A stretch of DNA of 64,000 nt. Source: Salinimonas profundi (lineage in GTDB: Bacteria > Pseudomonadota > Gammaproteobacteria > Enterobacterales > Alteromonadaceae). The DNA is taken from positions 1 to 64,000 of the forward strand of contig NZ_JABBXD010000001.1 of the NCBI RefSeq assembly GCF_014750655.1, written 5' to 3'. Positions 1 to 64,000 of this stretch are shown here, piece by piece; position 1 is the first letter of the stretch; the number at the start of each line of letters is the position of its first letter. The position numbers and the translations under genes were made by a program. The notes below the pieces were generated by a model. The model was not told where the DNA came from and made no database searches. It worked only from the letters and a program-made list of their open reading frames with translations.

Positions 1-232
1 TGGGTGTTCTCCTTTGTGGAAGAACACCATGCAGTAGCTATGTCAGGTTTTGAATGTGGGGATTACCGGACGCTTACCATTAACCGGCTACCGTTCGCCT
101 AATGAAGCAAAACGAGATGTGGGATATTACCTGATGAATTATTATAACTGGAAAAGACCGCATCAATTTAACGATGGGCTACTATCGGCAGAAGCAGAAG
201 AATTAGCTAAAAAGGTGTCTGGGTTTTATTGA
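1..232 (+). pseudogene. IS3-family transposase OrfB, C-terminal remnant
   Basis: The last 60 codons (from about 50 to the stop at 230-232) read as the end of an IS3-family OrfB: a segment with YYNWKRPHQFNDGL is the usual region after the catalytic glutamate, followed by a short tail ending in SGFY. A stop codon at 35-37 lies in the same frame just upstream, and the catalytic core is absent, so this cannot be a working transposase. Bases 3-10 and 21-28 form an 8-bp inverted repeat (GGTGTTCT/AGAACACC). Known: RPHQ/RPHSxL close to the C terminus is typical of IS3 integrases. Inferred: a truncated IS scrap at the edge of the accessory region. Confidence 0.7.
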
Positions 233-290
233 CCAATACACCTTGAGACTTTATTGATGCAAATTTCCTATAAATTCAGGTCTATTATAC

Positions 291-977
291 TCAAATTTTA
301 TTTGGATAACTGGTCTTCTGCCTTACATGCAGTGGACATTTCCAATTGGGTTCTAATGAACGTCCGCTATATTGGCGAGCCTCGGAGTCACAGCCGTGAT
401 TATTTAACATTGGGTTCTCCTGGCCGTTGAAAATTTTATCCCTTTGACGAATATGTTGCTGGAAAGAATCAAACTTGTCTTCGCTTCTCAACTTCTCAAA
501 TTGTTGATGCAAATTGAATACAATAGAAGGGAACTCAAAGCGACGACTTTTACGAAGACTTGAGGGATTCAAACATATTATAAAAAAAGCTTCTCCTCCC
601 AAACTAAAGCTAAAATCATTATGTTCTGGATTGCTGCTTACCTCGCTATCCCAACTATACAGCCGCGAATCTATATCATGTAGCTGCTGGAGCTTTTGCC
701 AGAGTAACTTTTCGTAATAGCGCTCAGTATAGTCATAGGGCCCATCGAATACGCATACAAAGGATGAGTACATATGTTTATCAATTGAAAAATCGTGTAT
801 AAATTGATAAAGATAGTGTAATATTTCTAGGTTATTAGTGGCATCATCTAGAGTGCTAAAAGCTTTACTCTTTATTTGATTACGATTTAACGCAGTCTTC
901 GCTCCTGCGCAGGGAAAACCAGTTTGACTTATAAAGTCACGAACAGAACTATCTGCTGACTCTATAAGAGAAATCAT
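291..977 (-). CDS. YqcI/YcgG family protein (GntA-like haem N-hydroxylase family)
   Basis: A 228-residue protein of the YqcI/YcgG family (PF08892). Landmarks in order: PCAGAKTALNRNQI near residues 22-35, an aromatic stretch with VFDGPYDYTE around 76-85, LLWQKLQQLHDID near 92-104, a DFSFSLGGEAFF segment near 121-132, then NPML and SEARQYSGRSLEPNWKCP near the C terminus. Known: a family member, GntA of guanitoxin biosynthesis, is a haem-dependent N-hydroxylase of a guanidine nitrogen; other members are uncharacterised. The start ATG overlaps the stop of the upstream glycosyltransferase gene (ATGA), so the two are probably co-translated. Inferred: oxidative tailoring step in a small biosynthetic cluster. 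Substrate unknown; length is normal and the gene looks intact. Confidence 0.8.
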   Translation of the reverse strand: MISLIESADSSVRDFISQTGFPCAGAKTALNRNQIKSKAFSTLDDATNNLEILHYLYQFIHDFSIDKHMYSSFVCVFDGPYDYTERYYEKLLWQKLQQLHDIDSRLYSWDSEVSSNPEHNDFSFSLGGEAFFIICLNPSSLRKSRRFEFPSIVFNLHQQFEKLRSEDKFDSFQQHIRQRDKIFNGQENPMLNNHGCDSEARQYSGRSLEPNWKCPLHVRQKTSYPNKI

Positions 978-1840
978 ATCGCGGCCTCCAATGGTTGCTT
1001 TGTTAAAGGTCCTTTTAATGAAAGGTTTATAGATTGGTTGATTTCCTCAGAAGTAGGCATACGCTTTACATGAATTCCTGTTTGCCTAAAGTCGGAACTG
1101 ATTACTCCATATTCTACGAACTTACTTAATATAGATAAGTTGGGGTAATATCCCCATTTTTTATGAAATATTGAAGCGTTGTGGATAAAGTCAAGACAAT
1201 GATTAAGTGGACAAAAATAATTTGCTCTATACTGACAAAAAATCGCTTCATGAACCTTTTCTATGCGTAAGCCCATCCGTATGCATTTTTCGAAAAAGTC
1301 TTCATCATTAACCCCAGTCCCTTCCAGGGCCTCATCATATCCACCTGACTTTTCAGCGTCCTTTCGATTTATAAAATACAGGGAACGGTTTAGCCCATCC
1401 TCGTATTTTTGATACAAATTACATGGAAGCATGTTTTTTGATAAATCCAGCGTAAGAGCATCATACCCGCGATACAGCGATTCTTCCTTAATAGCTATAT
1501 ATAAAGAAGGTATTGTGATAGAGCCTAATTTTGCCTTACACGTATGTTTGGCAATAAAATCACGTGGAGGAAGCATATCCACGTTGATGTGTCCTATTAA
1601 AGGAAAGCTTGCACTAGTTAACCCTTTGTTTTTCGCCTTAGCTATTGGAATAGAATCATGACTGATGAATTTGTGGTTGATTTGAAAATGTTCTGACTTA
1701 CTTAGAGACAAGCCATTTGGAGAGCGCATCCATATTACATTCAACTCATCAGGAAGTGGAGAGCATTGTTCAAGGTGATGAATCAAATTCTTTAGTTGAC
1801 TCGTACGGTTTTTAACTAGAGTGAAAATGCTAACCTTCAT
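974..1840 (-). CDS. Glycosyltransferase family 2-like protein
   Basis: A 288-residue protein reading as a GT-A fold glycosyltransferase. The N terminus is MKVSIFTLVKNRTSQL, a usual GT2 start, with the nucleotide-site segment AKAKNKGL near residues 80-90 and GHINVDMLPP near 95-105 in the place of the metal-binding DxD (here NVD). The acceptor-side motif GYDEALEGTGVNDEDFFEKC lies near residues 185-205, as in chondroitin-polymerase-like GT2 proteins. I chose the ATG at 1838-1840 because AGAGA lies about 8 bases upstream; a longer frame opens at 1879. It overlaps the YqcI/YcgG gene by four bases. Substrate cannot be read. It could alternatively be an orphan cell-surface glycosyltransferase. Confidence 0.75.
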   Translation of the reverse strand: MKVSIFTLVKNRTSQLKNLIHHLEQCSPLPDELNVIWMRSPNGLSLSKSEHFQINHKFISHDSIPIAKAKNKGLTSASFPLIGHINVDMLPPRDFIAKHTCKAKLGSITIPSLYIAIKEESLYRGYDALTLDLSKNMLPCNLYQKYEDGLNRSLYFINRKDAEKSGGYDEALEGTGVNDEDFFEKCIRMGLRIEKVHEAIFCQYRANYFCPLNHCLDFIHNASIFHKKWGYYPNLSILSKFVEYGVISSDFRQTGIHVKRMPTSEEINQSINLSLKGPLTKQPLEAAI

Positions 1841-1879
1841 CGCAGATCTCTTTGGTTTATTATCTTTACAAATTTGCAA

Positions 1880-2087
1880 TATTTTTGCCAGGTTTACTTT
1901 TGCAAGTTATTGTTATACATATAATTAATCCGAGGTTTATTATTAAAGTCGTAATAAATGAAAATATTTCAATTTATTAAGTAGTTTATTCTTACTAGTA
2001 CCCTATTTTATTTCTGAACCCTACGTGCGTTAATTTACAATGCCAGCTATTACTTTTTACCTTTGTTCTGAACATTCACTTTCTTTG
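1880..2087. other. AT-rich spacer between flavoprotein pseudogene and glycosyltransferase
   Basis: About 200 bases with no open frame of note and high AT content. It probably holds the leader of the glycosyltransferase / YqcI gene pair. I see no clear terminator or repeat. Confidence 0.4.
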
Positions 2088-3539
2088 CTAATAACTTGCG
2101 ATACTGAAGGAAATTCTCGCTGTTATTGTTAATTCAGGCAAAGATAATAGTTTTGCGCTTAATAGCGTAGTGGCACCAATATAAATATTTGATGATTTAT
2201 TGAATCCATTAGCTTGATACTCATCGTCAACAACAACTGTGAGCACGTTTCTATTAGTCATCTCTGTATATAAAGAAATGATTCCTTGATGCTCGAGATT
2301 TGTAATGAAGTCAGGAGTTTTAAGACTTTCTGCTCCACGACAGTCGATCCATCGGGATTTTGTGCCGAAGTCTGATGTGTGGGATATGTGTTTGCGACTT
2401 AGACGTAGTCGTCCAGATTTGAATAATGCATATAATTTTTTTGCAGTTTCCTGAGGTAATGCACCACTAACTTTAGTTAAGAAGGGATACAGGGCTTGCC
2501 TAAAAAATTGGAAATCCCTTTGGGTAAGAGAGCTTGATACTATTTACAAAGTATCGATAAATGCTTCCATAAGTCCCTGAAAGCGAGAGAATTCAGAATC
2601 GTTTAATAACATCGCGACTTTTAATTGGGTAGCCCCATCTATACCTTCAAAAAAACGGTTAATAAAAACAATTGTTCGCTCCAGTAAAAAATGGGCTATA
2701 TGTGCATATAGTCGTGAGCATTTTTCACTGAGAATGGGTTTAAAAACCTGATTGAACAGATAGTCTTGACTGATCTTCTTACCAGGGGAGGGGGGCTTAT
2801 CTGGGAGTACAAACGCCGTATCTGCTTACTCATATCGATACTAGGGTAAAATAGATGTGGTAATGCACTCGACGGTGAATACATAGTAACCGAAAAACTA
2901 GCTTTAGAATTATAGCGATATTCCCCTTGTTGATTTTTGAAGTAACCCAATAATTCTGCCGCTCGAATACAACAGTCTATCGCACTCATTGAGCTACCGA
3001 TAAGGCGGTAGTTTCGGTATTGCTCATTTACTGAATAAGTTAGAGGATAGGCAGGAATAGTATTTATAAACTTATTAGGTTCATAGGTATGCCCCGCATT
3101 AATTACTAAATGAGTGGAGTTACTATACGAGCCTTCATTAGTTACCACATGATAGATCTCGCCAAAATTTTTAATATGTTGAAATTCATACTTCATGTAA
3201 TATTGAACATTGGGAAAATGCTTAATTAGAACAACAAAGTTCCAATGAAAATATTGCCCTATCAAATATCGGGGATTTGTTGTTCTGGAAGCGATATGTA
3301 AGTATTTTCACACCATTTTTTGAAAGATAAGAGTAGCTCGGGAACTTCATCAACACTTAAATTAGAAAGTAGTGTGGTCCAGCAGTTTTCTTCTCGAAAA
3401 GGAGTTCCTTTACCCGGAGTTTCTGAGCTTTCAAAAATAGAAATCGATAAAGATTCAGCCCCTTGCTGGGATAGAAAAGTAATAAAAATACCGTTGCAGG
3501 ACCACTACCAACAACAGCTATATGAGGTGACTGTTGCAT
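2088..3539 (-). pseudogene. FAD/NAD(P)-binding oxidoreductase, multiply broken
   Basis: Reading the minus strand across frames gives one continuous protein of about 480 residues. It starts at ATG 3539 with HIAVVGSGPATVFLL (Rossmann GxGxxxx), continues with GKGTPFREENCWTTLLSN, then PRYLIGQYFHWNF, LVINAGHTYEPNK, and RLIGSSMSAIDCC (second dinucleotide-like fold), and ends at 2088. Three frame changes are needed (near 3480 in a T run, near 3265 in a C run, near 2780 at a C6 run), plus an in-frame TAA at 2544-2546. Known: this layout fits the FAD-NAD(P)-binding / lysine-ornithine monooxygenase-like group. It lies upstream of, and points the same way as, the glycosyltransferase and YqcI genes, so it was probably the first gene of that cluster. 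Sequencing error in homopolymers is possible but would not explain the stop. Confidence 0.8.
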
Positions 3540-3586
3540 ACTTAATTTTCTCGAAATATTAAGAGAGGAGGCAAGGCCCCCTTATA

Positions 3587-5653
3587 CTAGCGTTCCCAAT
3601 AACGTAAAGGGCGAAGTTTCTTAATTAGCGGGGCGGTTTGGCTAGATTCGACTAAGAGATAACCGGCATCCATTTTATCTTCAAGATTGGCTTCTCGTAT
3701 CAATGGCATCGCTGCTTCATTGTAAATAATAAATTTGTTGTGCATATGTGCATCTGTCACGAAGTCTTTGGCTTCTGGAATACTCACAACATTCTTCGCA
3801 TGCTCTTCTGAAAGAACCACTGCTACAGCGTCATATAATACAGAAGGACCTCCATCAATTTGTTGGTGCCCGTCGATACGTTTGCCAGCTTTGGTAGTAA
3901 TACCATAAACCGTAGGCGCGACAACTTCATACATTGCGCCTTCTTTTCTAATATCCTCAATTATTCGATTCAAAACTTCATCATCGGCGTTATCACAGCA
4001 CAAAATACCTAATTTTCTTCCCTTGAACGAGTTTGGATTATTTTTCTGAATACTTAAAGCATCAGATATTTTTAGATCAGTCTGTGGCGGCATTGCAGTC
4101 TCGGCCTTTTCTGGTAAAGAAGGTATCCCTAAGCCCTGGGCAACACCTTTGGCCAAAGACTCATCAACATTCATTAGATGCGATACCACTCGCTCTCTAA
4201 TAGCTGGTGTTTGGACCTTCGACAATTCGAAAATAAATGCATCTTTAATATGTCTTTGTTCTACTTGAGTCTGACTATTATAAAATTGAATTGCTTGGCT
4301 GTAGTGATCAGCGAAAGTCTTAGAGCGATACCTTAGTTTGTCGCCTTCAACAGGTTGAGAACTGCTTTGATAACCTCTAGTAGCACAGGCTCTGGGGTTA
4401 TTTTCATCACGATCCCACGAATTGGGTTCATAGTTTACCCGCCCCTTCGGATTGTGCATCGCCATATGCCCATCTTGCTGAAAATGTCGCATAGGGCATC
4501 GCGGGGCATTAATGGGGATGTGAGTAAAATTTGGACCGCCAAGACGTTTTGTCTGTGTATCTAGATAAGAAAAATTTCGTCCCTGTAATAGTGGGTCGGG
4601 TGTAAAATCAATACCCGGAACAATATTTTGGGTACAGAATGCGACCTGTTCCGTTTCAGCGAAAAAGTTGTCTACCATTTTGTTTAGAACCAACTTTCCT
4701 ATTTTCTGAACAGGGACATCTTCCTCTGGTATTAATTTAGTTGAATCAAACACATCAAATTTAAATTTGTCAGCAAACCTTTGGTCGAACACCTGAACGC
4801 CTAATTCCCATTCTGGATAATCGCCAGCGTCAATTGCATTCCATAAGTCTCGGCGGTGAAAGTCAGGGTCTGCCCCGTTAATTTTCAATGCTTCATTCCA
4901 TACTACAGATTGAAGGCCACTTTTTGGTTTCCAGTGAAACTTTACGTACTTTTCTTCATTTGAGCTATTTATGAACTTAAAAGTGTGGACTCCAAACCCT
5001 TCCATAAACCGAAAAGATCTTGGAATAGCTCGGTCTGACATAGCCCACATTAGCATATGAATAGATTCAGGAGTTAGACTGGTGAAATCCCAAAAGTTAT
5101 CATGGGCGGTCTGCGCTTGTGGGAAACCGCGGTCAGGTTCTTGTTTCGCAGCATGGACTAGATCTGGAAACTTCATTGCGTCCTGAATGAAAAAGACTGG
5201 TATATTGTTACCAACCAAATCCCAGTTGCCTTCTTTGGTATAAAACTTTACAGCAAAACCGCGCACATCGCGTGCCAAATCAGGAGAGCCCATATTTCCT
5301 GCCACTGTTGAAAATCGAACAAAAACTGGCGTTTGTTCCCCTTTTCTTTGAAATAGGTCAGCACAAGTTAAATCCGAATAGGCATCATATGTTTCAAAAT
5401 AGCCGTGTGCTCCATATCCCCGTGCATGCACAACACGTTCAGGTATCCGTTCATGATCAAAATGAAATATTTTCTCCCGCAAGATATGATCTTCAAGAAG
5501 TGTCGGGCCGCGACTACCAATTTTTAGAGAATTTTGATCATCTTTAACAGGACAACCTTGAGCAGTGGTCATCATTTGTTTTGCATTCTCTGGCGATTGA
5601 TGCAGTTCTCCTCCAGTACCTTTTTGGTTGTTGTATTTGAATGATTCTGCCAT
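3587..5653 (-). CDS. katE: Large-subunit (clade 2) catalase, KatE/HPII type
   Basis: A 688-residue haem catalase that splits hydrogen peroxide into water and oxygen in the cytoplasm. Catalytic His76 lies in [12 protein letters not shown], Asn149 in [11 protein letters not shown], and the proximal haem ligand Tyr363 in [16 protein letters not shown]; the 73- and 214-residue spacings equal those of E. coli HPII (128, 201, 415). After about residue 560 the extra C-terminal flavodoxin/class I amidotransferase-like domain of clade 2 enzymes follows ([15 protein letters not shown]). It is shorter than HPII only at the N terminus. An AGGA sits 8 bases before the ATG. It stands alone between a pseudogene and IS debris, so its own promoter must lie in the AT-rich stretch upstream. 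Confidence 0.97.
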
Positions 5654-5965
5654 AGATAAGTCCTGTTTGGTTTATTGAACACTGTATATACATCAACGAT
5701 TGACGGGCTGTTCATAGTAAAATTAAAATTTTTTAAAATTACAAAATAATACTTAAAGATAAATTTTATTATAATAAATTGCGACTACAGAATAATTTCT
5801 TCTAAATCATTTCTTTATAGAGGTTTAAATAAATTCTAAGTACGTTCAATAAGGTTTTTTAATTTCTTATTTAAGACTATTTAAATACAGGTGGTCATCT
5901 CGACTTTTCCCCCAAAATACCACCATGACACCGATAAGATTTTCAATAAACCGAAGACAATAGGG
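5654..5965. other. AT-rich region upstream of katE
   Basis: About 310 bases, strongly AT-rich between 5720 and 5880, with no open frame. It must contain the katE promoter, which reads leftward. I could not assign -35/-10 boxes or a regulator site with confidence. Its right part merges into IS remnants. Confidence 0.4.
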
Positions 5966-7020
5966 TGGTCAAAATTAAGAACCGCTATAGCGAAGAACAA
6001 ATCGTCAAGGCCATCAAGCAGTATGGATCTGTCGCAAAGGTGGATGACATGGCATCTCATCAGGAAAACTTTATAATTTGCGCAGCAAATATGCGGGCTT
6101 CGAAGTCAACGAAGGTAAGCGTCTATTAGGAGCTCGAGTCTCAGAACAATAAGCTCAAAAAGATGCTGGCTGACAAGTTTTTGGAAGTGGTAGCGATGAC
6201 GGTCGTGCTCTCAAATAAGTGGTAACGCCAGCAGCAAGGAAGTTTGTCGTCCGTTACCTTATTCATGTGTTTAGGCTCAGTGAATAGGGTGCCTGCAAGC
6301 TTGCTGATGTTAATCGAACCGCATTTAGATATTGCCTCACTACAAAGCCAAATAGCGCAGTGCAGTCGCGCCTGAAGGAATTGGCGGTAAAGTATCCGAG
6401 GTATGTATGCTTAGTGCTCCTAGGCTTGCTAAAGGGCAGTGACTTGCCATCAACCGCAAGCATACGTACCTTCTTTATATTGAAGAAGCGTTACAAGTAC
6501 GGACGAAAGAGCGCAAGAAGCTGACTCATCCCAGGCAACCAATCGAGGTACCCACGGCACCGGATCAAGGATGGTCTATGGACTTCGTATCTGGTCAGCT
6601 TAGTAAAGGCAGACGGTTCAGGGTGCTAAACGTGGTGGCTAATTACTCCCGCGAAATAGTCGGGCAGCTTTTATCTGTTTCTATCAGCGGTCGTCAGGTT
6701 GCACCTTTCCCTGGTCAGCTCATCGAGCAAGGAGAAAAGCCTGAAAAAGTGATCTGCGACAACGGAACAGAAGTCACCAGCCAGGCAATGTTCTGGAGTA
6801 GAAAAAGAGGTGTTGAGCTCGGTTTTATTCAGCCAGGTAAACCAACGCAGAATACTTTCGTAGACGGCTCTAATGGAGATTCATAAACTAGTGTCTGAAT
6901 CAGTATTAGTTTAGAACAATGGACGAGGCTCGTTACAAAGTAGATCTGTGGAGTGAACACTATAATTATGCTCGGCAACATGTTCACTGAATTACCTGCT
7001 GCCTGTAGAGTATACTAAGT
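5966..7020 (+). mobile_element. Degenerate IS3-family element (OrfA and OrfB remnants)
   Basis: From about 5966 the plus strand encodes an OrfA-like start (KNRYSEEQIVKAIKQYGS), then, after frame changes and stops, LRSKYAGFEVNEGKRL. OrfB remnants follow, with the longest open piece at 6578-6886: MDFVSGQLSKGRRFRVLN, NYSREIVGQLLSVSISGRQV, VICDNGTEVTS (second D) and QPGKPTQNTFVDG, where the expected catalytic Glu motif (FVESLNG) is damaged. Past 6890 the pieces MDEARYKVDLWSEHYNYA still match the OrfB tail through several stops. Known: an IS3-family DDE integrase. The element is clearly dead and differs from the better-preserved IS3 copy at 11,840-13,044. Confidence 0.8.
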
Positions 7021-7553
7021 GGACAGCATAATAAGAAAATCTCATCGAAAGAATGGTGCTAGTTCCGAGAAAAGATCACAGCTAACAAGCGTCCGTATGA
7101 GGGCCGGCTAACGAAACCTATCGAACACACGCTTCGCTGTTGCACGCTCAATCTACCTTTTGGCATCTATAAGCGTAGGAATTCGTGTCATCGGAGATTA
7201 AGAGGTTATTTCGCAGTGAGCAGTAACCTTGTTTAAAACATTATTTTTCTCGCTTTAGCCGATTCACGCGAGTTCCCAGTTCCTAAATGTACTGCTGCTT
7301 TTGCAATAACGCTTTAAACTTTTTTTGGAAGACTGCCGCGTTCAAACTCAAGCTGTTGAACCCATCGACGAAAAAGTACTTTCATGGACGTCGGCTACAC
7401 ACGCGGCTTCGATTACTCTAACCCCTCGGAGCGAAAACAATGATGACTACATCAATTTAAAATACAGAACTAACGACCGTCATTAAATTATTATTTAACG
7501 CACTGTTTCATATGGATGTTTTCATATGAAGCGGGGTTAAGATTATTCAAGGG
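7021..7553. other. Non-coding stretch between IS remnant and histidine kinase
   Basis: About 530 bases without a convincing gene on either strand. It may be more eroded mobile DNA, but no recognisable peptide could be read. The segment just right of 7500 holds the 3' flank of the convergent histidine kinase gene. Confidence 0.4.
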
Positions 7554-9503
7554 CTAAAGAGGTATCTTTCGTAAAGCAGACTTTAGTTCCGGTAAATTTA
7601 ATGGCTTTGTAAAATGTTGATCGAAACCAGCTTCAAGTGCTCGTTGTTTATCTTTTTGAGAGCCCCAGCCGCTAATAGCAGCCATATAGATCCCTTTAGA
7701 CACTTCTTGCCGGCGCAAAATTTTTGCAACTTCATATCCACTTATATCAGGCAACCCAATATCCGATAGAATAACGCTCGGTCGAAAAGTCTCTGTTACT
7801 TCTATTGCTTTTTTACCGGAATAGGCAACTTTAATAATATGTCCATCGAATTCAAGCAGTAACCCAAGACTATCCGCAGCGTCTTCATTATCATCAACGA
7901 TTAAAATTCTTTTGGGAGAAATGCTTTGTCCCTCTTCCTCTGAAGCAGGTTGCTCAATAGGTTCGCTGGAGGGCGCAATAGGTACTGTAACCGTGAATTC
8001 AGTGCCTTCATTTATTCCTGGGCTGTATACTTCGACATGCCCCTCATGCATTTCTACTAACTGTTTAACCAAAGCAAGCCCTATCCCCAATCCGCCTTGG
8101 CCTCGCTCACTAGCTGGTTCTAGCTGTGTAAACATATTAAATATAGCTCTGAGCTTCTCAGGAGGAATGCCTATTCCAGAGTCTTTAACCCGGATCTCAA
8201 TGCTTGTTCCTATAGACTGAACAGACAGTCTGATATGGCCTCCCTTGGGAGTATACTTAGCAGCATTAGATAAAAGATTAACTATTATTTGATTAAGGCG
8301 AGTTGGATCCCCGTAAATCATAACTGTAGAACTAGGAAATGTTACATCTAAAGTGTGGTTGCCTGCTTCAATCAAAGCACTCGATGACTCAATAGCCATC
8401 CTCGTAACTTCACAGATGTCGACCATGGTTCTTTTTAGCTCTAGCCGCCCCCTACTGATACGAGTGACTTCCAGTAAGTCGTCGACGATGTGTTCAATTT
8501 GAGTCATGTGACGATTCAACATAGAATAGTAGTCATTGAGATTTTGGCGACATTCAGAATCATGTTCGATGAGCTTTAGTACATTCCTAATTGGGGCCAA
8601 AGGGTTACGTAACTCATGACCCAGTGTAGCTAAAAATTCATCTTTTTTTCGATCAGCTTCAGCCAATTGCTTATTTGCATCTGCTAGTTCTTTTTGTGAG
8701 TTCTTATGCTCGCTGATATCAATGAAAATGCTTAAAATATTAGTACATATTCTCTCGCTGTTGAAAATCACATTTCCCCGGCTTTCCATACTTAGCCAAC
8801 TCCCGGAGCTATGCTTCAGCCTGAATTCGACCTCGTAATCACTATTTTTCTCAATAGCCGTATTAATCGCATCGTCAAATTGTGACAAATCGTCCGGATG
8901 TATTAACTCATAAAAATTTTGCGGCTTATGATATGAGCAATCTTTAGACAATCCCATCAATACTAACAGCTCTTCGCTAAAGTGGATTCGGCTAGAGACC
9001 AAATCATAGTTCCAAACTCCCATCTTAGCGCTTTTCATAGCCAAACCGAGAAAGTATTGATTTTCTTTTAATGTTTTCTGAGTTTCAAGTAATTCACGAG
9101 AGCTATTTTCAGCAGATTCGCGAGCAGTTACTAACTGTTGCTCGTAGCTATGGCGCTCTCGAGCCAAAAAAAACGCGAAAGAATTGTATGTAATATGCCC
9201 ATCAATTTGCTGAGCTGCATTAACCAACATTGGTACACGCTCCCCGTTTTTGCCTTTTAATGAAAGCAGAAATTCCGAGACGGCACCTTCTAATTGCAAT
9301 AGAGGTGTTAGTTGAGCATGGAAATAGAATCGACTACCTAAAGTAAATAAGGTGTCTATATTACTTTTTGTTGTAAATTCAGATTCGGAGTAGCCAAGCC
9401 ATTTATAAAAAGTTTTATTTACACGAACAATAGCTCCATCTGTCCCGCAAATCAGAAGGCCACAGGCGGCATTTTCAAAAAAATCTATATTTTCAGGTAT
9501 CAT
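7554..9503 (-). CDS. PAS-PAS hybrid sensor histidine kinase with C-terminal receiver
   Basis: A 649-residue cytosolic hybrid kinase. Order: PAS-like domain about 5-115, a short coiled segment, a second PAS with PAC about 145-270 (GVWNYD, IHPDDL), a HisKA dimerisation domain with phospho-acceptor His296 in ATLGHELRNPLAPIRN, an HATPase with Asn413 in NLLSNAAKYTPKGG and G boxes DSGIGIP and GGLGIGLALV, then a receiver domain about 532-645 with Asp581 (VILSDIGLPD) and Lys633. No transmembrane segment is visible. The start ATG overlaps the stop of the upstream RsbQ-like hydrolase (ATGA), so the two are co-translated. Inferred: the hydrolase feeds a small-molecule signal to the N-terminal PAS domain. 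No separate output regulator lies next to it. Confidence 0.9.
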   Translation of the reverse strand: MIPENIDFFENAACGLLICGTDGAIVRVNKTFYKWLGYSESEFTTKSNIDTLFTLGSRFYFHAQLTPLLQLEGAVSEFLLSLKGKNGERVPMLVNAAQQIDGHITYNSFAFFLARERHSYEQQLVTARESAENSSRELLETQKTLKENQYFLGLAMKSAKMGVWNYDLVSSRIHFSEELLVLMGLSKDCSYHKPQNFYELIHPDDLSQFDDAINTAIEKNSDYEVEFRLKHSSGSWLSMESRGNVIFNSERICTNILSIFIDISEHKNSQKELADANKQLAEADRKKDEFLATLGHELRNPLAPIRNVLKLIEHDSECRQNLNDYYSMLNRHMTQIEHIVDDLLEVTRISRGRLELKRTMVDICEVTRMAIESSSALIEAGNHTLDVTFPSSTVMIYGDPTRLNQIIVNLLSNAAKYTPKGGHIRLSVQSIGTSIEIRVKDSGIGIPPEKLRAIFNMFTQLEPASERGQGGLGIGLALVKQLVEMHEGHVEVYSPGINEGTEFTVTVPIAPSSEPIEQPASEEEGQSISPKRILIVDDNEDAADSLGLLLEFDGHIIKVAYSGKKAIEVTETFRPSVILSDIGLPDISGYEVAKILRRQEVSKGIYMAAISGWGSQKDKQRALEAGFDQHFTKPLNLPELKSALRKIPL

Positions 9504-10324
9504 AGAATAGCCGGATGCTTGAATTCGTATTCTTTTAGAAAATCATCAATCGCCCCGAGGCATGCCTGAGGTGCGCTCATATGTGGACAATGGCCTACAT
9601 TTTTAATTTTAACTAGCGTAGCTTTGGGCAATTTCTGTTTTAAATAGTCCCCGACTGAGGTTGGCGCGATAAAATCATCAGTGCATTGAAGTATAAGTGT
9701 AGGGATTTTACATTTAGGTAAATCGGCTCGATGATCAGCAAAAAAGGTCACGCGGGCGAAATGATGAGCTATCTCCGGTTCAGTGCGACAGAAGCTTTCA
9801 CCCAATTCTGCACTAAGCTTTGGCTTCTCAGGAGCTCCCATAATAATCGGTGCCATTGATGTAGACCACTTTAAAAAGTTACTTTCAACAGCCTCGCATA
9901 GTTCTTCAATATCAGCTCGTGTGAACCCTCCATTGTAGTCCCCATTATTGATAAAGCATGGTGAAGGGCTGACCATAACCTGAGAGTGAAACTTGTTAGG
10001 CGATTCAATACTAGCTAAAAGCCCAATATTTGCGCTCACAGAATGTCCAACGAATACTACAGGGGCATTGGAATTTATTTCGTCTATAACTTCTAGCAAG
10101 TCCATAGCATAACTATTAAGACTGTTATATTTACTATAGCTGTACATAGAGATGTCAGATTTTCCGCAACCCATAAGATCGTATAATACAACTCTGTAGT
10201 TATTAGCCAATATAGGGGCGACGTGTTTCCACATCGTTTGATCACATCCAAAGCCATGACCAAGGACTATAACAGGGCCGCGCTCCCCTATTACTTTTAT
10301 ATTGTGTCGATCTACCAAATTCAT
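9500..10324 (-). CDS. RsbQ-like alpha/beta hydrolase
   Basis: A 274-residue alpha/beta hydrolase close to Bacillus RsbQ. The catalytic triad is visible: Ser95 in GHSVSANIG, Asp216/217 in QCTDDFIAP, His245 in GHCPHMSAP; the oxyanion-side motif is LGHGFGCDQTMWKHV near residues 21-35. Known: RsbQ works with the PAS-domain phosphatase RsbP in energy-stress signalling, is related in fold to the plant KAI2/D14 receptors, and RsbQ-like hydrolases occur elsewhere next to PAS-containing signal proteins with varied outputs. Here the partner is the hybrid kinase that begins within its stop codon. Inferred: a bipartite sensor in which the hydrolase makes or delivers the PAS ligand. The natural ligand is unknown. 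The gene seems complete. Confidence 0.9.
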   Translation of the reverse strand: MNLVDRHNIKVIGERGPVIVLGHGFGCDQTMWKHVAPILANNYRVVLYDLMGCGKSDISMYSYSKYNSLNSYAMDLLEVIDEINSNAPVVFVGHSVSANIGLLASIESPNKFHSQVMVSPSPCFINNGDYNGGFTRADIEELCEAVESNFLKWSTSMAPIIMGAPEKPKLSAELGESFCRTEPEIAHHFARVTFFADHRADLPKCKIPTLILQCTDDFIAPTSVGDYLKQKLPKATLVKIKNVGHCPHMSAPQACLGAIDDFLKEYEFKHPAIL

Positions 10325-11013
10325 AGTCAGGTTCTTATTTATAAATATTGTAAATCACTCAATGCAGCAGACAGTGCACGGTAGGCTTTAAAGGTAGAGA
10401 AACTTCATTTCCTTGATTCTGACTGCACTGCTCATATTGTGAGAGTTTGTTCAATAACCCAAATAGTTACGGTCCATCATTGCGTTGATTAGTCCGAAAG
10501 TTAACAACACCATGCTCACACAGATGGAGGCTAGATTAAAAGTTTTTAACAATAACTTCTACACTTTTGGTTACAAGCTCAGCCGGTATACTGTTTCAAG
10601 TGAAAAACTTTTCGCGGAAGTGCGTGTACAACAAGAAGACAAAGACGGCCTTTGTTAAGGCTTATACAGCCCGACATTTAAGTATGTACAGTCTGCTTGG
10701 TTTTCGACGTAGGGGGGCAATGTGGTTGACACCAACCACGCAGTGAATTTCATAAAAAATAAGTGGCGCAATTAAGTAAAGTAATTGGGGTGTTCATGGC
10801 GAGAGCATTTGGAGATTAACGTGCTATTACAGCTCGAGATGCTGTTGATAAGATAATTATTTTGAAGAGTCATCAGCAAAGCTCTTGATTGAAGGAGCTT
10901 AAAGAAGTAGAAATGTTGTACAAAGGTTTGTTAAAGCAAAGCTGTGCGGCGTTGCGCCGGGTACCTTGAAAAAGTGGGCACGTCATATCAACCTCCACAA
11001 CACTCAGCCTATG
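10325..11013. other. Long region without a supported gene
   Basis: About 690 bases upstream of the hydrolase. Short frames exist on both strands, but none has a ribosome site, a domain or a length that would support it. The promoter of the hydrolase-kinase pair should lie close to 10,325-10,450 on the minus strand. The rest resembles eroded sequence, as elsewhere in this accessory region. Confidence 0.4.
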
Positions 11014-11220
11014 TTAACTCCTGGGGATTTTCAAAAAATTTAGCCTTTTACGCCACGCTTTGACTTTGTATCTATGCTTTTCAAGTAATACGATAGTTGC
11101 TTCGCAAATATCGTCAACCTCGGATTGAGCCTCTCTCACGGTCCAATAGAACTCGTGACTTCTCAGATCCATTTCAAACTTTTTAACAGCTTTAGTGTGT
11201 CTTGCTATCAATTTTTTCAT
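11014..11220 (-). CDS. Small hypothetical protein (68 aa), doubtful
   Basis: A 68-residue, basic, helix-prone frame beginning MKKLIARHTKAVKKFEM. No family recognised. The ribosome site is weak (GAG about 20 bases upstream), and the surrounding DNA is degenerate, so this may be a chance or relict frame. Confidence 0.3.
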   Translation of the reverse strand: MKKLIARHTKAVKKFEMDLRSHEFYWTVREAQSEVDDICEATIVLLEKHRYKVKAWRKRLNFLKIPRS

Positions 11221-11818
11221 GATTATCGTGGCTTTACTTTCTCAATATTAATTTTATAGCACAAATTAAAGCAGTGTAAACCCGATTGGGTCGTTAATAA
11301 AAACGTTTAACTTATATTGGTCCAGGCTAGCTTTTGAGAAGTGTTTTCGACCAGCGCTCAGTAGTGGCTTGCTCTCACGGCGTTTAGCAACCAACATTGT
11401 TATTTCTCAAATAGCTTCCCTATAACGGAGCGGAAACAGTGATAAAAATTTCAGCTACCGGATTGAATCGCCGCCAACCAATCGACACCGCTAAGTATTG
11501 CCTTTAGCTCATTTTCAGAAAATTGGCCGACGCTTTTTGGCGTGCCCGATTTCGTGGTAAGCTTGAATCTGGATGCATTAAAACTGTCGCGAACTGCTTT
11601 GTACAGCAGTAATTGATGTTGTGCTATGCGCTCTTACCGCGACCTCAAAAACATTACTAGCAACCGCCTTTTCACCGGCGATAGCATATCTCAAATCTCC
11701 AATTTATTTTTTGCTCATTTAAAAGGATTGCCATCACCCTAAACCTGTCAGGAAACAAATGAACTTAAAGTACGCTCACTTTAATTTTCTCCTATATTTT
11801 GACAAATAGCTAAAAGGT
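11221..11818. other. Degenerate stretch left of the IS3 element
   Basis: About 600 bases. It contains one coherent peptide remnant on the minus strand (listed separately at 11,451-11,632) and otherwise nothing I can name. Confidence 0.4.
11451..11632 (-). pseudogene. Unidentified protein remnant (C-terminal piece)
   Basis: On the minus strand, a frame without a usable start codon runs from about 11,632 to a TGA at 11,451-11,453. It contains LLLYKAVRDSFNASRFKL and then GQFSENELKAILSGVDW. The composition is protein-like, but a stop lies directly upstream. I do not recognise the family; it may be the tail of a lost gene of an older mobile element. Confidence 0.35.
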
Positions 11819-11839
11819 AGTGAAAACCTCTCCTAATTA
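11819..11839. repeat. Extra IS-end-like sequence outside the left IS end
   Basis: AGTGAAAACCTCTCCTAATTA matches the outer right end of the IS (complement of 13,026-13,046) at 19 of 21 positions. It continues into the TAATTA part that the inner left end lacks. Either this is the true left end, or it is the relict of an earlier copy. Confidence 0.6.
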
Positions 11840-11855
11840 TGTAAACCTCCCCTAA
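11840..11855. repeat. Left terminal inverted repeat of the IS3 element
   Basis: TGTAAACCTCCCCTAA, identical over 16 bases to the complement of the right end. It starts with TG, as IS3-family ends do. Confidence 0.75.
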
Positions 11856-11916
11856 ACTAGTGACATACCTTTTTAGAGTTCTTCGGCGTACACTGAGCCA
11901 AGAAGGAGAACTCCTG

Positions 11917-12183
11917 ATGAAAAAGTCCCGATACACAGAAACACAAATCGTTAAGATTCTGAAGGAAGTGGAAGCTGGCCGACTGGTTAAAGAGGTCTGC
12001 CGTGAGTACGGCATTTCAGACGCCACCTACTACAACTGGAAAGCCAAATACGGTGGTATGGAGGCCTCGGACATCAAGCGCCTGAAAGAGCTTGAGGACG
12101 AGAACAGGCGGCTGAAATCGATGTTTGCCGATCTCAGCCTGGAACACCGGATATTGAAAGATATCGTTGAAAAAAAGCTGTAA
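11917..12183 (+). CDS. IS3-family transposase OrfA
   Basis: An 88-residue OrfA. An HTH_Tnp_1 type helix-turn-helix spans residues 1-55 (KSRYTETQIVKILKEVEAG, YGISDATYYNWKAKYGG). A leucine-rich coiled coil follows (KELEDENRRLKSMFADL). AAGGAG lies just upstream of ATG 11,917, which I prefer to the longer frame at 11,860. Its last codons contain the slippery A7G for -1 frameshifting into OrfB. Alone it is the DNA-binding, regulatory product. Confidence 0.88.
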   Translation: MKKSRYTETQIVKILKEVEAGRLVKEVCREYGISDATYYNWKAKYGGMEASDIKRLKELEDENRRLKSMFADLSLEHRILKDIVEKKL

Positions 12184-12239
12184 AGCCAGCGATCAGACGT
12201 GAACTAGTGAATTATGCGCGAGAGTAGCATGGCGTCAGT

Positions 12240-13028
12240 TTGCGGATGGCGTGTCGCGTAGTTGGCATCAGTTACTCGGTCTATCGTTATCAGCCGGATA
12301 AAGCGCGCGATGACAAGATCATCGCAAAGCTACAGGAAGCCGTTGAACGGTATCCCGCCTACGGATTCAGTAAGCTATTTAAGATCCTAAAACGCTGGGG
12401 TCACGGCTGGAACCATAAACGTGTGTATCGCATTTACTGCGAGCTAAAGCTGAATAAACGCCGACGAGGAAAACGACGCCTACCAGCAAGAAACCCAGAG
12501 CTTCTAGCGGTTCCAGCTCAGGCCAAACATTGCTGGTCGATGGACTTTATGTGTGACAGCCTACAATGCGGCAGGCGCTTCAGAACGTTTAACCTGGTGG
12601 ACGACTTCAACCGTGAAGCGTTGGCCATTGAGATTGATTTAAACCTGCCGTCGCAGCGGGTTGTACGCGTACTGGAACGCGTCGTCGCCTGGCGAGGTTA
12701 CCCAGCCAAACTACGCATGGACAATGGGCCAGAGTTCATCTCCATCGCACTGGCCGACTGGGCGGAAGAGCATGGCATCGCGCTGGAATTTATCAAACCG
12801 GGTAAGCCTACACAAAACTCTTACATCGAGCGTTTTAACCGGACTTACCGCGACGAAATACTCAATATGTACGTCTTCAGAACACTCAATGAAGTGCGTG
12901 AACTGACAGATAGCTGGGTGACTGAATATAACGAAGAACGCCCCCATGATGCGCTGAATGATCTGACACCATGGAAATATTTAACCAAGCATGAACAGGC
13001 CGAAACCTCTAATTATGGGTGTAACTAA
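12240..13028 (+). CDS. IS3-family transposase OrfB (DDE integrase), interrupted upstream
   Basis: A 262-residue integrase core. It contains an HTH_21 region near residues 20-75 (AVERYPAYGFSKLFKIL), then the DDE catalytic set: WSMDFM, RMDNGPEF and the Glu in QNSYIERFNRTYRDEIL, and the tail YNEERPHDAL. In the frame read after -1 slippage from OrfA, the peptide continues AVKPAIRRELVNYARE and then meets TAG at 12,225-12,227, where relatives have a Gln or His codon. So OrfAB would stop early, and only a weakly started OrfB could be made. Catalytic residues are present. Transposition is unlikely without suppression of the amber. Confidence 0.85.
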   Translation: MRMACRVVGISYSVYRYQPDKARDDKIIAKLQEAVERYPAYGFSKLFKILKRWGHGWNHKRVYRIYCELKLNKRRRGKRRLPARNPELLAVPAQAKHCWSMDFMCDSLQCGRRFRTFNLVDDFNREALAIEIDLNLPSQRVVRVLERVVAWRGYPAKLRMDNGPEFISIALADWAEEHGIALEFIKPGKPTQNSYIERFNRTYRDEILNMYVFRTLNEVRELTDSWVTEYNEERPHDALNDLTPWKYLTKHEQAETSNYGCN

Positions 13029-13044
13029 TTAGGGGAGGTTTACA
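13029..13044. repeat. Right terminal inverted repeat of the IS3 element
   Basis: TTAGGGGAGGTTTACA, the exact complement of the inner left end. The OrfB stop ends one base before it. Confidence 0.75.
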
Positions 13045-13046
13045 CT

Positions 13047-13471
13047 GCCTCAATAAAGTTAGTTTTTCAGTATATAAATTGAAACTAACATCGGATCACT
13101 TCGAATAAAAGTTTTACTTTGTAATCAGACCTCTAAGAAGTATGACCCTGCAAGTATCTTCAATTTTACTGATTGCCGATAGGAACCTCTTACAGATTTT
13201 TACAAATTACTGCAATGCAGCATTAATAAATGAGCCAGCGCAAGAATGTCACGGACGATCTGGCATAGTTGGACGGGCCTGTTGCTCTCCAAGATGCTCT
13301 TCATTGATCCGATTACTAATCTCACTTTCAAAGTTTTCCTTTTTATACCGGACTTTGGTGTCTGGATAAAGAGAATCCCCGTACTAAAATATCTGTATTA
13401 GCAGTCTGAATTTATTTATAGACATGTAGCGAATGCTTTTAGTAGAGATATAAATTCATATTCTACGACAA
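13047..13471. other. Spacer between IS element and AraC gene
   Basis: About 425 bases. A 75-codon frame on the plus strand (13,142-13,369) has no ribosome site and no recognisable domain, so I do not call it. I see no terminator for the convergent araC-type gene. Confidence 0.4.
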
Positions 13472-14386
13472 TCAAGCCTGAGCCAATTTATTTCGAAGCT
13501 CGCTCACATCTTTGGCAGGGGAGCAGCCATAAAAGCGACCATATTCCCGACTAAATTGGGACGGACTTTCATAGCCAACCTGAAACGCTGCCGAAGCTGC
13601 ATCAAGATATTCTGTGAGCATCAGGTTCCTTGCTTCTTGCAGGCGAAGCTGTTTAACGTATTGCAATGGACTCATCGCCGTCATGTTACGAAAATGATGG
13701 TGAAACGTAGATACGCCCATGTTGGCTATCTGGGCTAACTGTTCTACCCGCACGGCCTCTGAGAAGTGTGTTTTTAGCCAGGATATCGCTTTGGCAACCT
13801 GGTAGGTCTGCGTGCCCATGGCAGCAAGTTGTCGAAGAGTATTCCCTTGTTCTCCCATCAGAAGCCGATAGAAGATTTCCTTTCTTACTAATGGTGCGAG
13901 TACAGCGATTTGTTCTGTTTCATCAACCAGGTCAATCATTCGTTGAAACGCGTTTACCAAAGGTGGTGACAACTTACCAGTCACCATGCCTCGTTCAGCG
14001 CGTTTGGTTCTTGAAGGCGGAAGCTGACTATCGGTCATTAACTGAGTAATTTCCTGATAGTCAAATGTGAGTTTAAGCCCAAGGTATGGCACTTCATTAC
14101 TGGCATCAATAACCTGCGCAACAACGGGCAAATGAACGCCGGAGAAAAGGTAGTGCTGAGTATCGTACGTGTACTTTTCGTCTCCTAGTTGTACACGTTT
14201 TGCACCTTGGGCAATAAGACACACACTCGGTTCATACAATCCGGCAATAGGCTTGGCGGCATCCGTCTTCTTGAAGACTGTCAGGCCTGGCACCTTTGTG
14301 GGTAAATACCCTTCGTTCTCTGTTAGCCTTGCAATACTGTTTGCAAGACTACTCATCTGGTTTGCTAACACTGACTCTGTCTTCAT
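13472..14386 (-). CDS. AraC-family transcriptional regulator
   Basis: A 304-residue regulator. An AraC_N type sensor domain (PF06719-like) spans about 20-180 (LYEPSVCLIAQGAKRVQLG is characteristic), and two C-terminal helix-turn-helix units span about 205-300 (VEQLAQIANMGVSTFHHHF and AASAAFQVGYESPSQFSREY). It is divergent from the hydrolase at 14,601, with a 214-base shared upstream region, the usual layout for an activator of the neighbouring operon. Inferred: it controls the hydrolase / lipoprotein hydrolase / decarboxylase-cupin genes. The inducer is unknown; relatives often sense aldehydes or aromatics, but nothing here proves that. Confidence 0.9.
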   Translation of the reverse strand: MKTESVLANQMSSLANSIARLTENEGYLPTKVPGLTVFKKTDAAKPIAGLYEPSVCLIAQGAKRVQLGDEKYTYDTQHYLFSGVHLPVVAQVIDASNEVPYLGLKLTFDYQEITQLMTDSQLPPSRTKRAERGMVTGKLSPPLVNAFQRMIDLVDETEQIAVLAPLVRKEIFYRLLMGEQGNTLRQLAAMGTQTYQVAKAISWLKTHFSEAVRVEQLAQIANMGVSTFHHHFRNMTAMSPLQYVKQLRLQEARNLMLTEYLDAASAAFQVGYESPSQFSREYGRFYGCSPAKDVSELRNKLAQA

Positions 14387-14600
14387 TCACATCACCTGGA
14401 ACGCCAAGACTTCTGCATTAAGTATAGCGCCGTATGAAACACGGTAATACCGATTCAATCGCATCCCAGAGAAATAGGCAATCATTGAGCAGGAATTGAA
14501 TACTGGCTTTGCCGCTTAGTCGCTATGTTATTACCAGTACCACGAATAATTGTAAGCCCCTGATGGGTTTACCAGATAGAGCTGGTGAGGAGAAATGTAA

Positions 14601-15656
14601 ATGAGAGTAATAGCAAAGACAGCAGCGTTGCTGTTAACCGTACATTTACTGTCGGGAGAGGCAAGCTCCGCTGATTATCAGCAAAACCCGTTCACTTTAG
14701 TTTATAAAGGCGCGATTACAGAGAATGAAAGTGGCGAAGTCAATATTCGCTCAGTCAGGTATGTGGTAAACAGAATCAGCATTGCCGCAAACGTTTATAC
14801 ACCGCGTGAGTACGATACCTCAAGAAGCTATCCGGCCATTGTTGTTGCCCACCCCAATGGTGGTGTCAAAGAGCAGGTTGCTGGTTTGTACGCTCAGCGG
14901 CTTGCTGAGCAAGGGTACATCACTATTGTCGCTGATGCTGCCTACCAGGGAGAAAGCGGCGGAGAACCTCGAAACGTTGATAAACCTGCCAATCGTATAG
15001 ATGACATTCACGGCATGGCAGACTTTATATCCAGATTCGAAGGCGTTGATCCTGAGCGCATTGGTTTACTGGGTATATGTGGGGGTGGCGGCTACGCTTT
15101 AAAGGCAGCCCAGACAGATAAACGATTTCAGTCGATTGCAACCTTAAGCATGTTTAATACTGGGCGGGTTCGGCGTAATGGCTATATGGATTCTGCATTG
15201 GACACAGTACAGCAGCGACTAGTATCTGCTTCTGATGCCAGCCAAAAAGAAGCGCTGACTGGCGAAGTTACCTATGTTGGTGATACTAAACTCAGCGAGG
15301 AACAAATTTCAGCCCTACCGTTTGAACTCTATCGCCAGGGATTCGAATACTATTGGGACACGCATGCTCATCCAAATTCTACATTTCGCTACACCGAGAG
15401 CAGCTTGCTGTCACTGATGAACTTTGATGCCACTACGAATATGGCATTACTTCACCAGCCGCTACTGATGGTGGCAGGAAGTGAAGCCGACTCACTCTAC
15501 ATGACAAAAGAAGCCTATGCGTTGGCAACAGGAACAGAATCAAAAGCAATGCACCTTATCGATAGGGCTACGCACATAGAAACTTACTGGAAGCCCCACT
15601 ATGTTGATGAGGCAATGGTTAAATTCACCGCGTTTTTTGCCGACACGCTAGGTTAA
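14601..15656 (+). CDS. Secreted alpha/beta hydrolase, YcjY/dienelactone-hydrolase type
   Basis: A 351-residue protein with a Sec signal peptide (MRVIAKTAALLLTVHLLSG, cleavage near residue 24). The alpha/beta hydrolase core has the oxyanion-side VVAHPNGGVKEQ near 92-103 and a nucleophile elbow GICGGGGYA near 168-176, where cysteine replaces the usual serine, as in dienelactone hydrolases and YcjY-like proteins. The acid and base lie toward the C terminus (GSEADS, ATHIETYW). A good AGGAG precedes the ATG. It is the first gene of a three-gene plus-strand run, 12 bases before the next gene and divergent from an AraC regulator. Substrate unknown; xenobiotic or ester hydrolysis in the periplasm is a guess. 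Confidence 0.82.
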   Translation: MRVIAKTAALLLTVHLLSGEASSADYQQNPFTLVYKGAITENESGEVNIRSVRYVVNRISIAANVYTPREYDTSRSYPAIVVAHPNGGVKEQVAGLYAQRLAEQGYITIVADAAYQGESGGEPRNVDKPANRIDDIHGMADFISRFEGVDPERIGLLGICGGGGYALKAAQTDKRFQSIATLSMFNTGRVRRNGYMDSALDTVQQRLVSASDASQKEALTGEVTYVGDTKLSEEQISALPFELYRQGFEYYWDTHAHPNSTFRYTESSLLSLMNFDATTNMALLHQPLLMVAGSEADSLYMTKEAYALATGTESKAMHLIDRATHIETYWKPHYVDEAMVKFTAFFADTLG

Positions 15657-15668
15657 GGAAGCCGTAAT

Positions 15669-16758
15669 ATGAAAATTCAGATGAAACCCAGCCATACCGG
15701 AATACTAATGGTGCTGGTTGCGCTTATCGTGAGTGCCTGTTCGACAACAGAACGCACCGCTACGCAATCACCGATAATGATTGCTGAACAGGGTAGCTTT
15801 GCAGTGGGTGGCTCCACAATACAAAGTAAAGGCGAATTCGATCCCATTGAACTTAGCACCGATGGACAGACCCTGCATGGTGACCATGCGTATGTGTTTT
15901 ACCAGGTTCCGGTAGACAAGCGCTCCTATCCACTAGTGATGTGGCATGGCTTCGGTCAGTTTTCTAAAACCTGGGAGTCCACGCCTGACGGGCGTGAGGG
16001 GTATCAAAATATCTTTTTACGCAAAGGTTACGGCGTTTATCTTATTGACCAGCCTCGTCGCGGAAATGCGGGAAAAGGTACGCAGCCTGGCACATACACA
16101 CCAATACCAGATGAAACAAAAGTGGTTTAATGTATTTCGGGTAGGACAATGGCCGGAGTATTTTACCGATGTACAGTTTCCTACTGATGACGCTTCACTG
16201 GAGCAGTATTTCCGGCAAATGACACCGGACATTGGCCCGATTGATGTCGATGTAAACGCTGATGCAGTGGACGCGCTTTTCGACAAAATTGGCGACGGCA
16301 TTCTTGTGACGCACTCTCATAGTGGCGGTATGGGCTGGCAGGCAGCCATGCAAAATCCCAAAATTAAGGCCATTGTGTCTTATGAACCTGGCAGTAATTT
16401 TGTATTTCCAGCAGGCGAAGTGCCTGAACCCAAACCAAGCTCAAGTGGTGAACTAACCGCAAAAGAAGTGTCGCTGACAGAATTTATCAAGCTCACCACA
16501 ATCCCTATCGTCATTTATTACGGCGACAATATCCCCGAACAACCCAGTAATATGCCCGGACAGGATGGCTGGCGGGTGCGACTAGAAATGGCCTATGAAT
16601 GGGCAGACGCGATTAATCGTCATGGTGGTGACGCCCAGGTTGTGCACTTACCGAAGGTGGGCATGTATGGCAATACACACTTCCCCTTTTCTGATCTGAA
16701 TAATCTAGAAATCGCTGAATTGATGGCTGACTGGCTAAGCAAAAAAGGCTTGGACTAA
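15669..16758 (+). pseudogene. Alpha/beta hydrolase lipoprotein, frameshifted
   Basis: The first frame (15,669-16,130) gives a lipoprotein signal with lipobox VSAC, then LVMWHGFGQFSKTWES and GYGVYLIDQPRRGNAGKG. It ends at a TAA (16,128-16,130) just after a short A run. The next frame continues directly with QKWFNVFRVGQWPEYF, the nucleophile region LVTHSHSGGMGWQAA and the C-terminal His region MYGNTHFPF, stopping at 16,758. Together they make about 362 residues of an esterase resembling the Alcaligenes esterase-713 group. One single-base indel near 16,115-16,125 explains the break. It may be a real pseudogene or a sequencing error; both halves keep normal codon use and every catalytic region. 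Confidence 0.8.
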
Positions 16759-16794
16759 TCTCCAGGCATTCTCCCGAATAAGAAGGCTCACAAA

Positions 16795-17931
16795 ATGAAT
16801 ATGACGACGTTAGTAACCAAGAAATTGTTATTCGTAATGCAGGGTTTGTGCTTTTGTATGCTCACTGTCGCTACTGCTTATGCCAAAGATGCAGACACCG
16901 CACTCACGGACAGACAGAAAGCCATTATCCCTATTGCTGCACTCACTGCCACAGGAGATACACAGGCGCTAGAGAAGGCGCTCAACGACGGGCTGAATAA
17001 GGGGCTGACAGTTAATGAAGTCAAAGAAATCTTTATTCACTCTTATGCCTACGCGGGGTTCCCTCGCGCGCTGAATGGAATCAATACTTTCATCACGGTA
17101 ACAGAGGAGCGCAAGGCGCAAGGGATCGCCGATAAGACAGGCGCAGAAGCTACCCCTGTGCCCGCTAACTACAACGCAAATGCCGTCGGTCATAAAGTAG
17201 GTAACGATTTAGTCGGCAGAGATATTTCAAATCGCACAACAGGCTACGCGGCATTTGTGCCAACTATTGATATCTTTCTTGTAGAGCATCTGTTTGCCGA
17301 TATTTTTTATCGGGATGTTTTAAGCGTCAAGGACAGGGAGCTCGTTACCATCAGCATGTTATCGGCAATGACTGGTGCTGAAGCACAACTCACATCGCAT
17401 ATGAAACTTTCTCAACGGGTTGGATACACAAATTCGCAGCTTCGCGAATTTACGCAGATATTAATTGAAACCGTGAGCCAGGGTAGTGCCACCAGAGCAC
17501 AGAAGATACTGACTGACGAGCTGAATATCGCGATGACTGACACCAATATAGCTACTGTTATGGTCAATCGGGATAGGTCAGCCACGATGGGGGCAGCGGA
17601 TAAGTTTACTGGCAACGCAAAAATCACGTCACGCTTTACCTCTTCGGTCTCCTCGCATTACAGGGGCGCGATGGTCGAATTTGAGGCAGGTGCCCGAACT
17701 GCGTGGCATACACACCCTAAAGGGCAAACACTCATCATTATTTCCGGTAAAGGGAGGGTTCAACAAGAAGGCAACAAGGCGAAAGCCCTACTACCAGGTG
17801 ATGTTGTCACTATCCCTCCTCATACCAAACACTGGCATGGTGCTGCACCGGATTCTGCCATGTCCCATATTGCTATTTTGACACCTAATGACGGTGAAAC
17901 AGTTACCTGGATGGGGTTAGTTAAGGATTAA
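16795..17931 (+). CDS. Secreted carboxymuconolactone decarboxylase-cupin fusion
   Basis: A 378-residue protein with a signal peptide (cleavage after ATAYA, near residue 30). Two carboxymuconolactone decarboxylase-like repeats follow (about 40-110 with VKEIFIHSYAYAGFP, and about 155-250 with RELVTISMLSAMTGAEAQL), then a cupin at about 275-370. The cupin metal ligands are visible in AWHTHPKGQTL (near 305) and TKHWHGA. The CxxC/CxxH pair of AhpD-type peroxidases is absent. Fusions of this type are common near AraC regulators and alpha/beta hydrolases. Third gene of the run, 36 bases after the previous one. Substrate unknown. Confidence 0.87.
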   Translation: MNMTTLVTKKLLFVMQGLCFCMLTVATAYAKDADTALTDRQKAIIPIAALTATGDTQALEKALNDGLNKGLTVNEVKEIFIHSYAYAGFPRALNGINTFITVTEERKAQGIADKTGAEATPVPANYNANAVGHKVGNDLVGRDISNRTTGYAAFVPTIDIFLVEHLFADIFYRDVLSVKDRELVTISMLSAMTGAEAQLTSHMKLSQRVGYTNSQLREFTQILIETVSQGSATRAQKILTDELNIAMTDTNIATVMVNRDRSATMGAADKFTGNAKITSRFTSSVSSHYRGAMVEFEAGARTAWHTHPKGQTLIIISGKGRVQQEGNKAKALLPGDVVTIPPHTKHWHGAAPDSAMSHIAILTPNDGETVTWMGLVKD

Positions 17932-18192
17932 CTCTATACTACGAGAAAGTGGGAGCGGCGCCTCAAAAAGATTGGCTTTCAAATCGCCACATCATATCGC
18001 CAGCAGTTCATGCGAAATTATCATCTTAGTCCAAGAGAGAAGGTAAAGCAGTTTCAAAGATGGAGAAGTTGGGAGCAGGGCAAATAATAGTTCAGGTGTT
18101 TTATTCATCAATATCAGTATTGGGCACGAAAGTGTAATTACCCGGCGTGCCCAGTATGCTTGATTTTGAAGCTCTTAGCGTTTAAATAGGCA

Positions 18193-20907
18193 TTATTTCA
18201 CATTTATTTTAACATGTGCTGATTCGAGCCCTTCGCTGTTTGCTGTAACTGTAAAGCTGCCCGGTTGTCCGTTTTTGCTTTTAACAATCACTAATACCTT
18301 ACCACTAAAAGCTTTGCGCGTGGGGGAAGGAAACGGAGTGAAATTAGTAGAGTCCCCATTTGCGGTGGCAATTATTCTGCCATTACCAGACACAGAAAAT
18401 TTCACTTCATTGGTGGCAGTAGGAACAATTTGACCGTTTGCATCAATAATATCTAAGGTGATAAATGACAAATCCTCCTCATCGCTGTCAATGACGTTAT
18501 GATCAGGGCTTAACCGCATACCAGCAGGTTTGCCGGAGGTTTTCACAGTTTCTACAGCCCATTTTTTCCCCTCTTTGTAAGCTACTGCTTTTAAAGTACC
18601 GGGCTGGAATCGTACGTTATCAAAGCGTAAGCGGTATTCAAATGCTCCCTTCTTTTTTCGGCCCTGGGACTTCCCATTGACGAACAGTTCTACCTCGTCG
18701 CCGGAAGTAAAAATATGTACAGGTGTTATCTTGCCTTCGCGTCCATGCCAGTTCCAGTGTGGCAATATATGTACCATAGGTAACTCGGGTCGCCATTCGC
18801 TTTGGTATATATAGAAGCGATCCTTTTTGAATCCCGCCAAGTCGATCATGCCAGAATAAGAGCTGCGCGAGGAGTAATAGGGTGTGGGTTCGCCAATATA
18901 GTCCCAGCCATTCCAGACAAACTGTCCAGCCACAAAAGGGTGCCTATCAAGGTATTTAAATACTTTGTCAGCCGAGGAACCAAAATCTACCGCATGGAGT
19001 TCGTAGGAGCTCACCTGATGTGAAGTCGAGTCGCCGCCGCGCCCATCGCGTACGGGCGCACTGGTTTCGTCGGTTACCGGAAACAGGTAAATTCCGCGGG
19101 AGCTGAACGCTGAAGCTGTCTCAGAGGACAGAATCACCTTATCAGGATGGGCTTGATGGAAAGCAGGATAAGAAGGCGGCGTGCGAATGCGATCGGTGCC
19201 TTCGAATTCAGGCAACTGACGGATCCCCTCGCCCTGATAGTTTAGGCTAATGAGATCCATCGCGGCCGTAAATGGGAAGTCGGCTTTAGCCCAATTCATT
19301 GACGCTGTGACAGGTCGAGTGGGATCTTCACTTTTGACTATCGCTTTAAGTTGACGAGCAATACGAGCGCCATCTTCCCCAGTATATTGCTCGCCCACTT
19401 CATTGCCAATATACCACATGATTACCGATGGATGATTGCGGTCGCGACGAACTAGAGCGCGTAAGTCCTGTTCATGCCAGTCAGCGAAAATCAGATGAAA
19501 ATCCAGTGGTGTTTTTTTCTTATACCAGCTATCAAATGACTCATTTAACACCAGTATTCCCATCTTGTCGGTAAGTTCCAATAACTCCGGGGCTGGCGGG
19601 TTATGTGCCATTCGTATAGCGTTAACACCCATTTCTTTTAGCACTTCAAGCTGTCGTTTAGCTGCACTAAGATTAAATGCTGCGCCAAGCGGCCCCAAAT
19701 CGTGGTGCTGATTGACGCCTTGGAGCGGAATATGCTGGCCATTTACATAGACTCCGCTATCAGGGTCAAACCGCAAACTGCGTATACCGAAGTTAGTATG
19801 AAATGTATCTAGCTGTCTGTCCCCGTGCATAACGTTTGTGACGATGGTGTAGCGATTAGGTTGTTGCTTGGGTAGCGGCCCCCAGAGTTTTGGATTTTTT
19901 AATGTCAGTGATGCTGTGAGCTCACTTTCCTCGCCTTTCGGCAGTATTACGCTTTTATTGTCAAAGCTTGCCACTGCGTCACCGCTAATCTGACTATTTT
20001 TGTCCAATTCAAAAATCTGGTTTGTGAGCGTAAGTTCTTGCGTTTTATCTGAGTGGTTTTTTAACGCTACGGTAAATGCAATATCGGCCGACTTAGAGCT
20101 GATGTTACTGCTGATTACCTGCGTTCCCCAATGCTTAACATGTACCGGGCTGGTTTTAACCAGCCAGACATTACGATAAATGCCGCCCCCGGGATACCAG
20201 CGGGAGGACTTTGGAGGGTTATCAAGACGAATTGCCAGTTGGTTTTCTTCTCCCACTTTGATATGCGGTGTTAAGTCCAACCGATAGGATGAGTACCCGT
20301 AGGGCCAGCCGCCAACCAACTGCCCATTAAGCCACACCATTGAATATGACATTGCTCCGTCAATATCCAAATAAATTTGGTTATCTGCATCAGCCTGGTT
20401 CAGCGTAAAACTGTTTCGATACCAGGCAACACCATGACTTGGAAGGCGACCCATACCGCCACCCACTTCAGGGTCTTTGCCAGTGAAAAAAGGGCCTTTT
20501 ATAGCCCAATCATGGGGGAGGTTAACAATCTTCCAGTCGCTGTCATTAAAATCAGGCTGAACAAAAGGGAAGTCTTCGCCGGGATTTCCCGGCGGCCGTA
20601 CATAGCGGGAGGAAGGATTCGCAATAAAATCATTACCAGTCGGCATTACCCAAGGTTTTAGTACCTGTTGTCTGGTCTTTACCTCTATCGCATCGGTAGG
20701 TTTAGCATCAGCATTATTGCTGTCGTCAAATTTTAAAATCTCGGGTCGAACATCATAAATCAGAGAATCGGCCTCATTCATTGACGCGTATTTGAAAAAA
20801 CGCCAGCCTTCATTGAATGAGATGCGCTCTCGTTCCTGCGCAAGTACAGGTTGCATCGCTAATAGCGAAAATGTTGCCAAAAGCAGCAATTGACTCGTCG
20901 AAATCAT
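18193..20907 (-). CDS. Secreted glycoside hydrolase family 2 (beta-galactosidase type)
   Basis: A 904-residue secreted GH2 enzyme. The signal peptide ends near residue 23 (MQPVLAQ). The sugar-binding jelly roll spans about 30-250 (NLPHDWAIKGPF; WYPGGGIYRNVWL), an Ig-like domain follows, then a TIM barrel from about 380. Acid/base Glu503 lies in MWYIGNEVGEQY and nucleophile Glu596 in LSSETASAF. C-terminal DUF4982-like and Big-type domains follow (HIFTSGDEVELFVNGKSQGR; VKFSVSGNGRI). Length fits the 3-domain plus accessory GH2 group rather than LacZ. No transporter or TonB receptor lies next to it, so the polysaccharide source is unknown. A perfect 12-base palindrome lies 22 bases before the start. 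Confidence 0.93.
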   Translation of the reverse strand: MISTSQLLLLATFSLLAMQPVLAQERERISFNEGWRFFKYASMNEADSLIYDVRPEILKFDDSNNADAKPTDAIEVKTRQQVLKPWVMPTGNDFIANPSSRYVRPPGNPGEDFPFVQPDFNDSDWKIVNLPHDWAIKGPFFTGKDPEVGGGMGRLPSHGVAWYRNSFTLNQADADNQIYLDIDGAMSYSMVWLNGQLVGGWPYGYSSYRLDLTPHIKVGEENQLAIRLDNPPKSSRWYPGGGIYRNVWLVKTSPVHVKHWGTQVISSNISSKSADIAFTVALKNHSDKTQELTLTNQIFELDKNSQISGDAVASFDNKSVILPKGEESELTASLTLKNPKLWGPLPKQQPNRYTIVTNVMHGDRQLDTFHTNFGIRSLRFDPDSGVYVNGQHIPLQGVNQHHDLGPLGAAFNLSAAKRQLEVLKEMGVNAIRMAHNPPAPELLELTDKMGILVLNESFDSWYKKKTPLDFHLIFADWHEQDLRALVRRDRNHPSVIMWYIGNEVGEQYTGEDGARIARQLKAIVKSEDPTRPVTASMNWAKADFPFTAAMDLISLNYQGEGIRQLPEFEGTDRIRTPPSYPAFHQAHPDKVILSSETASAFSSRGIYLFPVTDETSAPVRDGRGGDSTSHQVSSYELHAVDFGSSADKVFKYLDRHPFVAGQFVWNGWDYIGEPTPYYSSRSSYSGMIDLAGFKKDRFYIYQSEWRPELPMVHILPHWNWHGREGKITPVHIFTSGDEVELFVNGKSQGRKKKGAFEYRLRFDNVRFQPGTLKAVAYKEGKKWAVETVKTSGKPAGMRLSPDHNVIDSDEEDLSFITLDIIDANGQIVPTATNEVKFSVSGNGRIIATANGDSTNFTPFPSPTRKAFSGKVLVIVKSKNGQPGSFTVTANSEGLESAHVKINVK

Positions 20908-20928
20908 AATCTTTCCCTTTCTGCTTTG

Positions 20929-20940
20929 CTTGTATACAAG
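20929..20940. promoter_or_regulatory. Perfect 12-bp palindrome upstream of the GH2 gene
   Basis: CTTGTATACAAG is a perfect palindrome 22-33 bases upstream of the GH2 start codon, in the position of an operator. TTGTATACAA resembles sites used by GntR-family sugar-acid regulators. The regulator is not identifiable in the window. Confidence 0.5.
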
Positions 20941-21396
20941 CTCTGATTTTTCAATATAAGCATGTTGAATTAATTCCTAAACCTTTAACGAAATTCGGTA
21001 AGCCAGAAAGTAAATATTGAAACATGTTTACCGCACAAGGGGTTGCAGTTTAAATGACACAGATCTTAATCGGCACCGGATAAATGTTGAACGGAAGTAC
21101 AAACTTAAAATCAGTTAGTTATGAGCTATAAACGGACAATAAGCGACTTACCTGATAGGAGAGATTTACTTGCAAAAATTTAAGGCCACGACTGATGCGA
21201 AAGGATTGACTGGTAAGCCTCTAGTTCAGTAGGCTCATCATAACCATATTTTGGGGTGGAACTGAAACCTATTGTCCAATGCCTGCTTTCCGTACATAGA
21301 TGTCCCTCGGAAAAAACAATCAAAATGCAGTATTAAGCACATAAGGGGTTAAGCCTTACCTTGGATAAAACACCAAGCGATCTTGATGTATCTGAA
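20941..21396. other. Spacer between GH2 gene and AbiEii
   Basis: About 455 bases. Near 21,171-21,230 the plus strand reads LQKFKATTDAKGLTGKPLV after a purine-rich site; this faintly recalls an IS3 OrfB segment but is too short to call. Otherwise empty. Confidence 0.4.
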
Positions 21397-22296
21397 CTAC
21401 ATGCTCATATCCCAATCATGCCGTTCTTTATTTCCACGAGTCAACGCCGACTCAATTGCATCGATTTGTGAAGTAATCGTTGCGCCGACGTATGGCCAGA
21501 ACTCTTTACGATTCAGGGTGCGCTCTCTAATACCTTTAGGAACAAATCGAGACATTTCTCTTTCAAAGTCTGATTTCGTTTCATGCGAAGCCAGAATGAA
21601 TCCGCGATGTATCTCTAGACTGTCGAGAAATTCATCCTGAGTTTTACCACGCATCTCGAGCTTCTTTTTCACAAGCGACGCTTCAATTGGCACATTTTTC
21701 TGGTTTAGCCATGTCAGGTCCCACACGTCCCGGGGTTTAATCCGGCGCTCTCGAAACGCTAACGTAATAAGCTTGTCGGCAAGTATCTCTTTGGCACTTT
21801 GCACAGGAATTGGTAAACCTTCGACAAGCGAGGTTACTTCATAGAAATTTTTAGCCGGACGGCGAACCTTATCAAACGAGTCATAGCGGCAAATGTCGAT
21901 TTGCATCTTCTGTGAAGATAAGTCTGGGCGCTTAGGGTTTTTGACGATGGTCACTTTCCAGGTTGAAGTGTCGCCGCGGTCTATGACAGGCTCTCGCACA
22001 CTGACGTCCAGCATGAATTTATTTTGCAAGTTTGACTCTATATCAGCCGATAGGGACGAGAAGTCTTTTGTTGAAAAATGCGCGCCTCCGGTAAAGTCTA
22101 AGTCTTCTGACAGGCGGTTAGAGCCGTGACAAAGATGCAGGGCCGTTCCGCCAATAAAAGTGAGATGTTCTAATAACCCTTCTTTATGCAGAATGTACAG
22201 CAACTCATGATGCACAATCTCTTTTTCTACGACATCTTCCAACCCTATCAATTGAGGGTTGTTCTCAATTGCCCGGGTAACCAAAACACTAATCAT
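21397..22296 (-). CDS. abiEii: AbiEii/AbiGii-family nucleotidyltransferase toxin
   Basis: A roughly 299-residue nucleotidyltransferase (PF08843). The signature FIGGTALHLCHGSNRLSEDL (near 48-67), with the following DF, carries the GG and catalytic acidic residues. Further family features are QIDICRYDSFD and the helical KEILADKLITLAFRERRIKPRD. Known: AbiEii is a GTP-binding nucleotidyltransferase toxin of the type IV AbiE phage-defence system. GAAGAGG lies six bases before ATG 22,296, which I prefer; an in-frame ATG at 22,311 is possible. The gene overlaps the upstream antitoxin (8 or 23 bases), so translation is coupled. Looks intact. Confidence 0.9.
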   Translation of the reverse strand: MISVLVTRAIENNPQLIGLEDVVEKEIVHHELLYILHKEGLLEHLTFIGGTALHLCHGSNRLSEDLDFTGGAHFSTKDFSSLSADIESNLQNKFMLDVSVREPVIDRGDTSTWKVTIVKNPKRPDLSSQKMQIDICRYDSFDKVRRPAKNFYEVTSLVEGLPIPVQSAKEILADKLITLAFRERRIKPRDVWDLTWLNQKNVPIEASLVKKKLEMRGKTQDEFLDSLEIHRGFILASHETKSDFEREMSRFVPKGIRERTLNRKEFWPYVGATITSQIDAIESALTRGNKERHDWDMSM

Positions 22297-22828
22297 TGAT
22301 GACCTCTTCATTTATCATATCAGTATTTCTCCCGACCCGCTTTAAATCTGCAATCGCCCGCTTGGCTTTGGCCCGAAAAATCCGTGCATCAGAATCATAA
22401 TACACATCTTCCTCGGTCAGGTTTTTGCGACTGGTGTGCGTAAATTCGATTGTCCCATACCGCGTCTCGATTTTACCACTTCGGCCCTGTGTCATGACGG
22501 TAAGGTAGCCAAATGGGATTTGGGATATTATCCCTTGTCTAGAAAGCTCAGTTTCTAAGCTGACATATATGAATTTATTCCAATGCAGACGAGAGGCAAT
22601 ATATTCAAGCACTCCTACTTTTATAGGCTCATTGCCAGGCAATGCATACATGTCCCGGCAAACTTTCAATAGCCACCTATTTGAAACACCTTTAGACAGT
22701 TTTTTTCGAAAATTATCATTAACACTTTCTTCAGTTGCCAATGCGATATCGTGGGTTGTAAATATCGCAAAATGACCATCTTTAATGGCTTTATGTAATG
22801 TAATGGTGACCTTCAAAGCAAAGTTCAT
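22289..22828 (-). CDS. abiEi: AbiEi-family antitoxin
   Basis: A roughly 179-residue partner of AbiEii: an N-terminal winged-helix-like part (FAIFTTHDIALATEESVNDN, then LSKGVSNRWLLKVCRDMYAL) and a C-terminal domain needed for antitoxicity. Known: AbiEi binds inverted repeats in its own promoter and represses the operon. GGAG lies upstream of ATG 22,828; GTG 22,834 would add two residues. An imperfect inverted repeat about 65-90 bases upstream fits the operator. Family assignment rests mainly on the N-terminal pattern and the overlap with abiEii. Confidence 0.83.
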   Translation of the reverse strand: MNFALKVTITLHKAIKDGHFAIFTTHDIALATEESVNDNFRKKLSKGVSNRWLLKVCRDMYALPGNEPIKVGVLEYIASRLHWNKFIYVSLETELSRQGIISQIPFGYLTVMTQGRSGKIETRYGTIEFTHTSRKNLTEEDVYYDSDARIFRAKAKRAIADLKRVGRNTDMINEEVIND

Positions 22829-22890
22829 TAACACATTTTCTCCACTTGGGTGAAATTATGTATAGATAATAGTATATTTATTTAAATGTA

Positions 22891-22919
22891 CACTTTTTCG
22901 CCTTATAGGTGAAAAGGTG
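22891..22919. promoter_or_regulatory. Inverted repeat upstream of abiEi, candidate operator
   Basis: CACTTTTTCGCC (22,891-22,902) and GGTGAAAAGGTG (22,908-22,919) pair at 10 of 12 positions around a 5-base centre. The position, upstream of the abiEi start, fits an autoregulatory AbiEi site. Confidence 0.5.
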
Positions 22920-23950
22920 TGAGCATGAATTGGTTTGTATACTGTGGGCGAATTTTTGGACAGGTGTTGATTGCAAAAGGGTGGAGATAACAGGTCATGT
23001 ACTGAGCTTTACCGGATTGCAAACCGACCACTATTGTATTGTTGGTCTCTGCACAAGTTCGCGCTCTTCAAAGGCGGATTGTGTGTCTCTGGTGAATATA
23101 TCTGCAGTCGAGTAGCGGCAGCTAAACCTTCTTCGGGGTTGATTATAAAGCCATCGAATTCTTTGAGCAGGGTTTGCTTCGATGTTGGACCGTAATGTCG
23201 ATCTACCTCTACCTAGACTTCTTATGGAGGCCCCCCATTGATGAAACATCATCAACAGATCGATAAAGTCTGTCTTGCCTGGCACGATGGCTCAGTCTGT
23301 AAGTGAAAGTATCTCGGTGATACAACAACTTGACTGGTCAATACGCCCAGCGACGAAGGGCGCGTTAGGGCTCTACCCAGATTCACTGACACACCCATAG
23401 AGAGGCATACTATGCTTAAAAGGAGTGTCTATGACCAAGCTATTGCAGTAACTCAGCATCATGAAAACGGTTCATCCTCTCTCGTCGACGACTAACAAGA
23501 TTCGACAACGCTTTGAAAAAAGCATTGGCCTGCTCGCGAGTCTAAGGTTGACTATATATTTCGGAATCCTACCGTTTGGTTGATGAAGCTAGGCCTGGTG
23601 GGGGCTCTACAAAAAACCTGTGGCTGGAAAGACACGTTAGATGGCGTCGGACTACCTTGTAAAATCGCAGAAGGATAGGCTAGGAGATGTCGGCAGTTGT
23701 TAGCGACTACGTGAATCCTTTAACTTTATAAGCAATTATATTTAAAAAATATAATTATAAGATTTCAATATAATGGCGTATGAGATACCTCATTATACAT
23801 ATGCTCGCCAGGCCCGCTCTCCGTTGCAGCGCCATTCCTTCGATATGACCCTTTGCGCCAGATGCTACGACCGGCCCTAAGTCGCGATTCTGTCCAAGTC
23901 CGCCCATAAGGAATATACTTGTGAAATATCACGCACAAGTGGATCAAGCA
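22920..23950. other. One-kilobase region with only eroded coding traces
   Basis: No convincing gene. On the minus strand a coherent frame without a start runs about 23,204 to a TAA at 23,009-23,011 and contains HYGPTSKQTLLKEFDGFII and INPEEGLAAATRLQIYSPE; I do not recognise it. A 35-codon plus-strand frame starts at 23,773. An AT-rich near-palindrome lies around 23,735-23,760. Left of the cassette array I looked for an integron integrase and found none. Confidence 0.4.
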
Positions 23951-24022
23951 ATGAGAATCGTTTCGTTTACAAAAGCCCGAAATGAGCGAAGATTACGAAA
24001 AACAACGTCAATTAATGCGTGA
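23951..24022 (+). pseudogene. Phd/YefM antitoxin N-terminal fragment
   Basis: ATG 23,951 opens MRIVSFTKARNERRL and stops at 24,020-24,022. MRIVSFTEARNSLK is the common start of gammaproteobacterial Phd/YefM antitoxins. Only the first dozen residues fit, so this is a scrap at most. Confidence 0.4.
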
Positions 24023-24107
24023 CAGTCTCAATTTAGAATCCACCAAAACACTCCATGAAATGGAGGTAGAAATTGATTACTTACACCGTAGACGCTTTGA
24101 TGTATAA
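23982..24107 (+). CDS. Small cassette protein, 41 aa, unknown
   Basis: A 41-residue frame from ATG 23,982 to TAA 24,105-24,107: acidic/basic, helical (MSEDYEKQRQLMRDSLNL, then TLHEMEVEIDYLHRRRFDV). The stop lies within the left core of the following attC-like site, as in real cassette genes. It overlaps the YefM-like scrap in another frame, so it may itself be the tail of a larger broken gene. No family recognised. Confidence 0.4.
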   Translation: MSEDYEKQRQLMRDSLNLESTKTLHEMEVEIDYLHRRRFDV

Positions 24108-24252
24108 CAAACCTTAGTATCAATCCCAAGTGCAACACACTCACTGCGTTCGTTGGGACGCATACACGCGCGCAGGGCGCGCTGCGGACACAAACACAGC
24201 GCCGCTTAGCGATTGTAACGCAGTGTTTGTGCCGTTTATGCGAAAGTTAGAT
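24101..24252 (+). repeat. attC-like site 1
   Basis: The left core is GTATAAC (24,101-24,107 region) followed by AAACC, and the right core is GTTAGAT (24,246-24,252). Inner arms CACTGCGTT and AACGCAGTG can pair. About 150 bases long, in the range of VCR-type sites. The pairing of the outer boxes is imperfect. Confidence 0.6.
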
Positions 24253-24264
24253 TTAGGAGGAGGA

Positions 24265-24633
24265 ATGCCAGATAAGCCAAAAACTGTCGAAGAATATATT
24301 TCTTCCAAACCCAAAAAGGCACAGGAGAGACTAGGGGAGTTGCGTAGATATTTAAAGCTTGCCGATCCAAATGCGGATGAAGAGCTAAAATGGGGTAAGC
24401 CTGCATTTGTAAATAATGGAATACTTTATGTATACGCAGTCTTTACAAAGCATATCAGCCTCCACCCAACCCCTTCAGTGATAAAGGCTTTGCGCAAAGA
24501 GCTAGAATCATTCAAGTTGTCTGATAATACAATCCATTTTCCTTTGGAAGATCCAATCCCAAAAGAATTAGTTACAAAAATTGCTAACTTAAGAGTCTTC
24601 GAGAAAAATAACAAAGGTATCGGCTGGAAATAA
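24265..24633 (+). CDS. DUF1801 / YdhG-like protein in an integron cassette
   Basis: A 122-residue protein starting MPDKPKTVEEYISSKPKKAQ, followed by LADPNADEELKWGKPAFV and a segment with HISLHPTPSVIKAL, typical of the DUF1801 (YdhG-like) fold. An excellent AGGAGGAGG precedes ATG 24,265; a longer frame begins at 24,130 but would run through attC site 1. Known: DUF1801 proteins are frequent integron cassette genes of unclear function. It lies between attC-like sites 1 and 2, which makes it one complete cassette. Intact. Confidence 0.85.
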   Translation: MPDKPKTVEEYISSKPKKAQERLGELRRYLKLADPNADEELKWGKPAFVNNGILYVYAVFTKHISLHPTPSVIKALRKELESFKLSDNTIHFPLEDPIPKELVTKIANLRVFEKNNKGIGWK

Positions 24634-24642
24634 AGACAAAAA

Positions 24643-24724
24643 ATCTAACAAGGTAAATGCAATCGGGCGGTAAAAAGCGTCGCTTCGCTCAGCTTTTTAC
24701 CGCCAGTGATTTGCGGCGTTAGCT
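24643..24724 (+). repeat. attC-like site 2
   Basis: The left core ATCTAAC fits RYYYAAC exactly; the right core is GTTAGCT (24,718-24,724). Between them the inner arms include a perfect 13-bp stem (GGCGGTAAAAAGC / GCTTTTTACCGCC) and the outer arms pair partly (GCAATC / GATTTGC). 82 bases: the clearest site in the array. Confidence 0.85.
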
Positions 24725-24763
24725 GCCAGTTACAGATCAAAGATTGAACATGCTTAAATCTAA

Positions 24764-25085
24764 ATGAGCAGGCAGAGTACCTGTTTCAACAAAAAAGACC
24801 TTTTGCGTACCATTCAAAACCAAACAAAATGGGCGTAAGGGGTACAAAGTCAGTGAGTCGCCGGTTAAGCCTGAGGTTAATTACACTCTATCATTTTCAG
24901 ATGCGTTAGAAAAACTTAGGGGATATAAAGTGGCTGGTTGGCGAGACTACATCCCTGGAAGTACCAAGGGTGCAAGACAAGGAATTGGCTGGGTCACGGA
25001 AGCTGATGCTAATAAATTACTCGCCGGAAAAGACGACCTAAAACGGGTCGTACTGTTCGAATCACTTTCGGACGTCCTTGAGTAG
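24764..25085 (+). pseudogene. Unknown cassette gene, probably frameshifted
   Basis: The plus frame open from 24,768 to TAG 25,083-25,085 encodes about 105 residues but has no ATG, GTG or TTG near its start. It contains KTFCVPFKTKQNGRKGYKV, EVNYTLSFSDALEKLRGYKV and GIGWVTEADANKLLAGKDD. The nearest ATG (24,764) is in another frame, and an A6 run nearby would restore the reading with a one-base change. Stop and following attC core lie five bases apart, as expected for a cassette gene. No family recognised. Confidence 0.5.
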
Positions 25086-25087
25086 CA

Positions 25088-25211
25088 GCTAACAAACGAC
25101 TATAGCGTGCGCCACGGAGCACTGGGACGCAAACACGCAGGCGGCTTCGCCATTTTTGCCTGCGTGTCTGCTCCTTTGTCTATTGATGCACGTGAAGTAT
25201 CGCTGTTGGGC
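25088..25211 (+). repeat. attC-like site 3
   Basis: Left core AGCTAAC with AAACG, right core GTTGGGC (25,205-25,211), which fits GTTRRRY. Outer boxes pair (AACAAACGA near the left end with TCGCTGTT at the right, plus GTGC/GCAC), and the inner arms contain ACGCAGGC / GCCTGCGT. About 124 bases. Confidence 0.7.
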
Positions 25212-25305
25212 TGCTCTGTACGTAAAGCAGACATTGTACTTTTCCCATGAAAACACCGAATTTGGCGTTTCGTGGGAAACGGGTGTTACTATGAAGTCTC
25301 AGTAA
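25207..25305 (+). pseudogene. 3' fragment of a second copy of the HEPN-like cassette gene
   Basis: Directly after attC 3 an open frame without a start reads LYVKQTLYFSHENTEFG, then ETGVTMKSQ and a stop at 25,303-25,305. It matches the C terminus of the gene at 27,772-28,158 (LKQTFHILSHGNTEYDF, ETNNTMNSQ), and the DNA similarity runs a little past both stops. So the upstream half of a related gene was lost at, or before, the cassette boundary. It sits 38 bases upstream of the OLD-type gene. Confidence 0.65.
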
Positions 25306-25343
25306 AAAGCTGTTATTCACTTTAATCTACTTTCGGAGAGATC

Positions 25344-27023
25344 ATGAAACTAAGGAAGGTAATCATCCATAATTTTAGGTCTATATTAGATGCCACATTT
25401 GAAGTGTCGAACTATAGCCTTATTGTTGGTGAAAACAATTCAGGGAAAACGAACCTACTCAGCGCATTAAGGGTATTCTACGAGGATGGTGGTCTAAAGT
25501 TCGAAAAGAATAGGGATTTCCCAAAGATTGATACGATTGACAATGAATCATGGATGGAATTGCACTTTTATACGTCGGCCGAAGAACAAGATTCATTGAA
25601 AGATGACTATAAATCTCCCGACAACCTTCTCAAGGTTCGTAAGTATTTTATGTCTGATCAGGGACGAGTTAAGGCTAAGCAGTCAAATATTTACGCGTAT
25701 GAAAATGGAACTCTTTCTGAAAGTAACTTTTATGGAGCCGCGAATGTGTCATCATCAAAGCTCGGCTCAATAATTTATATACCCGCTGTAAGCAAAGTGG
25801 AGGACACTTTAAAAACCACCGGCCCTTCGCCATTCCGTGATTTGGTGAATTTGGTAATGAAAAAGGTCGTTGCAAGTAGCAATGTCTTTGAAGAGCTAAA
25901 TAATGCCTTCTCAAAGTTTAACGATGAATTTAAAGGTGAGGAAGCTAGCGGGCTATCAATAGATGGGATTAAGTCAGGCGTAAACGCCGAGCTATCGCAG
26001 TGGGGAGTTGGAATTGATATTGAGGTCTCTCCGATAAAATCAGACGACATTGTTAAAACCCTGCTTAAACCACATATTGAAGATCATAAGCTAAACGGGC
26101 AGCGCGTCGATATATCTTCATTCGGGCAGGGCTTACAAAGGCATCTGATTTACACTCTTATCAAGATGTCTTCTCAGTACAATACCCCATCCAAACCATC
26201 AAAGAAGGATTTCAACCCTGATTATACGTTACTTCTATTTGAAGAGCCTGAAGCATTCCTGCACCCCTCACAACAAGATGTGCTATTTAGAAGCCTAAAA
26301 GATCTAGGTGACTCCAACGGACAGCAGGTAATTGTATCTACGCATTCGTCGCAATTCGTTGGAAAATCAGTAAGCGATCTAACTTCAATCTTACGTTTGC
26401 ATCGGAGTGATAAGCACTCTGTCGCCCATCAGCTAACTGAAGTGACGATGCAAGAGGTTTTAGATAACAACTTGGTTGCTGCCAGAGAATTCGGCGAAGA
26501 CCAAGACCCAAATTTCGATGAAGAAGTTAGAATGGCAGATGAGGAGTTAAGGTATTTTCTCTGGCTTGATTCCGAGCGTTCTAGTCTATTCTTCGCCCGT
26601 CACGTTTTGGTATGCGAAGGTGCTTCTGAAAAAATATATTTTGACTACTTGGCTGACAATGAGTGGGACTTTCTAAGGGAGTCCAGAGTTTATGTGTTGG
26701 ATTGTCTTGGCAAGTATAATCTTCATAGATTTATTCATCTTCTAACCGAGCTAGGTATTCCACATTCTGTAATTTTTGATGGGGATAACAATAGAGGTAA
26801 TCATGCCACGTGGAATGGAATTGTGACTGATGCATCGACACCACTAACTTCGGGAATTCATCAATTTACAGAAGATCTTGAAGATTTCCTCGGAATACCT
26901 AAACCACAAGGACGAAATGATTTGAAGCCGATAAATATAATCAAGCACCACGTTGATGGTTTAATTGATGGACAGAAGAAAAGCGAGCTTGAAGCCATAG
27001 TGAAGGGGTTGGTCGGTGTTTAG
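25344..27023 (+). CDS. OLD-family ATPase with Toprim domain (ATP-dependent nuclease)
   Basis: A 559-residue protein with an AAA_15/21-type ATPase half, Walker A GENNSGKT at residues 29-36, an ABC-like signature region with SSFGQGLQRHL near 255-265 and Walker B LLLFEEPEAFLHP near 296-308. A C-terminal Toprim domain carries VCEGASEKIYFDYL near 427-440 and VIFDGDNN near 478-485, giving the metal-binding Glu and DxD. Known: OLD-family nucleases include P2 Old and the GajA subunit of Gabija. No UvrD-like GajB partner lies beside it. GGAGAG precedes the ATG. Its stop sits in the left core of attC 4, so it is a cassette gene of unusual length. A phage-defence role is inferred. Confidence 0.88.
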   Translation: MKLRKVIIHNFRSILDATFEVSNYSLIVGENNSGKTNLLSALRVFYEDGGLKFEKNRDFPKIDTIDNESWMELHFYTSAEEQDSLKDDYKSPDNLLKVRKYFMSDQGRVKAKQSNIYAYENGTLSESNFYGAANVSSSKLGSIIYIPAVSKVEDTLKTTGPSPFRDLVNLVMKKVVASSNVFEELNNAFSKFNDEFKGEEASGLSIDGIKSGVNAELSQWGVGIDIEVSPIKSDDIVKTLLKPHIEDHKLNGQRVDISSFGQGLQRHLIYTLIKMSSQYNTPSKPSKKDFNPDYTLLLFEEPEAFLHPSQQDVLFRSLKDLGDSNGQQVIVSTHSSQFVGKSVSDLTSILRLHRSDKHSVAHQLTEVTMQEVLDNNLVAAREFGEDQDPNFDEEVRMADEELRYFLWLDSERSSLFFARHVLVCEGASEKIYFDYLADNEWDFLRESRVYVLDCLGKYNLHRFIHLLTELGIPHSVIFDGDNNRGNHATWNGIVTDASTPLTSGIHQFTEDLEDFLGIPKPQGRNDLKPINIIKHHVDGLIDGQKKSELEAIVKGLVGV

Positions 27024-27089
27024 CAAGCGCATGTTGTCGGACTGGTTTTCCGCAGCACTTTAAACCAGCCGCAAATGCGGGTGTTAGTT
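27018..27089 (+). repeat. attC-like site 4
   Basis: Left core GTTTAGC (one mismatch to RYYYAAC, and it contains the TAG stop of the OLD gene), right core GTTAGTT (27,083-27,089). The outer arms GCGCAT / ATGCGG pair, and the inner stem is ACTGGTTT / AAACCAG. 72 bases, closely related to site 5. Confidence 0.8.
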
Positions 27090-27103
27090 TTCAGGAAATA
27101 TGG

Positions 27104-27694
27104 ATGCCTATAGAGACAGATGAAGAGCTCGCGATAGCTGTCAAAAAAGCTGGTCTATTACTTCAAGATATTCAGGATTATTGTGGCCGCGAAAATCGTC
27201 CAGACGCAAAGGTTCGCTTTCCTCGAGGCTACCTTAGAACTGCCAGTGAACAGCGTAACCGGCTCAAATTTGTTCAGTCGAAAGATTTGAAAGCGAATTT
27301 ATCATATACCTTAATTTTAACAGATAGCATTCTTTGGCTATTAGTCAGAACAGATATAGCTGCAACAGCTAAAGACATGCTTATAAAAATTTTTATGTTC
27401 CTTGGGGGCGCATTAATAGAAGGCATACTATCTGATTACCTTACAGGTATAGTCGGTAAGCAACGTTCTTTCAAAAAAAGAACTTAATACCTCTTGGAAA
27501 GCGACATTATATCTCAATCATTGCATGATGATTTGAACTGGGTTTGGGATATGAGAAATAACATGCACTTATTTTTGCTAGATGGTCGAGAATATGAAAA
27601 CTCATACAATGCAACTTCACAAGTCCGGTGCGCGAATACGTTTAAAGAATTAATTAAGATTTTAGATGTAAAAGGTCGTATAAATGAAAGCTAA
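27104..27694 (+). pseudogene. Unknown helical cassette protein with an in-frame ochre
   Basis: One frame of 196 codons starts at ATG 27,104 (MPIETDEELAIAVKKAGLLL) and is cut by TAA at 27,485-27,487. The same frame then continues without any other stop to TAA 27,692-27,694, which lies in the left core of attC 5. The upstream part includes LKANLSYTLILTDSILWLL and the downstream part DLNWVWDMRNNMHLFLLDG. The RN near the end of a helical protein recalls HEPN-type RNases (R-x4-6-H), here RNNMH, but I cannot assign the family. A single nonsense mutation is the simplest reading; two short proteins are less likely. Confidence 0.6.
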
Positions 27695-27758
27695 CAAGCA
27701 CATGTTGCCGGACTTTTTTTTGTTGCGCTCACACCAGCAGAAAATGCGGGCGTTAAAC
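27689..27758 (+). repeat. attC-like site 5
   Basis: Left core AGCTAAC, right core GTTAAAC (27,752-27,758), a perfect GTTRRRY. The arms AAGCACATGTTG and AAAATGCGGGC parallel those of site 4. 70 bases. Confidence 0.85.
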
Positions 27759-27771
27759 GCGAGGACGGATA

Positions 27772-28158
27772 ATGGACTTCATCATGAAAAACAAGGTAAC
27801 TGAAGTCACCTTGTATAGAAGCGCTTTAGAGTATCTGAAAGTAATCAATATCACCCAGAAAAGTGAGGAGCGCTGCCCCCAGACCGCATTCGGTTTTATT
27901 GCATCTCTTGCAAGCGAGCTGGCGTTAAAGGCCTTCCTAACTAAACAATGTGTACCTGAAGGTTCCTTGAGAAATATTGGTCACAACTTAGTACAAGCTT
28001 GGTCAAAGTCCGTTGTGCTTGGACTAAATGTTGATCAAGAGGTGACTCTGATGCAGAGGGCTGAGATGTGCTTGAAGCAGACATTTCATATTCTTTCCCA
28101 TGGAAACACAGAATATGACTTTTCAGAGGAAACGAATAATACTATGAATTCTCAGTAA
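27772..28158 (+). CDS. Small helical cassette protein, HEPN-like, unknown
   Basis: A 128-residue protein with GAGGACGG just before ATG 27,772. It contains LYRSALEYLKVINITQKSE, FGFIASLASELALKAFL (a helix typical of HEPN/MNT-associated proteins), GHNLVQAWSKSV and the tail TEYDFSEETNNTMNSQ. The GHxLxxxW pattern is often seen in small HEPN-type proteins, but no RxxxxH motif is clear. A fragment of a paralogue lies before the OLD gene. First gene of a two-gene cassette between attC 5 and 6. Function unknown. Confidence 0.6.
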   Translation: MDFIMKNKVTEVTLYRSALEYLKVINITQKSEERCPQTAFGFIASLASELALKAFLTKQCVPEGSLRNIGHNLVQAWSKSVVLGLNVDQEVTLMQRAEMCLKQTFHILSHGNTEYDFSEETNNTMNSQ

Positions 28159-28196
28159 TAAGCTGTCAGGGCATAAAAGGATTCGAGCACTAGTCT

Positions 28197-29036
28197 ATGC
28201 AATTGGCATTGGTCAATAACAAAAAAGCCGAAGCATTTCCAAAAGGAAGAGGTTTTTGTCCTACTTGTGGCGCAGAAGCTATTGCAAAGTGCGGTCCGAG
28301 AGTTATGCATCACTGAGCACACCTCAGAAAAAGGGATTGTGATCCTTGGTGGGAGAATGAGACTCCTTGGCATCGAGAGTGGAAGGATAGATTTCAATTG
28401 GAATGCAGAGAAGTATCTCATGTCGCTAAAGATGGAGAAATTCACAGGGCAGATATAAAGACTCCAACAGGCATCGTTATTGAAGTTCAACATTCCTCAA
28501 TGACTGATGCTGAAAGAATATCTAGAGAAGAGTTTTATAAAAACCTTGTTTGGGTAATTGATGGTTCCGTTTTTGATGACAACTTTGATATTTATCACAT
28601 GCTGCCTGATCCGCGGTCTGAGTTAGCTCAAGATTTAGTATGGAGTAAAGCCAAACGGCATATGCATGGAGCCAATACTGGAATCTTTTTCCGGCTCTCT
28701 GAGGCCATTGAAGAAGACCCAGAGGTTACGAAAGCAACTCTCAGGGGAGGTGGGATTCATGGAATATATGGTATTGAGGAAGAAATAAAAGAAACATATA
28801 ACGGCTACCACCAATATGATTGGGTACGACCAAGAAAAACATGGTTAGATGCGAATTGCCCAGTTTATATTGATTTTGGTGATGAATACCTTATAAAACT
28901 AGAAATATACGATGAGTCTGGCCTTAATTGTATACGTTTAGTTTCAAAGCTAAAGTTTGTGCATGATGCGATGACGGAATCAGAGGCGCAAGATATTGCT
29001 ACCAGATTTTATCCGATTAACAGTGAGCATCCCTAA
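28197..29036 (+). pseudogene. CoiA-like nuclease-family protein with an in-frame UGA
   Basis: One frame of 280 codons from ATG 28,197: MQLALVNNKKAEAFPKG, two-Cys motif CPTCG, KCGPRVMHH, TGA at 28,314-28,316, then AHLRKRDCDPWWENETPWH, a segment with DGEIHRADIKTPTGIVIEVQ (likely PD-(D/E)xK core, D and ExQ) and HSSMTDAERISREEFYKNL. Relatives of this CoiA-like group read HWAH at the stop position, so UGG became UGA. The rest has no stop until 29,034-29,036 in attC 6. Known: CoiA acts in natural transformation in Gram-positives; these shorter relatives are uncharacterised. An internal ATG at 28,398 could express the nuclease part only. Confidence 0.75.
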
Positions 29037-29098
29037 CGAAGTGCTGCTAGGGACAAACCTTCGCTACGCTCCGATTTGCCCAGAGCACGGCGTTTGAC
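29031..29098 (+). repeat. attC-like site 6 (right end of the array)
   Basis: Left core CCCTAAC (contains the TAA stop of the CoiA-like gene), right core GTTTGAC (29,092-29,098), one mismatch to GTTRRRY. The outer arms GTGCT / AGCAC and inner arms GGACAAACC / GATTTGCCC pair. 68 bases. No further site follows. Confidence 0.75.
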
Positions 29099-29852
29099 CG
29101 TCCGTTACTTGTCTAAAGCGGAAGTCTTTTCTTCAGGTAATGACCGTCGCGTTCCCGCTCACAGGAGACATCCAACGGCTATAGCCTGAACAACCGAATC
29201 ATACTATCGTGTCTGCATATAGAAAAGTTGAAGCACGAGGAATTAAGTTGACGCCACACTAATAATTTCCTTCTAGGACGGCTCAGCCAGTCCAAAGTAC
29301 TTCGAAATTTAGTCAACAGGCTGTTGGCCAAATGCTTCGTTAAGCTAGCAGGAGACAGTTTTTAGTCGCCGTGAATGAACGAGAGCTTTGAACTAAATCA
29401 CTCACTATAGTAAGTAGCTTTCCCAAATGTTCACTTTACTAGTGAACGATTAATGAGCACTCCAACGAAACAGATAAATCTGCTTCGTAAAGCGGGAAAA
29501 GTCGTCGCTGAAACAGTCGCTGATCTCATTTTATCCGAACGAGTATCTTCGCCGTCGCGCTTCCTATATGGATTGAGTCTTGCACCACAGCGTCGATAGC
29601 ATCAACAATTATCGAATTTTTATTCGAAATCATAGGTATACCTCTATCATCTTATGAGAAATGGGGAGTAGTGGGTCGATATCGCCATCTTTTCCGATGT
29701 TTGTGTATCTCCGGCTTGCCTTCCATCTGTGTGCGCATTTTAGCCTAAGAGCACCAGTAAAGCGTGGTACGCATTCTCATCTTGCCGTAAAATCTCAATT
29801 TAAGTGGCAATGGCCAAATATAAACGTTAATAAATTGTGTAATTGAAAAATC
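29099..29852. other. Region between the cassette array and fadR
   Basis: About 750 bases with no supported gene. A 48-codon plus frame at 29,453-29,599 (MSTPTKQINLLRKAGKVVAE, then TVADLILSERV) looks somewhat protein-like but has no ribosome site. It marks the border between accessory DNA and the conserved fadR block. Confidence 0.4.
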
Positions 29853-29869
29853 ATCTGGTACAATCAGTT
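29853..29869. promoter_or_regulatory. FadR-like operator upstream of fadR
   Basis: ATCTGGTACAATCAGTT agrees with the 17-base FadR palindrome (AxCTGGTCxGACCAGxT) at about 13 positions and keeps both outer half-site cores. It lies 37 bases before the fadR start, so FadR may control its own gene. Confidence 0.5.
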
Positions 29870-29905
29870 GATTAATGAAAGTAAGAGTAGTTCAGGCAAA
29901 CATTT

Positions 29906-30616
29906 ATGATTTACAAAGCCCAGAGTCCTGCCGGATTTGCTGAAGAGTACATTGTTGAGTCGATTTGGAGTGGACGTTTCCCTCCGGGCACAATCTTGCC
30001 TGCTGAACGTGAATTATCAGAGCTGATTGGTGTGACACGCACCACATTGCGCGAAGTGCTCCAGCGCCTGGCCCGGGATGGGTGGCTCACCATCCAGCAC
30101 GGTAAACCAACAAAAGTGAATAACTTCTGGGAAACCTGCGGGCTGAATATTCTTGAAACGCTGGCGCGGCTTGACCAGGAAGGAATACCTGAACTGGTAG
30201 ATAATCTTCTGGCGGCAAGAACTAACCTGAGCGCTGTTTTCATTCGTGGTGCTATCAGAAATAATCCTGAAGAAGCCATCAACATTATCGCCCGGTATAA
30301 AGATCTTGAAGCAGACGGTATGGCCTTTGCTGAATACGATTATCAGATGAACCATGATTTGGCTCTGGCATCCGGTAACAATGTTTTTGTGCTGATGATG
30401 AACGGGTTCCGTGGTTTATACTCGCGCATTGGCGGATTTTTCTTTTCGCATGAAAGTGCCCAGGAAGTTGCACGTAACTTTTATAAAGAATTGTTAGAAG
30501 TGGCGCAGCAGCATGATTACGATGCGGTACCTGTGGTAGTCAGAAAATACGGTATTGAATCGGGTAAAGTCTGGCAGACGGTGCGCGAAGAAATGCCTAA
30601 AGATTTAGTAGACTAA
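29906..30616 (+). CDS. fadR: Fatty acid metabolism regulator FadR
   Basis: A 236-residue GntR-family regulator of full length. The N-terminal winged helix has the near-invariant FadR block [40 protein letters not shown] and [19 protein letters not shown]. The C-terminal acyl-CoA-binding helical domain includes [12 protein letters not shown] and [16 protein letters not shown]. Known: FadR represses beta-oxidation genes and activates unsaturated fatty acid synthesis genes; long-chain acyl-CoA releases it from DNA. The nearby beta-oxidation genes (fadH, dienoyl-CoA isomerase) and fabB in this window fit its regulon, although I find FadR-like sites only before fadR and accD. Confidence 0.97.
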
Positions 30617-30629
30617 CTATAAATTGATA

Positions 30630-30660
30630 ATAAAAAAGGTGCCTGATGGCACCTTTTTTT
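30630..30660. terminator. Bidirectional terminator between fadR and the next gene
   Basis: A-run, stem GGTGCC-TGAT-GGCACC, T-run. It serves fadR on the plus strand and the convergent gene on the minus strand, whose stop overlaps the T-run. Confidence 0.9.
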
Positions 30661-32089
30661 ATGTCTTGTTCCACATGTTCTGATTCTTTTTGTTGGTAAA
30701 GTAATCAGAAGGCTCCCAGAAGGCCGGTACCAGATCGTCGACGGCATTTGGATCGGCGTTGGGGTTTAGCTGTCGGATAATCTGCTGGATCCGCTCCCGA
30801 CCAATCTTGAGTAACTTTTTGCGGTTTGCAGGAAAGTACAGGTTGCGTCCACGGCTAATCACCTCGGTGTTACCCGAGCAAATGTAAGTCAGGTTACGTG
30901 AGGCAATGCGACAAACGGGTTCGGCTGGGTTTTCCGGATTCAGTCTGGAGACAATGGCAAACTCAAACTGGTCTTTTTCAAACCCTTGTTCATTCACAGG
31001 AATAAAGGTGACGCCGAACCCCTGCGGAAAATAGCCAACGATTTGCGTAAATGCATCGGCCAGTTTCGGATTTAGTGAGTTCTTCTTGCCCAGTTGCTCA
31101 ATAAGCAGATAGCCTTTGGGCAACTCCTGACGTGTGTAATCAGATTTTGTAGACAATACCACCGAACAATAAATCTGCGGGATCTTTAATATCTCACCCA
31201 GGCCAGTCTTCGATAAGAAGGCATCCTGTACCAGTTTCTCTCGGAACTGATTGGCCGCCTCATGGGCCTGATTAAAACGATGACGCTCTTCCTTGTCGTT
31301 ACCGACATAGGCTGGTAACCCCAATCCCTTTTTTAAATAGTAAAGGGTGTGGGAGTAATTGAGACGAAGCAGCTGTTTGCGATCCTGTTCTTCCAACAAG
31401 CGAAACTCGTCTTTATCTTTCTCTTCGCCCAGCAGTATTTTCTGCGCATCCTGATGCTGCAGACCGATATCCTGTAACAGGGCGGCACTGATCAGGGGGA
31501 TCGCTAATTCCTCTTCCCATTTATTACGCCAGTAGCTATTTCCCCGAAACCGGTTTGACGATTCCCGGTATGCAGACAAATAAGGGTGGGAAATCGCTTC
31601 CTGCTTTAAAACGCTATCAACCAGACGCAATGTCAGCACCGCTTTATACAGCGGTTTCAAACGTTGATGGAATCGGGCGAAATTAGGCACCGCGCCGCGT
31701 GTGAGCAGCATAACAGTACCCAGGAATTTGGCACTGAGTAGCTGAGTATCTTCATAGGACTCACCCTCGCATAGCTCAAGTAAGTCTCTGGCGATATCGG
31801 TAATCCGCGCGATACGTTCCTGACGCTCACTGTCTCTTTTGGCCCGGGCATGTTTCAGCTTTTTTTGAAGATCGGCCGGAATCGGCTTATCCGGTGACTT
31901 GGCTTTTACCCGTGAAAACTGGTTTTCAACATCTTTAATATATTTTGCCGATTCTTCCGCCAGCGCGAAGAAATGCCGGGCGTCCTCAAGCACTGAGCCA
32001 TAGCCGGGCTCCTGAGGGTGCACCTTATCAATGAGTGCCTTAACACTCTGGGTATAAAGATTGTCAGGATTATCAACTTTTCTATTCAC
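30659..32089 (-). CDS. Conserved hypothetical protein next to fadR
   Basis: About 476 residues from GTG 32,089, chosen because TGAGGATA lies six bases upstream; GTG codons at 32,116 and 32,113 are alternatives. A charged N-terminal part with a Lys/Arg-rich coiled stretch (residues 45-110) is followed by a helical middle part with LISAALLQDIGLQHQDAQK near 200-220, which recalls the layout of HD-GYP-like domains without a clear HD pair. The C-terminal half is mixed alpha/beta (LPKGYLLIEQLGKKNSLNP; AEPVCRIASRNLTYI). No signal peptide or membrane helix. It is convergent with fadR. Function unknown. Confidence 0.75.
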   Translation of the reverse strand: MNRKVDNPDNLYTQSVKALIDKVHPQEPGYGSVLEDARHFFALAEESAKYIKDVENQFSRVKAKSPDKPIPADLQKKLKHARAKRDSERQERIARITDIARDLLELCEGESYEDTQLLSAKFLGTVMLLTRGAVPNFARFHQRLKPLYKAVLTLRLVDSVLKQEAISHPYLSAYRESSNRFRGNSYWRNKWEEELAIPLISAALLQDIGLQHQDAQKILLGEEKDKDEFRLLEEQDRKQLLRLNYSHTLYYLKKGLGLPAYVGNDKEERHRFNQAHEAANQFREKLVQDAFLSKTGLGEILKIPQIYCSVVLSTKSDYTRQELPKGYLLIEQLGKKNSLNPKLADAFTQIVGYFPQGFGVTFIPVNEQGFEKDQFEFAIVSRLNPENPAEPVCRIASRNLTYICSGNTEVISRGRNLYFPANRKKLLKIGRERIQQIIRQLNPNADPNAVDDLVPAFWEPSDYFTNKKNQNMWNKT

Positions 32090-32174
32090 AAATATCCTCA
32101 CGCAGAAAGACACCACAGGGAGCTTGCGCGAAACTGGTGGAGTTCAACTCAAAGTTAAGTAAGTATATGTTCAG

Positions 32175-32218
32175 CAGGGTGGATATTGTCTTGATAGTTT
32201 ATATTCGGTACCACCCTG
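32175..32218. other. Hairpin in the spacer before the GMC oxidoreductase
   Basis: CAGGGTGG (32,175-32,182) and CCACCCTG (32,211-32,218) form an 8-bp perfect stem with a 28-base loop. No U-run follows. It may be a regulator site or a leader structure; nothing more can be said. Confidence 0.35.
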
Positions 32219-32391
32219 GCTAAGAAGTATAGCCAAACGCTATTTTAAACGATATCCAGGTGTTTTTACGTATCATTGTCTATTCCTTTCTGATCAAAGA
32301 AGACTTTTTGCATACGTATCCGGATGCAGTTTGCATCAATAGTTATTCGTAAAAATGAATATCCCAAATATCAGGGAAGGAAACGGCAGGC

Positions 32392-34014
32392 ATGGCGCTA
32401 TCGAAGCAACAATTTGATTATATTATTGTGGGAGGCGGCTCAGCCGGCGCGGTACTGGCGGCGCGACTTTCTCAAAAGCAATCGTGTAATGTGTGTCTCA
32501 TCGAAGCAGGTAAACCGGATAAAAGCCTCTTTATCCACATTCCCTTCGGACTTTCTGTGCTATCCAGAATAACCTCTTTGAACTGGGGGTACAGTACTCA
32601 GCCCCAGTCAGGGCTGAACAATCGATGTCTGTTCTGGCCGCGCGGAAAAACATTGGGCGGTAGCAGTGCCATCAATGCCATGTGTTATATCCGCGGGCAG
32701 GACAGTGATTACAATAACTGGGTGGAGCAGGGCGCAACCGGCTGGTCCTTTGAAGACGTATTGCCCTGGTTTAAAAAAGCGGAAAAATTCGAGCACGGCG
32801 CATCGCAGCGTCATGGCAGCGAGGGGCCGCTCAGTGTAGAGTCTTTGCGTCATGTTGACCCTTTGTCTGAAGCGTTCGTGCAAAGTGGCGCAGAAGAAGA
32901 ATTGCCAGCGCTTACCGACTTTAACCTTGCCTCACGCTGCGGCCTTGGCCTTTATCATGTCACGCAATCCGGTGGTCAGCGATGTTCTACCTCTAAAGCC
33001 TATCTGAAACCTGTATTGGCACGGCCTAACCTGACCATTATGACAGGCGCACACGTCGAGAAAATTGTTATTAAGAGTGGCAGAGCAACAGGGGTGATAA
33101 CAAAGTACGAAGGACAGGTGCACACACTGCAAGCCCGGGAGGAGGTGATTGTCAGCGCCGGTGCGATCAACACCCCGCACCTGTTAATGTTGTCGGGTAT
33201 CGGCCCTGAAGATGAGCTCAGGCGGCATAATATTCCGGTTGTTAAGGCCTTAGCGGGCGTGGGCAGAAATCTTCAGGATCATCTTGATGTCATCGTGCAG
33301 TGCAGAGGCAAGACCCGTCATGGTTATGCGCTCGCCCCCGGAAAAATAGCGAGTTACCTTCGCGCTGCCTGGCAATATGCGGTTGGTCGCAAAGGCATGC
33401 TTTCGTCCAATATTGCAGAAGCTGGCGGATTCGCCTGTTCTTCTGCTACCACTGAGGATAAGCCTGATCTCCAGTTTCATTTTTTGCCAGCCATTCTTAA
33501 AGATCACGGCCGTCAGAATGCGCTGGGATATGGCTACGGCTTACATGTCTGCAATCTTTATCCGGAGAGTCGGGGAGCAGTAACGCTTCAAAGTGCAGAT
33601 CCGACAGCTGCACCGCTGATTGATCCGGCTTATCTGTCTGCGCCAAAAGATATTCAGGTACTGCTTGAGGGTCTGAAAATGGCCAGACGCTTACTGCGCA
33701 GCGAGGCAATGGCGCCATTTCTCAAACATGAATTACTACCGGGTGAGGAAGTGCATGATGATGACGCGTTAATCCGCTTTATCCGACAGTACGCTGAAAC
33801 CATCTATCATCCTGCAGGGACCTGCAAGATGGGCGCGCCGGATGATGAGATGGCGGTGCTGGATCCACAGTTTCGTGTCTACGACATTGAGCGCCTGCGC
33901 GTTGTCGATGCCTCAGCAATGCCAATGCTGGTGGGCGGTAATACGAATGCGCCGGTTGTGATGATGGCTGAGCGGGCGGCTGCGTTTATTCATGATTTGC
34001 CGACGCCTGCATAA
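32392..34014 (+). CDS. GMC-family FAD-dependent alcohol/choline dehydrogenase
   Basis: A 540-residue GMC oxidoreductase. The FAD-binding start is DYIIVGGGSAGAVLAARLS (residues 9-27), the GMC signature 1 WPRGKTLGGSSAINAMCYIR lies near 83-102, signature 2 GAINTPHLLMLSGIGP near 259-274. The catalytic His473 lies in YHPAGTCKMG and Asn517 in GGNTNAPVVMMAERAA. Known: close relatives act on aliphatic or polyethylene-glycol-type alcohols or on choline. AAGGAA precedes the ATG. No betaine aldehyde dehydrogenase or BetI lies nearby, and the neighbours are fatty-acid genes, so an alcohol of lipid or alkane origin is more likely than choline. The last 29 bases overlap the convergent TetR gene. Confidence 0.9.
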   Translation: MALSKQQFDYIIVGGGSAGAVLAARLSQKQSCNVCLIEAGKPDKSLFIHIPFGLSVLSRITSLNWGYSTQPQSGLNNRCLFWPRGKTLGGSSAINAMCYIRGQDSDYNNWVEQGATGWSFEDVLPWFKKAEKFEHGASQRHGSEGPLSVESLRHVDPLSEAFVQSGAEEELPALTDFNLASRCGLGLYHVTQSGGQRCSTSKAYLKPVLARPNLTIMTGAHVEKIVIKSGRATGVITKYEGQVHTLQAREEVIVSAGAINTPHLLMLSGIGPEDELRRHNIPVVKALAGVGRNLQDHLDVIVQCRGKTRHGYALAPGKIASYLRAAWQYAVGRKGMLSSNIAEAGGFACSSATTEDKPDLQFHFLPAILKDHGRQNALGYGYGLHVCNLYPESRGAVTLQSADPTAAPLIDPAYLSAPKDIQVLLEGLKMARRLLRSEAMAPFLKHELLPGEEVHDDDALIRFIRQYAETIYHPAGTCKMGAPDDEMAVLDPQFRVYDIERLRVVDASAMPMLVGGNTNAPVVMMAERAAAFIHDLPTPA

Positions 34015-34600
34015 ACAGTTGAGCGGCCGTATCACACATCTGTTCAATGTGACTGCGATCAGCATAAATGCCGTCAATCAGCAGCCGGGCAATACCATGT
34101 AGCGTGCCCCAGGTCACCTGTGCCAGCCTCAACGGTTCGGGGCCAGCCGGTAATAACCCGGATTCCTGCCAGTAACGTGTCATTTCAACCTGAAACTGAA
34201 AGCACGGATAGGCCACCGCCTTTAAATCGTCAGTGGCTGACTGAGCCTGCCATAAAATACGACCAAACATCAGCTCGTAAAGTTGTGGATGGTCGGCCGC
34301 ATAGCCCACATATTCATGAATGAATTGGCGGAACCGGGCAGATGGTGCCAGCGTCTGCTGTTCAAAGATAGTACGGGCGGTATGATGCCACTGACGAAAG
34401 CCTTCTGCAGCGATGGCACTCAACAACCCGTTCTTATCGGCAAAATGATGGTAGGGCGCAGAGCGTGATACGCCCACATCCTCAGCCAGCTTTCTCAAAG
34501 ATAAGCTGTCCACCCCGTGTTCATCAATACGCTTAGTGGCAGCATGCAGTAATGCGCTTCGTAAATCGCCGTGATGATATCGCTGCTGAGCCTGATCCAT
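33986..34600 (-). CDS. TetR/AcrR-family regulator
   Basis: A 204-residue TetR repressor. The N-terminal HTH spans about 10-58 (HHGDLRSALLHAATKRIDEH, LSLRKLAEDVGVSRSAPYHH), and the C-terminal ligand domain is of the TetR_C/WHG type (HPQLYELMFGRILW, TWGTLHGIARLLIDG). It is divergent from the dienoyl-CoA isomerase/fadH operon across 113 bases holding a tandem repeat of a near-palindrome, so it probably represses that operon and itself. Its 3' end overlaps the GMC gene in a convergent manner. The ligand is likely an acyl-CoA or fatty acid, by context only. Confidence 0.92.
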   Translation of the reverse strand: MDQAQQRYHHGDLRSALLHAATKRIDEHGVDSLSLRKLAEDVGVSRSAPYHHFADKNGLLSAIAAEGFRQWHHTARTIFEQQTLAPSARFRQFIHEYVGYAADHPQLYELMFGRILWQAQSATDDLKAVAYPCFQFQVEMTRYWQESGLLPAGPEPLRLAQVTWGTLHGIARLLIDGIYADRSHIEQMCDTAAQLFMQASANHE

Positions 34601-34646
34601 ACTACTTACCTGAATGCGTGAAACCTTATAAGCGTCGCTTTAAATC

Positions 34647-34685
34647 TTGACAGTGTCAACATAGCCTTTTATCTTGACAGTGTCT
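34647..34685. promoter_or_regulatory. Tandem operator for the TetR regulator
   Basis: ATCTTGACAGTGTC occurs twice, 27 bases apart (cores at 34,647-34,659 and 34,674-34,685). The first core TTGACAGTGTCAA is a near-perfect palindrome. They lie midway between the divergent TetR and isomerase starts, the usual place for TetR operators, and TTGACA may also act as a -35 box. Confidence 0.7.
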
Positions 34686-34713
34686 AGTTTGCAAAAATGT
34701 TAACGGAGCTGCG

Positions 34714-37643
<2,930 letters not shown>

Positions 37644-37650
37644 AACATGT

Positions 37651-37677
37651 CGCGCTGCGCTTTACCAGCGTAGCGCG
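37651..37677. terminator. Hairpin between convergent fadH and nemA
   Basis: CGCGCTGCGC and GCGTAGCGCG form a 10-bp stem with one mismatch and a 7-base loop. It lies between the two stops. No long U-run follows, so it may be a weak or factor-assisted terminator for both genes. Confidence 0.5.
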
Positions 37678-37687
37678 ATGCTTCATG

Positions 37688-38779
37688 TTACATATCTTTC
37701 TCATCCATAAACGGATAGTCGATATAACCTTTCTCATCGCCGCCGTAGAATGTGTCTTGGTCTTGTTCGTTAAGTGTCGCGCCGGCTTCAAACCGCTCGG
37801 CAAGATCCGGGTTGGCGATGTATGGCCGGCCAAACGTTACCGCATCAGCGTAGCCTGATTTAACAGCCTGTTGCGCAGACAGATAGTCATAATCGCCGTT
37901 GGCGATGTAAAAGCCTTTCCACGTATTACGCAGACTTTCCTGGATCTTCAGATCTTTATTGCTGGTGGGCATGCCGGGAAAGCGCTCAACCATATGTAAG
38001 TAAGCCAGACGGTAATCATTCAACCGCTGAATATAATAGGTAAACGCGGTGAGCGGGTCGCTGTCTGCAATGTCATTCTGGTTGCCGATTGGCGAAAGGC
38101 GAATCCCTACCTTTTCAGCAGGCCATACACTTAACACGGCTTCGGTGACCTGATTCAAAAAGCGCATACGATTTTCCAGCGAGCCGCCATATTCATCATC
38201 ACGCTGATTTGTTTTGTCTCTTAAAAACTGATCAATCAGATAGCCGTTTGCAGCATGGATCTCAACACCGTCAAAACCTGCTCTTTCTGCGTTTTTTGCG
38301 GCCAGACGGTAATCTTCGATGGTTTGCTCTATTTGCTCAGTGGTCATTGCCTGTGGTTCGGATGCAGGCTGTTTTTTACCCTCAAAAAACACATCGACAT
38401 CTGGCGTGATAGCCGATGGCGCCAGCGGCTTGTCGTCGTCAGGCTGAAAATGGGTATGACTGATTCGACCGACATGCCAAAGCTGAAGGTATATTTTGCC
38501 GCCCTTATCGTGAACCGCCTGGGTGATTTCCCGCCACTTCTGAACCTGCTCTACTGTGTAGATACCGGGTGTACAGATATATCCCTTGCCCTGAGGGTTG
38601 ATTTGTGTCGCCTCACTGACAATCAGCCCTGAAGAGGCGCGCTGCTCATAATAGGTAATCGACATTTGTGCCGGTTCATCGGTGTCATCATCGGCGCGGC
38701 TGCGGGTTAATGGCGCCATGAAAATACGGTTTTTCACATCTGTGTTACCCACGATGCCGTTACTGAATAAATCTGTCAT
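37688..38779 (-). CDS. nemA: Alkene reductase, NemA-type old yellow enzyme
   Basis: A 363-residue FMN-dependent ene-reductase. The barrel is complete: MAPLTRSRADDDTDEPAQM near 22-40, GLIVSEATQI, YLQLWHVGRISH (near 95-106), GVEIHAANGYLIDQFLRDKT (near 175-195, His/Asn pair binding the substrate carbonyl), NQRDDEYGGSLENRMRF, and the C-terminal FMN phosphate site TFGRPYIANPDLAERF. Known: NemA-like enzymes reduce activated C=C bonds and nitro compounds and detoxify electrophiles. CAGGACT precedes the ATG. It lies 70 bases before the DJ-1/PfpI gene's 3' end on the same strand, perhaps as one stress-related unit. Confidence 0.92.
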   Translation of the reverse strand: MTDLFSNGIVGNTDVKNRIFMAPLTRSRADDDTDEPAQMSITYYEQRASSGLIVSEATQINPQGKGYICTPGIYTVEQVQKWREITQAVHDKGGKIYLQLWHVGRISHTHFQPDDDKPLAPSAITPDVDVFFEGKKQPASEPQAMTTEQIEQTIEDYRLAAKNAERAGFDGVEIHAANGYLIDQFLRDKTNQRDDEYGGSLENRMRFLNQVTEAVLSVWPAEKVGIRLSPIGNQNDIADSDPLTAFTYYIQRLNDYRLAYLHMVERFPGMPTSNKDLKIQESLRNTWKGFYIANGDYDYLSAQQAVKSGYADAVTFGRPYIANPDLAERFEAGATLNEQDQDTFYGGDEKGYIDYPFMDEKDM

Positions 38780-38849
38780 ATCATAGTCCTGAGAATCTGG
38801 AAGATGCCGGGCAGAGCGCCCGGCCTGAATTGCTTTAGCTGTGGTCTGA

Positions 38850-39410
38850 TTACGGCGTCTGGCGGTCGTGCTTTCCTTCGCGCAACTCTTCTATTACTTT
38901 TTTGCAAAATGCTTCCATATCGTCAGGCGTGCGGCTGGTTGTCAGGCCCTGATCGACAACAACTTCCTCATCCACCCAGTTACCGCCGGCATTCAGAATG
39001 TCGGTTTTAATAGAAGGGAATGAGGTGACAGTGCGTCCCTCTAGAACGTCTGCCTCTACCAGCATCCATGGCCCATGGCAAATTGCTGATACGGGCTTAT
39101 GCTGAACGAAGAAGTCACGCACAAACTGCACGGCTTTGTCGTTGGTGCGCAGTGTGTCCGGGTTGAGAACGCCACCTGGAAGAATCAGACCGTTGTATTC
39201 TTCAGCTGATACCTCATCAACGGTTTTATCCACCGTAAACATGTCACCCTTTTCATCGTGGTTCATGCCCTGAATTTCACCGGATTCCAGTGAAACGATG
39301 TCGACATCTGCACCAGCGGCTTTGACTTTTTCCATCGGCTCTGTCAGCTCGACTTGCTCAAACCCGTTGGTAGCCAGAATAGCTACTTTCTTGCCTGTTA
39401 AAGCACCCAT
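38850..39410 (-). CDS. DJ-1/PfpI-family protein (YhbO/PfpI-like)
   Basis: A 186-residue class I glutamine amidotransferase-like protein of the DJ-1/PfpI superfamily. The nucleophile Cys lies in the elbow AICHGPWMLVEADVLEGRT (Cys near 111, followed by His). Other landmarks: KVAILATNGFEQVELTEP (Glu that hydrogen-bonds the Cys) and the segment GLILPGGVLNPDTLR. Known: such proteins are called intracellular proteases or protein/nucleotide deglycases, and the activity is debated. AAGGAG lies ten bases before the ATG. Upstream of nemA on the same strand. Confidence 0.9.
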   Translation of the reverse strand: MGALTGKKVAILATNGFEQVELTEPMEKVKAAGADVDIVSLESGEIQGMNHDEKGDMFTVDKTVDEVSAEEYNGLILPGGVLNPDTLRTNDKAVQFVRDFFVQHKPVSAICHGPWMLVEADVLEGRTVTSFPSIKTDILNAGGNWVDEEVVVDQGLTTSRTPDDMEAFCKKVIEELREGKHDRQTP

Positions 39411-39503
39411 AAAAACATTCTCCTTTTATTGTGAATGTGGCGATAGTTACGGGCTGGAAGGGGAAACTGGTTTTGATCTGAACATTAAAAATTCTTGCAA
39501 CGT

Positions 39504-40613
39504 TTAATGATCTTTTTGCAAATGCAGGGTGTTCGTCCGCTGGTCGATAAAAAATGTAAACTGACCGAGAATATTCATACCTAACAGGCCATCAGCGCGA
39601 GGTTTAGCGGCTTTCGGAAGCACAAACATTTTCAAGTTTTCAAGACGGAAGATACTGATAGATATCGCCTTTACCTCAATCAGTGCAGCCTGACTGTTCC
39701 CTGAAGCGGTTGAAATGGTGAAATTGCCCAAAAACCGATAGGCAATTTCGTGCTTGATCCGATTAAAAGCATCGGCAGATAACGCACTTTGCGAGGCGCC
39801 GGTATCTAACAATAAGGATAATGGCATCTCCTCAACCCGGATGGGCACTATAAAATGACTACCCTGAGAGAGCAGTGCAACACGCGGCGCTGACGCATCA
39901 AACGGTGACGCATCGGGGCCGGAACGTTCCGGCTCTGGTTGCGGCTGGCGGTTATATTTTGACGCAAATTCGCCATGCGCCGGATCATCTGGCGGTAAGG
40001 CGGCCAGCGTAGCCGCCATTAACCCGGGTTTCTCCTGCTCAGCGTACGCAGTGGCTAATGCCAGCGTATACTGCCGGTTCCCGGGCGCATATTGAAAAAG
40101 CGGCTCGGCAAAAATGGCCAGTGCTGTCCAGCTCTGTGTCTGGGACAAATTGTCAATGGCATCATCAACCAGACGCTGTAAACGCTGACTGACCGTTTCA
40201 TGAATCGTGTCGGATAATCCCATATCAAGCATGTCGTAATAGTGCAGCGCCACATCGCTAAGCGGGGCGGTTCGCATAAGAAGTTCAGCTTCCAGTAGCA
40301 GCAGATCTGCATCGCGAGGATGATTTTTCAATGCATTTTGCAACTGGAACCTGGCCCGGTCATAGTCACCCTGCTTCAAAAGCTGCGAAATAGAGACCTT
40401 CATGGATGCAGTTTGTGACAATGCTTGCTCAGGGCGCACGGTCGTCTTCGTGTTGTCACCGGCGTCAGCCTGCATGTCTGACGTCGTTGGTAGTGGTATT
40501 ACTGATTTTTCAGCCGGTGACTTTTTAATTTCAAAAAGTATATACAGCAGAACAATATTGCCGCTTATAGAGAAGATGAGCAGGCCGCCTGTTAGCCAGC
40601 GCCAGATTTTCAT
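39504..40613 (-). CDS. Membrane-anchored retropepsin-like aspartic protease with TPR-like region
   Basis: About 369 residues. One N-terminal membrane helix (GGLLIFSISGNIVLLYILF) is followed by a Pro/Thr-rich linker, TPR-like helices (about 80-230; LLKQGDYDRARFQLQNALKN) and a C-terminal single-lobe aspartic protease domain with LSLLLDTGASQSALSADAF and GLLGMNILGQFTFFI. Known: bacterial retropepsin-like proteins act as dimers, mostly with unknown targets. The ATG at 40,611-40,613 overlaps the stop of the upstream thioesterase (ATGA); a longer frame starting at 40,694 would overlap it deeply and is less likely. The protease lobe would face the periplasm. Confidence 0.85.
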   Translation of the reverse strand: MKIWRWLTGGLLIFSISGNIVLLYILFEIKKSPAEKSVIPLPTTSDMQADAGDNTKTTVRPEQALSQTASMKVSISQLLKQGDYDRARFQLQNALKNHPRDADLLLLEAELLMRTAPLSDVALHYYDMLDMGLSDTIHETVSQRLQRLVDDAIDNLSQTQSWTALAIFAEPLFQYAPGNRQYTLALATAYAEQEKPGLMAATLAALPPDDPAHGEFASKYNRQPQPEPERSGPDASPFDASAPRVALLSQGSHFIVPIRVEEMPLSLLLDTGASQSALSADAFNRIKHEIAYRFLGNFTISTASGNSQAALIEVKAISISIFRLENLKMFVLPKAAKPRADGLLGMNILGQFTFFIDQRTNTLHLQKDH

Positions 40614-41080
40614 TGGCCGGTAACGGCGCCGCAATAAACGTCTTTGAATTCTCTTGGCATTCGTCGCGGGGCGCCAGAGCTCAGTCGTGCGCACACAAAC
40701 TCTGTTTTTGCTTTAAACACTGTTTTGCGTCGTCGTAAACAAATAAACTGAAACTTGCGGGTCAGATGAAGCCGACCGTCACAGGCGGTTATCCAGGTAC
40801 TACATGCCAGTTCGTCACCCTGATGGCAGGGCAGTATGTAATCGAGTTCATGACGGTGGATAACCATTGCACTATCCAGTGCCTGATAATCTTCGAAACG
40901 CAGGCCCAGTGCGTTTGTATGCGCCCACGCCAGCGATTCCAGCTGTGTCAGATAAGCCACATTATTGACATGGTTGTAGTGGTCGATGTGAGCATCCTGT
41001 ATCGCCCAATTGTCAGTAAAGGGGGCGTCAAATTGCCAGTCTAAATTTGTCATGCTTTTTGTTAACGATCGATTGTGCAT
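40610..41080 (-). CDS. Acyl-CoA thioesterase (4HBT hotdog family)
   Basis: A 156-residue single-hotdog thioesterase: the active-site helix region DAHIDHYNHVNNVAYLTQLE (Asp/His-Asn pattern of YbgC/4HBT proteins) is near residues 29-48, followed by beta strands with LACSTWITACDGRLHLTRKF. The ATG at 41,080 and an ATG at 41,053 (MTNLDWQF) are both possible; neither has a clear ribosome site. It is translationally coupled to the membrane protease gene. The substrate is likely a medium or aromatic acyl-CoA; not determinable here. Confidence 0.83.
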   Translation of the reverse strand: MHNRSLTKSMTNLDWQFDAPFTDNWAIQDAHIDHYNHVNNVAYLTQLESLAWAHTNALGLRFEDYQALDSAMVIHRHELDYILPCHQGDELACSTWITACDGRLHLTRKFQFICLRRRKTVFKAKTEFVCARLSSGAPRRMPREFKDVYCGAVTGQ

Positions 41081-41193
41081 TTATGCTAACGAATTTCCCT
41101 ACGCGCGTCTGCGGTTTTTGCGCGCCAACATAGTCTGATTTCGAATGATTTGATAAACTCCTGCCAGTTTTTCGCCACAACAAAAGGTTTGCC

Positions 41194-41754
41194 TTGAATA
41201 ATTGCGCCCGGGTCCGGGAAGAGGATAACGCGCTTGCTCAGTTAATCGTGTTATTCGACGCTACCTTCTTCGACGAATTTAATACACGTCTTATTCGCGG
41301 TGACGATGAGCCGGTGTACCTGCCTGCGGGAACGCAAACTTCTTATCATCAGATTATTTTTGCCCACGGCTTTTTTTCCAGTGCATTACATGAAATCGCC
41401 CACTGGTGTGTAGCTGGCCAAAAGCGTCGTCTGCTGGAAGATTATGGGTATTGGTATTGTCCTGACGGGCGCAATGAAGCCGAGCAAAAAAAGTTTGAGC
41501 AGGTGGAGGTCAAACCACAGGCGATAGAGTGGGCGTTCACCATCGCTGCCGGCAGACAGTTTTCGGTGAGTACTGACAATCTTGATGGCGCGGAGCCTGA
41601 CAGAGAAGGGTTTACCCGTGCAGTCAAAGAACAGTTGAACACGTACATTGATGAGGGCTTTCCGCCGCGGGCACAGCGCTTCATTGCTGCGTTAAGCGCA
41701 GCGTTTAAGACCGCGCCGTTATCTCGTTCCAGCCTTACAGGAGAGGCCGCATGA
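41194..41754 (+). CDS. epmC: Elongation factor P hydroxylase EpmC (YfcM)
   Basis: A 186-residue EpmC. The metal-binding motif HEIAHWCVAGQKRRLLEDYG (near residues 66-85) and EVKPQAIEWAF are the family hallmarks. Known: EpmC hydroxylates the beta-lysylated lysine of EF-P, the last step after EpmB and EpmA. The start is TTG at 41,194 with AAAAGG upstream; no ATG fits. The stop overlaps the ATG of the next gene (ATGA). The yfcM-yfcL neighbourhood is conserved in gammaproteobacteria. Confidence 0.92.
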   Translation: MNNCARVREEDNALAQLIVLFDATFFDEFNTRLIRGDDEPVYLPAGTQTSYHQIIFAHGFFSSALHEIAHWCVAGQKRRLLEDYGYWYCPDGRNEAEQKKFEQVEVKPQAIEWAFTIAAGRQFSVSTDNLDGAEPDREGFTRAVKEQLNTYIDEGFPPRAQRFIAALSAAFKTAPLSRSSLTGEAA

Positions 41755-42881
41755 ACAGCAATACCCGGTTTCGGTTAGGTGTGGTAGTCAACCCCTTTGC
41801 TGGCATCGGTGGCGCCGTTGCACTTAAGGGCAGTGATGGTGCCGCCATTCGTGAAAAAGCACTCGCTCAGGGAGCCGAACAAAAAGCGGCAGAAAAAATG
41901 TGCCGCGCACTGATGCAACTTCAGGGAACTGATAATCTTCTTGTCTTTACTGCCGCTGGTGAAATGGGAATGGACAGCTGCCAGCAAGCCGGGCTGTCGG
42001 CAGAGGTTGTTTATTCGCCGCAAACCGCACAGACCGAAGCCGAGCACACGCAGCAGGCGGCGCGTGCAATGATGGAAAAGGGCATCGATTTATTACTTTT
42101 TGCCGGCGGTGATGGGACTGCACGTAATCTTTATGATGAGTTAGGCACCGACCAGGTCGTGCTTGGCGTGCCAGCGGGCGTGAAAATCCATTCCGGCGTC
42201 TATGCGGTAACGCCTTCAGCAGCGGGTAAGGTGGCCCTTAAAATGGCAATGGGCGAACTGGTCAGTGAGTTTGATGCGGAAGTGCGCGATATTGACGAGG
42301 ACGCATTCAGACACGGAAATGTTACCGCTAAATACTATGGCGAGATGCGTGTTCCCAGAGAGCTTGAGTATATTCAGGCAGTAAAGATGGGCGGCAAAGA
42401 GCATGAAGAACTGGTGCTGGATGATATTGCCGCATACGTGAGCGAAATGATTGAGCAGGATGATGAGACCTGTTATGTCATGGGCTCTGGCTCAACCGTC
42501 GCGGCCATCATGGATGCGCTCAACCTTGACAATACCCTTTTGGGCGTTGATGTAATTTGTGCGGGACGGGTTATTGGCAGTGATGTCAGCGCCAAAACGT
42601 TGCTGGAAATCACCGACGGGCAGCCGGTTAAGCTTATCGTCACCCTCATAGGCGGTCAGGGACATATTCTGGGGCGCGGAAACCAGCAGCTCAGCCCGGC
42701 GTTCATAAAACGTCTGGGAAAACAGAACATGCTGATTGTGTCGACGAAGCAAAAGCTTCAGGCGCTTGAAGGCAGACCCTTACGATTCGATTCAGGCGAC
42801 GATGCACTGGATGAGGCGTTAAGCGGCAGTGTTCAGGTTATTACAGGTTATCAGGATAAAGTTTTATATCCGGCAGTATAG
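41751..42881 (+). CDS. ATP-NAD kinase family protein
   Basis: A 376-residue protein of the ATP-NAD/AcoX kinase family. It has the start RLGVVVNPFAGIGGAVALKG, the kinase signature LLLFAGGDGTARNLYDEL near 112-130 and VLGVPAGVKIHSGVYAVTP near 137-155, then SGSTVAAIMDALNLDNTLLG and LIGGQGHILGRGNQQLSP. The GGDGTARN motif and the extra C-terminal region distinguish it from the housekeeping NadK. Known: the family has few characterised members; AcoX-like ones lie near acetoin genes. Overlaps epmC by four bases and is followed after nine bases by yfcL, so it is the middle gene of a conserved operon. True substrate unknown. Confidence 0.87.
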   Translation: MNSNTRFRLGVVVNPFAGIGGAVALKGSDGAAIREKALAQGAEQKAAEKMCRALMQLQGTDNLLVFTAAGEMGMDSCQQAGLSAEVVYSPQTAQTEAEHTQQAARAMMEKGIDLLLFAGGDGTARNLYDELGTDQVVLGVPAGVKIHSGVYAVTPSAAGKVALKMAMGELVSEFDAEVRDIDEDAFRHGNVTAKYYGEMRVPRELEYIQAVKMGGKEHEELVLDDIAAYVSEMIEQDDETCYVMGSGSTVAAIMDALNLDNTLLGVDVICAGRVIGSDVSAKTLLEITDGQPVKLIVTLIGGQGHILGRGNQQLSPAFIKRLGKQNMLIVSTKQKLQALEGRPLRFDSGDDALDEALSGSVQVITGYQDKVLYPAV

Positions 42882-42890
42882 GAGAAAGGT

Positions 42891-43193
42891 ATGCAGCCCA
42901 GTCCATTGGCAGAACCAGCGTTTATTGACGCAGTCATGCACATCGAAAATCAACTGGATAATGTGGTTGATCACGGCAGTGATGACGAACTGTTTATCGC
43001 CAGCTATCTGCAGGGCCATTTTGCAGTCATCTCCCGCCCGCTGGAGATGGAGCAAAATGCTACTGTTGCGTTGCTGGATGAAACGGTCAAAGAAAGTCTG
43101 CAACAGGCTTTCAACAATAATGAACTTGAGCCGGACGACCAGAAAAAAGTCACTGCACTGTGGCAGCAACTTATTGCCAGTGCGCAGCAGTAA
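42891..43193 (+). CDS. yfcL: YfcL family protein
   Basis: A 100-residue acidic, helical protein with a strong AGGAGAAAGGT before the ATG. The composition and the blocks FIDAVMHIENQLDNVVDHGS and ELFIASYLQGHFAVI match YfcL of enterobacteria, and it follows yfcM(epmC) as there. Function unknown. Cytosolic. Confidence 0.85.
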   Translation: MQPSPLAEPAFIDAVMHIENQLDNVVDHGSDDELFIASYLQGHFAVISRPLEMEQNATVALLDETVKESLQQAFNNNELEPDDQKKVTALWQQLIASAQQ

Positions 43194-43358
43194 CGGCACG
43201 TTCCGTCCTTTGCTGGCATAGTTTTGCCGCCTCGGTCGGTTGATGTGCCTGCTCATCCTCCCCGGGGCCGCGCGAATTACAGAGATGCTGTGTGTGGTAT
43301 GAATTTTGCCACTATGACTCTGTTTATTGATAAATTGCAGGATTTTTGACGCAGGCCC

Positions 43359-43994
43359 ATGAAATTAATAATTATACGCAGCTTTTCTTTCGCGCTTGCT
43401 CTGGCAGGGATAACGGCTTGTGTAACAGGCCCGGATACGCAGAATGATGCGCCTCAAGCCACCGCCGAGACACCGTCACCGCAGCCGGTTGGCCAGTCGT
43501 TGGGCAATATTGAATACCAAACCTACCTGCTGGCCAATGAGTTATTTGCCAACCTTAAGCCTGCACAGCATTTGCGCTACGCCGTGGCCGGTTTTGTTCC
43601 GGTCACGTCGTTGCAGTATGAAAGCCAGCATCAGTCGCCATTGATGTTATTAGGCCATCAGTTAGAGCAGGGTTTGATGACCGAGGCCACCAAGCGCGGA
43701 TTTACGACTCAAGAGTTCAAGCTTTCGAACGATATAGTAATAGGGCAGCACAGCGATCGTGTGTTATCACGCAATATCGCCAATCTGTCTGCGCCTGAGA
43801 GAATTGATTTTTATATTACCGGAACACTGGTTCATCAGCAGGGCGGCGCGGTAGTCAATGCCCGCGTGATTGAAGCCAGAACTAAAGATGTGGTGGGGGC
43901 TGCCACTCGCTTTTTCCCATCAGGGTTGTTCTGGGACGAAGAGCAGGTTACTACCCGACAAGGGCGTTTGTACCGCATGCAGGATAAGGGGTAA
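43359..43994 (+). CDS. FlgO-like outer-membrane lipoprotein 1
   Basis: A 211-residue lipoprotein with signal peptide and lipobox ITAC (Cys near residue 21). A FlgO domain follows at about 45-185: YLLANELFANLKPAQHLRYA, GFVPVTSLQYE, LMLLGHQLEQGLMTEATKRG and DFYITGTLVHQQGGAVVNAR. Known: FlgO of Vibrio is an outer-membrane flagellar protein, and FlgO-domain lipoproteins outside flagellar loci are common in alteromonads. First of three tandem paralogues, five bases before the next gene. No flagellar gene is nearby, so the role is open. Confidence 0.88.
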   Translation: MKLIIIRSFSFALALAGITACVTGPDTQNDAPQATAETPSPQPVGQSLGNIEYQTYLLANELFANLKPAQHLRYAVAGFVPVTSLQYESQHQSPLMLLGHQLEQGLMTEATKRGFTTQEFKLSNDIVIGQHSDRVLSRNIANLSAPERIDFYITGTLVHQQGGAVVNARVIEARTKDVVGAATRFFPSGLFWDEEQVTTRQGRLYRMQDKG

Positions 43995-43999
43995 AGAGG

Positions 44000-44746
44000 A
44001 TGAAGTTGCAATATTACGCGATTGGCGCACTGTCACTGGGGCTCGCTGCCTGTTCGACAACACAGGAGCCTGAGCAGACGGCGGGACAGTCCTCTGATGC
44101 TTCTGAGTCAATGCAGATTATAGATGTACAGGATGCCGATCGCCGCAGCGCGCCTTTACCTGCCGATTACAACGGCGAGGAGACTGACAGCTTTGGTGCT
44201 GTGGGTCACCCGCGTATTTATTCTAGTGTGCAAGGTGCATACAAGGGGCGGCCACTGACCCGCCATGTCGGAGATTATGTCAAAAACCTGACACAGGACC
44301 TCATCTCAAATATGGAATATGTCTCGGCAAAAACGCCCGTGGCAGTGACTAACTTCGCGTTGCTTGATTCTGACCTGCAACAGACAAACCTGCTGGGACA
44401 GCAGATGGCAGAATCATTTGTTCACGAGTTGCACAAATTCAGGATCCCTGTTCTTGACTATAAAGCCACAGATTATATCCGGGTGACAAAGCAGGGCGAT
44501 TTTTTATTATCCCGCGATTATCTGGATCTCAATTCCAGCCTGCCTATTGAGTATGTATTGACCGGTACAATGGCAAAACATCAGGGCGGTGTGATGGTCA
44601 ATGCAAGAATTCTGGGGATCGAGTCGCGTGCCGTCGTAGCCAGCGCTCAGATGTTGATTCCGTTTTATGTGGTGGATGCGCTCATTCCCAGCGATGGCGC
44701 AGAAAAGCCCGGGACAAAGGATGGCGTTAAGCTGACACAAGGGTAA
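44000..44746 (+). CDS. FlgO-like outer-membrane lipoprotein 2
   Basis: A 248-residue lipoprotein (lipobox LAAC, then STTQ). The FlgO domain lies at about 90-235 (DYVKNLTQDLISNMEYVSAK, VAVTNFALLDSDLQQTNLLG, VLTGTMAKHQGGVMVNARIL). It is longer than its neighbours by an acidic linker after the lipidated Cys. It lies five bases after copy 1 and six before copy 3. The three domains share the TNxLGQQ/GNQMAE and TGT(L/M)..(Q/K)GGxxxNAR patterns, which shows old duplication rather than recent copying. Confidence 0.88.
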   Translation: MKLQYYAIGALSLGLAACSTTQEPEQTAGQSSDASESMQIIDVQDADRRSAPLPADYNGEETDSFGAVGHPRIYSSVQGAYKGRPLTRHVGDYVKNLTQDLISNMEYVSAKTPVAVTNFALLDSDLQQTNLLGQQMAESFVHELHKFRIPVLDYKATDYIRVTKQGDFLLSRDYLDLNSSLPIEYVLTGTMAKHQGGVMVNARILGIESRAVVASAQMLIPFYVVDALIPSDGAEKPGTKDGVKLTQG

Positions 44747-44752
44747 GCGATA

Positions 44753-45457
44753 ATGGATAAACTTCTTCGCCTGAGCGCTGTGTTGCTGGTTGCGTTGCTG
44801 ACAGGTTGCAGCACCATCGATGAGCAATATCATGCGTTGCGCGCCGCTAAATGGGATACCTCAACCGGTGAGCCTGTTGTCATTCCCCACGAGGATACCG
44901 GCCTGGTGTACCGTCCTGACTCGCGGGATTTGAAAGCCCGCCCTGAATCACAAGAACAAAGCCGTTATCAGGACCCCTTATATGTAGGGTTTTCTTCTGA
45001 TCTTACACACAAGTCGTTAAATGACTATGCCGGGCAACTGGCCATGGAATTAATGGACACTGCCACGACTATCCGGCCGCGTGAAAAAGTGGGCGTGGCG
45101 AGTTTTGTCAGACTGAATCATACCCTTCACGACACCACGGTTCTGGGAAACCAGATGGCCGAATATATGCTGGGCCAACTACAAAGTTATGGACTGGCAG
45201 TTATCGACTTTAAACTTTCCGATGCCCTCTATGTTACCGAGCGCGGCGATTTGGTAATGCACCGTGGTTTTCAGAAAATCGCAGCGCAGTCTAAAATGGA
45301 CCATGTACTAACCGGTACCATGATAGAAACTAAACGCGGCGTTCGCATCAATGCGCGCATTGTCAGCGTGTCCGGCCAGTCATTAGTCGCCAGTGCCAGC
45401 GTGGATGTGCCGGCATTTATGGTAACCAGCCTCAATCCGGTTGAGGCGGGCAATTAA
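44753..45457 (+). CDS. FlgO-like outer-membrane lipoprotein 3
   Basis: A 234-residue lipoprotein (lipobox LTGC, then STIDEQY). The FlgO domain lies at about 85-225 (SLNDYAGQLAMELMDTATTI, VASFVRLNHTLHDTTVLGNQ, HVLTGTMIETKRGVRINARI). Ribosome site AAGGGTAAG. The last four bases overlap the 3' end of mnmC on the other strand. Third member of the tandem set. Confidence 0.88.
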   Translation: MDKLLRLSAVLLVALLTGCSTIDEQYHALRAAKWDTSTGEPVVIPHEDTGLVYRPDSRDLKARPESQEQSRYQDPLYVGFSSDLTHKSLNDYAGQLAMELMDTATTIRPREKVGVASFVRLNHTLHDTTVLGNQMAEYMLGQLQSYGLAVIDFKLSDALYVTERGDLVMHRGFQKIAAQSKMDHVLTGTMIETKRGVRINARIVSVSGQSLVASASVDVPAFMVTSLNPVEAGN

Positions 45458-47493
45458 TTGTCGTTCTGATTCCGAATAGCATTTCGGATAATAAACCGCT
45501 GCGGGCTGATGGCCTGTAATAATGCTTCTGGCAGCGGAAGGGGGTGGTGGCAGAGCTGGCTTGCCAGCACGTCTGCCATAAGCGGCGCTGTCGTCAGCCC
45601 CCGGGAGCCTAAACCGGTCAACACATGAATGCGATGTGCCGGAGGACGCGGCATTGTACTGAGGCGTTTTCCTTTTGCCAGCTCACGCCAGGCCGGTTGT
45701 TGCTCAAGAGTAGCCGGAAGGCTGCCACAAACAACCTGATGATCCGGCAAGCCAAGGCGAATTGCCGCCCGCGCAACACCGTCTGTCTGAATATCCTCCA
45801 CCCAGCTTTGACTGTTGAGCGCTTTTTTGTGCGTCTCAATATTCTGCTGTGTCTCATTTGCTCTGACCTCGGTGTTCATGTCGCCTTTGACATAGGTGGA
45901 GCCCAGCGCCTGACGCCCATCCGTTTGCGGTGTCAGGTATCCTTTATGGCACAAAACAGTTTGCAATTTACCCGGGGTAGTTCCGTCTGCAGGCATGGCT
46001 TCGACCTGTCCACGCACCGGGCGCAGTGGCAGTACGTCACTTAAGAGTGAACTGACGCTATCGGCACCGGTAGCCAGCACCACATGGTCGAAGCTAAGTG
46101 GCGCCTCCAGATGTTCAATATGCAGGGTAACGGCATCCGCTGACTCAATTTGAGAGACTGCATGGTCTGTCAGAACGGTCAAAAGGGTGCTGTCCTTTGC
46201 CTGTTTAATCATGGCCTCAACTAAGTCCGGGGGGCTGAGCCATCCGCCCTCAGCCGTAAAAATGCCTCCGCAAGTTAATGGTATACCGGCTATCTCGCTG
46301 GCTTGGCGCGCATCAATTTTCTGAATAAGGGCGGCCGGCCAGTATTGATTGTCTGTCAGTTTCTGGTGTCTGGCAGCAACTTCGTCAGTAAAGTCCATTT
46401 GCAGCACACCACACCATTGGTGAGGGTATGCGTAATGAGCAGCGAGTTGCTGGTAGGCGCGCCTGGCATATAAAAAACTGTGGGCCTGAATCTGGCTGGC
46501 GGGACTTGGCGTGGCATGAAGTTGCGGATAAAATCCGCCTTGCGGGTTACCCGATGCGCCGTCAGCCAGTATGCCAGCCCTGGTTATCAGCGTGACTCTG
46601 ATACCACGGCTGACCAGCGCCAGTGCACTGGCAGCGCCTGCCAGCCCGCCACCTACAACGGCAACATGACTGTCTGTTGTTAACGGCGCGGCTTCAAAAC
46701 GCGCGTAGGGCCAGTCACGTGGAAATCGTGATGCATCCTGCTGCTTGCAGCCAGCATAGTGCCCGGCAAGCATCTCACGCTTACGGCCAAACCCTTTTAC
46801 CTTTTGAATATCGAACCCGGCGTCCTGCAGACCCCGCTTCACGATGCCCGCGGCGGTAAATGTGGCAAAGGTCGTTTCTTTTTTCGACAAGCGGGCCATT
46901 TGTTCAAACAGCGCATCGGTCCACATATCCGGATTTTTGCTGGGCGCGAAACCATCCAGGAACCAGGCATCAACAAGTCCGTGGAGGGGAGCGTGCCACT
47001 GTGGCAACGACGCATGGATGTCACCCATCCAGATATCCAGTGTTGTATCAAAACTGTTTAGCTGCAGCCGGTGGCAACCGGATAGCGCACAAGGGTACTG
47101 GGCCAGTAACGCGTCGGCGGGTTTTGCCACCGCTTTGAAGTGAGCCAGTGCCGCCTGAAGATCTTCCTTTTGCAGCGGAAATTTTTCTGTGCTGATGATA
47201 TAAAGGCGTTTGAGCGGATGGTTTGGATTATTTTTGCGAAATTCAGCAAAGGCTTGCATGGCAACCAGGCAGTTAAGGCCGGTTCCAAAACCGGTTTCTG
47301 CAATCACGAAGTGAGAATGCTGATGCGTTAGCCAGCGAGCCGGCAAGCGGTTCGCAGCCATAAATACATGCATGGTCTCATCGATGCCACTGTCATTGGA
47401 AAAGTAAACATCGTCGAAGTCGTCGGCAACAGGTGTGCCCTGTTCATTAAAGTGTACTTTTGCGTGATCAGTTTTCACCGGGATTTCCTGCAT
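45454..47493 (-). CDS. mnmC: tRNA mnm5s2U34 biosynthesis bifunctional protein MnmC
   Basis: About 679 residues from ATG 47,493, the start that matches the E. coli N terminus (FNEQGTPVADDFDDVYFSND near residues 15-34); the frame is open 47 codons further upstream, but that part is not conserved. N-terminal methyltransferase domain: FVIAETGFGTGLNCLVAMQA, DAWFLDGFAPSKNPDMW. C-terminal FAD oxidoreductase domain: HVAVVGGGLAGAASALALVS and the tail LTGLGSRGLTTAPLMADVLA. Known: the FAD domain removes the carboxymethyl group from cmnm5(s2)U34, and the other domain methylates to mnm5(s2)U34. Divergent from fabB, as in enterobacteria. Confidence 0.94.
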   Translation of the reverse strand: MQEIPVKTDHAKVHFNEQGTPVADDFDDVYFSNDSGIDETMHVFMAANRLPARWLTHQHSHFVIAETGFGTGLNCLVAMQAFAEFRKNNPNHPLKRLYIISTEKFPLQKEDLQAALAHFKAVAKPADALLAQYPCALSGCHRLQLNSFDTTLDIWMGDIHASLPQWHAPLHGLVDAWFLDGFAPSKNPDMWTDALFEQMARLSKKETTFATFTAAGIVKRGLQDAGFDIQKVKGFGRKREMLAGHYAGCKQQDASRFPRDWPYARFEAAPLTTDSHVAVVGGGLAGAASALALVSRGIRVTLITRAGILADGASGNPQGGFYPQLHATPSPASQIQAHSFLYARRAYQQLAAHYAYPHQWCGVLQMDFTDEVAARHQKLTDNQYWPAALIQKIDARQASEIAGIPLTCGGIFTAEGGWLSPPDLVEAMIKQAKDSTLLTVLTDHAVSQIESADAVTLHIEHLEAPLSFDHVVLATGADSVSSLLSDVLPLRPVRGQVEAMPADGTTPGKLQTVLCHKGYLTPQTDGRQALGSTYVKGDMNTEVRANETQQNIETHKKALNSQSWVEDIQTDGVARAAIRLGLPDHQVVCGSLPATLEQQPAWRELAKGKRLSTMPRPPAHRIHVLTGLGSRGLTTAPLMADVLASQLCHHPLPLPEALLQAISPQRFIIRNAIRNQNDN

Positions 47494-47675
47494 TCGTGTT
47501 TGTTTCGACTGCATGATCATAGCGTGCATGATACAGTGAATATAGTGCTTAACGCACTTACTGACGATTTGATAGTCAATAAGCGATAATGCATCGCTCA
47601 TCCGGGCTGAAAAGAGCAGACCACTTAGTGTCACAAAATCGTTACCATATGCCCCATCAAAAGAAAGGGTAAATT

Positions 47676-48887
47676 ATGAAAAGAGCAGTTATTACCGGTC
47701 TTGGTATTGTTTCAAGTATTGGTACCAACAAAGATGACGTGCTGGCTTCTCTGAAAGCGGGCAAGTCTGGGATTTCGTTTTCTGAACAATTCGCCGACAT
47801 GGGCCTGAGAAGTCAGGTGTGGGGCGCAATTGATATTGATTTAAAAGAACATATCGACCGTAAAGCCATGCGTTTTATGGGCGATGCAGCCGCGTACGCG
47901 TACATCGCGATGCAGCAGGCAATTGCCGATTCTGGTCTGGAAGAAAAAGACATTTCTAATGAGCGCACGGGCATCATTGCCGGCTCCGGCGGTGCGTCAT
48001 CAGAAAACCAGGTGTTATCGGCCGATATTTTGCGTGAGAAAGGCGTGAAGCGGGTTGGGCCTTATATGGTGCCTCGTTGTATGGCATCAACGGTTTCTGC
48101 CTGCCTGGCAACGCCGTTTAAAATAAAGGGTGTAAATTACTCAATTGCATCAGCCTGTGCTACCAGTGCCCATTGTATCGGCAATGCGCTGGAGCTAATC
48201 CAGCTAGGCAAGCAGGATGTGGTTTTTGCTGGTGGTGGTGAGGAGCTACACTGGTCACTGTCCAGTCAGTTTGATGCAATGGGCGCACTTTCCACAAAAT
48301 ATAATGACAATCCAGCGGTGGCTTCACGCACCTATGATGCAGGCCGTGACGGATTCGTAAGCTCTGGCGGCGGCGGTATGGTCGTTGTGGAAGAGCTTGA
48401 GCATGCGCTGGCGCGTGGTGCTACCATCTATGGTGAGGTGGTTGGCTATGGCGCAACCTCTGACGGTTTTGATATGGTTGCTCCTTCCGGCGAAGGCGCT
48501 ATTCGCTGCATGAAAATGGCGATGCAGAATGTCAGTGGTAAGATTGATTATCTGAATACCCATGGCACTTCAACTCCCGTTGGTGATGTCAAAGAACTGG
48601 CTGCCATTAAAGAAGTCTTCGCAAATCAGCAGGTACCGATCAGTGCAACCAAGTCATTGACCGGTCATGCGCTGGGGGCGGCTGGTGTCAACGAAGCGAT
48701 TTACAGCTTGCTGATGATGCAAAATGACTTTATTGCCCCATCCATCAATATCGATGAGCTGGATGAACAGGCAGAAGGACTGGATATAGTTACTAAGGCC
48801 CGCGAGGCGAAGCTGGATACGATTATGTCCAACAGTTTTGGGTTTGGTGGTACCAACGCCACGCTGGTAATGCAGCGTTACAAGTAG
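47676..48887 (+). CDS. fabB: Beta-ketoacyl-ACP synthase I FabB
   Basis: A 403-residue condensing enzyme of full length. The Cys-His-His set is Cys161 ([14 protein letters not shown]), His296 ([13 protein letters not shown]) and His331 ([13 protein letters not shown]), and the C-terminal glycine loop is [14 protein letters not shown]. Known: FabB elongates acyl chains and is needed for unsaturated fatty acids, and E. coli fabB is activated by FadR. I see no clear FadR site in the 180 bases upstream. AAAGGGTAAATT precedes the ATG. A strong terminator follows. Confidence 0.97.
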
Positions 48888-48910
48888 ATATTAGAAACCC
48901 TAAAAGACGT

Positions 48911-48940
48911 AAAAACAGCGCTTCGTGCGCTGTTTTTTTG
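48911..48940 (+). terminator. Rho-independent terminator of fabB
   Basis: Stem ACAGCGC-TTCG-TGCGCTGT (UUCG tetraloop), preceded by A-run and followed by seven T. Confidence 0.93.
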
Positions 48941-48987
48941 TATGTGTTTCTCCTATTATTTGCTGGCATGAAAACAGGCAAATCTTT

Positions 48988-50136
48988 ATGAAAATTCTTT
49001 ACGAAGATACCATTCCGCGTGGTTTTGATTATTTCTCATCGCTGGGTGAGGCCGTCTCCTACAACGCTGCTACTCTGCGCGCTGATGATGTCGAAAAGTG
49101 CGACTATCTGGCAGTGCGCTCCACCACATCAGTAAACGAAACAATACTGAGTAAAGCACATACCCTGCGCTGTGTGGCGACAGCTACAGCCGGCTCTAAC
49201 CATATTGATAAGACATATCTGGAAGAGCGGGGCATAGCGTGGCGTGATGCTGGTGGGTGCAATGCTATTGCAGTGGCAGAGTACGTGTTAAGCGTGTTAC
49301 TGGTTGCTCATCGTGATAACAAGCTGGACTTAAGTCGTATCCGGGTGGGTATCGTAGGTGCTGGACATGTGGGCACAAGTTTGTCCAGGTTACTGGAGGC
49401 GCTTGATATTGCTTATGTACTGAATGATCCCCCGCGACGGGAAGCCGGTGATCCGCGTCATTTTGTCGATTTTAATGATATTCTGACGTGTGATGTTATT
49501 TCTTTGCACGTCCCGTTTGTTAAAGAAGGCGCTCATAAGACGCTCAACCTGATTGATGAGGATGCACTCCAATCTTTGGGCGCCGATACATTATTGATTA
49601 ATGCCTGCCGTGGTGAGGTGGTCAATGAAAAGGCGCTGATGCAGCGGCTCACTGCCGGTTCAGCGCCCACGGTTGTGCTTGACGTATTTGACAACGAACC
49701 TGACATTGATACGGCGTTACTTGAGCACCTCTGGCTGGCCACCGGGCATATCGCCGGGCACTCTGTTGAAGGAAAACTACGCGGTACGCAGCTGGTCTAT
49801 GAACATTTTTGTGAGCTGGCCCAAAAGCCTGTAAAATTGGCCATGGACGATTTTCTGGCGGCCCCGCAGCCCATTTCGTTTATGCCCCGGGACCCGTCAA
49901 TGGAAGCATTGAACTGGGACGAAGTCATATCACTGTTATTGTCAATCTATGATGTGACAATCGATGACCAGGATTTTCGTCATGCGATGCAGGCAGGGAA
50001 TAAGTTCGCTGCATATCGCAAAGCGTATCGGGTCAGGCGGGAGTTTAATGCCTTTACCATTGCGCTGAGTGGTGTCGTATCAGAAGGCATTTTGCGTCAG
50101 CTTACCGGTTTAGGCTTTATTATAGAAACGTTATAA
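48988..50136 (+). CDS. pdxB: Erythronate-4-phosphate dehydrogenase PdxB
   Basis: About 382 residues from ATG 48,988 (MKILYEDTIPRGFDYF, the usual PdxB start; a longer frame begins at 48,925 inside the fabB terminator). D-2-hydroxyacid dehydrogenase fold: NAD-binding GIVGAGHVGTSLSRLLEALD near 118-137, catalytic Arg in LINACRGEVVNE, Glu in the DNEPDIDTALLE region and His in ATGHIAGHSVEGK. C-terminal PdxB dimerisation domain from about 290. Known: second step of the DXP-dependent pyridoxal phosphate pathway. Followed after 51 bases by asd. Confidence 0.95.
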   Translation: MKILYEDTIPRGFDYFSSLGEAVSYNAATLRADDVEKCDYLAVRSTTSVNETILSKAHTLRCVATATAGSNHIDKTYLEERGIAWRDAGGCNAIAVAEYVLSVLLVAHRDNKLDLSRIRVGIVGAGHVGTSLSRLLEALDIAYVLNDPPRREAGDPRHFVDFNDILTCDVISLHVPFVKEGAHKTLNLIDEDALQSLGADTLLINACRGEVVNEKALMQRLTAGSAPTVVLDVFDNEPDIDTALLEHLWLATGHIAGHSVEGKLRGTQLVYEHFCELAQKPVKLAMDDFLAAPQPISFMPRDPSMEALNWDEVISLLLSIYDVTIDDQDFRHAMQAGNKFAAYRKAYRVRREFNAFTIALSGVVSEGILRQLTGLGFIIETL

Positions 50137-50187
50137 TGCCATGCTCTTTTATCCCAATAATTCCATTTTGCAGGAGTAACCACATTT

Positions 50188-51204
50188 ATGTCACAAGCCT
50201 TTGATGTTGCAGTATTGGGCGCCACGGGTCTGGTCGGTCAGATGATGATCGAAATGCTCGAAGCGCGCAAATTCCCGGTCAACAGACTTTATCCGCTGGC
50301 CAGCGAACGTTCTGTCGGTGCTACAGTGAACTTCAAAGGGGAAGACATTGAAGTGATAAACGCAGATGGTTTTGATTTCAGCCAGGTGCAGTTTGGCTTT
50401 TTCTCTGCAGGTGGGGCTGTGTCTGCCCAATATGCGCCCATCGCCGCTGATGCCGGGTGTATTGTCATAGATAATACTTCTCAGTTTCGTTATGAGCCTG
50501 ATATTCCCCTGGTAGTGCCGGAGGTTAACCCGCATGCGCTGGCGGATTTCAGAACACGCAATATCATTGCCAACCCGAATTGCTCAACCATTCAGATGCT
50601 GGTGGCGCTTAAACCTATCCACGATGAAGCGGGCATAGAGCGAATTAATGTTGCTACTTACCAGTCTGTCTCTGGTGCCGGTAACAGCGCAATGGAGGAA
50701 TTGGCGCGCCAAACTGCGGGGTTGCTAAATGCGAAGGAGATCACGCCAGAGGCCTTTAGCCGCCAGATTGCATTTAACGCCATTCCCCAAATCGATGACT
50801 TTATGGATAACGACTACACCAAAGAAGAAATGAAAATGGTGTGGGAAACGCAGAAGATCATGGGAGACTCGTCCATCATGGTTAATGCCACAGCAGTGCG
50901 CGTACCGGTTTTCTACGGCCATGGGGAAGCGATACATCTGGAAACCAGAATGCCGCTGGAGGCAGACTATGTGAAGCAGCTTTTGGAAAGCGCACCGGGT
51001 GTGAAAGTATATGATTCACCTGCAAGCTTCCCCACTCAGGTATCCAGCGCCAGCGGCAATGATTTGGTCCATGTGGGCAGAATCCGAAATGATATCAGCC
51101 ACCCCAATGGTCTGAATATGTGGGTAGTGTCGGATAATGTGCGCAAAGGCGCCGCGACGAACAGTGTTCAGATTGCTGAAGTATTGGTGCGCGATTACCT
51201 GTAA
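50188..51204 (+). CDS. asd: Aspartate-semialdehyde dehydrogenase Asd
   Basis: A 338-residue enzyme. NADP-binding start DVAVLGATGLVGQMMIEML, active-site Cys132 in IIANPNCSTIQMLVAL, then GAGNSAMEELARQT and the substrate-binding Arg/His region HGEAIHLETRM near 245-255. Presence of the catalytic Cys argues for a real Asd rather than the Usg paralogue that holds this place in E. coli. Reaction: reductive dephosphorylation of aspartyl phosphate to aspartate semialdehyde for lysine, threonine, methionine and peptidoglycan. GGAG lies before the ATG. Confidence 0.94.
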   Translation: MSQAFDVAVLGATGLVGQMMIEMLEARKFPVNRLYPLASERSVGATVNFKGEDIEVINADGFDFSQVQFGFFSAGGAVSAQYAPIAADAGCIVIDNTSQFRYEPDIPLVVPEVNPHALADFRTRNIIANPNCSTIQMLVALKPIHDEAGIERINVATYQSVSGAGNSAMEELARQTAGLLNAKEITPEAFSRQIAFNAIPQIDDFMDNDYTKEEMKMVWETQKIMGDSSIMVNATAVRVPVFYGHGEAIHLETRMPLEADYVKQLLESAPGVKVYDSPASFPTQVSSASGNDLVHVGRIRNDISHPNGLNMWVVSDNVRKGAATNSVQIAEVLVRDYL

Positions 51205-51532
51205 AGTACCTGTAAACTTTATAAAATATCTGCCGATAAGGTTGAAAGCTACGCCGTTATTCTGATGAAAGTGACGGACAGCTAGATTGACGTTTCTCAG
51301 TGGTTTATAGTTTGTAGAAAGAGAAACACGATATATATTACTGATCGTTGTTGAGCTGCTATTGCTCAGGTGGGAGACCAGCGGAGTCTGGTTTCCGGAT
51401 AATAAAAACAGAACTGTATCACCCGCTTTTGGGGCTGGTATCACAATGCCATGAGCTCGCGGCAGGGCAATCGTTCGCCCGAGCAATGCTTTTGTGTTGT
51501 GAGCGTGACATTTGAAGGCTTATAGGAACGCT
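51205..51532. other. Spacer between asd and fimV
   Basis: About 330 bases without a gene. It contains a small inverted repeat (GAGACCAG-CGGAG-TCTGGTTTC near 51,373-51,396) of unknown role and must hold the fimV promoter. The minus-strand frame across it is a shadow. Confidence 0.45.
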
Positions 51533-54500
51533 ATGAAATTGCATTTTATGGGTTTGGTTGTATTGCTGTTACTTAGCACATTCCCAGCAGCAAATGTGGA
51601 TGCTCAGCAAAGACAAACTCAATTGCGTGGACCAAAGGACGCGACAGATCAATTTTCGGGCGCGACATACGGCCCTATTGATGAGCAGGATACGTTGTGG
51701 CGCATAGCCAGCCGGTATCGTCAGAACGAACAGCTGTCTGTTTATCAGGTAATGCAGGCTATTTATGAGCTTAATCCCAACGCCTTTGAACAAAACAACT
51801 TTAATCTGCTGGTCGATGGCGCGACGTTACGCCTACCCTCAGAGCGCTACATCGCGCGAATAGATACGTCCCGGGCAAAGCAGCGTGCAGACAAAGACGA
51901 CAAAACGTTTGCACAACTTCTGAAAAATCCTCAGTCTGGCAACAACATCAAACCCGCGGTGCCGTTGGTTAATAAAGACGAACTGTCAGATACCCGCTCT
52001 CAAATTGAAGAAAAGATCAGTGCTCTTGATGCCCAGCAGGTGGAAAAGTTTGAGGCGCTAAGAGATCAGTTTGCGCTGTCTCTGGATAGCGTGCAGTCCC
52101 TACTTAACGAAAACAAAAAGCTTTATGAGCGGGTAGAGCAGGTTAATACTGACCTGATGAATCTGCGCCAGCAGGTAGAGGGCGATGTTCAGTCGCAGAT
52201 GGATGAACAGCTGGCGCTCCAAAAGGAGCTGCTGGATATAGTCAGGCAAGAGCGGGCTCAGCGGGAGGCCGAGCAGAGCAGTAGCCTGATGTCTGCACTG
52301 ACACAACCGGCCAGCCTGATTATCGGCTCAGGCATTATTACATTATTACTGGCTGGCGCGTTAGCGGCCTGGTTACTGAAGCGTCGCTCTGATGAACCTG
52401 ACACCGTCGCAACAACCGAGAACGGAAATGTGCAGACGGCACCAGAGCCTGACGCCGAAATCGATGATTTATCGACCAGCCTGACCAGCGAATTGGCTCA
52501 GGATGATGCAGAGCTCTCTGATGATGAACTGTTCAATGATGAAGAACTGCTGGATGACGTTTTATCGTCTGAGCTGGAGGATGCGCTTGATGATGAGCTG
52601 GAGAATTTCTCTGATTTAGATGACGACATGCTTGTGCCTGATAGCGAGGATGACGAATTTGAATCAGGAGAATCAGAATTAGATCAGGATGAGCTGGACA
52701 ATCTCTTTGACGAAGAAGATTTGTCTGCAGAATTGCTAGAGGAAAACTTCGACGGCATTGACCTGGCTGATGATGACAGTGATGTGACTGATACCGTCGA
52801 GGAGCCGGAAACTGACGAGTTTGCTGAGCCCGAACCCCGGGACAGTTTTGCTGAACCGGTGACAGAAGACGACTTCACCACTACGGTGGAAGATTCTGCC
52901 AGCGACCCTGCGCCTGTGACCGATGAGCAGGAAGTGATGGGTGAAGCGCCGATGGCACCGCTGCCTGGTGCTGTCGATGACGCAGATGATAAGCCGGAAA
53001 TAAGTATTGACGACCTGCTTGAAGAAGAGCAGGAAAGCGTTGAAGACAAGCTGGATGTAAATAACGGCAACGTTGATGAATCGATGCTCAATAAGCTCGA
53101 CAAAGAGATTAATGAACAGAATGAAGCTCTGGATCGCCTTGCCGACGACATTCTTAATGAAATTGAACAGCTTGAACAAATGGGCGGCTTGCCGGATGTA
53201 GAAGATGATGAGGAGGATGATGAGTTCTCTGAGTCAGGCAGCACGCCGTCGCCGCAGGGTATACAAAGCCTCGATGACCTCGCTGAAGGCCTGGATGATA
53301 TTAGTCTGGATGAAATTGAAACCGACGAGATCAGTTCAGAAGTTTTCGATGATGACATTATCGAAAAACTGCAAAACGAGGAAGAGGACAGCGCAACGAG
53401 CTTTGATGATCCGTTAAGTGATGAGCTTCTGGCAGAATTGTCCGCTGAGCAGGGTGAAGAAGAACAACAGCTTAATGATTTATCAGATGAGCTTCTTGCT
53501 GAACTTGAAAGCGGTATGGAGACTGAAGCAGAAACTCCTCCAGCGCCGACTAATGATGAAGCGCCTGGCTCTGAGAGCGAAGACCTTCCTGAAGATGCGT
53601 TAACGGAAGAGTTGCTTGCTGAGCTTGAATCTGAAATTGAAGACGAAGACGGCAATGCAGCCGGCGAAGATGTATCGGATCATCAGGTATTCAATGAGAG
53701 AAACGATGAAGCATCGTCAGGTGCTGATGATGACATGTCATCAGAAGACGGCGATGAATTACCGTCAGAGGTTCAGGTTGATGATACGGTAGAAGATGAC
53801 GCTGTAGCTGATTCAACTGATGCTGACACCGACGCGCCAGACAGTGCAACATCAGAAGATGATGTTGAGTTACCGTCAGAGGCTCAGGTTGATGATACGG
53901 TAGAAGACGATGTTGTAGCTGAATCAACCGAGACAGAAACTGAAGAACTGACCAGTCCGCTATTACCAGAAGACGATGATGAATTACCGTCGGAAGCTCA
54001 GGTTGATGATACGGTAGAAGACGACGCTGCAGCTGATTTAACAGATGCTGACAGCGATGCGCCAGACAGTGCAACACCATCAGAGGATGATGATGAATTA
54101 CCGTCAGAGGTTCAGGTTGATGATACGGCAGAAGACGACGCTGTAGCGGAATCAACTGACGCTGACAGCGATGCGCCAGACAGTGCAACATCATCAGAAG
54201 ACGATGATGAATTACCGTTAGACGTTCAGGCTGATGATACGGCAGAAGACGACGCTGCAGCGGAATCAACTGACACTGACACCGATGCGCCAGACAGTGC
54301 TGCACCATCGGACGATGCTGATGAATTACCGTCAGAGGCTCAGGTTGATGATACGGCAGAAGATGACGTTGTGGTTGAATCAACTGATGCTGACACCGAT
54401 GCGCCAGACAGTGCAACACCATCAGAAGACGATGTTGAATTACCGTCAGACGTTCAGGTTGATGATACGGCAGAAGACGACGCTGTAGCGGAATCAACAG

Positions 54501-55420
54501 ACGCTGACAGCGATGCGCCAGACAGTGCTGCACCATCAGACGATGCTGATAAATTACCGTCAGACGTTCAGGCAGATGATGCGGTAGAAGACCACGCTGA
54601 AACCAACGAGCCGGACGCGTTACATTCACTTGATGCCGAAAGCGAAGATGCGGATCCGCTGGACGATGCACTTGCTGAGTTTGATAAAACCTTTATCGAC
54701 GATATCCCGAGCTTTTCTGACAGTGCTACTGCTGTTGATGCCACCAACGACGTTACTAATGAAAAAAGCAATTTTGATGACAGTGTTCTTGAAGTTGATT
54801 ATGAAGATGATGTCGAAGAGTTTGCTCTGGAGCAGGAAATTGATGGCGTCATTCGAGAGTCCGGGCCAAAGGAAATCAATGAGCTTGAGGATGTACCAGG
54901 GCTTGATGAGTGGCTAACCGGATCTGACAAAAATGATAAAACAATTTTTGATGACCTGGACGCTTCAGAATTTGACGCCTTACTTGACGAAATGGACGAG
55001 CCGCCAGCGGCTCAGCCATCAGAGTCAACCGATGACTTAAAGCTTGATAATCCGGATTTAGATCTGGCAGCACTGCTTAATGAGCCTGGTACAGATTCGT
55101 CGTCAACGGAGCGTAGTCGTGAAGACGAGTTTCTTGATGTCGATACCTTACTTGACGAATCCATGCAGGATGATACGCAGTTCGAGGAAATGCCGCTGGA
55201 ACTTGACGTGAGCCTGTCTGACTACAGCGGCGTTAGCGAAGATGTTGATATTATCGACATCGATAAAGATGCCGGTCAAAGCGCTAACCTCGACCTGGCC
55301 AGAGTGTATATGGAAATGGACGATCTGGCAGCAGCGAAAGAGTTATTAAGTGAAGTGGTAGAAAAGGGCAGCGATGAGCAGCAGGAAGAAGCGCAGGCGC
55401 TGCTGGAAACACTACATTGA
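51533..55420 (+). CDS. fimV: FimV/HubP-family polar scaffold protein, highly acidic
   Basis: About 1,295 residues from ATG 51,533 (AGGAAC upstream; the frame is open from 51,512). Signal peptide (MGLVVLLLLSTFPAANVDA), periplasmic FimV N-terminal domain with a LysM-like region (GPIDEQDTLWRIASRYRQ to DGATLRLPSERYI), a coiled coil near 155-250, one membrane helix near 262-284 (LIIGSGIITLLLAGALAAWL), and a very long Asp/Glu-rich cytoplasmic part with tandem 38-residue repeats. The C-terminal FimV core is DLARVYMEMDDLAAAKELL and following (TPR-like). Known: FimV/HubP organise the cell pole, chemotaxis, type IV pili and flagella. The place after asd and before truA matches Pseudomonas and Shewanella. 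Confidence 0.93.
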   Translation: MKLHFMGLVVLLLLSTFPAANVDAQQRQTQLRGPKDATDQFSGATYGPIDEQDTLWRIASRYRQNEQLSVYQVMQAIYELNPNAFEQNNFNLLVDGATLRLPSERYIARIDTSRAKQRADKDDKTFAQLLKNPQSGNNIKPAVPLVNKDELSDTRSQIEEKISALDAQQVEKFEALRDQFALSLDSVQSLLNENKKLYERVEQVNTDLMNLRQQVEGDVQSQMDEQLALQKELLDIVRQERAQREAEQSSSLMSALTQPASLIIGSGIITLLLAGALAAWLLKRRSDEPDTVATTENGNVQTAPEPDAEIDDLSTSLTSELAQDDAELSDDELFNDEELLDDVLSSELEDALDDELENFSDLDDDMLVPDSEDDEFESGESELDQDELDNLFDEEDLSAELLEENFDGIDLADDDSDVTDTVEEPETDEFAEPEPRDSFAEPVTEDDFTTTVEDSASDPAPVTDEQEVMGEAPMAPLPGAVDDADDKPEISIDDLLEEEQESVEDKLDVNNGNVDESMLNKLDKEINEQNEALDRLADDILNEIEQLEQMGGLPDVEDDEEDDEFSESGSTPSPQGIQSLDDLAEGLDDISLDEIETDEISSEVFDDDIIEKLQNEEEDSATSFDDPLSDELLAELSAEQGEEEQQLNDLSDELLAELESGMETEAETPPAPTNDEAPGSESEDLPEDALTEELLAELESEIEDEDGNAAGEDVSDHQVFNERNDEASSGADDDMSSEDGDELPSEVQVDDTVEDDAVADSTDADTDAPDSATSEDDVELPSEAQVDDTVEDDVVAESTETETEELTSPLLPEDDDELPSEAQVDDTVEDDAAADLTDADSDAPDSATPSEDDDELPSEVQVDDTAEDDAVAESTDADSDAPDSATSSEDDDELPLDVQADDTAEDDAAAESTDTDTDAPDSAAPSDDADELPSEAQVDDTAEDDVVVESTDADTDAPDSATPSEDDVELPSDVQVDDTAEDDAVAESTDADSDAPDSAAPSDDADKLPSDVQADDAVEDHAETNEPDALHSLDAESEDADPLDDALAEFDKTFIDDIPSFSDSATAVDATNDVTNEKSNFDDSVLEVDYEDDVEEFALEQEIDGVIRESGPKEINELEDVPGLDEWLTGSDKNDKTIFDDLDASEFDALLDEMDEPPAAQPSESTDDLKLDNPDLDLAALLNEPGTDSSSTERSREDEFLDVDTLLDESMQDDTQFEEMPLELDVSLSDYSGVSEDVDIIDIDKDAGQSANLDLARVYMEMDDLAAAKELLSEVVEKGSDEQQEEAQALLETLH
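53756..54630 (+). repeat. Tandem 114-bp repeats inside fimV
   Basis: Seven full units and one partial unit of about 38 residues, each starting ELPSE(A/V)QVDDT(V/A)EDD and continuing with variants of STDADTDAPDSA(T/A)PSEDD. Unit 2 is the most diverged in its second half. The DNA units keep long identical blocks, so copy number is likely to vary between strains. It codes in frame throughout. Confidence 0.9.
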
Positions 55421-55476
55421 TTTTAATACCGATATAGTGTGGATAGACAATATTCATTTCATTGAGCAATAAATCT

Positions 55477-55505
55477 AAAAAGCTTCGCTTGCGAAGCTTT
55501 TTTTT
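55477..55505 (+). terminator. Rho-independent terminator of fimV
   Basis: Stem AAGCTTCGC-TT-GCGAAGCTT within A- and T-runs; eight T follow. Confidence 0.92.
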
Positions 55506-55611
55506 CGTCTATCTTTAGTCCGACGCTATTTATCAAGCGCAACCGAATTGCATCCCGGTGCGCCTGTGATTACACTTACGCGTTTTAAACACAACAGGGT
55601 ATGAGGGTGTG

Positions 55612-56406
55612 ATGAACCGGTACGCATTGGGTATCGAATACGATGGTGCAGCGCACTATGGTTGGCAGCGACAACTTAATGTGCCAAGTGTCCAGGCTTA
55701 TCTGGAAACAGCCTTAAGCAAAGTGGCTGATGAAACGATTCAGGTGCAGTGCGCCGGGCGTACCGATGCGGGCGTGCACGCGACAGGACAGGTAGTGCAC
55801 TTTACCAGCAGCGTAACCCGCCCGGAACGAGCGTGGACCATGGGTGTAAACGCAAACTTGCCTGACTCTATAGCGGTAAATTGGTCAACTGAAGTTGACG
55901 AAGATTTTCATGCGCGTTTCTCGGCAACGCATCGTCGTTATCGATATATCATTTACAATGCCGTCAACCGACCGGCGATTCTGGGTAAAGGGGTTACACA
56001 TGTTTATAAGCCGCTTGATGAAAGCCGCATGCTGGAAGCTGCGCAGGCATTAGTCGGCGAACACGACTTTAGTGCGTTTCGCGCAGCCCACTGTCAGTCA
56101 AACACCCCCTTTAGAAATGTGACGCATGTTGACGTAAATCGTAAGGGACGTTACATCATCATTGATATCAGAGCCAACGCCTTTGTTCATCATATGGTGA
56201 GAAATATCGCCGGTTCGCTGATTGAAATTGGTGCGAATGAGCAACCAATTGACTGGATGGCAACGCTACTGGAAGGCAAAGACCGTACATTAGCCGCTGC
56301 TACCGCGAAACCACACGGGCTTTACCTTGTCGATGTCACATATCCGTCGCGTTTCGCACTGCCCAATCGTCCGCTTGGGCCATTATTTTTACCCGATGAT
56401 AGGTAA
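55612..56406 (+). CDS. truA: tRNA pseudouridine(38-40) synthase TruA
   Basis: A 264-residue TruA. Catalytic Asp52 lies in [18 protein letters not shown]. Other motifs are [17 protein letters not shown] at the N terminus, [27 protein letters not shown] and [23 protein letters not shown] 55,612 is preferred to the GTG one codon earlier. Order fimV-truA-accD-folC is conserved. Confidence 0.95.
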
Positions 56407-56424
56407 CAAACGCATAAAAGGTAT

Positions 56425-56441
56425 AACTTCTTAGACCAGTT
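56425..56441. promoter_or_regulatory. FadR-like site upstream of accD
   Basis: AACTTCTTAGACCAGTT matches the 17-base FadR palindrome at about 14 positions, with a perfect right half (AGACCAGTT). It lies 121 bases before the accD start. In E. coli FadR is reported to activate acc genes. Only one half-site is strong, so this is a candidate. Confidence 0.4.
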
Positions 56442-56561
56442 TTATTTTTCCGATTTTTCTGTATTGTGATGTAATAGCGGGCTAAACCTAACAATAGGCA
56501 GCATACTTAATAGAATGAAGAACAATTGCTGCGTTAACTAAGCGTAAAAGGATTCTCCACG

Positions 56562-57407
56562 ATGAGCTGGATTCAAAAAATACTTCCCAGAACACAAACG
56601 TCGACAAAGGGGAATGTACCCGAAGGTATCTGGACAAAATGTACTTCTTGTCAGGCTGTTCTTTATAAAAACGAGCTTGAGAAGCTGTTGGAGGTTTGTC
56701 CCAAGTGTGACAATCACATGCGCATCAGCGCTCGTCGTCGCCTTGACAGCTTTCTGGATAAAAATGACCGCAAAGAACTGGGTGCTAACTTTGAGCCTCA
56801 GGATATTCTTAAGTTTAAAGATTCCAAGCGCTATAAAGATCGCATCTCTGCAGCACAAAAGAGCACCAGCGAGAAAGATGCGCTAATCGCGATGCAGGGT
56901 AAACTTAAAGGAATGCCTGTTGCTGCGGTGAGCTTTGAGTTCGCTTTTATGGGTGGCTCGATGGCTTCCGTGGTGGGTGCCCGGTTTGTAGCAGCTGTTA
57001 ATGCGTGCATTGAACACAATATGCCTCTGGTCTGTTTTTCTGCCAGTGGCGGAGCACGTATGCAGGAAGCGCTGATGTCATTAATGCAAATGGCGAAAAC
57101 ATCGGCTGCGCTGGCAAAAATGCGCGAAAAAGGCTTGCCGTATATTTCGGTGCTGACAGACCCGACAATGGGCGGTGTATCAGCCAGTCTTGCCATGCTG
57201 GGGGATATTAATGTTGCCGAGCCACGAGCGTTAATTGGCTTTGCCGGACCTCGGGTTATCGAGCAAACAGTTCGTGAAACTCTGCCAGAAGGTTTCCAGC
57301 GTAGCGAATTTCTGCTGGATAAGGGCGCTATCGATATGATTGTTGATCGCCGTGAAATGCGCGACAAAATTCACGGGTTACTGCTTAAACTACATCGTCC
57401 TGATTAA
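56562..57407 (+). CDS. accD: Acetyl-CoA carboxylase carboxyltransferase subunit beta AccD
   Basis: A 281-residue beta subunit of the carboxyltransferase that moves CO2 from carboxybiotin to acetyl-CoA, forming malonyl-CoA. N-terminal zinc ribbon Cys27, Cys30, Cys46, Cys49 (CTSC, CPKC). Crotonase-like core: [40 protein letters not shown] and the oxyanion region [23 protein letters not shown] precedes the ATG. folC starts four bases after the stop, so both are one operon. Confidence 0.96.
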
Positions 57408-57410
57408 GCT

Positions 57411-58682
57411 ATGAAGTCATCAACATCGGCTAAGCCACAAAACAAAACGTTAACCGAATGGTTATCTTATCTTGAATCCATTCACCCCAGTGTGATCGAA
57501 TTGGGTTTAAACCGCATTAAGCTGGTGGCCGATCGGTTGAACCTGGATTTCAGTGATAAAACCGTCATTACCGTTGCAGGTACCAACGGAAAAGGTACGA
57601 CGTGTCGCTTTCTGGAGCAGGCATGTTTAAGCAAAGGTAAGACGACTGGCGTCTACAGCTCGCCGCATCTGCTTGAATACCAGGAACGGGTGCGTATTAA
57701 TAATGTCAGTGCCCAAAGTCAGGCGCTTTGTGCAGCGTTCGCCACAATAGAAGAAGCCAGAGAAGATATTTCATTAACTTACTTTGAGTTTGGCACCCTT
57801 GCTGCGTTATTGCTGATGAAGCAGGCTGATGTCGATATCCTTATTCTTGAGGTAGGACTTGGTGGCCGGTTAGATGCCACCAACATTATTGATGCTGATC
57901 TTGCTGTCATTACCACCATTGATCTTGACCATCAGGACTGGCTAGGGGACACCCGGGATGCTATAGCCAGAGAAAAAGCCGGGATCATGAGAAGCAATGG
58001 GAAGGCCGTTATTGGTGAACCTGAACCGCCGCAAAGCCTGAGGGATGTGGTTGAAAGTCTAAGTGTATCTGCCCGCTGGGCCGGCCAGGATTTTTACACT
58101 CAGCAGCATGATGAGACGTGGAGCTGGATCTCTGACGATTGCAGGATAGATGATTTACCTACACCACGCATTCCAATCCAGAATGTGGCTACCGCGTTGG
58201 CGGCACTACAGATACTTGATTTACTGCCTGCGCCGTCGGCGGTGAGGGAGTTAGCTGCGGCGGTGAGTCTGCCAGGTCGTCTTGAAACCATAGCACTGTT
58301 ACCGCGGGTGGTTGTTGATGTTGGACACAATCCACAGGCAATGGCCGCGCTGCGGCGCTGGATCGCGTCTCAGCCGTATCATAAACTTCATTTTGTGGCC
58401 GGTATGCTTAAAGACAAGTCAATTAAAGCGACGCTGGCTGAACTGAACGGATTATCGGCACGATGGTTTTTAGGGACAACTAAGGGCCCTCGTGGCGCGG
58501 CGTCGCGCCTGTTGCAGGAAAATCTTGATAAATCGGAACAAAATCAGTCAAACTGTTACAATAGCGTTGGTGAGGCATACGCTCAGGCAATTAATGAAGC
58601 GGACGAGAGAGACCTGATTATTGTTTTTGGTTCTTTTCTTACTGTTGCTGATGTAATGCATTCGACGCTGCCCCCATCATAA
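57411..58682 (+). CDS. folC: Bifunctional folylpolyglutamate / dihydrofolate synthase FolC
   Basis: A 423-residue Mur-ligase-type enzyme. ATP-binding P-loop VAGTNGKGTTCRFLEQ near 54-69, SSPHLLEYQERVRIN, the metal site FEFGTLAALLLM, LEVGLGGRLDATNII, TTIDLDHQDWLGDTRDAIA, and the C-terminal ligase domain with VVDVGHNPQAMAALRRWI. Adds glutamates to (dihydro)folate. Follows accD within four bases and precedes the SPOR protein gene by 28 bases. Confidence 0.95.
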   Translation: MKSSTSAKPQNKTLTEWLSYLESIHPSVIELGLNRIKLVADRLNLDFSDKTVITVAGTNGKGTTCRFLEQACLSKGKTTGVYSSPHLLEYQERVRINNVSAQSQALCAAFATIEEAREDISLTYFEFGTLAALLLMKQADVDILILEVGLGGRLDATNIIDADLAVITTIDLDHQDWLGDTRDAIAREKAGIMRSNGKAVIGEPEPPQSLRDVVESLSVSARWAGQDFYTQQHDETWSWISDDCRIDDLPTPRIPIQNVATALAALQILDLLPAPSAVRELAAAVSLPGRLETIALLPRVVVDVGHNPQAMAALRRWIASQPYHKLHFVAGMLKDKSIKATLAELNGLSARWFLGTTKGPRGAASRLLQENLDKSEQNQSNCYNSVGEAYAQAINEADERDLIIVFGSFLTVADVMHSTLPPS

Positions 58683-58710
58683 TTGCAATAGGTAGTAACA
58701 GGAGTATTCA

Positions 58711-59301
58711 GTGAGTTCGGCCCTTCAAAACCGACTGGTAGGTACTGTCATTGTGGTGGCCCTGGCTGTCATTTTTTTACCTGACTTTCTCAATGGTAAG
58801 CAGGAAACGGTTAAAGCCGACTTTGCCAGTGTACCGGCTACGCCGGAAAAAAAGCCCATTGTAGAGCCGGATAACTTTCCCTCCGAACGCGTTGCACGCG
58901 CTGCACAACGTCCCATCGAAATCGTAGATGAAAAAGCGGTAGATGACCCGGTAGCGGCTGGAGAGCAAAACGATATTGAGGCAGCTGACAGTGTTGCGGC
59001 TAATAATGATCTCGCCAGCCAGACGGTGGTTAAAGCTCCGTCTGATACAGCTGAAGATGCCGGGTGGGTGATTCAGCTGGGGAGTTTCCGTCATAAAAAA
59101 AATGTTCAGCAATTACTCAATAAGCTGGAAAAAGCCGGGTACCGGGCATTCAGCCGAGGGATCAAAACGAACTCGGGGGCGCTGACTAAAGTATTTGTAG
59201 GCCCTGATCTGAATAAGAAAAAGCTCGAAAATGCTTTACCCCATCTTAAGGAACTAACCGGACTTAAGGGAAAGGTGACTGAGTTTAAGGTTAATTCGTA
59301 A
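58711..59301 (+). CDS. dedD: SPOR-domain cell-division protein DedD
   Basis: A 196-residue bitopic protein: cytoplasmic N terminus and one membrane helix (LVGTVIVVALAVIFLPDFL), an acidic periplasmic linker, and a C-terminal SPOR domain (about 118-194) with WVIQLGSFRHKKNVQQLLNK and VFVGPDLNKKKLENALPHLK. Known: SPOR domains bind denuded septal peptidoglycan, and DedD helps cell constriction. Start GTG with AGGAG upstream. Position after folC as in E. coli. Confidence 0.93.
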   Translation: MSSALQNRLVGTVIVVALAVIFLPDFLNGKQETVKADFASVPATPEKKPIVEPDNFPSERVARAAQRPIEIVDEKAVDDPVAAGEQNDIEAADSVAANNDLASQTVVKAPSDTAEDAGWVIQLGSFRHKKNVQQLLNKLEKAGYRAFSRGIKTNSGALTKVFVGPDLNKKKLENALPHLKELTGLKGKVTEFKVNS

Positions 59302-59460
59302 TCTGAAATGCCTGTTTTAACCTGCGCACTTTATGAACAAATTTCTTAGTGCGATACCTTTTTCAGATTGGTAATGCCCTATGCTTCTGGTAGAATGCGC
59401 GCCATCTTGACGCTGAGACGACTGCCGTGCTCGTTTTCATAAGGTATGAGCTAATTTAAC

Positions 59461-59952
59461 GTGTTGAACTGGGTCGATTTTTCAATAATTGGTATCATCG
59501 CGATATCAACCCTTATTAGCCTCGTCCGGGGTTTTGTAAAAGAAGCCATCTCTTTAGTCGTCTGGTTTGGCGCCTTATTTGTTGCCAGCCAGTTTTTTGC
59601 AGATTTAGCGGTCTATTTCACCAGTATTAATGATCCGGTGCTCAGAAACGGCGCGGCGATTGCGGTGCTCTTTATTATGACCCTGATAGTGGGTGGACTT
59701 ATCAATCATACCGTTGGTCAGGCGGTACACGCATCCGGTTTATCGGGGGCTGATCGCATTCTTGGCGCTGTCTTTGGCGCATTGCGCGGCGTGTTGATTG
59801 TCAGTGCGCTATTATTTTTCATGGATACCTTCACGGCTGCGGCAACCGCAACGTGGTGGCAGCAATCTGTGCTGATCCCGGAATTCGGGGTCATCATCGA
59901 GTGGTTTTTTGCATTTGTAAAAGGCAGCTCCAGTTTTTTAACTCCCGCTTAA
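59461..59952 (+). CDS. cvpA: CvpA family inner-membrane protein
   Basis: A 163-residue protein with four hydrophobic helices (VDFSIIGIIAISTLISLVRG, VVWFGALFVASQFFADLAVY, AAIAVLFIMTLIVGGLI, GALRGVLIVSALLFFMDTF). Known: CvpA is needed for colicin V production and envelope robustness; function not fully known. GTG start; a weak ribosome site. Directly upstream of purF (14 bases), as in enterobacteria. Confidence 0.93.
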   Translation: MLNWVDFSIIGIIAISTLISLVRGFVKEAISLVVWFGALFVASQFFADLAVYFTSINDPVLRNGAAIAVLFIMTLIVGGLINHTVGQAVHASGLSGADRILGAVFGALRGVLIVSALLFFMDTFTAAATATWWQQSVLIPEFGVIIEWFFAFVKGSSSFLTPA

Positions 59953-59966
59953 GATAGGTAAAACAG

Positions 59967-61484
59967 ATGTGTGGTATTGTCGGAATAGTAGGTAAAACGC
60001 AGGTAGCGCAGTCACTTTACGACGGATTAACCGTACTGCAGCACCGGGGCCAGGACGCCGCAGGTATCATCACTATTGATCACAACCGGTTTAACTTACG
60101 CAAAGCCAATGGGTTGGTCAGAGATGTGTTTCACACACGTCACATGAAGCGTTTGTCAGGTACGATGGGGATTGGCCATGTTCGCTATCCTACGGCTGGA
60201 ACATCCAGCTCAGCTGAAGCGCAGCCTTTTTATGTGAACTCACCATTCGGTATCGCTTTTGCGCACAATGGTAACCTGACAAACTCGCATGATTTGCAGG
60301 AAGAAGTGTTCCGTATTGCGCGTCGGCATATTAATACCTCTTCAGACTCGGAGTTATTGCTCAATATCTTTGCTCACGAGTTACAACAGTGCACAGAGCT
60401 TACTGTCAGTGCTGAAGAAATTTTCAAAGTGGTCACCCGGGTTCATAAAAAAATTCGCGGTGCGTATGCGGTCGTGGCAGCAATCATCGGACAGGGCGTT
60501 GTGGCGTTTCGTGACCCGCACGGTATTCGCCCACTGGCACTGGGTAAGCGTATTACCGAAATGGGCGAAGAGTACATGGTGGCCTCTGAGAGCGTAGCGC
60601 TTGATGCAGTAGGTTTCACCTTTATCCGTGATGTCGCCCCCGGAGAAGCAGTATTTATCAGTGAACACGGCGAATTACACACACAGCAATGTGCAGAGCA
60701 TCCGTCGACATCACCTTGTGTATTTGAATATGTGTACTTTGCACGGCCCGATTCGTTTATTGATGGGGTATCGGTTTACGCATCCAGAGTGAATATGGGG
60801 CGCAAGCTCGGCGAAAAAATCGCCCGCGAATGGGCCGATAAAGACATTGATGTTGTGATTCCGATTCCTGAAACATCGATGGATGTTGCACTGCAAATTG
60901 CCAATACGCTGGAATTGCCTTATCGGCAGGGATTTGTAAAGAATCGTTACATCGGACGCACATTTATTATGCCCGGTCAGACGATGCGTAAGCAATCGGT
61001 GCGCAGAAAGCTAAATGCGATTTCGTCAGAATTCCGCGGCAAAAATGTCCTCTTGGTAGATGATTCAATAGTGCGCGGTACTACATCTGGTCAAATCATT
61101 GAAATGGCAAGGGAGTCGGGTGCTAATAAAGTTTACTTTGCTTCCGCCGCGCCAGAGATTCGTTTCCCGAATGTGTATGGTATCGATATGCCATCAGCCA
61201 ATGAGTTGATTGCCTATGGCAGAGAAATTGAGCAAATTGCTGATCTAATTCAGGCCGACGGCCTGATATTCCAGGATATAAAAGATCTGGTGGAAGCGGT
61301 GCGTGAGGAAAACCCTGAAATTCAGCGTTTTGAAACATCGGTATTCGATGGCAGCTATATTACCGCTGATATTGACCAGGAGTACCTGGAGCGTATCGAT
61401 TTGGCGCGGGGTGAATCAAGCCAGGCACCGGTGATGCAGGCCGAGTTATCAAACCTTGAAATGCACAATATGGATAACGACTGA
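59967..61484 (+). CDS. purF: Amidophosphoribosyltransferase PurF
   Basis: A 505-residue enzyme for the first step of purine synthesis (PRPP + glutamine to phosphoribosylamine). N-terminal Ntn-glutaminase with the nucleophile Cys2 (MCGIVGIVG), [27 protein letters not shown]-terminal phosphoribosyltransferase with the PRPP loop [20 protein letters not shown]. No propeptide, as in E. coli. No clear PurR box upstream of cvpA was found by eye. A strong terminator follows. Confidence 0.97.
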
Positions 61485-61503
61485 TTAGTCATGATGATTA
61501 GAC

Positions 61504-61530
61504 AAAAGCCGCGCCCAGCGCGGCTTTTTT
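61504..61530 (+). terminator. Rho-independent terminator of purF
   Basis: Stem AGCCGCGC-CCA-GCGCGGCT with preceding A-run and six T. Confidence 0.93.
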
Positions 61531-61566
61531 AATCCTGCATTGGGTTTTGTGATAAGGAAGAGCTGG

Positions 61567-62247
61567 TTGAACACTTCTTGTAACGCCGTTATGGCACTTC
61601 GCGACAAAGAGCTGTCTGGCTCGACAAAGCCTTTTGTGACAAGAGGCAGTCGGGTCATCAGGTGTGAATCGTGCCTGTTACCAAAACCACATTGTATATG
61701 TGACCAGAAGCCGGACGCGGTGGGAACATGTGCTGTGGTTTTATTAATGGCGCAGGGAGAATACTATAAACCCTCCAACACAGGTCGCCTGATTGCCGAT
61801 GTCGTTCCTGAAAATTACGCCTATAAGTGGTGCCGCACGCAGGCGCAGCCTGAATTACTGCGCTTGCTGGCCGATACTTCTTACCAGCCTTATCTGATCT
61901 TCCCTCACGAGTACGCGCCGATGGAAAGGTGTGTGAACCAGGTAAAACCGTCAACCAGAAAGCCGCTGTTCATTTTTTTAGATGGGACATGGCGTGAAGC
62001 AAAGCGGATGTTCAGGAAAAGTGATTATCTGCAATGTCTCCCTGTTTTAAGTATTAGTACAGCTGAGCAAAATGATTATGTATTGCGGGAAGCCGCGCAC
62101 GATTATCAGTTGTGTACCGCACAGGTTGCAGTCAAAATTTTTCAGTTGGCGGGTGAACAGGAAAGTGCGTTAGCACTGGACAACTATTTTAAGGTATTTA
62201 CATCTCACTATCTTAAAGGGAAGCCCGACAGAAAGCACCGGGCCTGA
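61567..62247 (+). CDS. DTW-domain tRNA aminocarboxypropyltransferase (TapT-like)
   Basis: About 226 residues. The Cys cluster RCESCLLPKPHCICD near 32-46, followed by the SPOUT-like core with the DxTW signature FIFLDGTWREAKRMF near 135-149. Known: the DTW family includes TapT (YfiP), which makes acp3U in tRNA with S-adenosylmethionine as donor. The start is uncertain: TTG 61,567 has GGAAG seven bases upstream, TTG 61,540 overlaps the terminator, and ATG 61,591 lacks a ribosome site. A tRNA-modification role is inferred from the family. Tail-to-tail with the Yip1 gene, two bases apart. Confidence 0.85.
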   Translation: MNTSCNAVMALRDKELSGSTKPFVTRGSRVIRCESCLLPKPHCICDQKPDAVGTCAVVLLMAQGEYYKPSNTGRLIADVVPENYAYKWCRTQAQPELLRLLADTSYQPYLIFPHEYAPMERCVNQVKPSTRKPLFIFLDGTWREAKRMFRKSDYLQCLPVLSISTAEQNDYVLREAAHDYQLCTAQVAVKIFQLAGEQESALALDNYFKVFTSHYLKGKPDRKHRA

Positions 62248-62249
62248 AT

Positions 62250-62849
62250 TTAATGTAAAAACTGTGGCCCGAAGCCTGAGCCCCAGGCAATGATAGTGGC
62301 CGCCATTAGTATACTGAGTAACACAAGTCCGCAGGTGATCACCGAGCTGGCGTAGATAAACCCTTTTTCTTCTGGAATATGCATGATGATGGGGACGCCG
62401 GCATACAATAGATACACTGAATACGACAGCCCTACAAGCCCGACACTCATTACAAACCAAAGCTGCGGGTAAAGCCCGGCAAATCCCACCATGAATAGCG
62501 GGGTTGCCGTGTAGGCCGCCAATTCGAGTGACTGGGTCCAGGTAGGTTTTGCATCAAAAATGGCTGCCAGTTCCCGAATAAGCAGCGACAGAGCCAGCAC
62601 GCCAAGAAACAGACCGATATAAAGTCCGATACTGACAAAAACCGCGCTTTGTTCGGTGAGGCGGATCGTATCACCTGCACCTATTTTCCAGCCTAATTGT
62701 GTGGCCGAATAATACGTCACCAGCGAGGGTATTAGCGCAATGACCAGAATATGGCTTAATGCATACACACAGTTTTCATGCTTTCTGTCTATTGTCGCCC
62801 ATTCTTCTCTGGGATGCGTATAAATGCCTAACAAGTGATTTAGGATCAT
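62250..62849 (-). CDS. Yip1-family membrane protein
   Basis: A 199-residue protein with about five membrane helices (LSHILVIALIPSLVTYYSAT, VFVSIGLYIGLFLGVLALSL, LAAYTATPLFMVGFAGLYPQ, WFVMSVGLVGLSYSVYLLYA, CGLVLLSILMAATIIAWGSG). The N-terminal pattern LLGIYTHPREEWATI is the usual start of bacterial Yip1-domain (PF04893) proteins. Function unknown. Intact; no operon partner seen. Confidence 0.88.
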   Translation of the reverse strand: MILNHLLGIYTHPREEWATIDRKHENCVYALSHILVIALIPSLVTYYSATQLGWKIGAGDTIRLTEQSAVFVSIGLYIGLFLGVLALSLLIRELAAIFDAKPTWTQSLELAAYTATPLFMVGFAGLYPQLWFVMSVGLVGLSYSVYLLYAGVPIIMHIPEEKGFIYASSVITCGLVLLSILMAATIIAWGSGFGPQFLH

Positions 62850-63002
62850 AGCGTGGACCTACGGCAATCGTTTACAAATGGTTAACAATTAACCTATCGC
62901 CTAACCACCGTAAGAGTCAATAGAAAAGTATAAAAAATATACAGATTGCAACATTAACGCTCAGTAGGCGAGTAAAAACCCGCACCATCTGATGGCTCAG
63001 CG

Positions 63003-64000
63003 TTATACGATGACCTTTTCCCATTTTCCATAACGGCAGGAAATTGAACCTTTGCGCAGGCTAAGCGCGATAAGCAGCGGCCCGCATATAAGGCTGGATA
63101 TCATCGATAGTGTACTTGCCTCGTATAAAAATGGCGCGGCCATTAAGCCAATGCCCAGAGGGATAAGCCCGTAGCGCGCTGCCCGCCCTGATTCAGCTGT
63201 GGCCGTGATGACAACGGTTAAGGCCAGTGCCCCCACAATATGATCGGCATTGGCCATGCCACCAGAAGTATCCAGTGTTATGCGCGTGAACATCAGCCAC
63301 AGGCCAATAGGTATACACAAAGCAAGATTCCAGGGCAGAGTGACACCCCCGGCGACCATATCTTTGAGGACAACAAACGGGCCTCGCTCAAACTCGCGTT
63401 CGTCACCCTGCCATTTACCCTCATCAGTGTCGCCGGTAAAGAAAATGCGTAACAGCGGCCGCCCCTGTTTCTTCCTGCGCCACAAAAACTCGGTGGTTGC
63501 TACAAGCTCATCCAGTGAGTAGGGGATCTGAATCAGCATAGCAGCCGCACCAATCAGACACAGCGTGCACCAGGTGCCGATTACAATTGGCTGAATGATA
63601 ATAAAAAAGATAGAAACCGCGCCCAGGGGTACGATCATAATGCCGAACAACATCACCAGCCAGGGCATCGTCCGCCAGCGGCGGGTCGAGCCCATCAGCC
63701 CGGTGAGAATTTCAAGGGCGTAAGTCAGGGCGCCTAACCCAGCATCGGGCACCGGCCACGCTTCTGAGACTTCAGAGGTAATTATTTCTTCCGTTCCATT
63801 TTTGGGATCGCCCGCGGCGCCTGCAAAGAAGGGCTCCCAGACTGCATCGATATGTCCCAACTGGTAGGCGCAAAGATATCTGGAGATAAAAAAGCCGACA
63901 AATGCCAATAAGATGATGGGCATGCGCTGCACCCAGCTTGACGGGTTAAAATCCCAGCCCGGCGGGACATTCGGGCCTGTTTCAGCGGCAACCAGCGAGA
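63003..64000 (-). CDS. VKOR-like membrane protein, cut by window edge
   Basis: The frame is open to the last base, so the 5' end lies outside the window. 332 codons are visible. The first visible residues include GPNVPPGWDFNPSSWVQRMP, then membrane helices and the redox motif GTWCTLCLIGAAAMLIQIPY, the CxxC-type site of vitamin K epoxide reductase homologues, after a DsbB-like four-helix region. The C-terminal half holds an SPW-like region with further helices (LALTVVITATAESGRAARYG, SMISSLICGPLLIALSL). Known: bacterial VKOR proteins reoxidise DsbA-type enzymes, but this longer class is uncharacterised. Confidence 0.8.
   Translation of the reverse strand, partial: SLVAAETGPNVPPGWDFNPSSWVQRMPIILLAFVGFFISRYLCAYQLGHIDAVWEPFFAGAAGDPKNGTEEIITSEVSEAWPVPDAGLGALTYALEILTGLMGSTRRWRTMPWLVMLFGIMIVPLGAVSIFFIIIQPIVIGTWCTLCLIGAAAMLIQIPYSLDELVATTEFLWRRKKQGRPLLRIFFTGDTDEGKWQGDEREFERGPFVVLKDMVAGGVTLPWNLALCIPIGLWLMFTRITLDTSGGMANADHIVGALALTVVITATAESGRAARYGLIPLGIGLMAAPFLYEASTLSMISSLICGPLLIALSLRKGSISCRYGKWEKVIV

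Follow-up and report, generated by a model that had tools for sequence, protein, structure and literature searches.

The 64,000-nt stretch of the Salinimonas profundi genome analysed here (the window) contains a genuine, though partly broken, series of mobile integron cassettes. We consider it very probable that this series is an integron cassette array lacking its own integrase, that is, a CALIN (cluster of attC sites lacking integron-integrase) in the classification of IntegronFinder (PMC9024848). This reading is based on five attC sites found by covariance models, their single orientation, stop codons in or just before R'', an intact integron integrase gene on another contig and two cassettes common to other genera up to their cores. 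Each unit consists of a gene and its attC site and would have been brought in by an integron integrase, through recombination of folded attC strands at G^TT. The six attC-like sites described in the initial annotation are all present on the plus strand with recombination cores (S1 to S6, 24102 to 29098), and each cassette stop codon does lie, as proposed there, in or near the left core: inside R'' or no more than 9 nt upstream of it.

Because a criterion based on folding missed all six sites (it returned five candidates in 24000-29200, none of them one of the six, and 40 shuffles gave 0 to 4 candidates, mean 1.65), covariance models were used instead. A ranking by arm duplex had placed S6 1st, S4 3rd, S3 7th and S2 17th amid many non-sites, with S1 and S5 absent from the best 25 listed, and Rfam gave no match up to E=5 within 23-30 kb. 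A model trained on 13 attC sites, all from outside the window (R1), found S3 (25087..25211; E=1.4e-9 as 25087-25191), S1 (24102..24252; 7.5e-6 as 24153-24252) and S2 (24643..24724; 0.013 in the window, 0.81 in the whole genome), and no further match up to E=10 in the 64 kb. A second (R2), built from 7 plasmid attC sites picked for their resemblance to S4 and S5, returned S4 (27018..27089; 5.1e-23), S5 (27689..27758; 4.9e-8) and no others. The third (R3), built from 16 diverse attC sites from outside the window, recovered S1 (4.2e-4 as 24102-24252), S2 (9e-5), S3 (0.044), S4 (1.1e-5) and S5 (0.037) at core boundaries, with no other match up to E=10 in the window and 0 matches in 357,505 bases from 26 other loci; a covariance search had been recommended at the outset, with at least four sites as support. 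Taken together, the models trained outside the window detect S1 to S5, every one on the plus strand, and no other sequence in the 64 kb. The sixth site, S6 (29031..29098), scores weakly (10.3 bits, E=0.68 over 9 kb with filters off), and homology to a genome of another genus (G368) extends to 29092.

The sites are of several types. S1 and S3 are of the genus type, S3 with an ambiguous R' (25191 by R1, 25211 or 25291 by R3), and S2 has the 13-bp inner stem originally ascribed to it, a perfect one. Sites like S4 and S5 occur in Salinivibrio, Catenovulum, Pseudoalteromonas and Alteromonas (75-89%), and a plasmid of E. coli gives a weak match (75%, E 0.06). In six of the seven regions read, the end of a CDS on the same strand falls within the match or at most 50 nt before it. 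Plasmid searches gave weak matches only for S2-like DNA and none for S6-like DNA.

The cargo comprises an intact OLD-family nuclease gene, a DUF1801 protein, two unassigned ORFs and three damaged genes, all on the plus strand. A 41-aa ORF, identified by sequence reading (23982..24107; no Pfam match), ends in R'' of S1 and is followed by the DUF1801 gene (24265..24633; PF08818, 2.2e-11) and by a 105-codon open frame with an ambiguous start codon (24768..25085; no known family, with neither a Pfam nor a PADLOC match). The OLD/Toprim gene of the initial annotation is well founded: its intact frame (25344..27023) encodes a 559-aa putative nuclease in which Pfam recognises both the ATPase (AAA_15, 8e-34) and the TOPRIM domain (OLD-like_TOPRIM, 1e-16), with a PADLOC Old match at 8.7e-59 and 94% identity to a Pseudoalteromonas rubra protein. 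It shares the arrangement of N-terminal ATPase plus TOPRIM with PADLOC Old and with GajA of Gabija, but, unlike GajA, it is a lone gene with no GajB helicase partner in its cassette, there being no other plus-strand ORF of at least 80 aa between S3 and S4. OLD homologues of Veronia and Oceanisphaera are likewise followed by attC-like sites, whose R3 scores are no test because these sites belong to the R3 training set.

Three of the seven array genes are damaged. One, with no assigned function (27104..27694), is broken by a TAA at 27485-27487 and has intact relatives on two plasmids; its homology to plasmids of A. stellipolaris and Salinimonas spans 27082-27696, from the crossover to R'', so that it is bounded as a cassette should be, with a different attC type. 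A second (27772..28158), called HEPN-like by eye, turns out to be a truncated gene fused to a repeated element: the N-terminal ~91 residues match a 149-aa family and the remainder is the element read in frame. Searches of Pfam and PADLOC up to E=1 gave the ORF, truncated as it is, no family support for HEPN; a two-gene cassette of HEPN and partner is ruled out, since the 3' end of the ORF is the repeat. The CoiA-like nuclease (28197..29036) resembles CoiA_N (0.0011, which is below the Pfam cut-off) and is broken by an in-frame TGA at 28314-28316. It is 91% identical to its counterpart in G368, where an intact 279-aa relative exists; gene and attC together, to 29092, are shared with that genus at 90% identity, with a left end that is not at a crossover, and R3 called no attC downstream of the G368 gene. 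With two in-frame stops and one deletion fusion the array is decaying, and the stops could be sequence errors, as the assembly is a draft. Other genera also carry some of these cassettes, or attC sites of their types. By their sequences, one or more of the cassettes resemble anti-phage genes, and we regard OLD, and formerly other genes too, as candidates for anti-phage functions.

The window contains no remnant of intI with either IntI query. An intact IntI gene is encoded on contig C4 of the same genome (441 bits against a cut-off of 265, the only one above it), and further attC matches occur on C4, C13, C6, C1 (486 kb) and C2; for these reasons the term orphan, as first applied to the array, is right only locally. 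The array occupies an island in the nhaB-fadR interval, and the two genes are adjacent in four of the five other stretches of the genus compared. To its left, an AbiEi/AbiEii pair (21397..22834; PADLOC AbiEii 5.5e-93, AbiEi 3.2e-56) adjoins the array as had been stated, but it lies on the minus strand, outside the cassettes, with no attC match there. Next comes a 72-nt piece of a dispersed repeat (23368..23439; 82-88% to copies in genomes G003 and G007, 77% in the sister species G004), perhaps an IS-like end. It abuts a plus-strand remnant (23435..23524) of a gene, presumably of helicase type, whose frame in the island of the sister species runs to 956 aa (80% over 91 nt to G004:C1:1452331-1452421); the sole other match among 40 genomes is on C13 of the same genome (71%). 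Homology to the sister species begins at 29192, and the right border gene (29906..30616, plus strand), which we take to encode a FadR/GntR-type regulator, is matched once in every one of 24 genomes of the genus.

Two of the cassettes are preceded by a ~100-nt element that ends at the G^TT crossover. Repeat comparison places copy 1 at 25205..25313, ending near the crossover 30 nt before OLD, and copy 2 at 28058..28166 (77% to copy 1), both on the plus strand. The element is found in 21 of 295 family genomes, often directly before a gene-plus-attC cassette; elsewhere it precedes other, often defence-like, cassettes. A role as attI of a known integron lineage was rejected, no copy having been found in the loci searched: 11 intI loci (L009, L112-L121) and L014, L124 and L122. 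In 14 of 41 attC sites of the element set, and in 0 of 30 comparison sites (most of them array-internal), R' carries or adjoins a right-flank motif. In the window this motif stands at R' of S6 (29092..29113, plus strand), six errors from consensus, a score reached by 5 of 4000 shuffled 42-mers, with seven window positions tried.

How the array arose can be read in more than one way. A fixed defence operon with attC-like palindromes by chance is very improbable: it would fit the failure of the fold criterion, but not the three outside-trained models that pick only array sites in 64 kb, nor the absence of R3 matches in 357 kb of other loci, nor the rarity of the OLD gene, which a search of 394 genomes from the order at E<=1e-60 found in just one, that of S. 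profundi itself. The initial annotation had named a gene string fixed in many genomes as evidence against cassettes; single-gene searches showed no other locus with two array genes side by side. On balance we lean slightly towards the locus being what remains of a nhaB-fadR island integron whose local intI was lost here. As no intI remnant lies in the window, the case for this loss is drawn from the sister species, where the same interval, to the left of the border gene, carries an attC cassette and a degenerate intI (2 TGA). It is possible, but we think it rather doubtful, that there was no local integron and that the C4 integrase put the cassettes in trans at secondary (attG-like) island sites. 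Several attC arrays beside one intact intI, a lone element with attC at C6:200453-202520 and the mention in PMC12901181 of attG use by IntI1 are consistent with action in trans; the degenerate intI of the sister species argues against it, as do the plasmid relatives of the 27104 gene, which directly follow 96-97 nt of DNA with 84-88% identity to that degenerate integron on its intI side.

The role of the element is likewise a matter of competing proposals. Our tentative suggestion is a platform without an integrase on which cassettes dock and are expressed, with the element as its left half and GTTGAAnGTCCGCTnTTTGTC as its right half. Dispersed through many genera of the family, on plasmids as well as chromosomes, it would hold runs of cassettes between G^TT crossovers and favour nuclease, NTPase and TIR-type defence genes, expressible away from any integron promoter. 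The element may instead travel within cassettes as a promoter or leader and not be a docking site, an idea that we consider quite plausible, if short of even. Vibrio is known to have promoter cassettes that contain no gene (PMC11014356), and the element lies 1-46 nt upstream of an ORF in 38 of 42 rows, a weak figure because the script that picked the ORFs allowed any ATG, GTG or TTG within 160 nt. Conservation that ends immediately past GTTA, as at the crossover, speaks against a promoter or leader, and so does the lack of recognisable signals: the sole sigma-70 match in 25080-25400 starts only with the first codon of OLD, beyond the element, and is at chance level, and a conserved hairpin seen by eye yielded 0 pairs in RNAalifold on 32 copies. 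For the docking platform, a 26-nt junction pattern searched in 295 genomes with up to 3 mismatches gave 2 matches, both with 3 mismatches, and no empty site, which counts against a pre-existing target repeat.

The array is one more decayed CALIN in a known pattern, since integrase-less attC regions have already been reported for Alteromonas, where attC sites occur at two further genome regions without integrase and are reported as expressed (PMC4119200). With CALINs as outlined in PMC9024848 it shares at least two attC sites in one orientation (here five by covariance models and a weak sixth), no integron integrase nearby and a small number of sites; it differs in the intact intI on another contig and in the two cassettes that follow a repeated flanking element. 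Both the Alteromonas regions and this array lie in a genome with one intI region, and the bracketing element is not described in the account of those regions. Integrons are regarded as reservoirs of defence genes (Darracq 2025; Kieffer 2025, as cited in PMC12409362), and defence-like cassettes in attC arrays are common to those reservoirs and to this array, whereas here three genes are damaged and the defence role is predicted. PMC12409362 asks whether defence cassettes are expressed far from the integron promoter and whether internal promoters exist. A ~100-nt sequence before unrelated, often defence-like cassettes, together with a matching right flank, would make this question directly testable, and the flanking element would serve as a sequence handle for finding more defence genes.

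The plus strand of the region carries seven gene-like units and six attC-like sites, S1 to S6 (24102-24252, 24643-24724, 25087-25211, 27018-27089, 27689-27758 and 29031-29098). To avoid circularity, three covariance models were trained solely on attC from outside the window: R1 on 13 sites from an array on contig C4 of the same genome and from the sister species G004, R2 on seven plasmid sites retrieved by similarity to S4 and S5, a choice for likeness that makes its independence partial, and R3 on 16 diverse sites. Across the 64-kb window at E up to 10, R1 detected S3, S1 and S2, R2 detected S4 and S5, and R3 detected all five, with no further match to any model anywhere in the 64 kb; R3 gave zero matches in 26 other loci (357,505 bases). 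S6 scored 10.3 bits with R3 (filters off, 9 kb), ranking second of six matches other than S1 to S5, and a fold criterion for attC devised in this analysis did not select the six sites. The array proposed by the initial annotation is thus recovered at S1 to S5 by models built outside the window, with S6 weak.

That annotation had also seen no integrase, which holds for the window, where none was found, and not for the genome: C4 carries an integron integrase at 263877-264821 (TIGR02249, 441 bits vs a cut-off of 265) in an open frame of 324 aa without a stop, adjoined by an array of genus-type attC. R1 gave 27 matches at E≤1 across the genome, on C4, C13, C6, C1 and C2, S1, S2 and S3 among them, in a list whose weakest matches are uncertain (E up to 0.81, S2 included) and in which one match is an opposite-strand echo. 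A comparison of Alteromonas genomes describes attC in two additional regions that lack an integrase, the third region being missing in one strain, and reports the integrase-less regions as expressed (PMC4119200). Because integrase-less attC regions are reported there, the dispersed array studied here belongs to an already known kind.

The FadR/GntR-type regulator gene that borders the array on the right (29906) has one match per genome in 24 genomes of the genus and is found in 37 of 40 genomes overall, including this one. It is adjoined by a gene that we take to be nhaB in four of the five stretches compared (G009, G006, G012 and G015); nhaB was not found in the G003 stretch. In G004, the nearest genome by the regulator gene, about 24 kb separate the two, and this interval holds one attC cassette and an intI piece with two TGA codons (G004:C1:1457764-1458468). 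Homology between the window and G004 begins at window 29192, and window 23435-23524 retains 91 nt of a gene, presumably of helicase type, whose frame in the G004 island is 956 aa. A 72-nt piece of a dispersed repeat (23368-23439) abuts this fragment and is possibly a deletion scar. An intI remnant was sought in the window and not found. From these comparisons we infer that the window and G004 would share an island whose local intI was lost in the window. Elsewhere in its genome G004 has an intI above cut-off; G009 has partial intI matches under cut-off at C1:322165-322980 and 2957183-2957599, the second with two stops.

Among the cargo, the OLD/Toprim gene named by the initial annotation is borne out: its reading frame is intact, Pfam identifies AAA_15 and OLD TOPRIM domains, and PADLOC gives an Old match at 8.7e-59. 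The wider family is common (at least 2272 proteins at E≤0.001 among the candidates listed), and at E≤1e-60 the gene was found in one of 394 genomes of the order, namely this one. A Pseudoalteromonas rubra protein is 94% identical; homologues in Veronia and Oceanisphaera terminate at attC-like sites, as judged by eye, and a third close homologue (L051) is interrupted by a contig end. For the proposed HEPN-like protein, the match of its ORF to a 149-aa family is confined to roughly the first 91 residues. A TAA codon interrupts the frame of the gene at 27104. On plasmids of A. stellipolaris and Salinimonas this gene has intact relatives, with 76% homology across 27082-27696 and a different attC; they directly follow DNA that matches the intI side of the G004 integron at 84-88% identity. 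A TGA codon interrupts the CoiA-like gene. Genome G368 carries an intact relative, to which the larger piece is 91% identical; at the DNA level this homology spans 28169-29092. More distant relatives on Agrobacterium and Rhizobium plasmids (58-73%) showed no attC in the places examined.

Two copies of the same element of roughly 100 nt lie in the window (25205-25313 and 28058-28166), and a third lies at C6:200453-200565. The element, which ends near G^TT, occurs in at least 21 of 295 family genomes, at least 10 of 52 genera and at least 35 places; conservation falls directly after ...AATAAGCTG^TTA, as at a crossover. Stretches around the 32 places outside this genome, together with locus L099, gave 39 listed matches, one of them partial (27 nt) and 37 distinct, two in L240 repeating L236. 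Taking as attC all R3 matches at E≤1 and four found by R1 only, and excluding one R1 match in L099 that is an opposite-strand echo (E 0.064), a downstream attC lies within the stretch in 26 of the 39 rows, in each of which the first one has the same orientation; the other 13 include some near contig ends. For 15 of the 37 elements, the start of the first attC falls close to the stop of the following ORF (-12 to +9 nt). Eleven plasmid records, all Alteromonas, also carry the element, and on the four examined an annotated CDS, in one case a GIY-YIG nuclease, begins 25-78 nt past it. R3 finds attC after this CDS in L267 (E 0.023), L268 (0.17) and L269 (0.0025), and none in L270. A topic-based reading of the literature on integrons and defence, not searchable by element sequence, met no description of it.

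A right-flank motif, GTTGAAnGTCCGCTnTTTGTC (up to 5 errors), stands at 14 of 41 attC ends in element loci (13 of 40 when two rows for one site are merged), exactly at R' in 13 and 7 nt beyond in L216; one of these attC (L233) lies upstream of its element. Four further ends carry the motif with 6 errors. The 30 control attC, taken from element-free arrays, all lack it (Fisher 1.7e-4 on 14/41); most of these controls are array-internal, with the next cassette following. In 78 unrelated loci totalling 830 kb, the background at up to 5 errors is 11 matches, each of them with at least 4 errors. Among the plasmids, L267 and L268 carry the motif where the attC ends, L269 carries it at an attC preceding the element, and L270 after a second CDS, where no attC was called. 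Element and motif could be read as a docking and expression platform for cassettes. Counting against this reading, no convincing empty junction was found in 295 genomes, the element shows no conserved fold and no internal sigma-70 match, and no copy adjoins intI in the loci inspected.

The cargo that follows the element was compared by Pfam with that of other arrays. Ten of 30 element-linked proteins, a set from which ORFs shorter than 80 aa and two duplicates had been removed, exceed the cut-off, seven of them in classes that we labelled defence-type (PIN_12, DndB, KAP_NTPase, PIN_8, Mrr_cat, ThsB_TIR and AAA_15) and three not (DUF6680, DUF4145 and an FkbM methyltransferase). In the comparison set, 25 cassette proteins of element-free arrays, five exceed it (Imm41, LRR, GNAT, Barstar and TonB_C), with no defence-type class among them. 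The resulting bias of element-linked cargo toward defence-type genes (Fisher 0.012) is suggestive only, because the class is self-assigned, the element-linked proteins are longer, and both sets were judged by Pfam alone. S4-like attC stand directly after a caspase-family gene on a Salinivibrio kushneri plasmid (L161) and after a SIR2 and ATPase pair on a Catenovulum adriaticum plasmid (L162). Loci L241, L224 and L237 contain element-linked genes whose predicted domains (ThsB_TIR, KAP NTPase and Mrr_cat) make them candidate defence cassettes.
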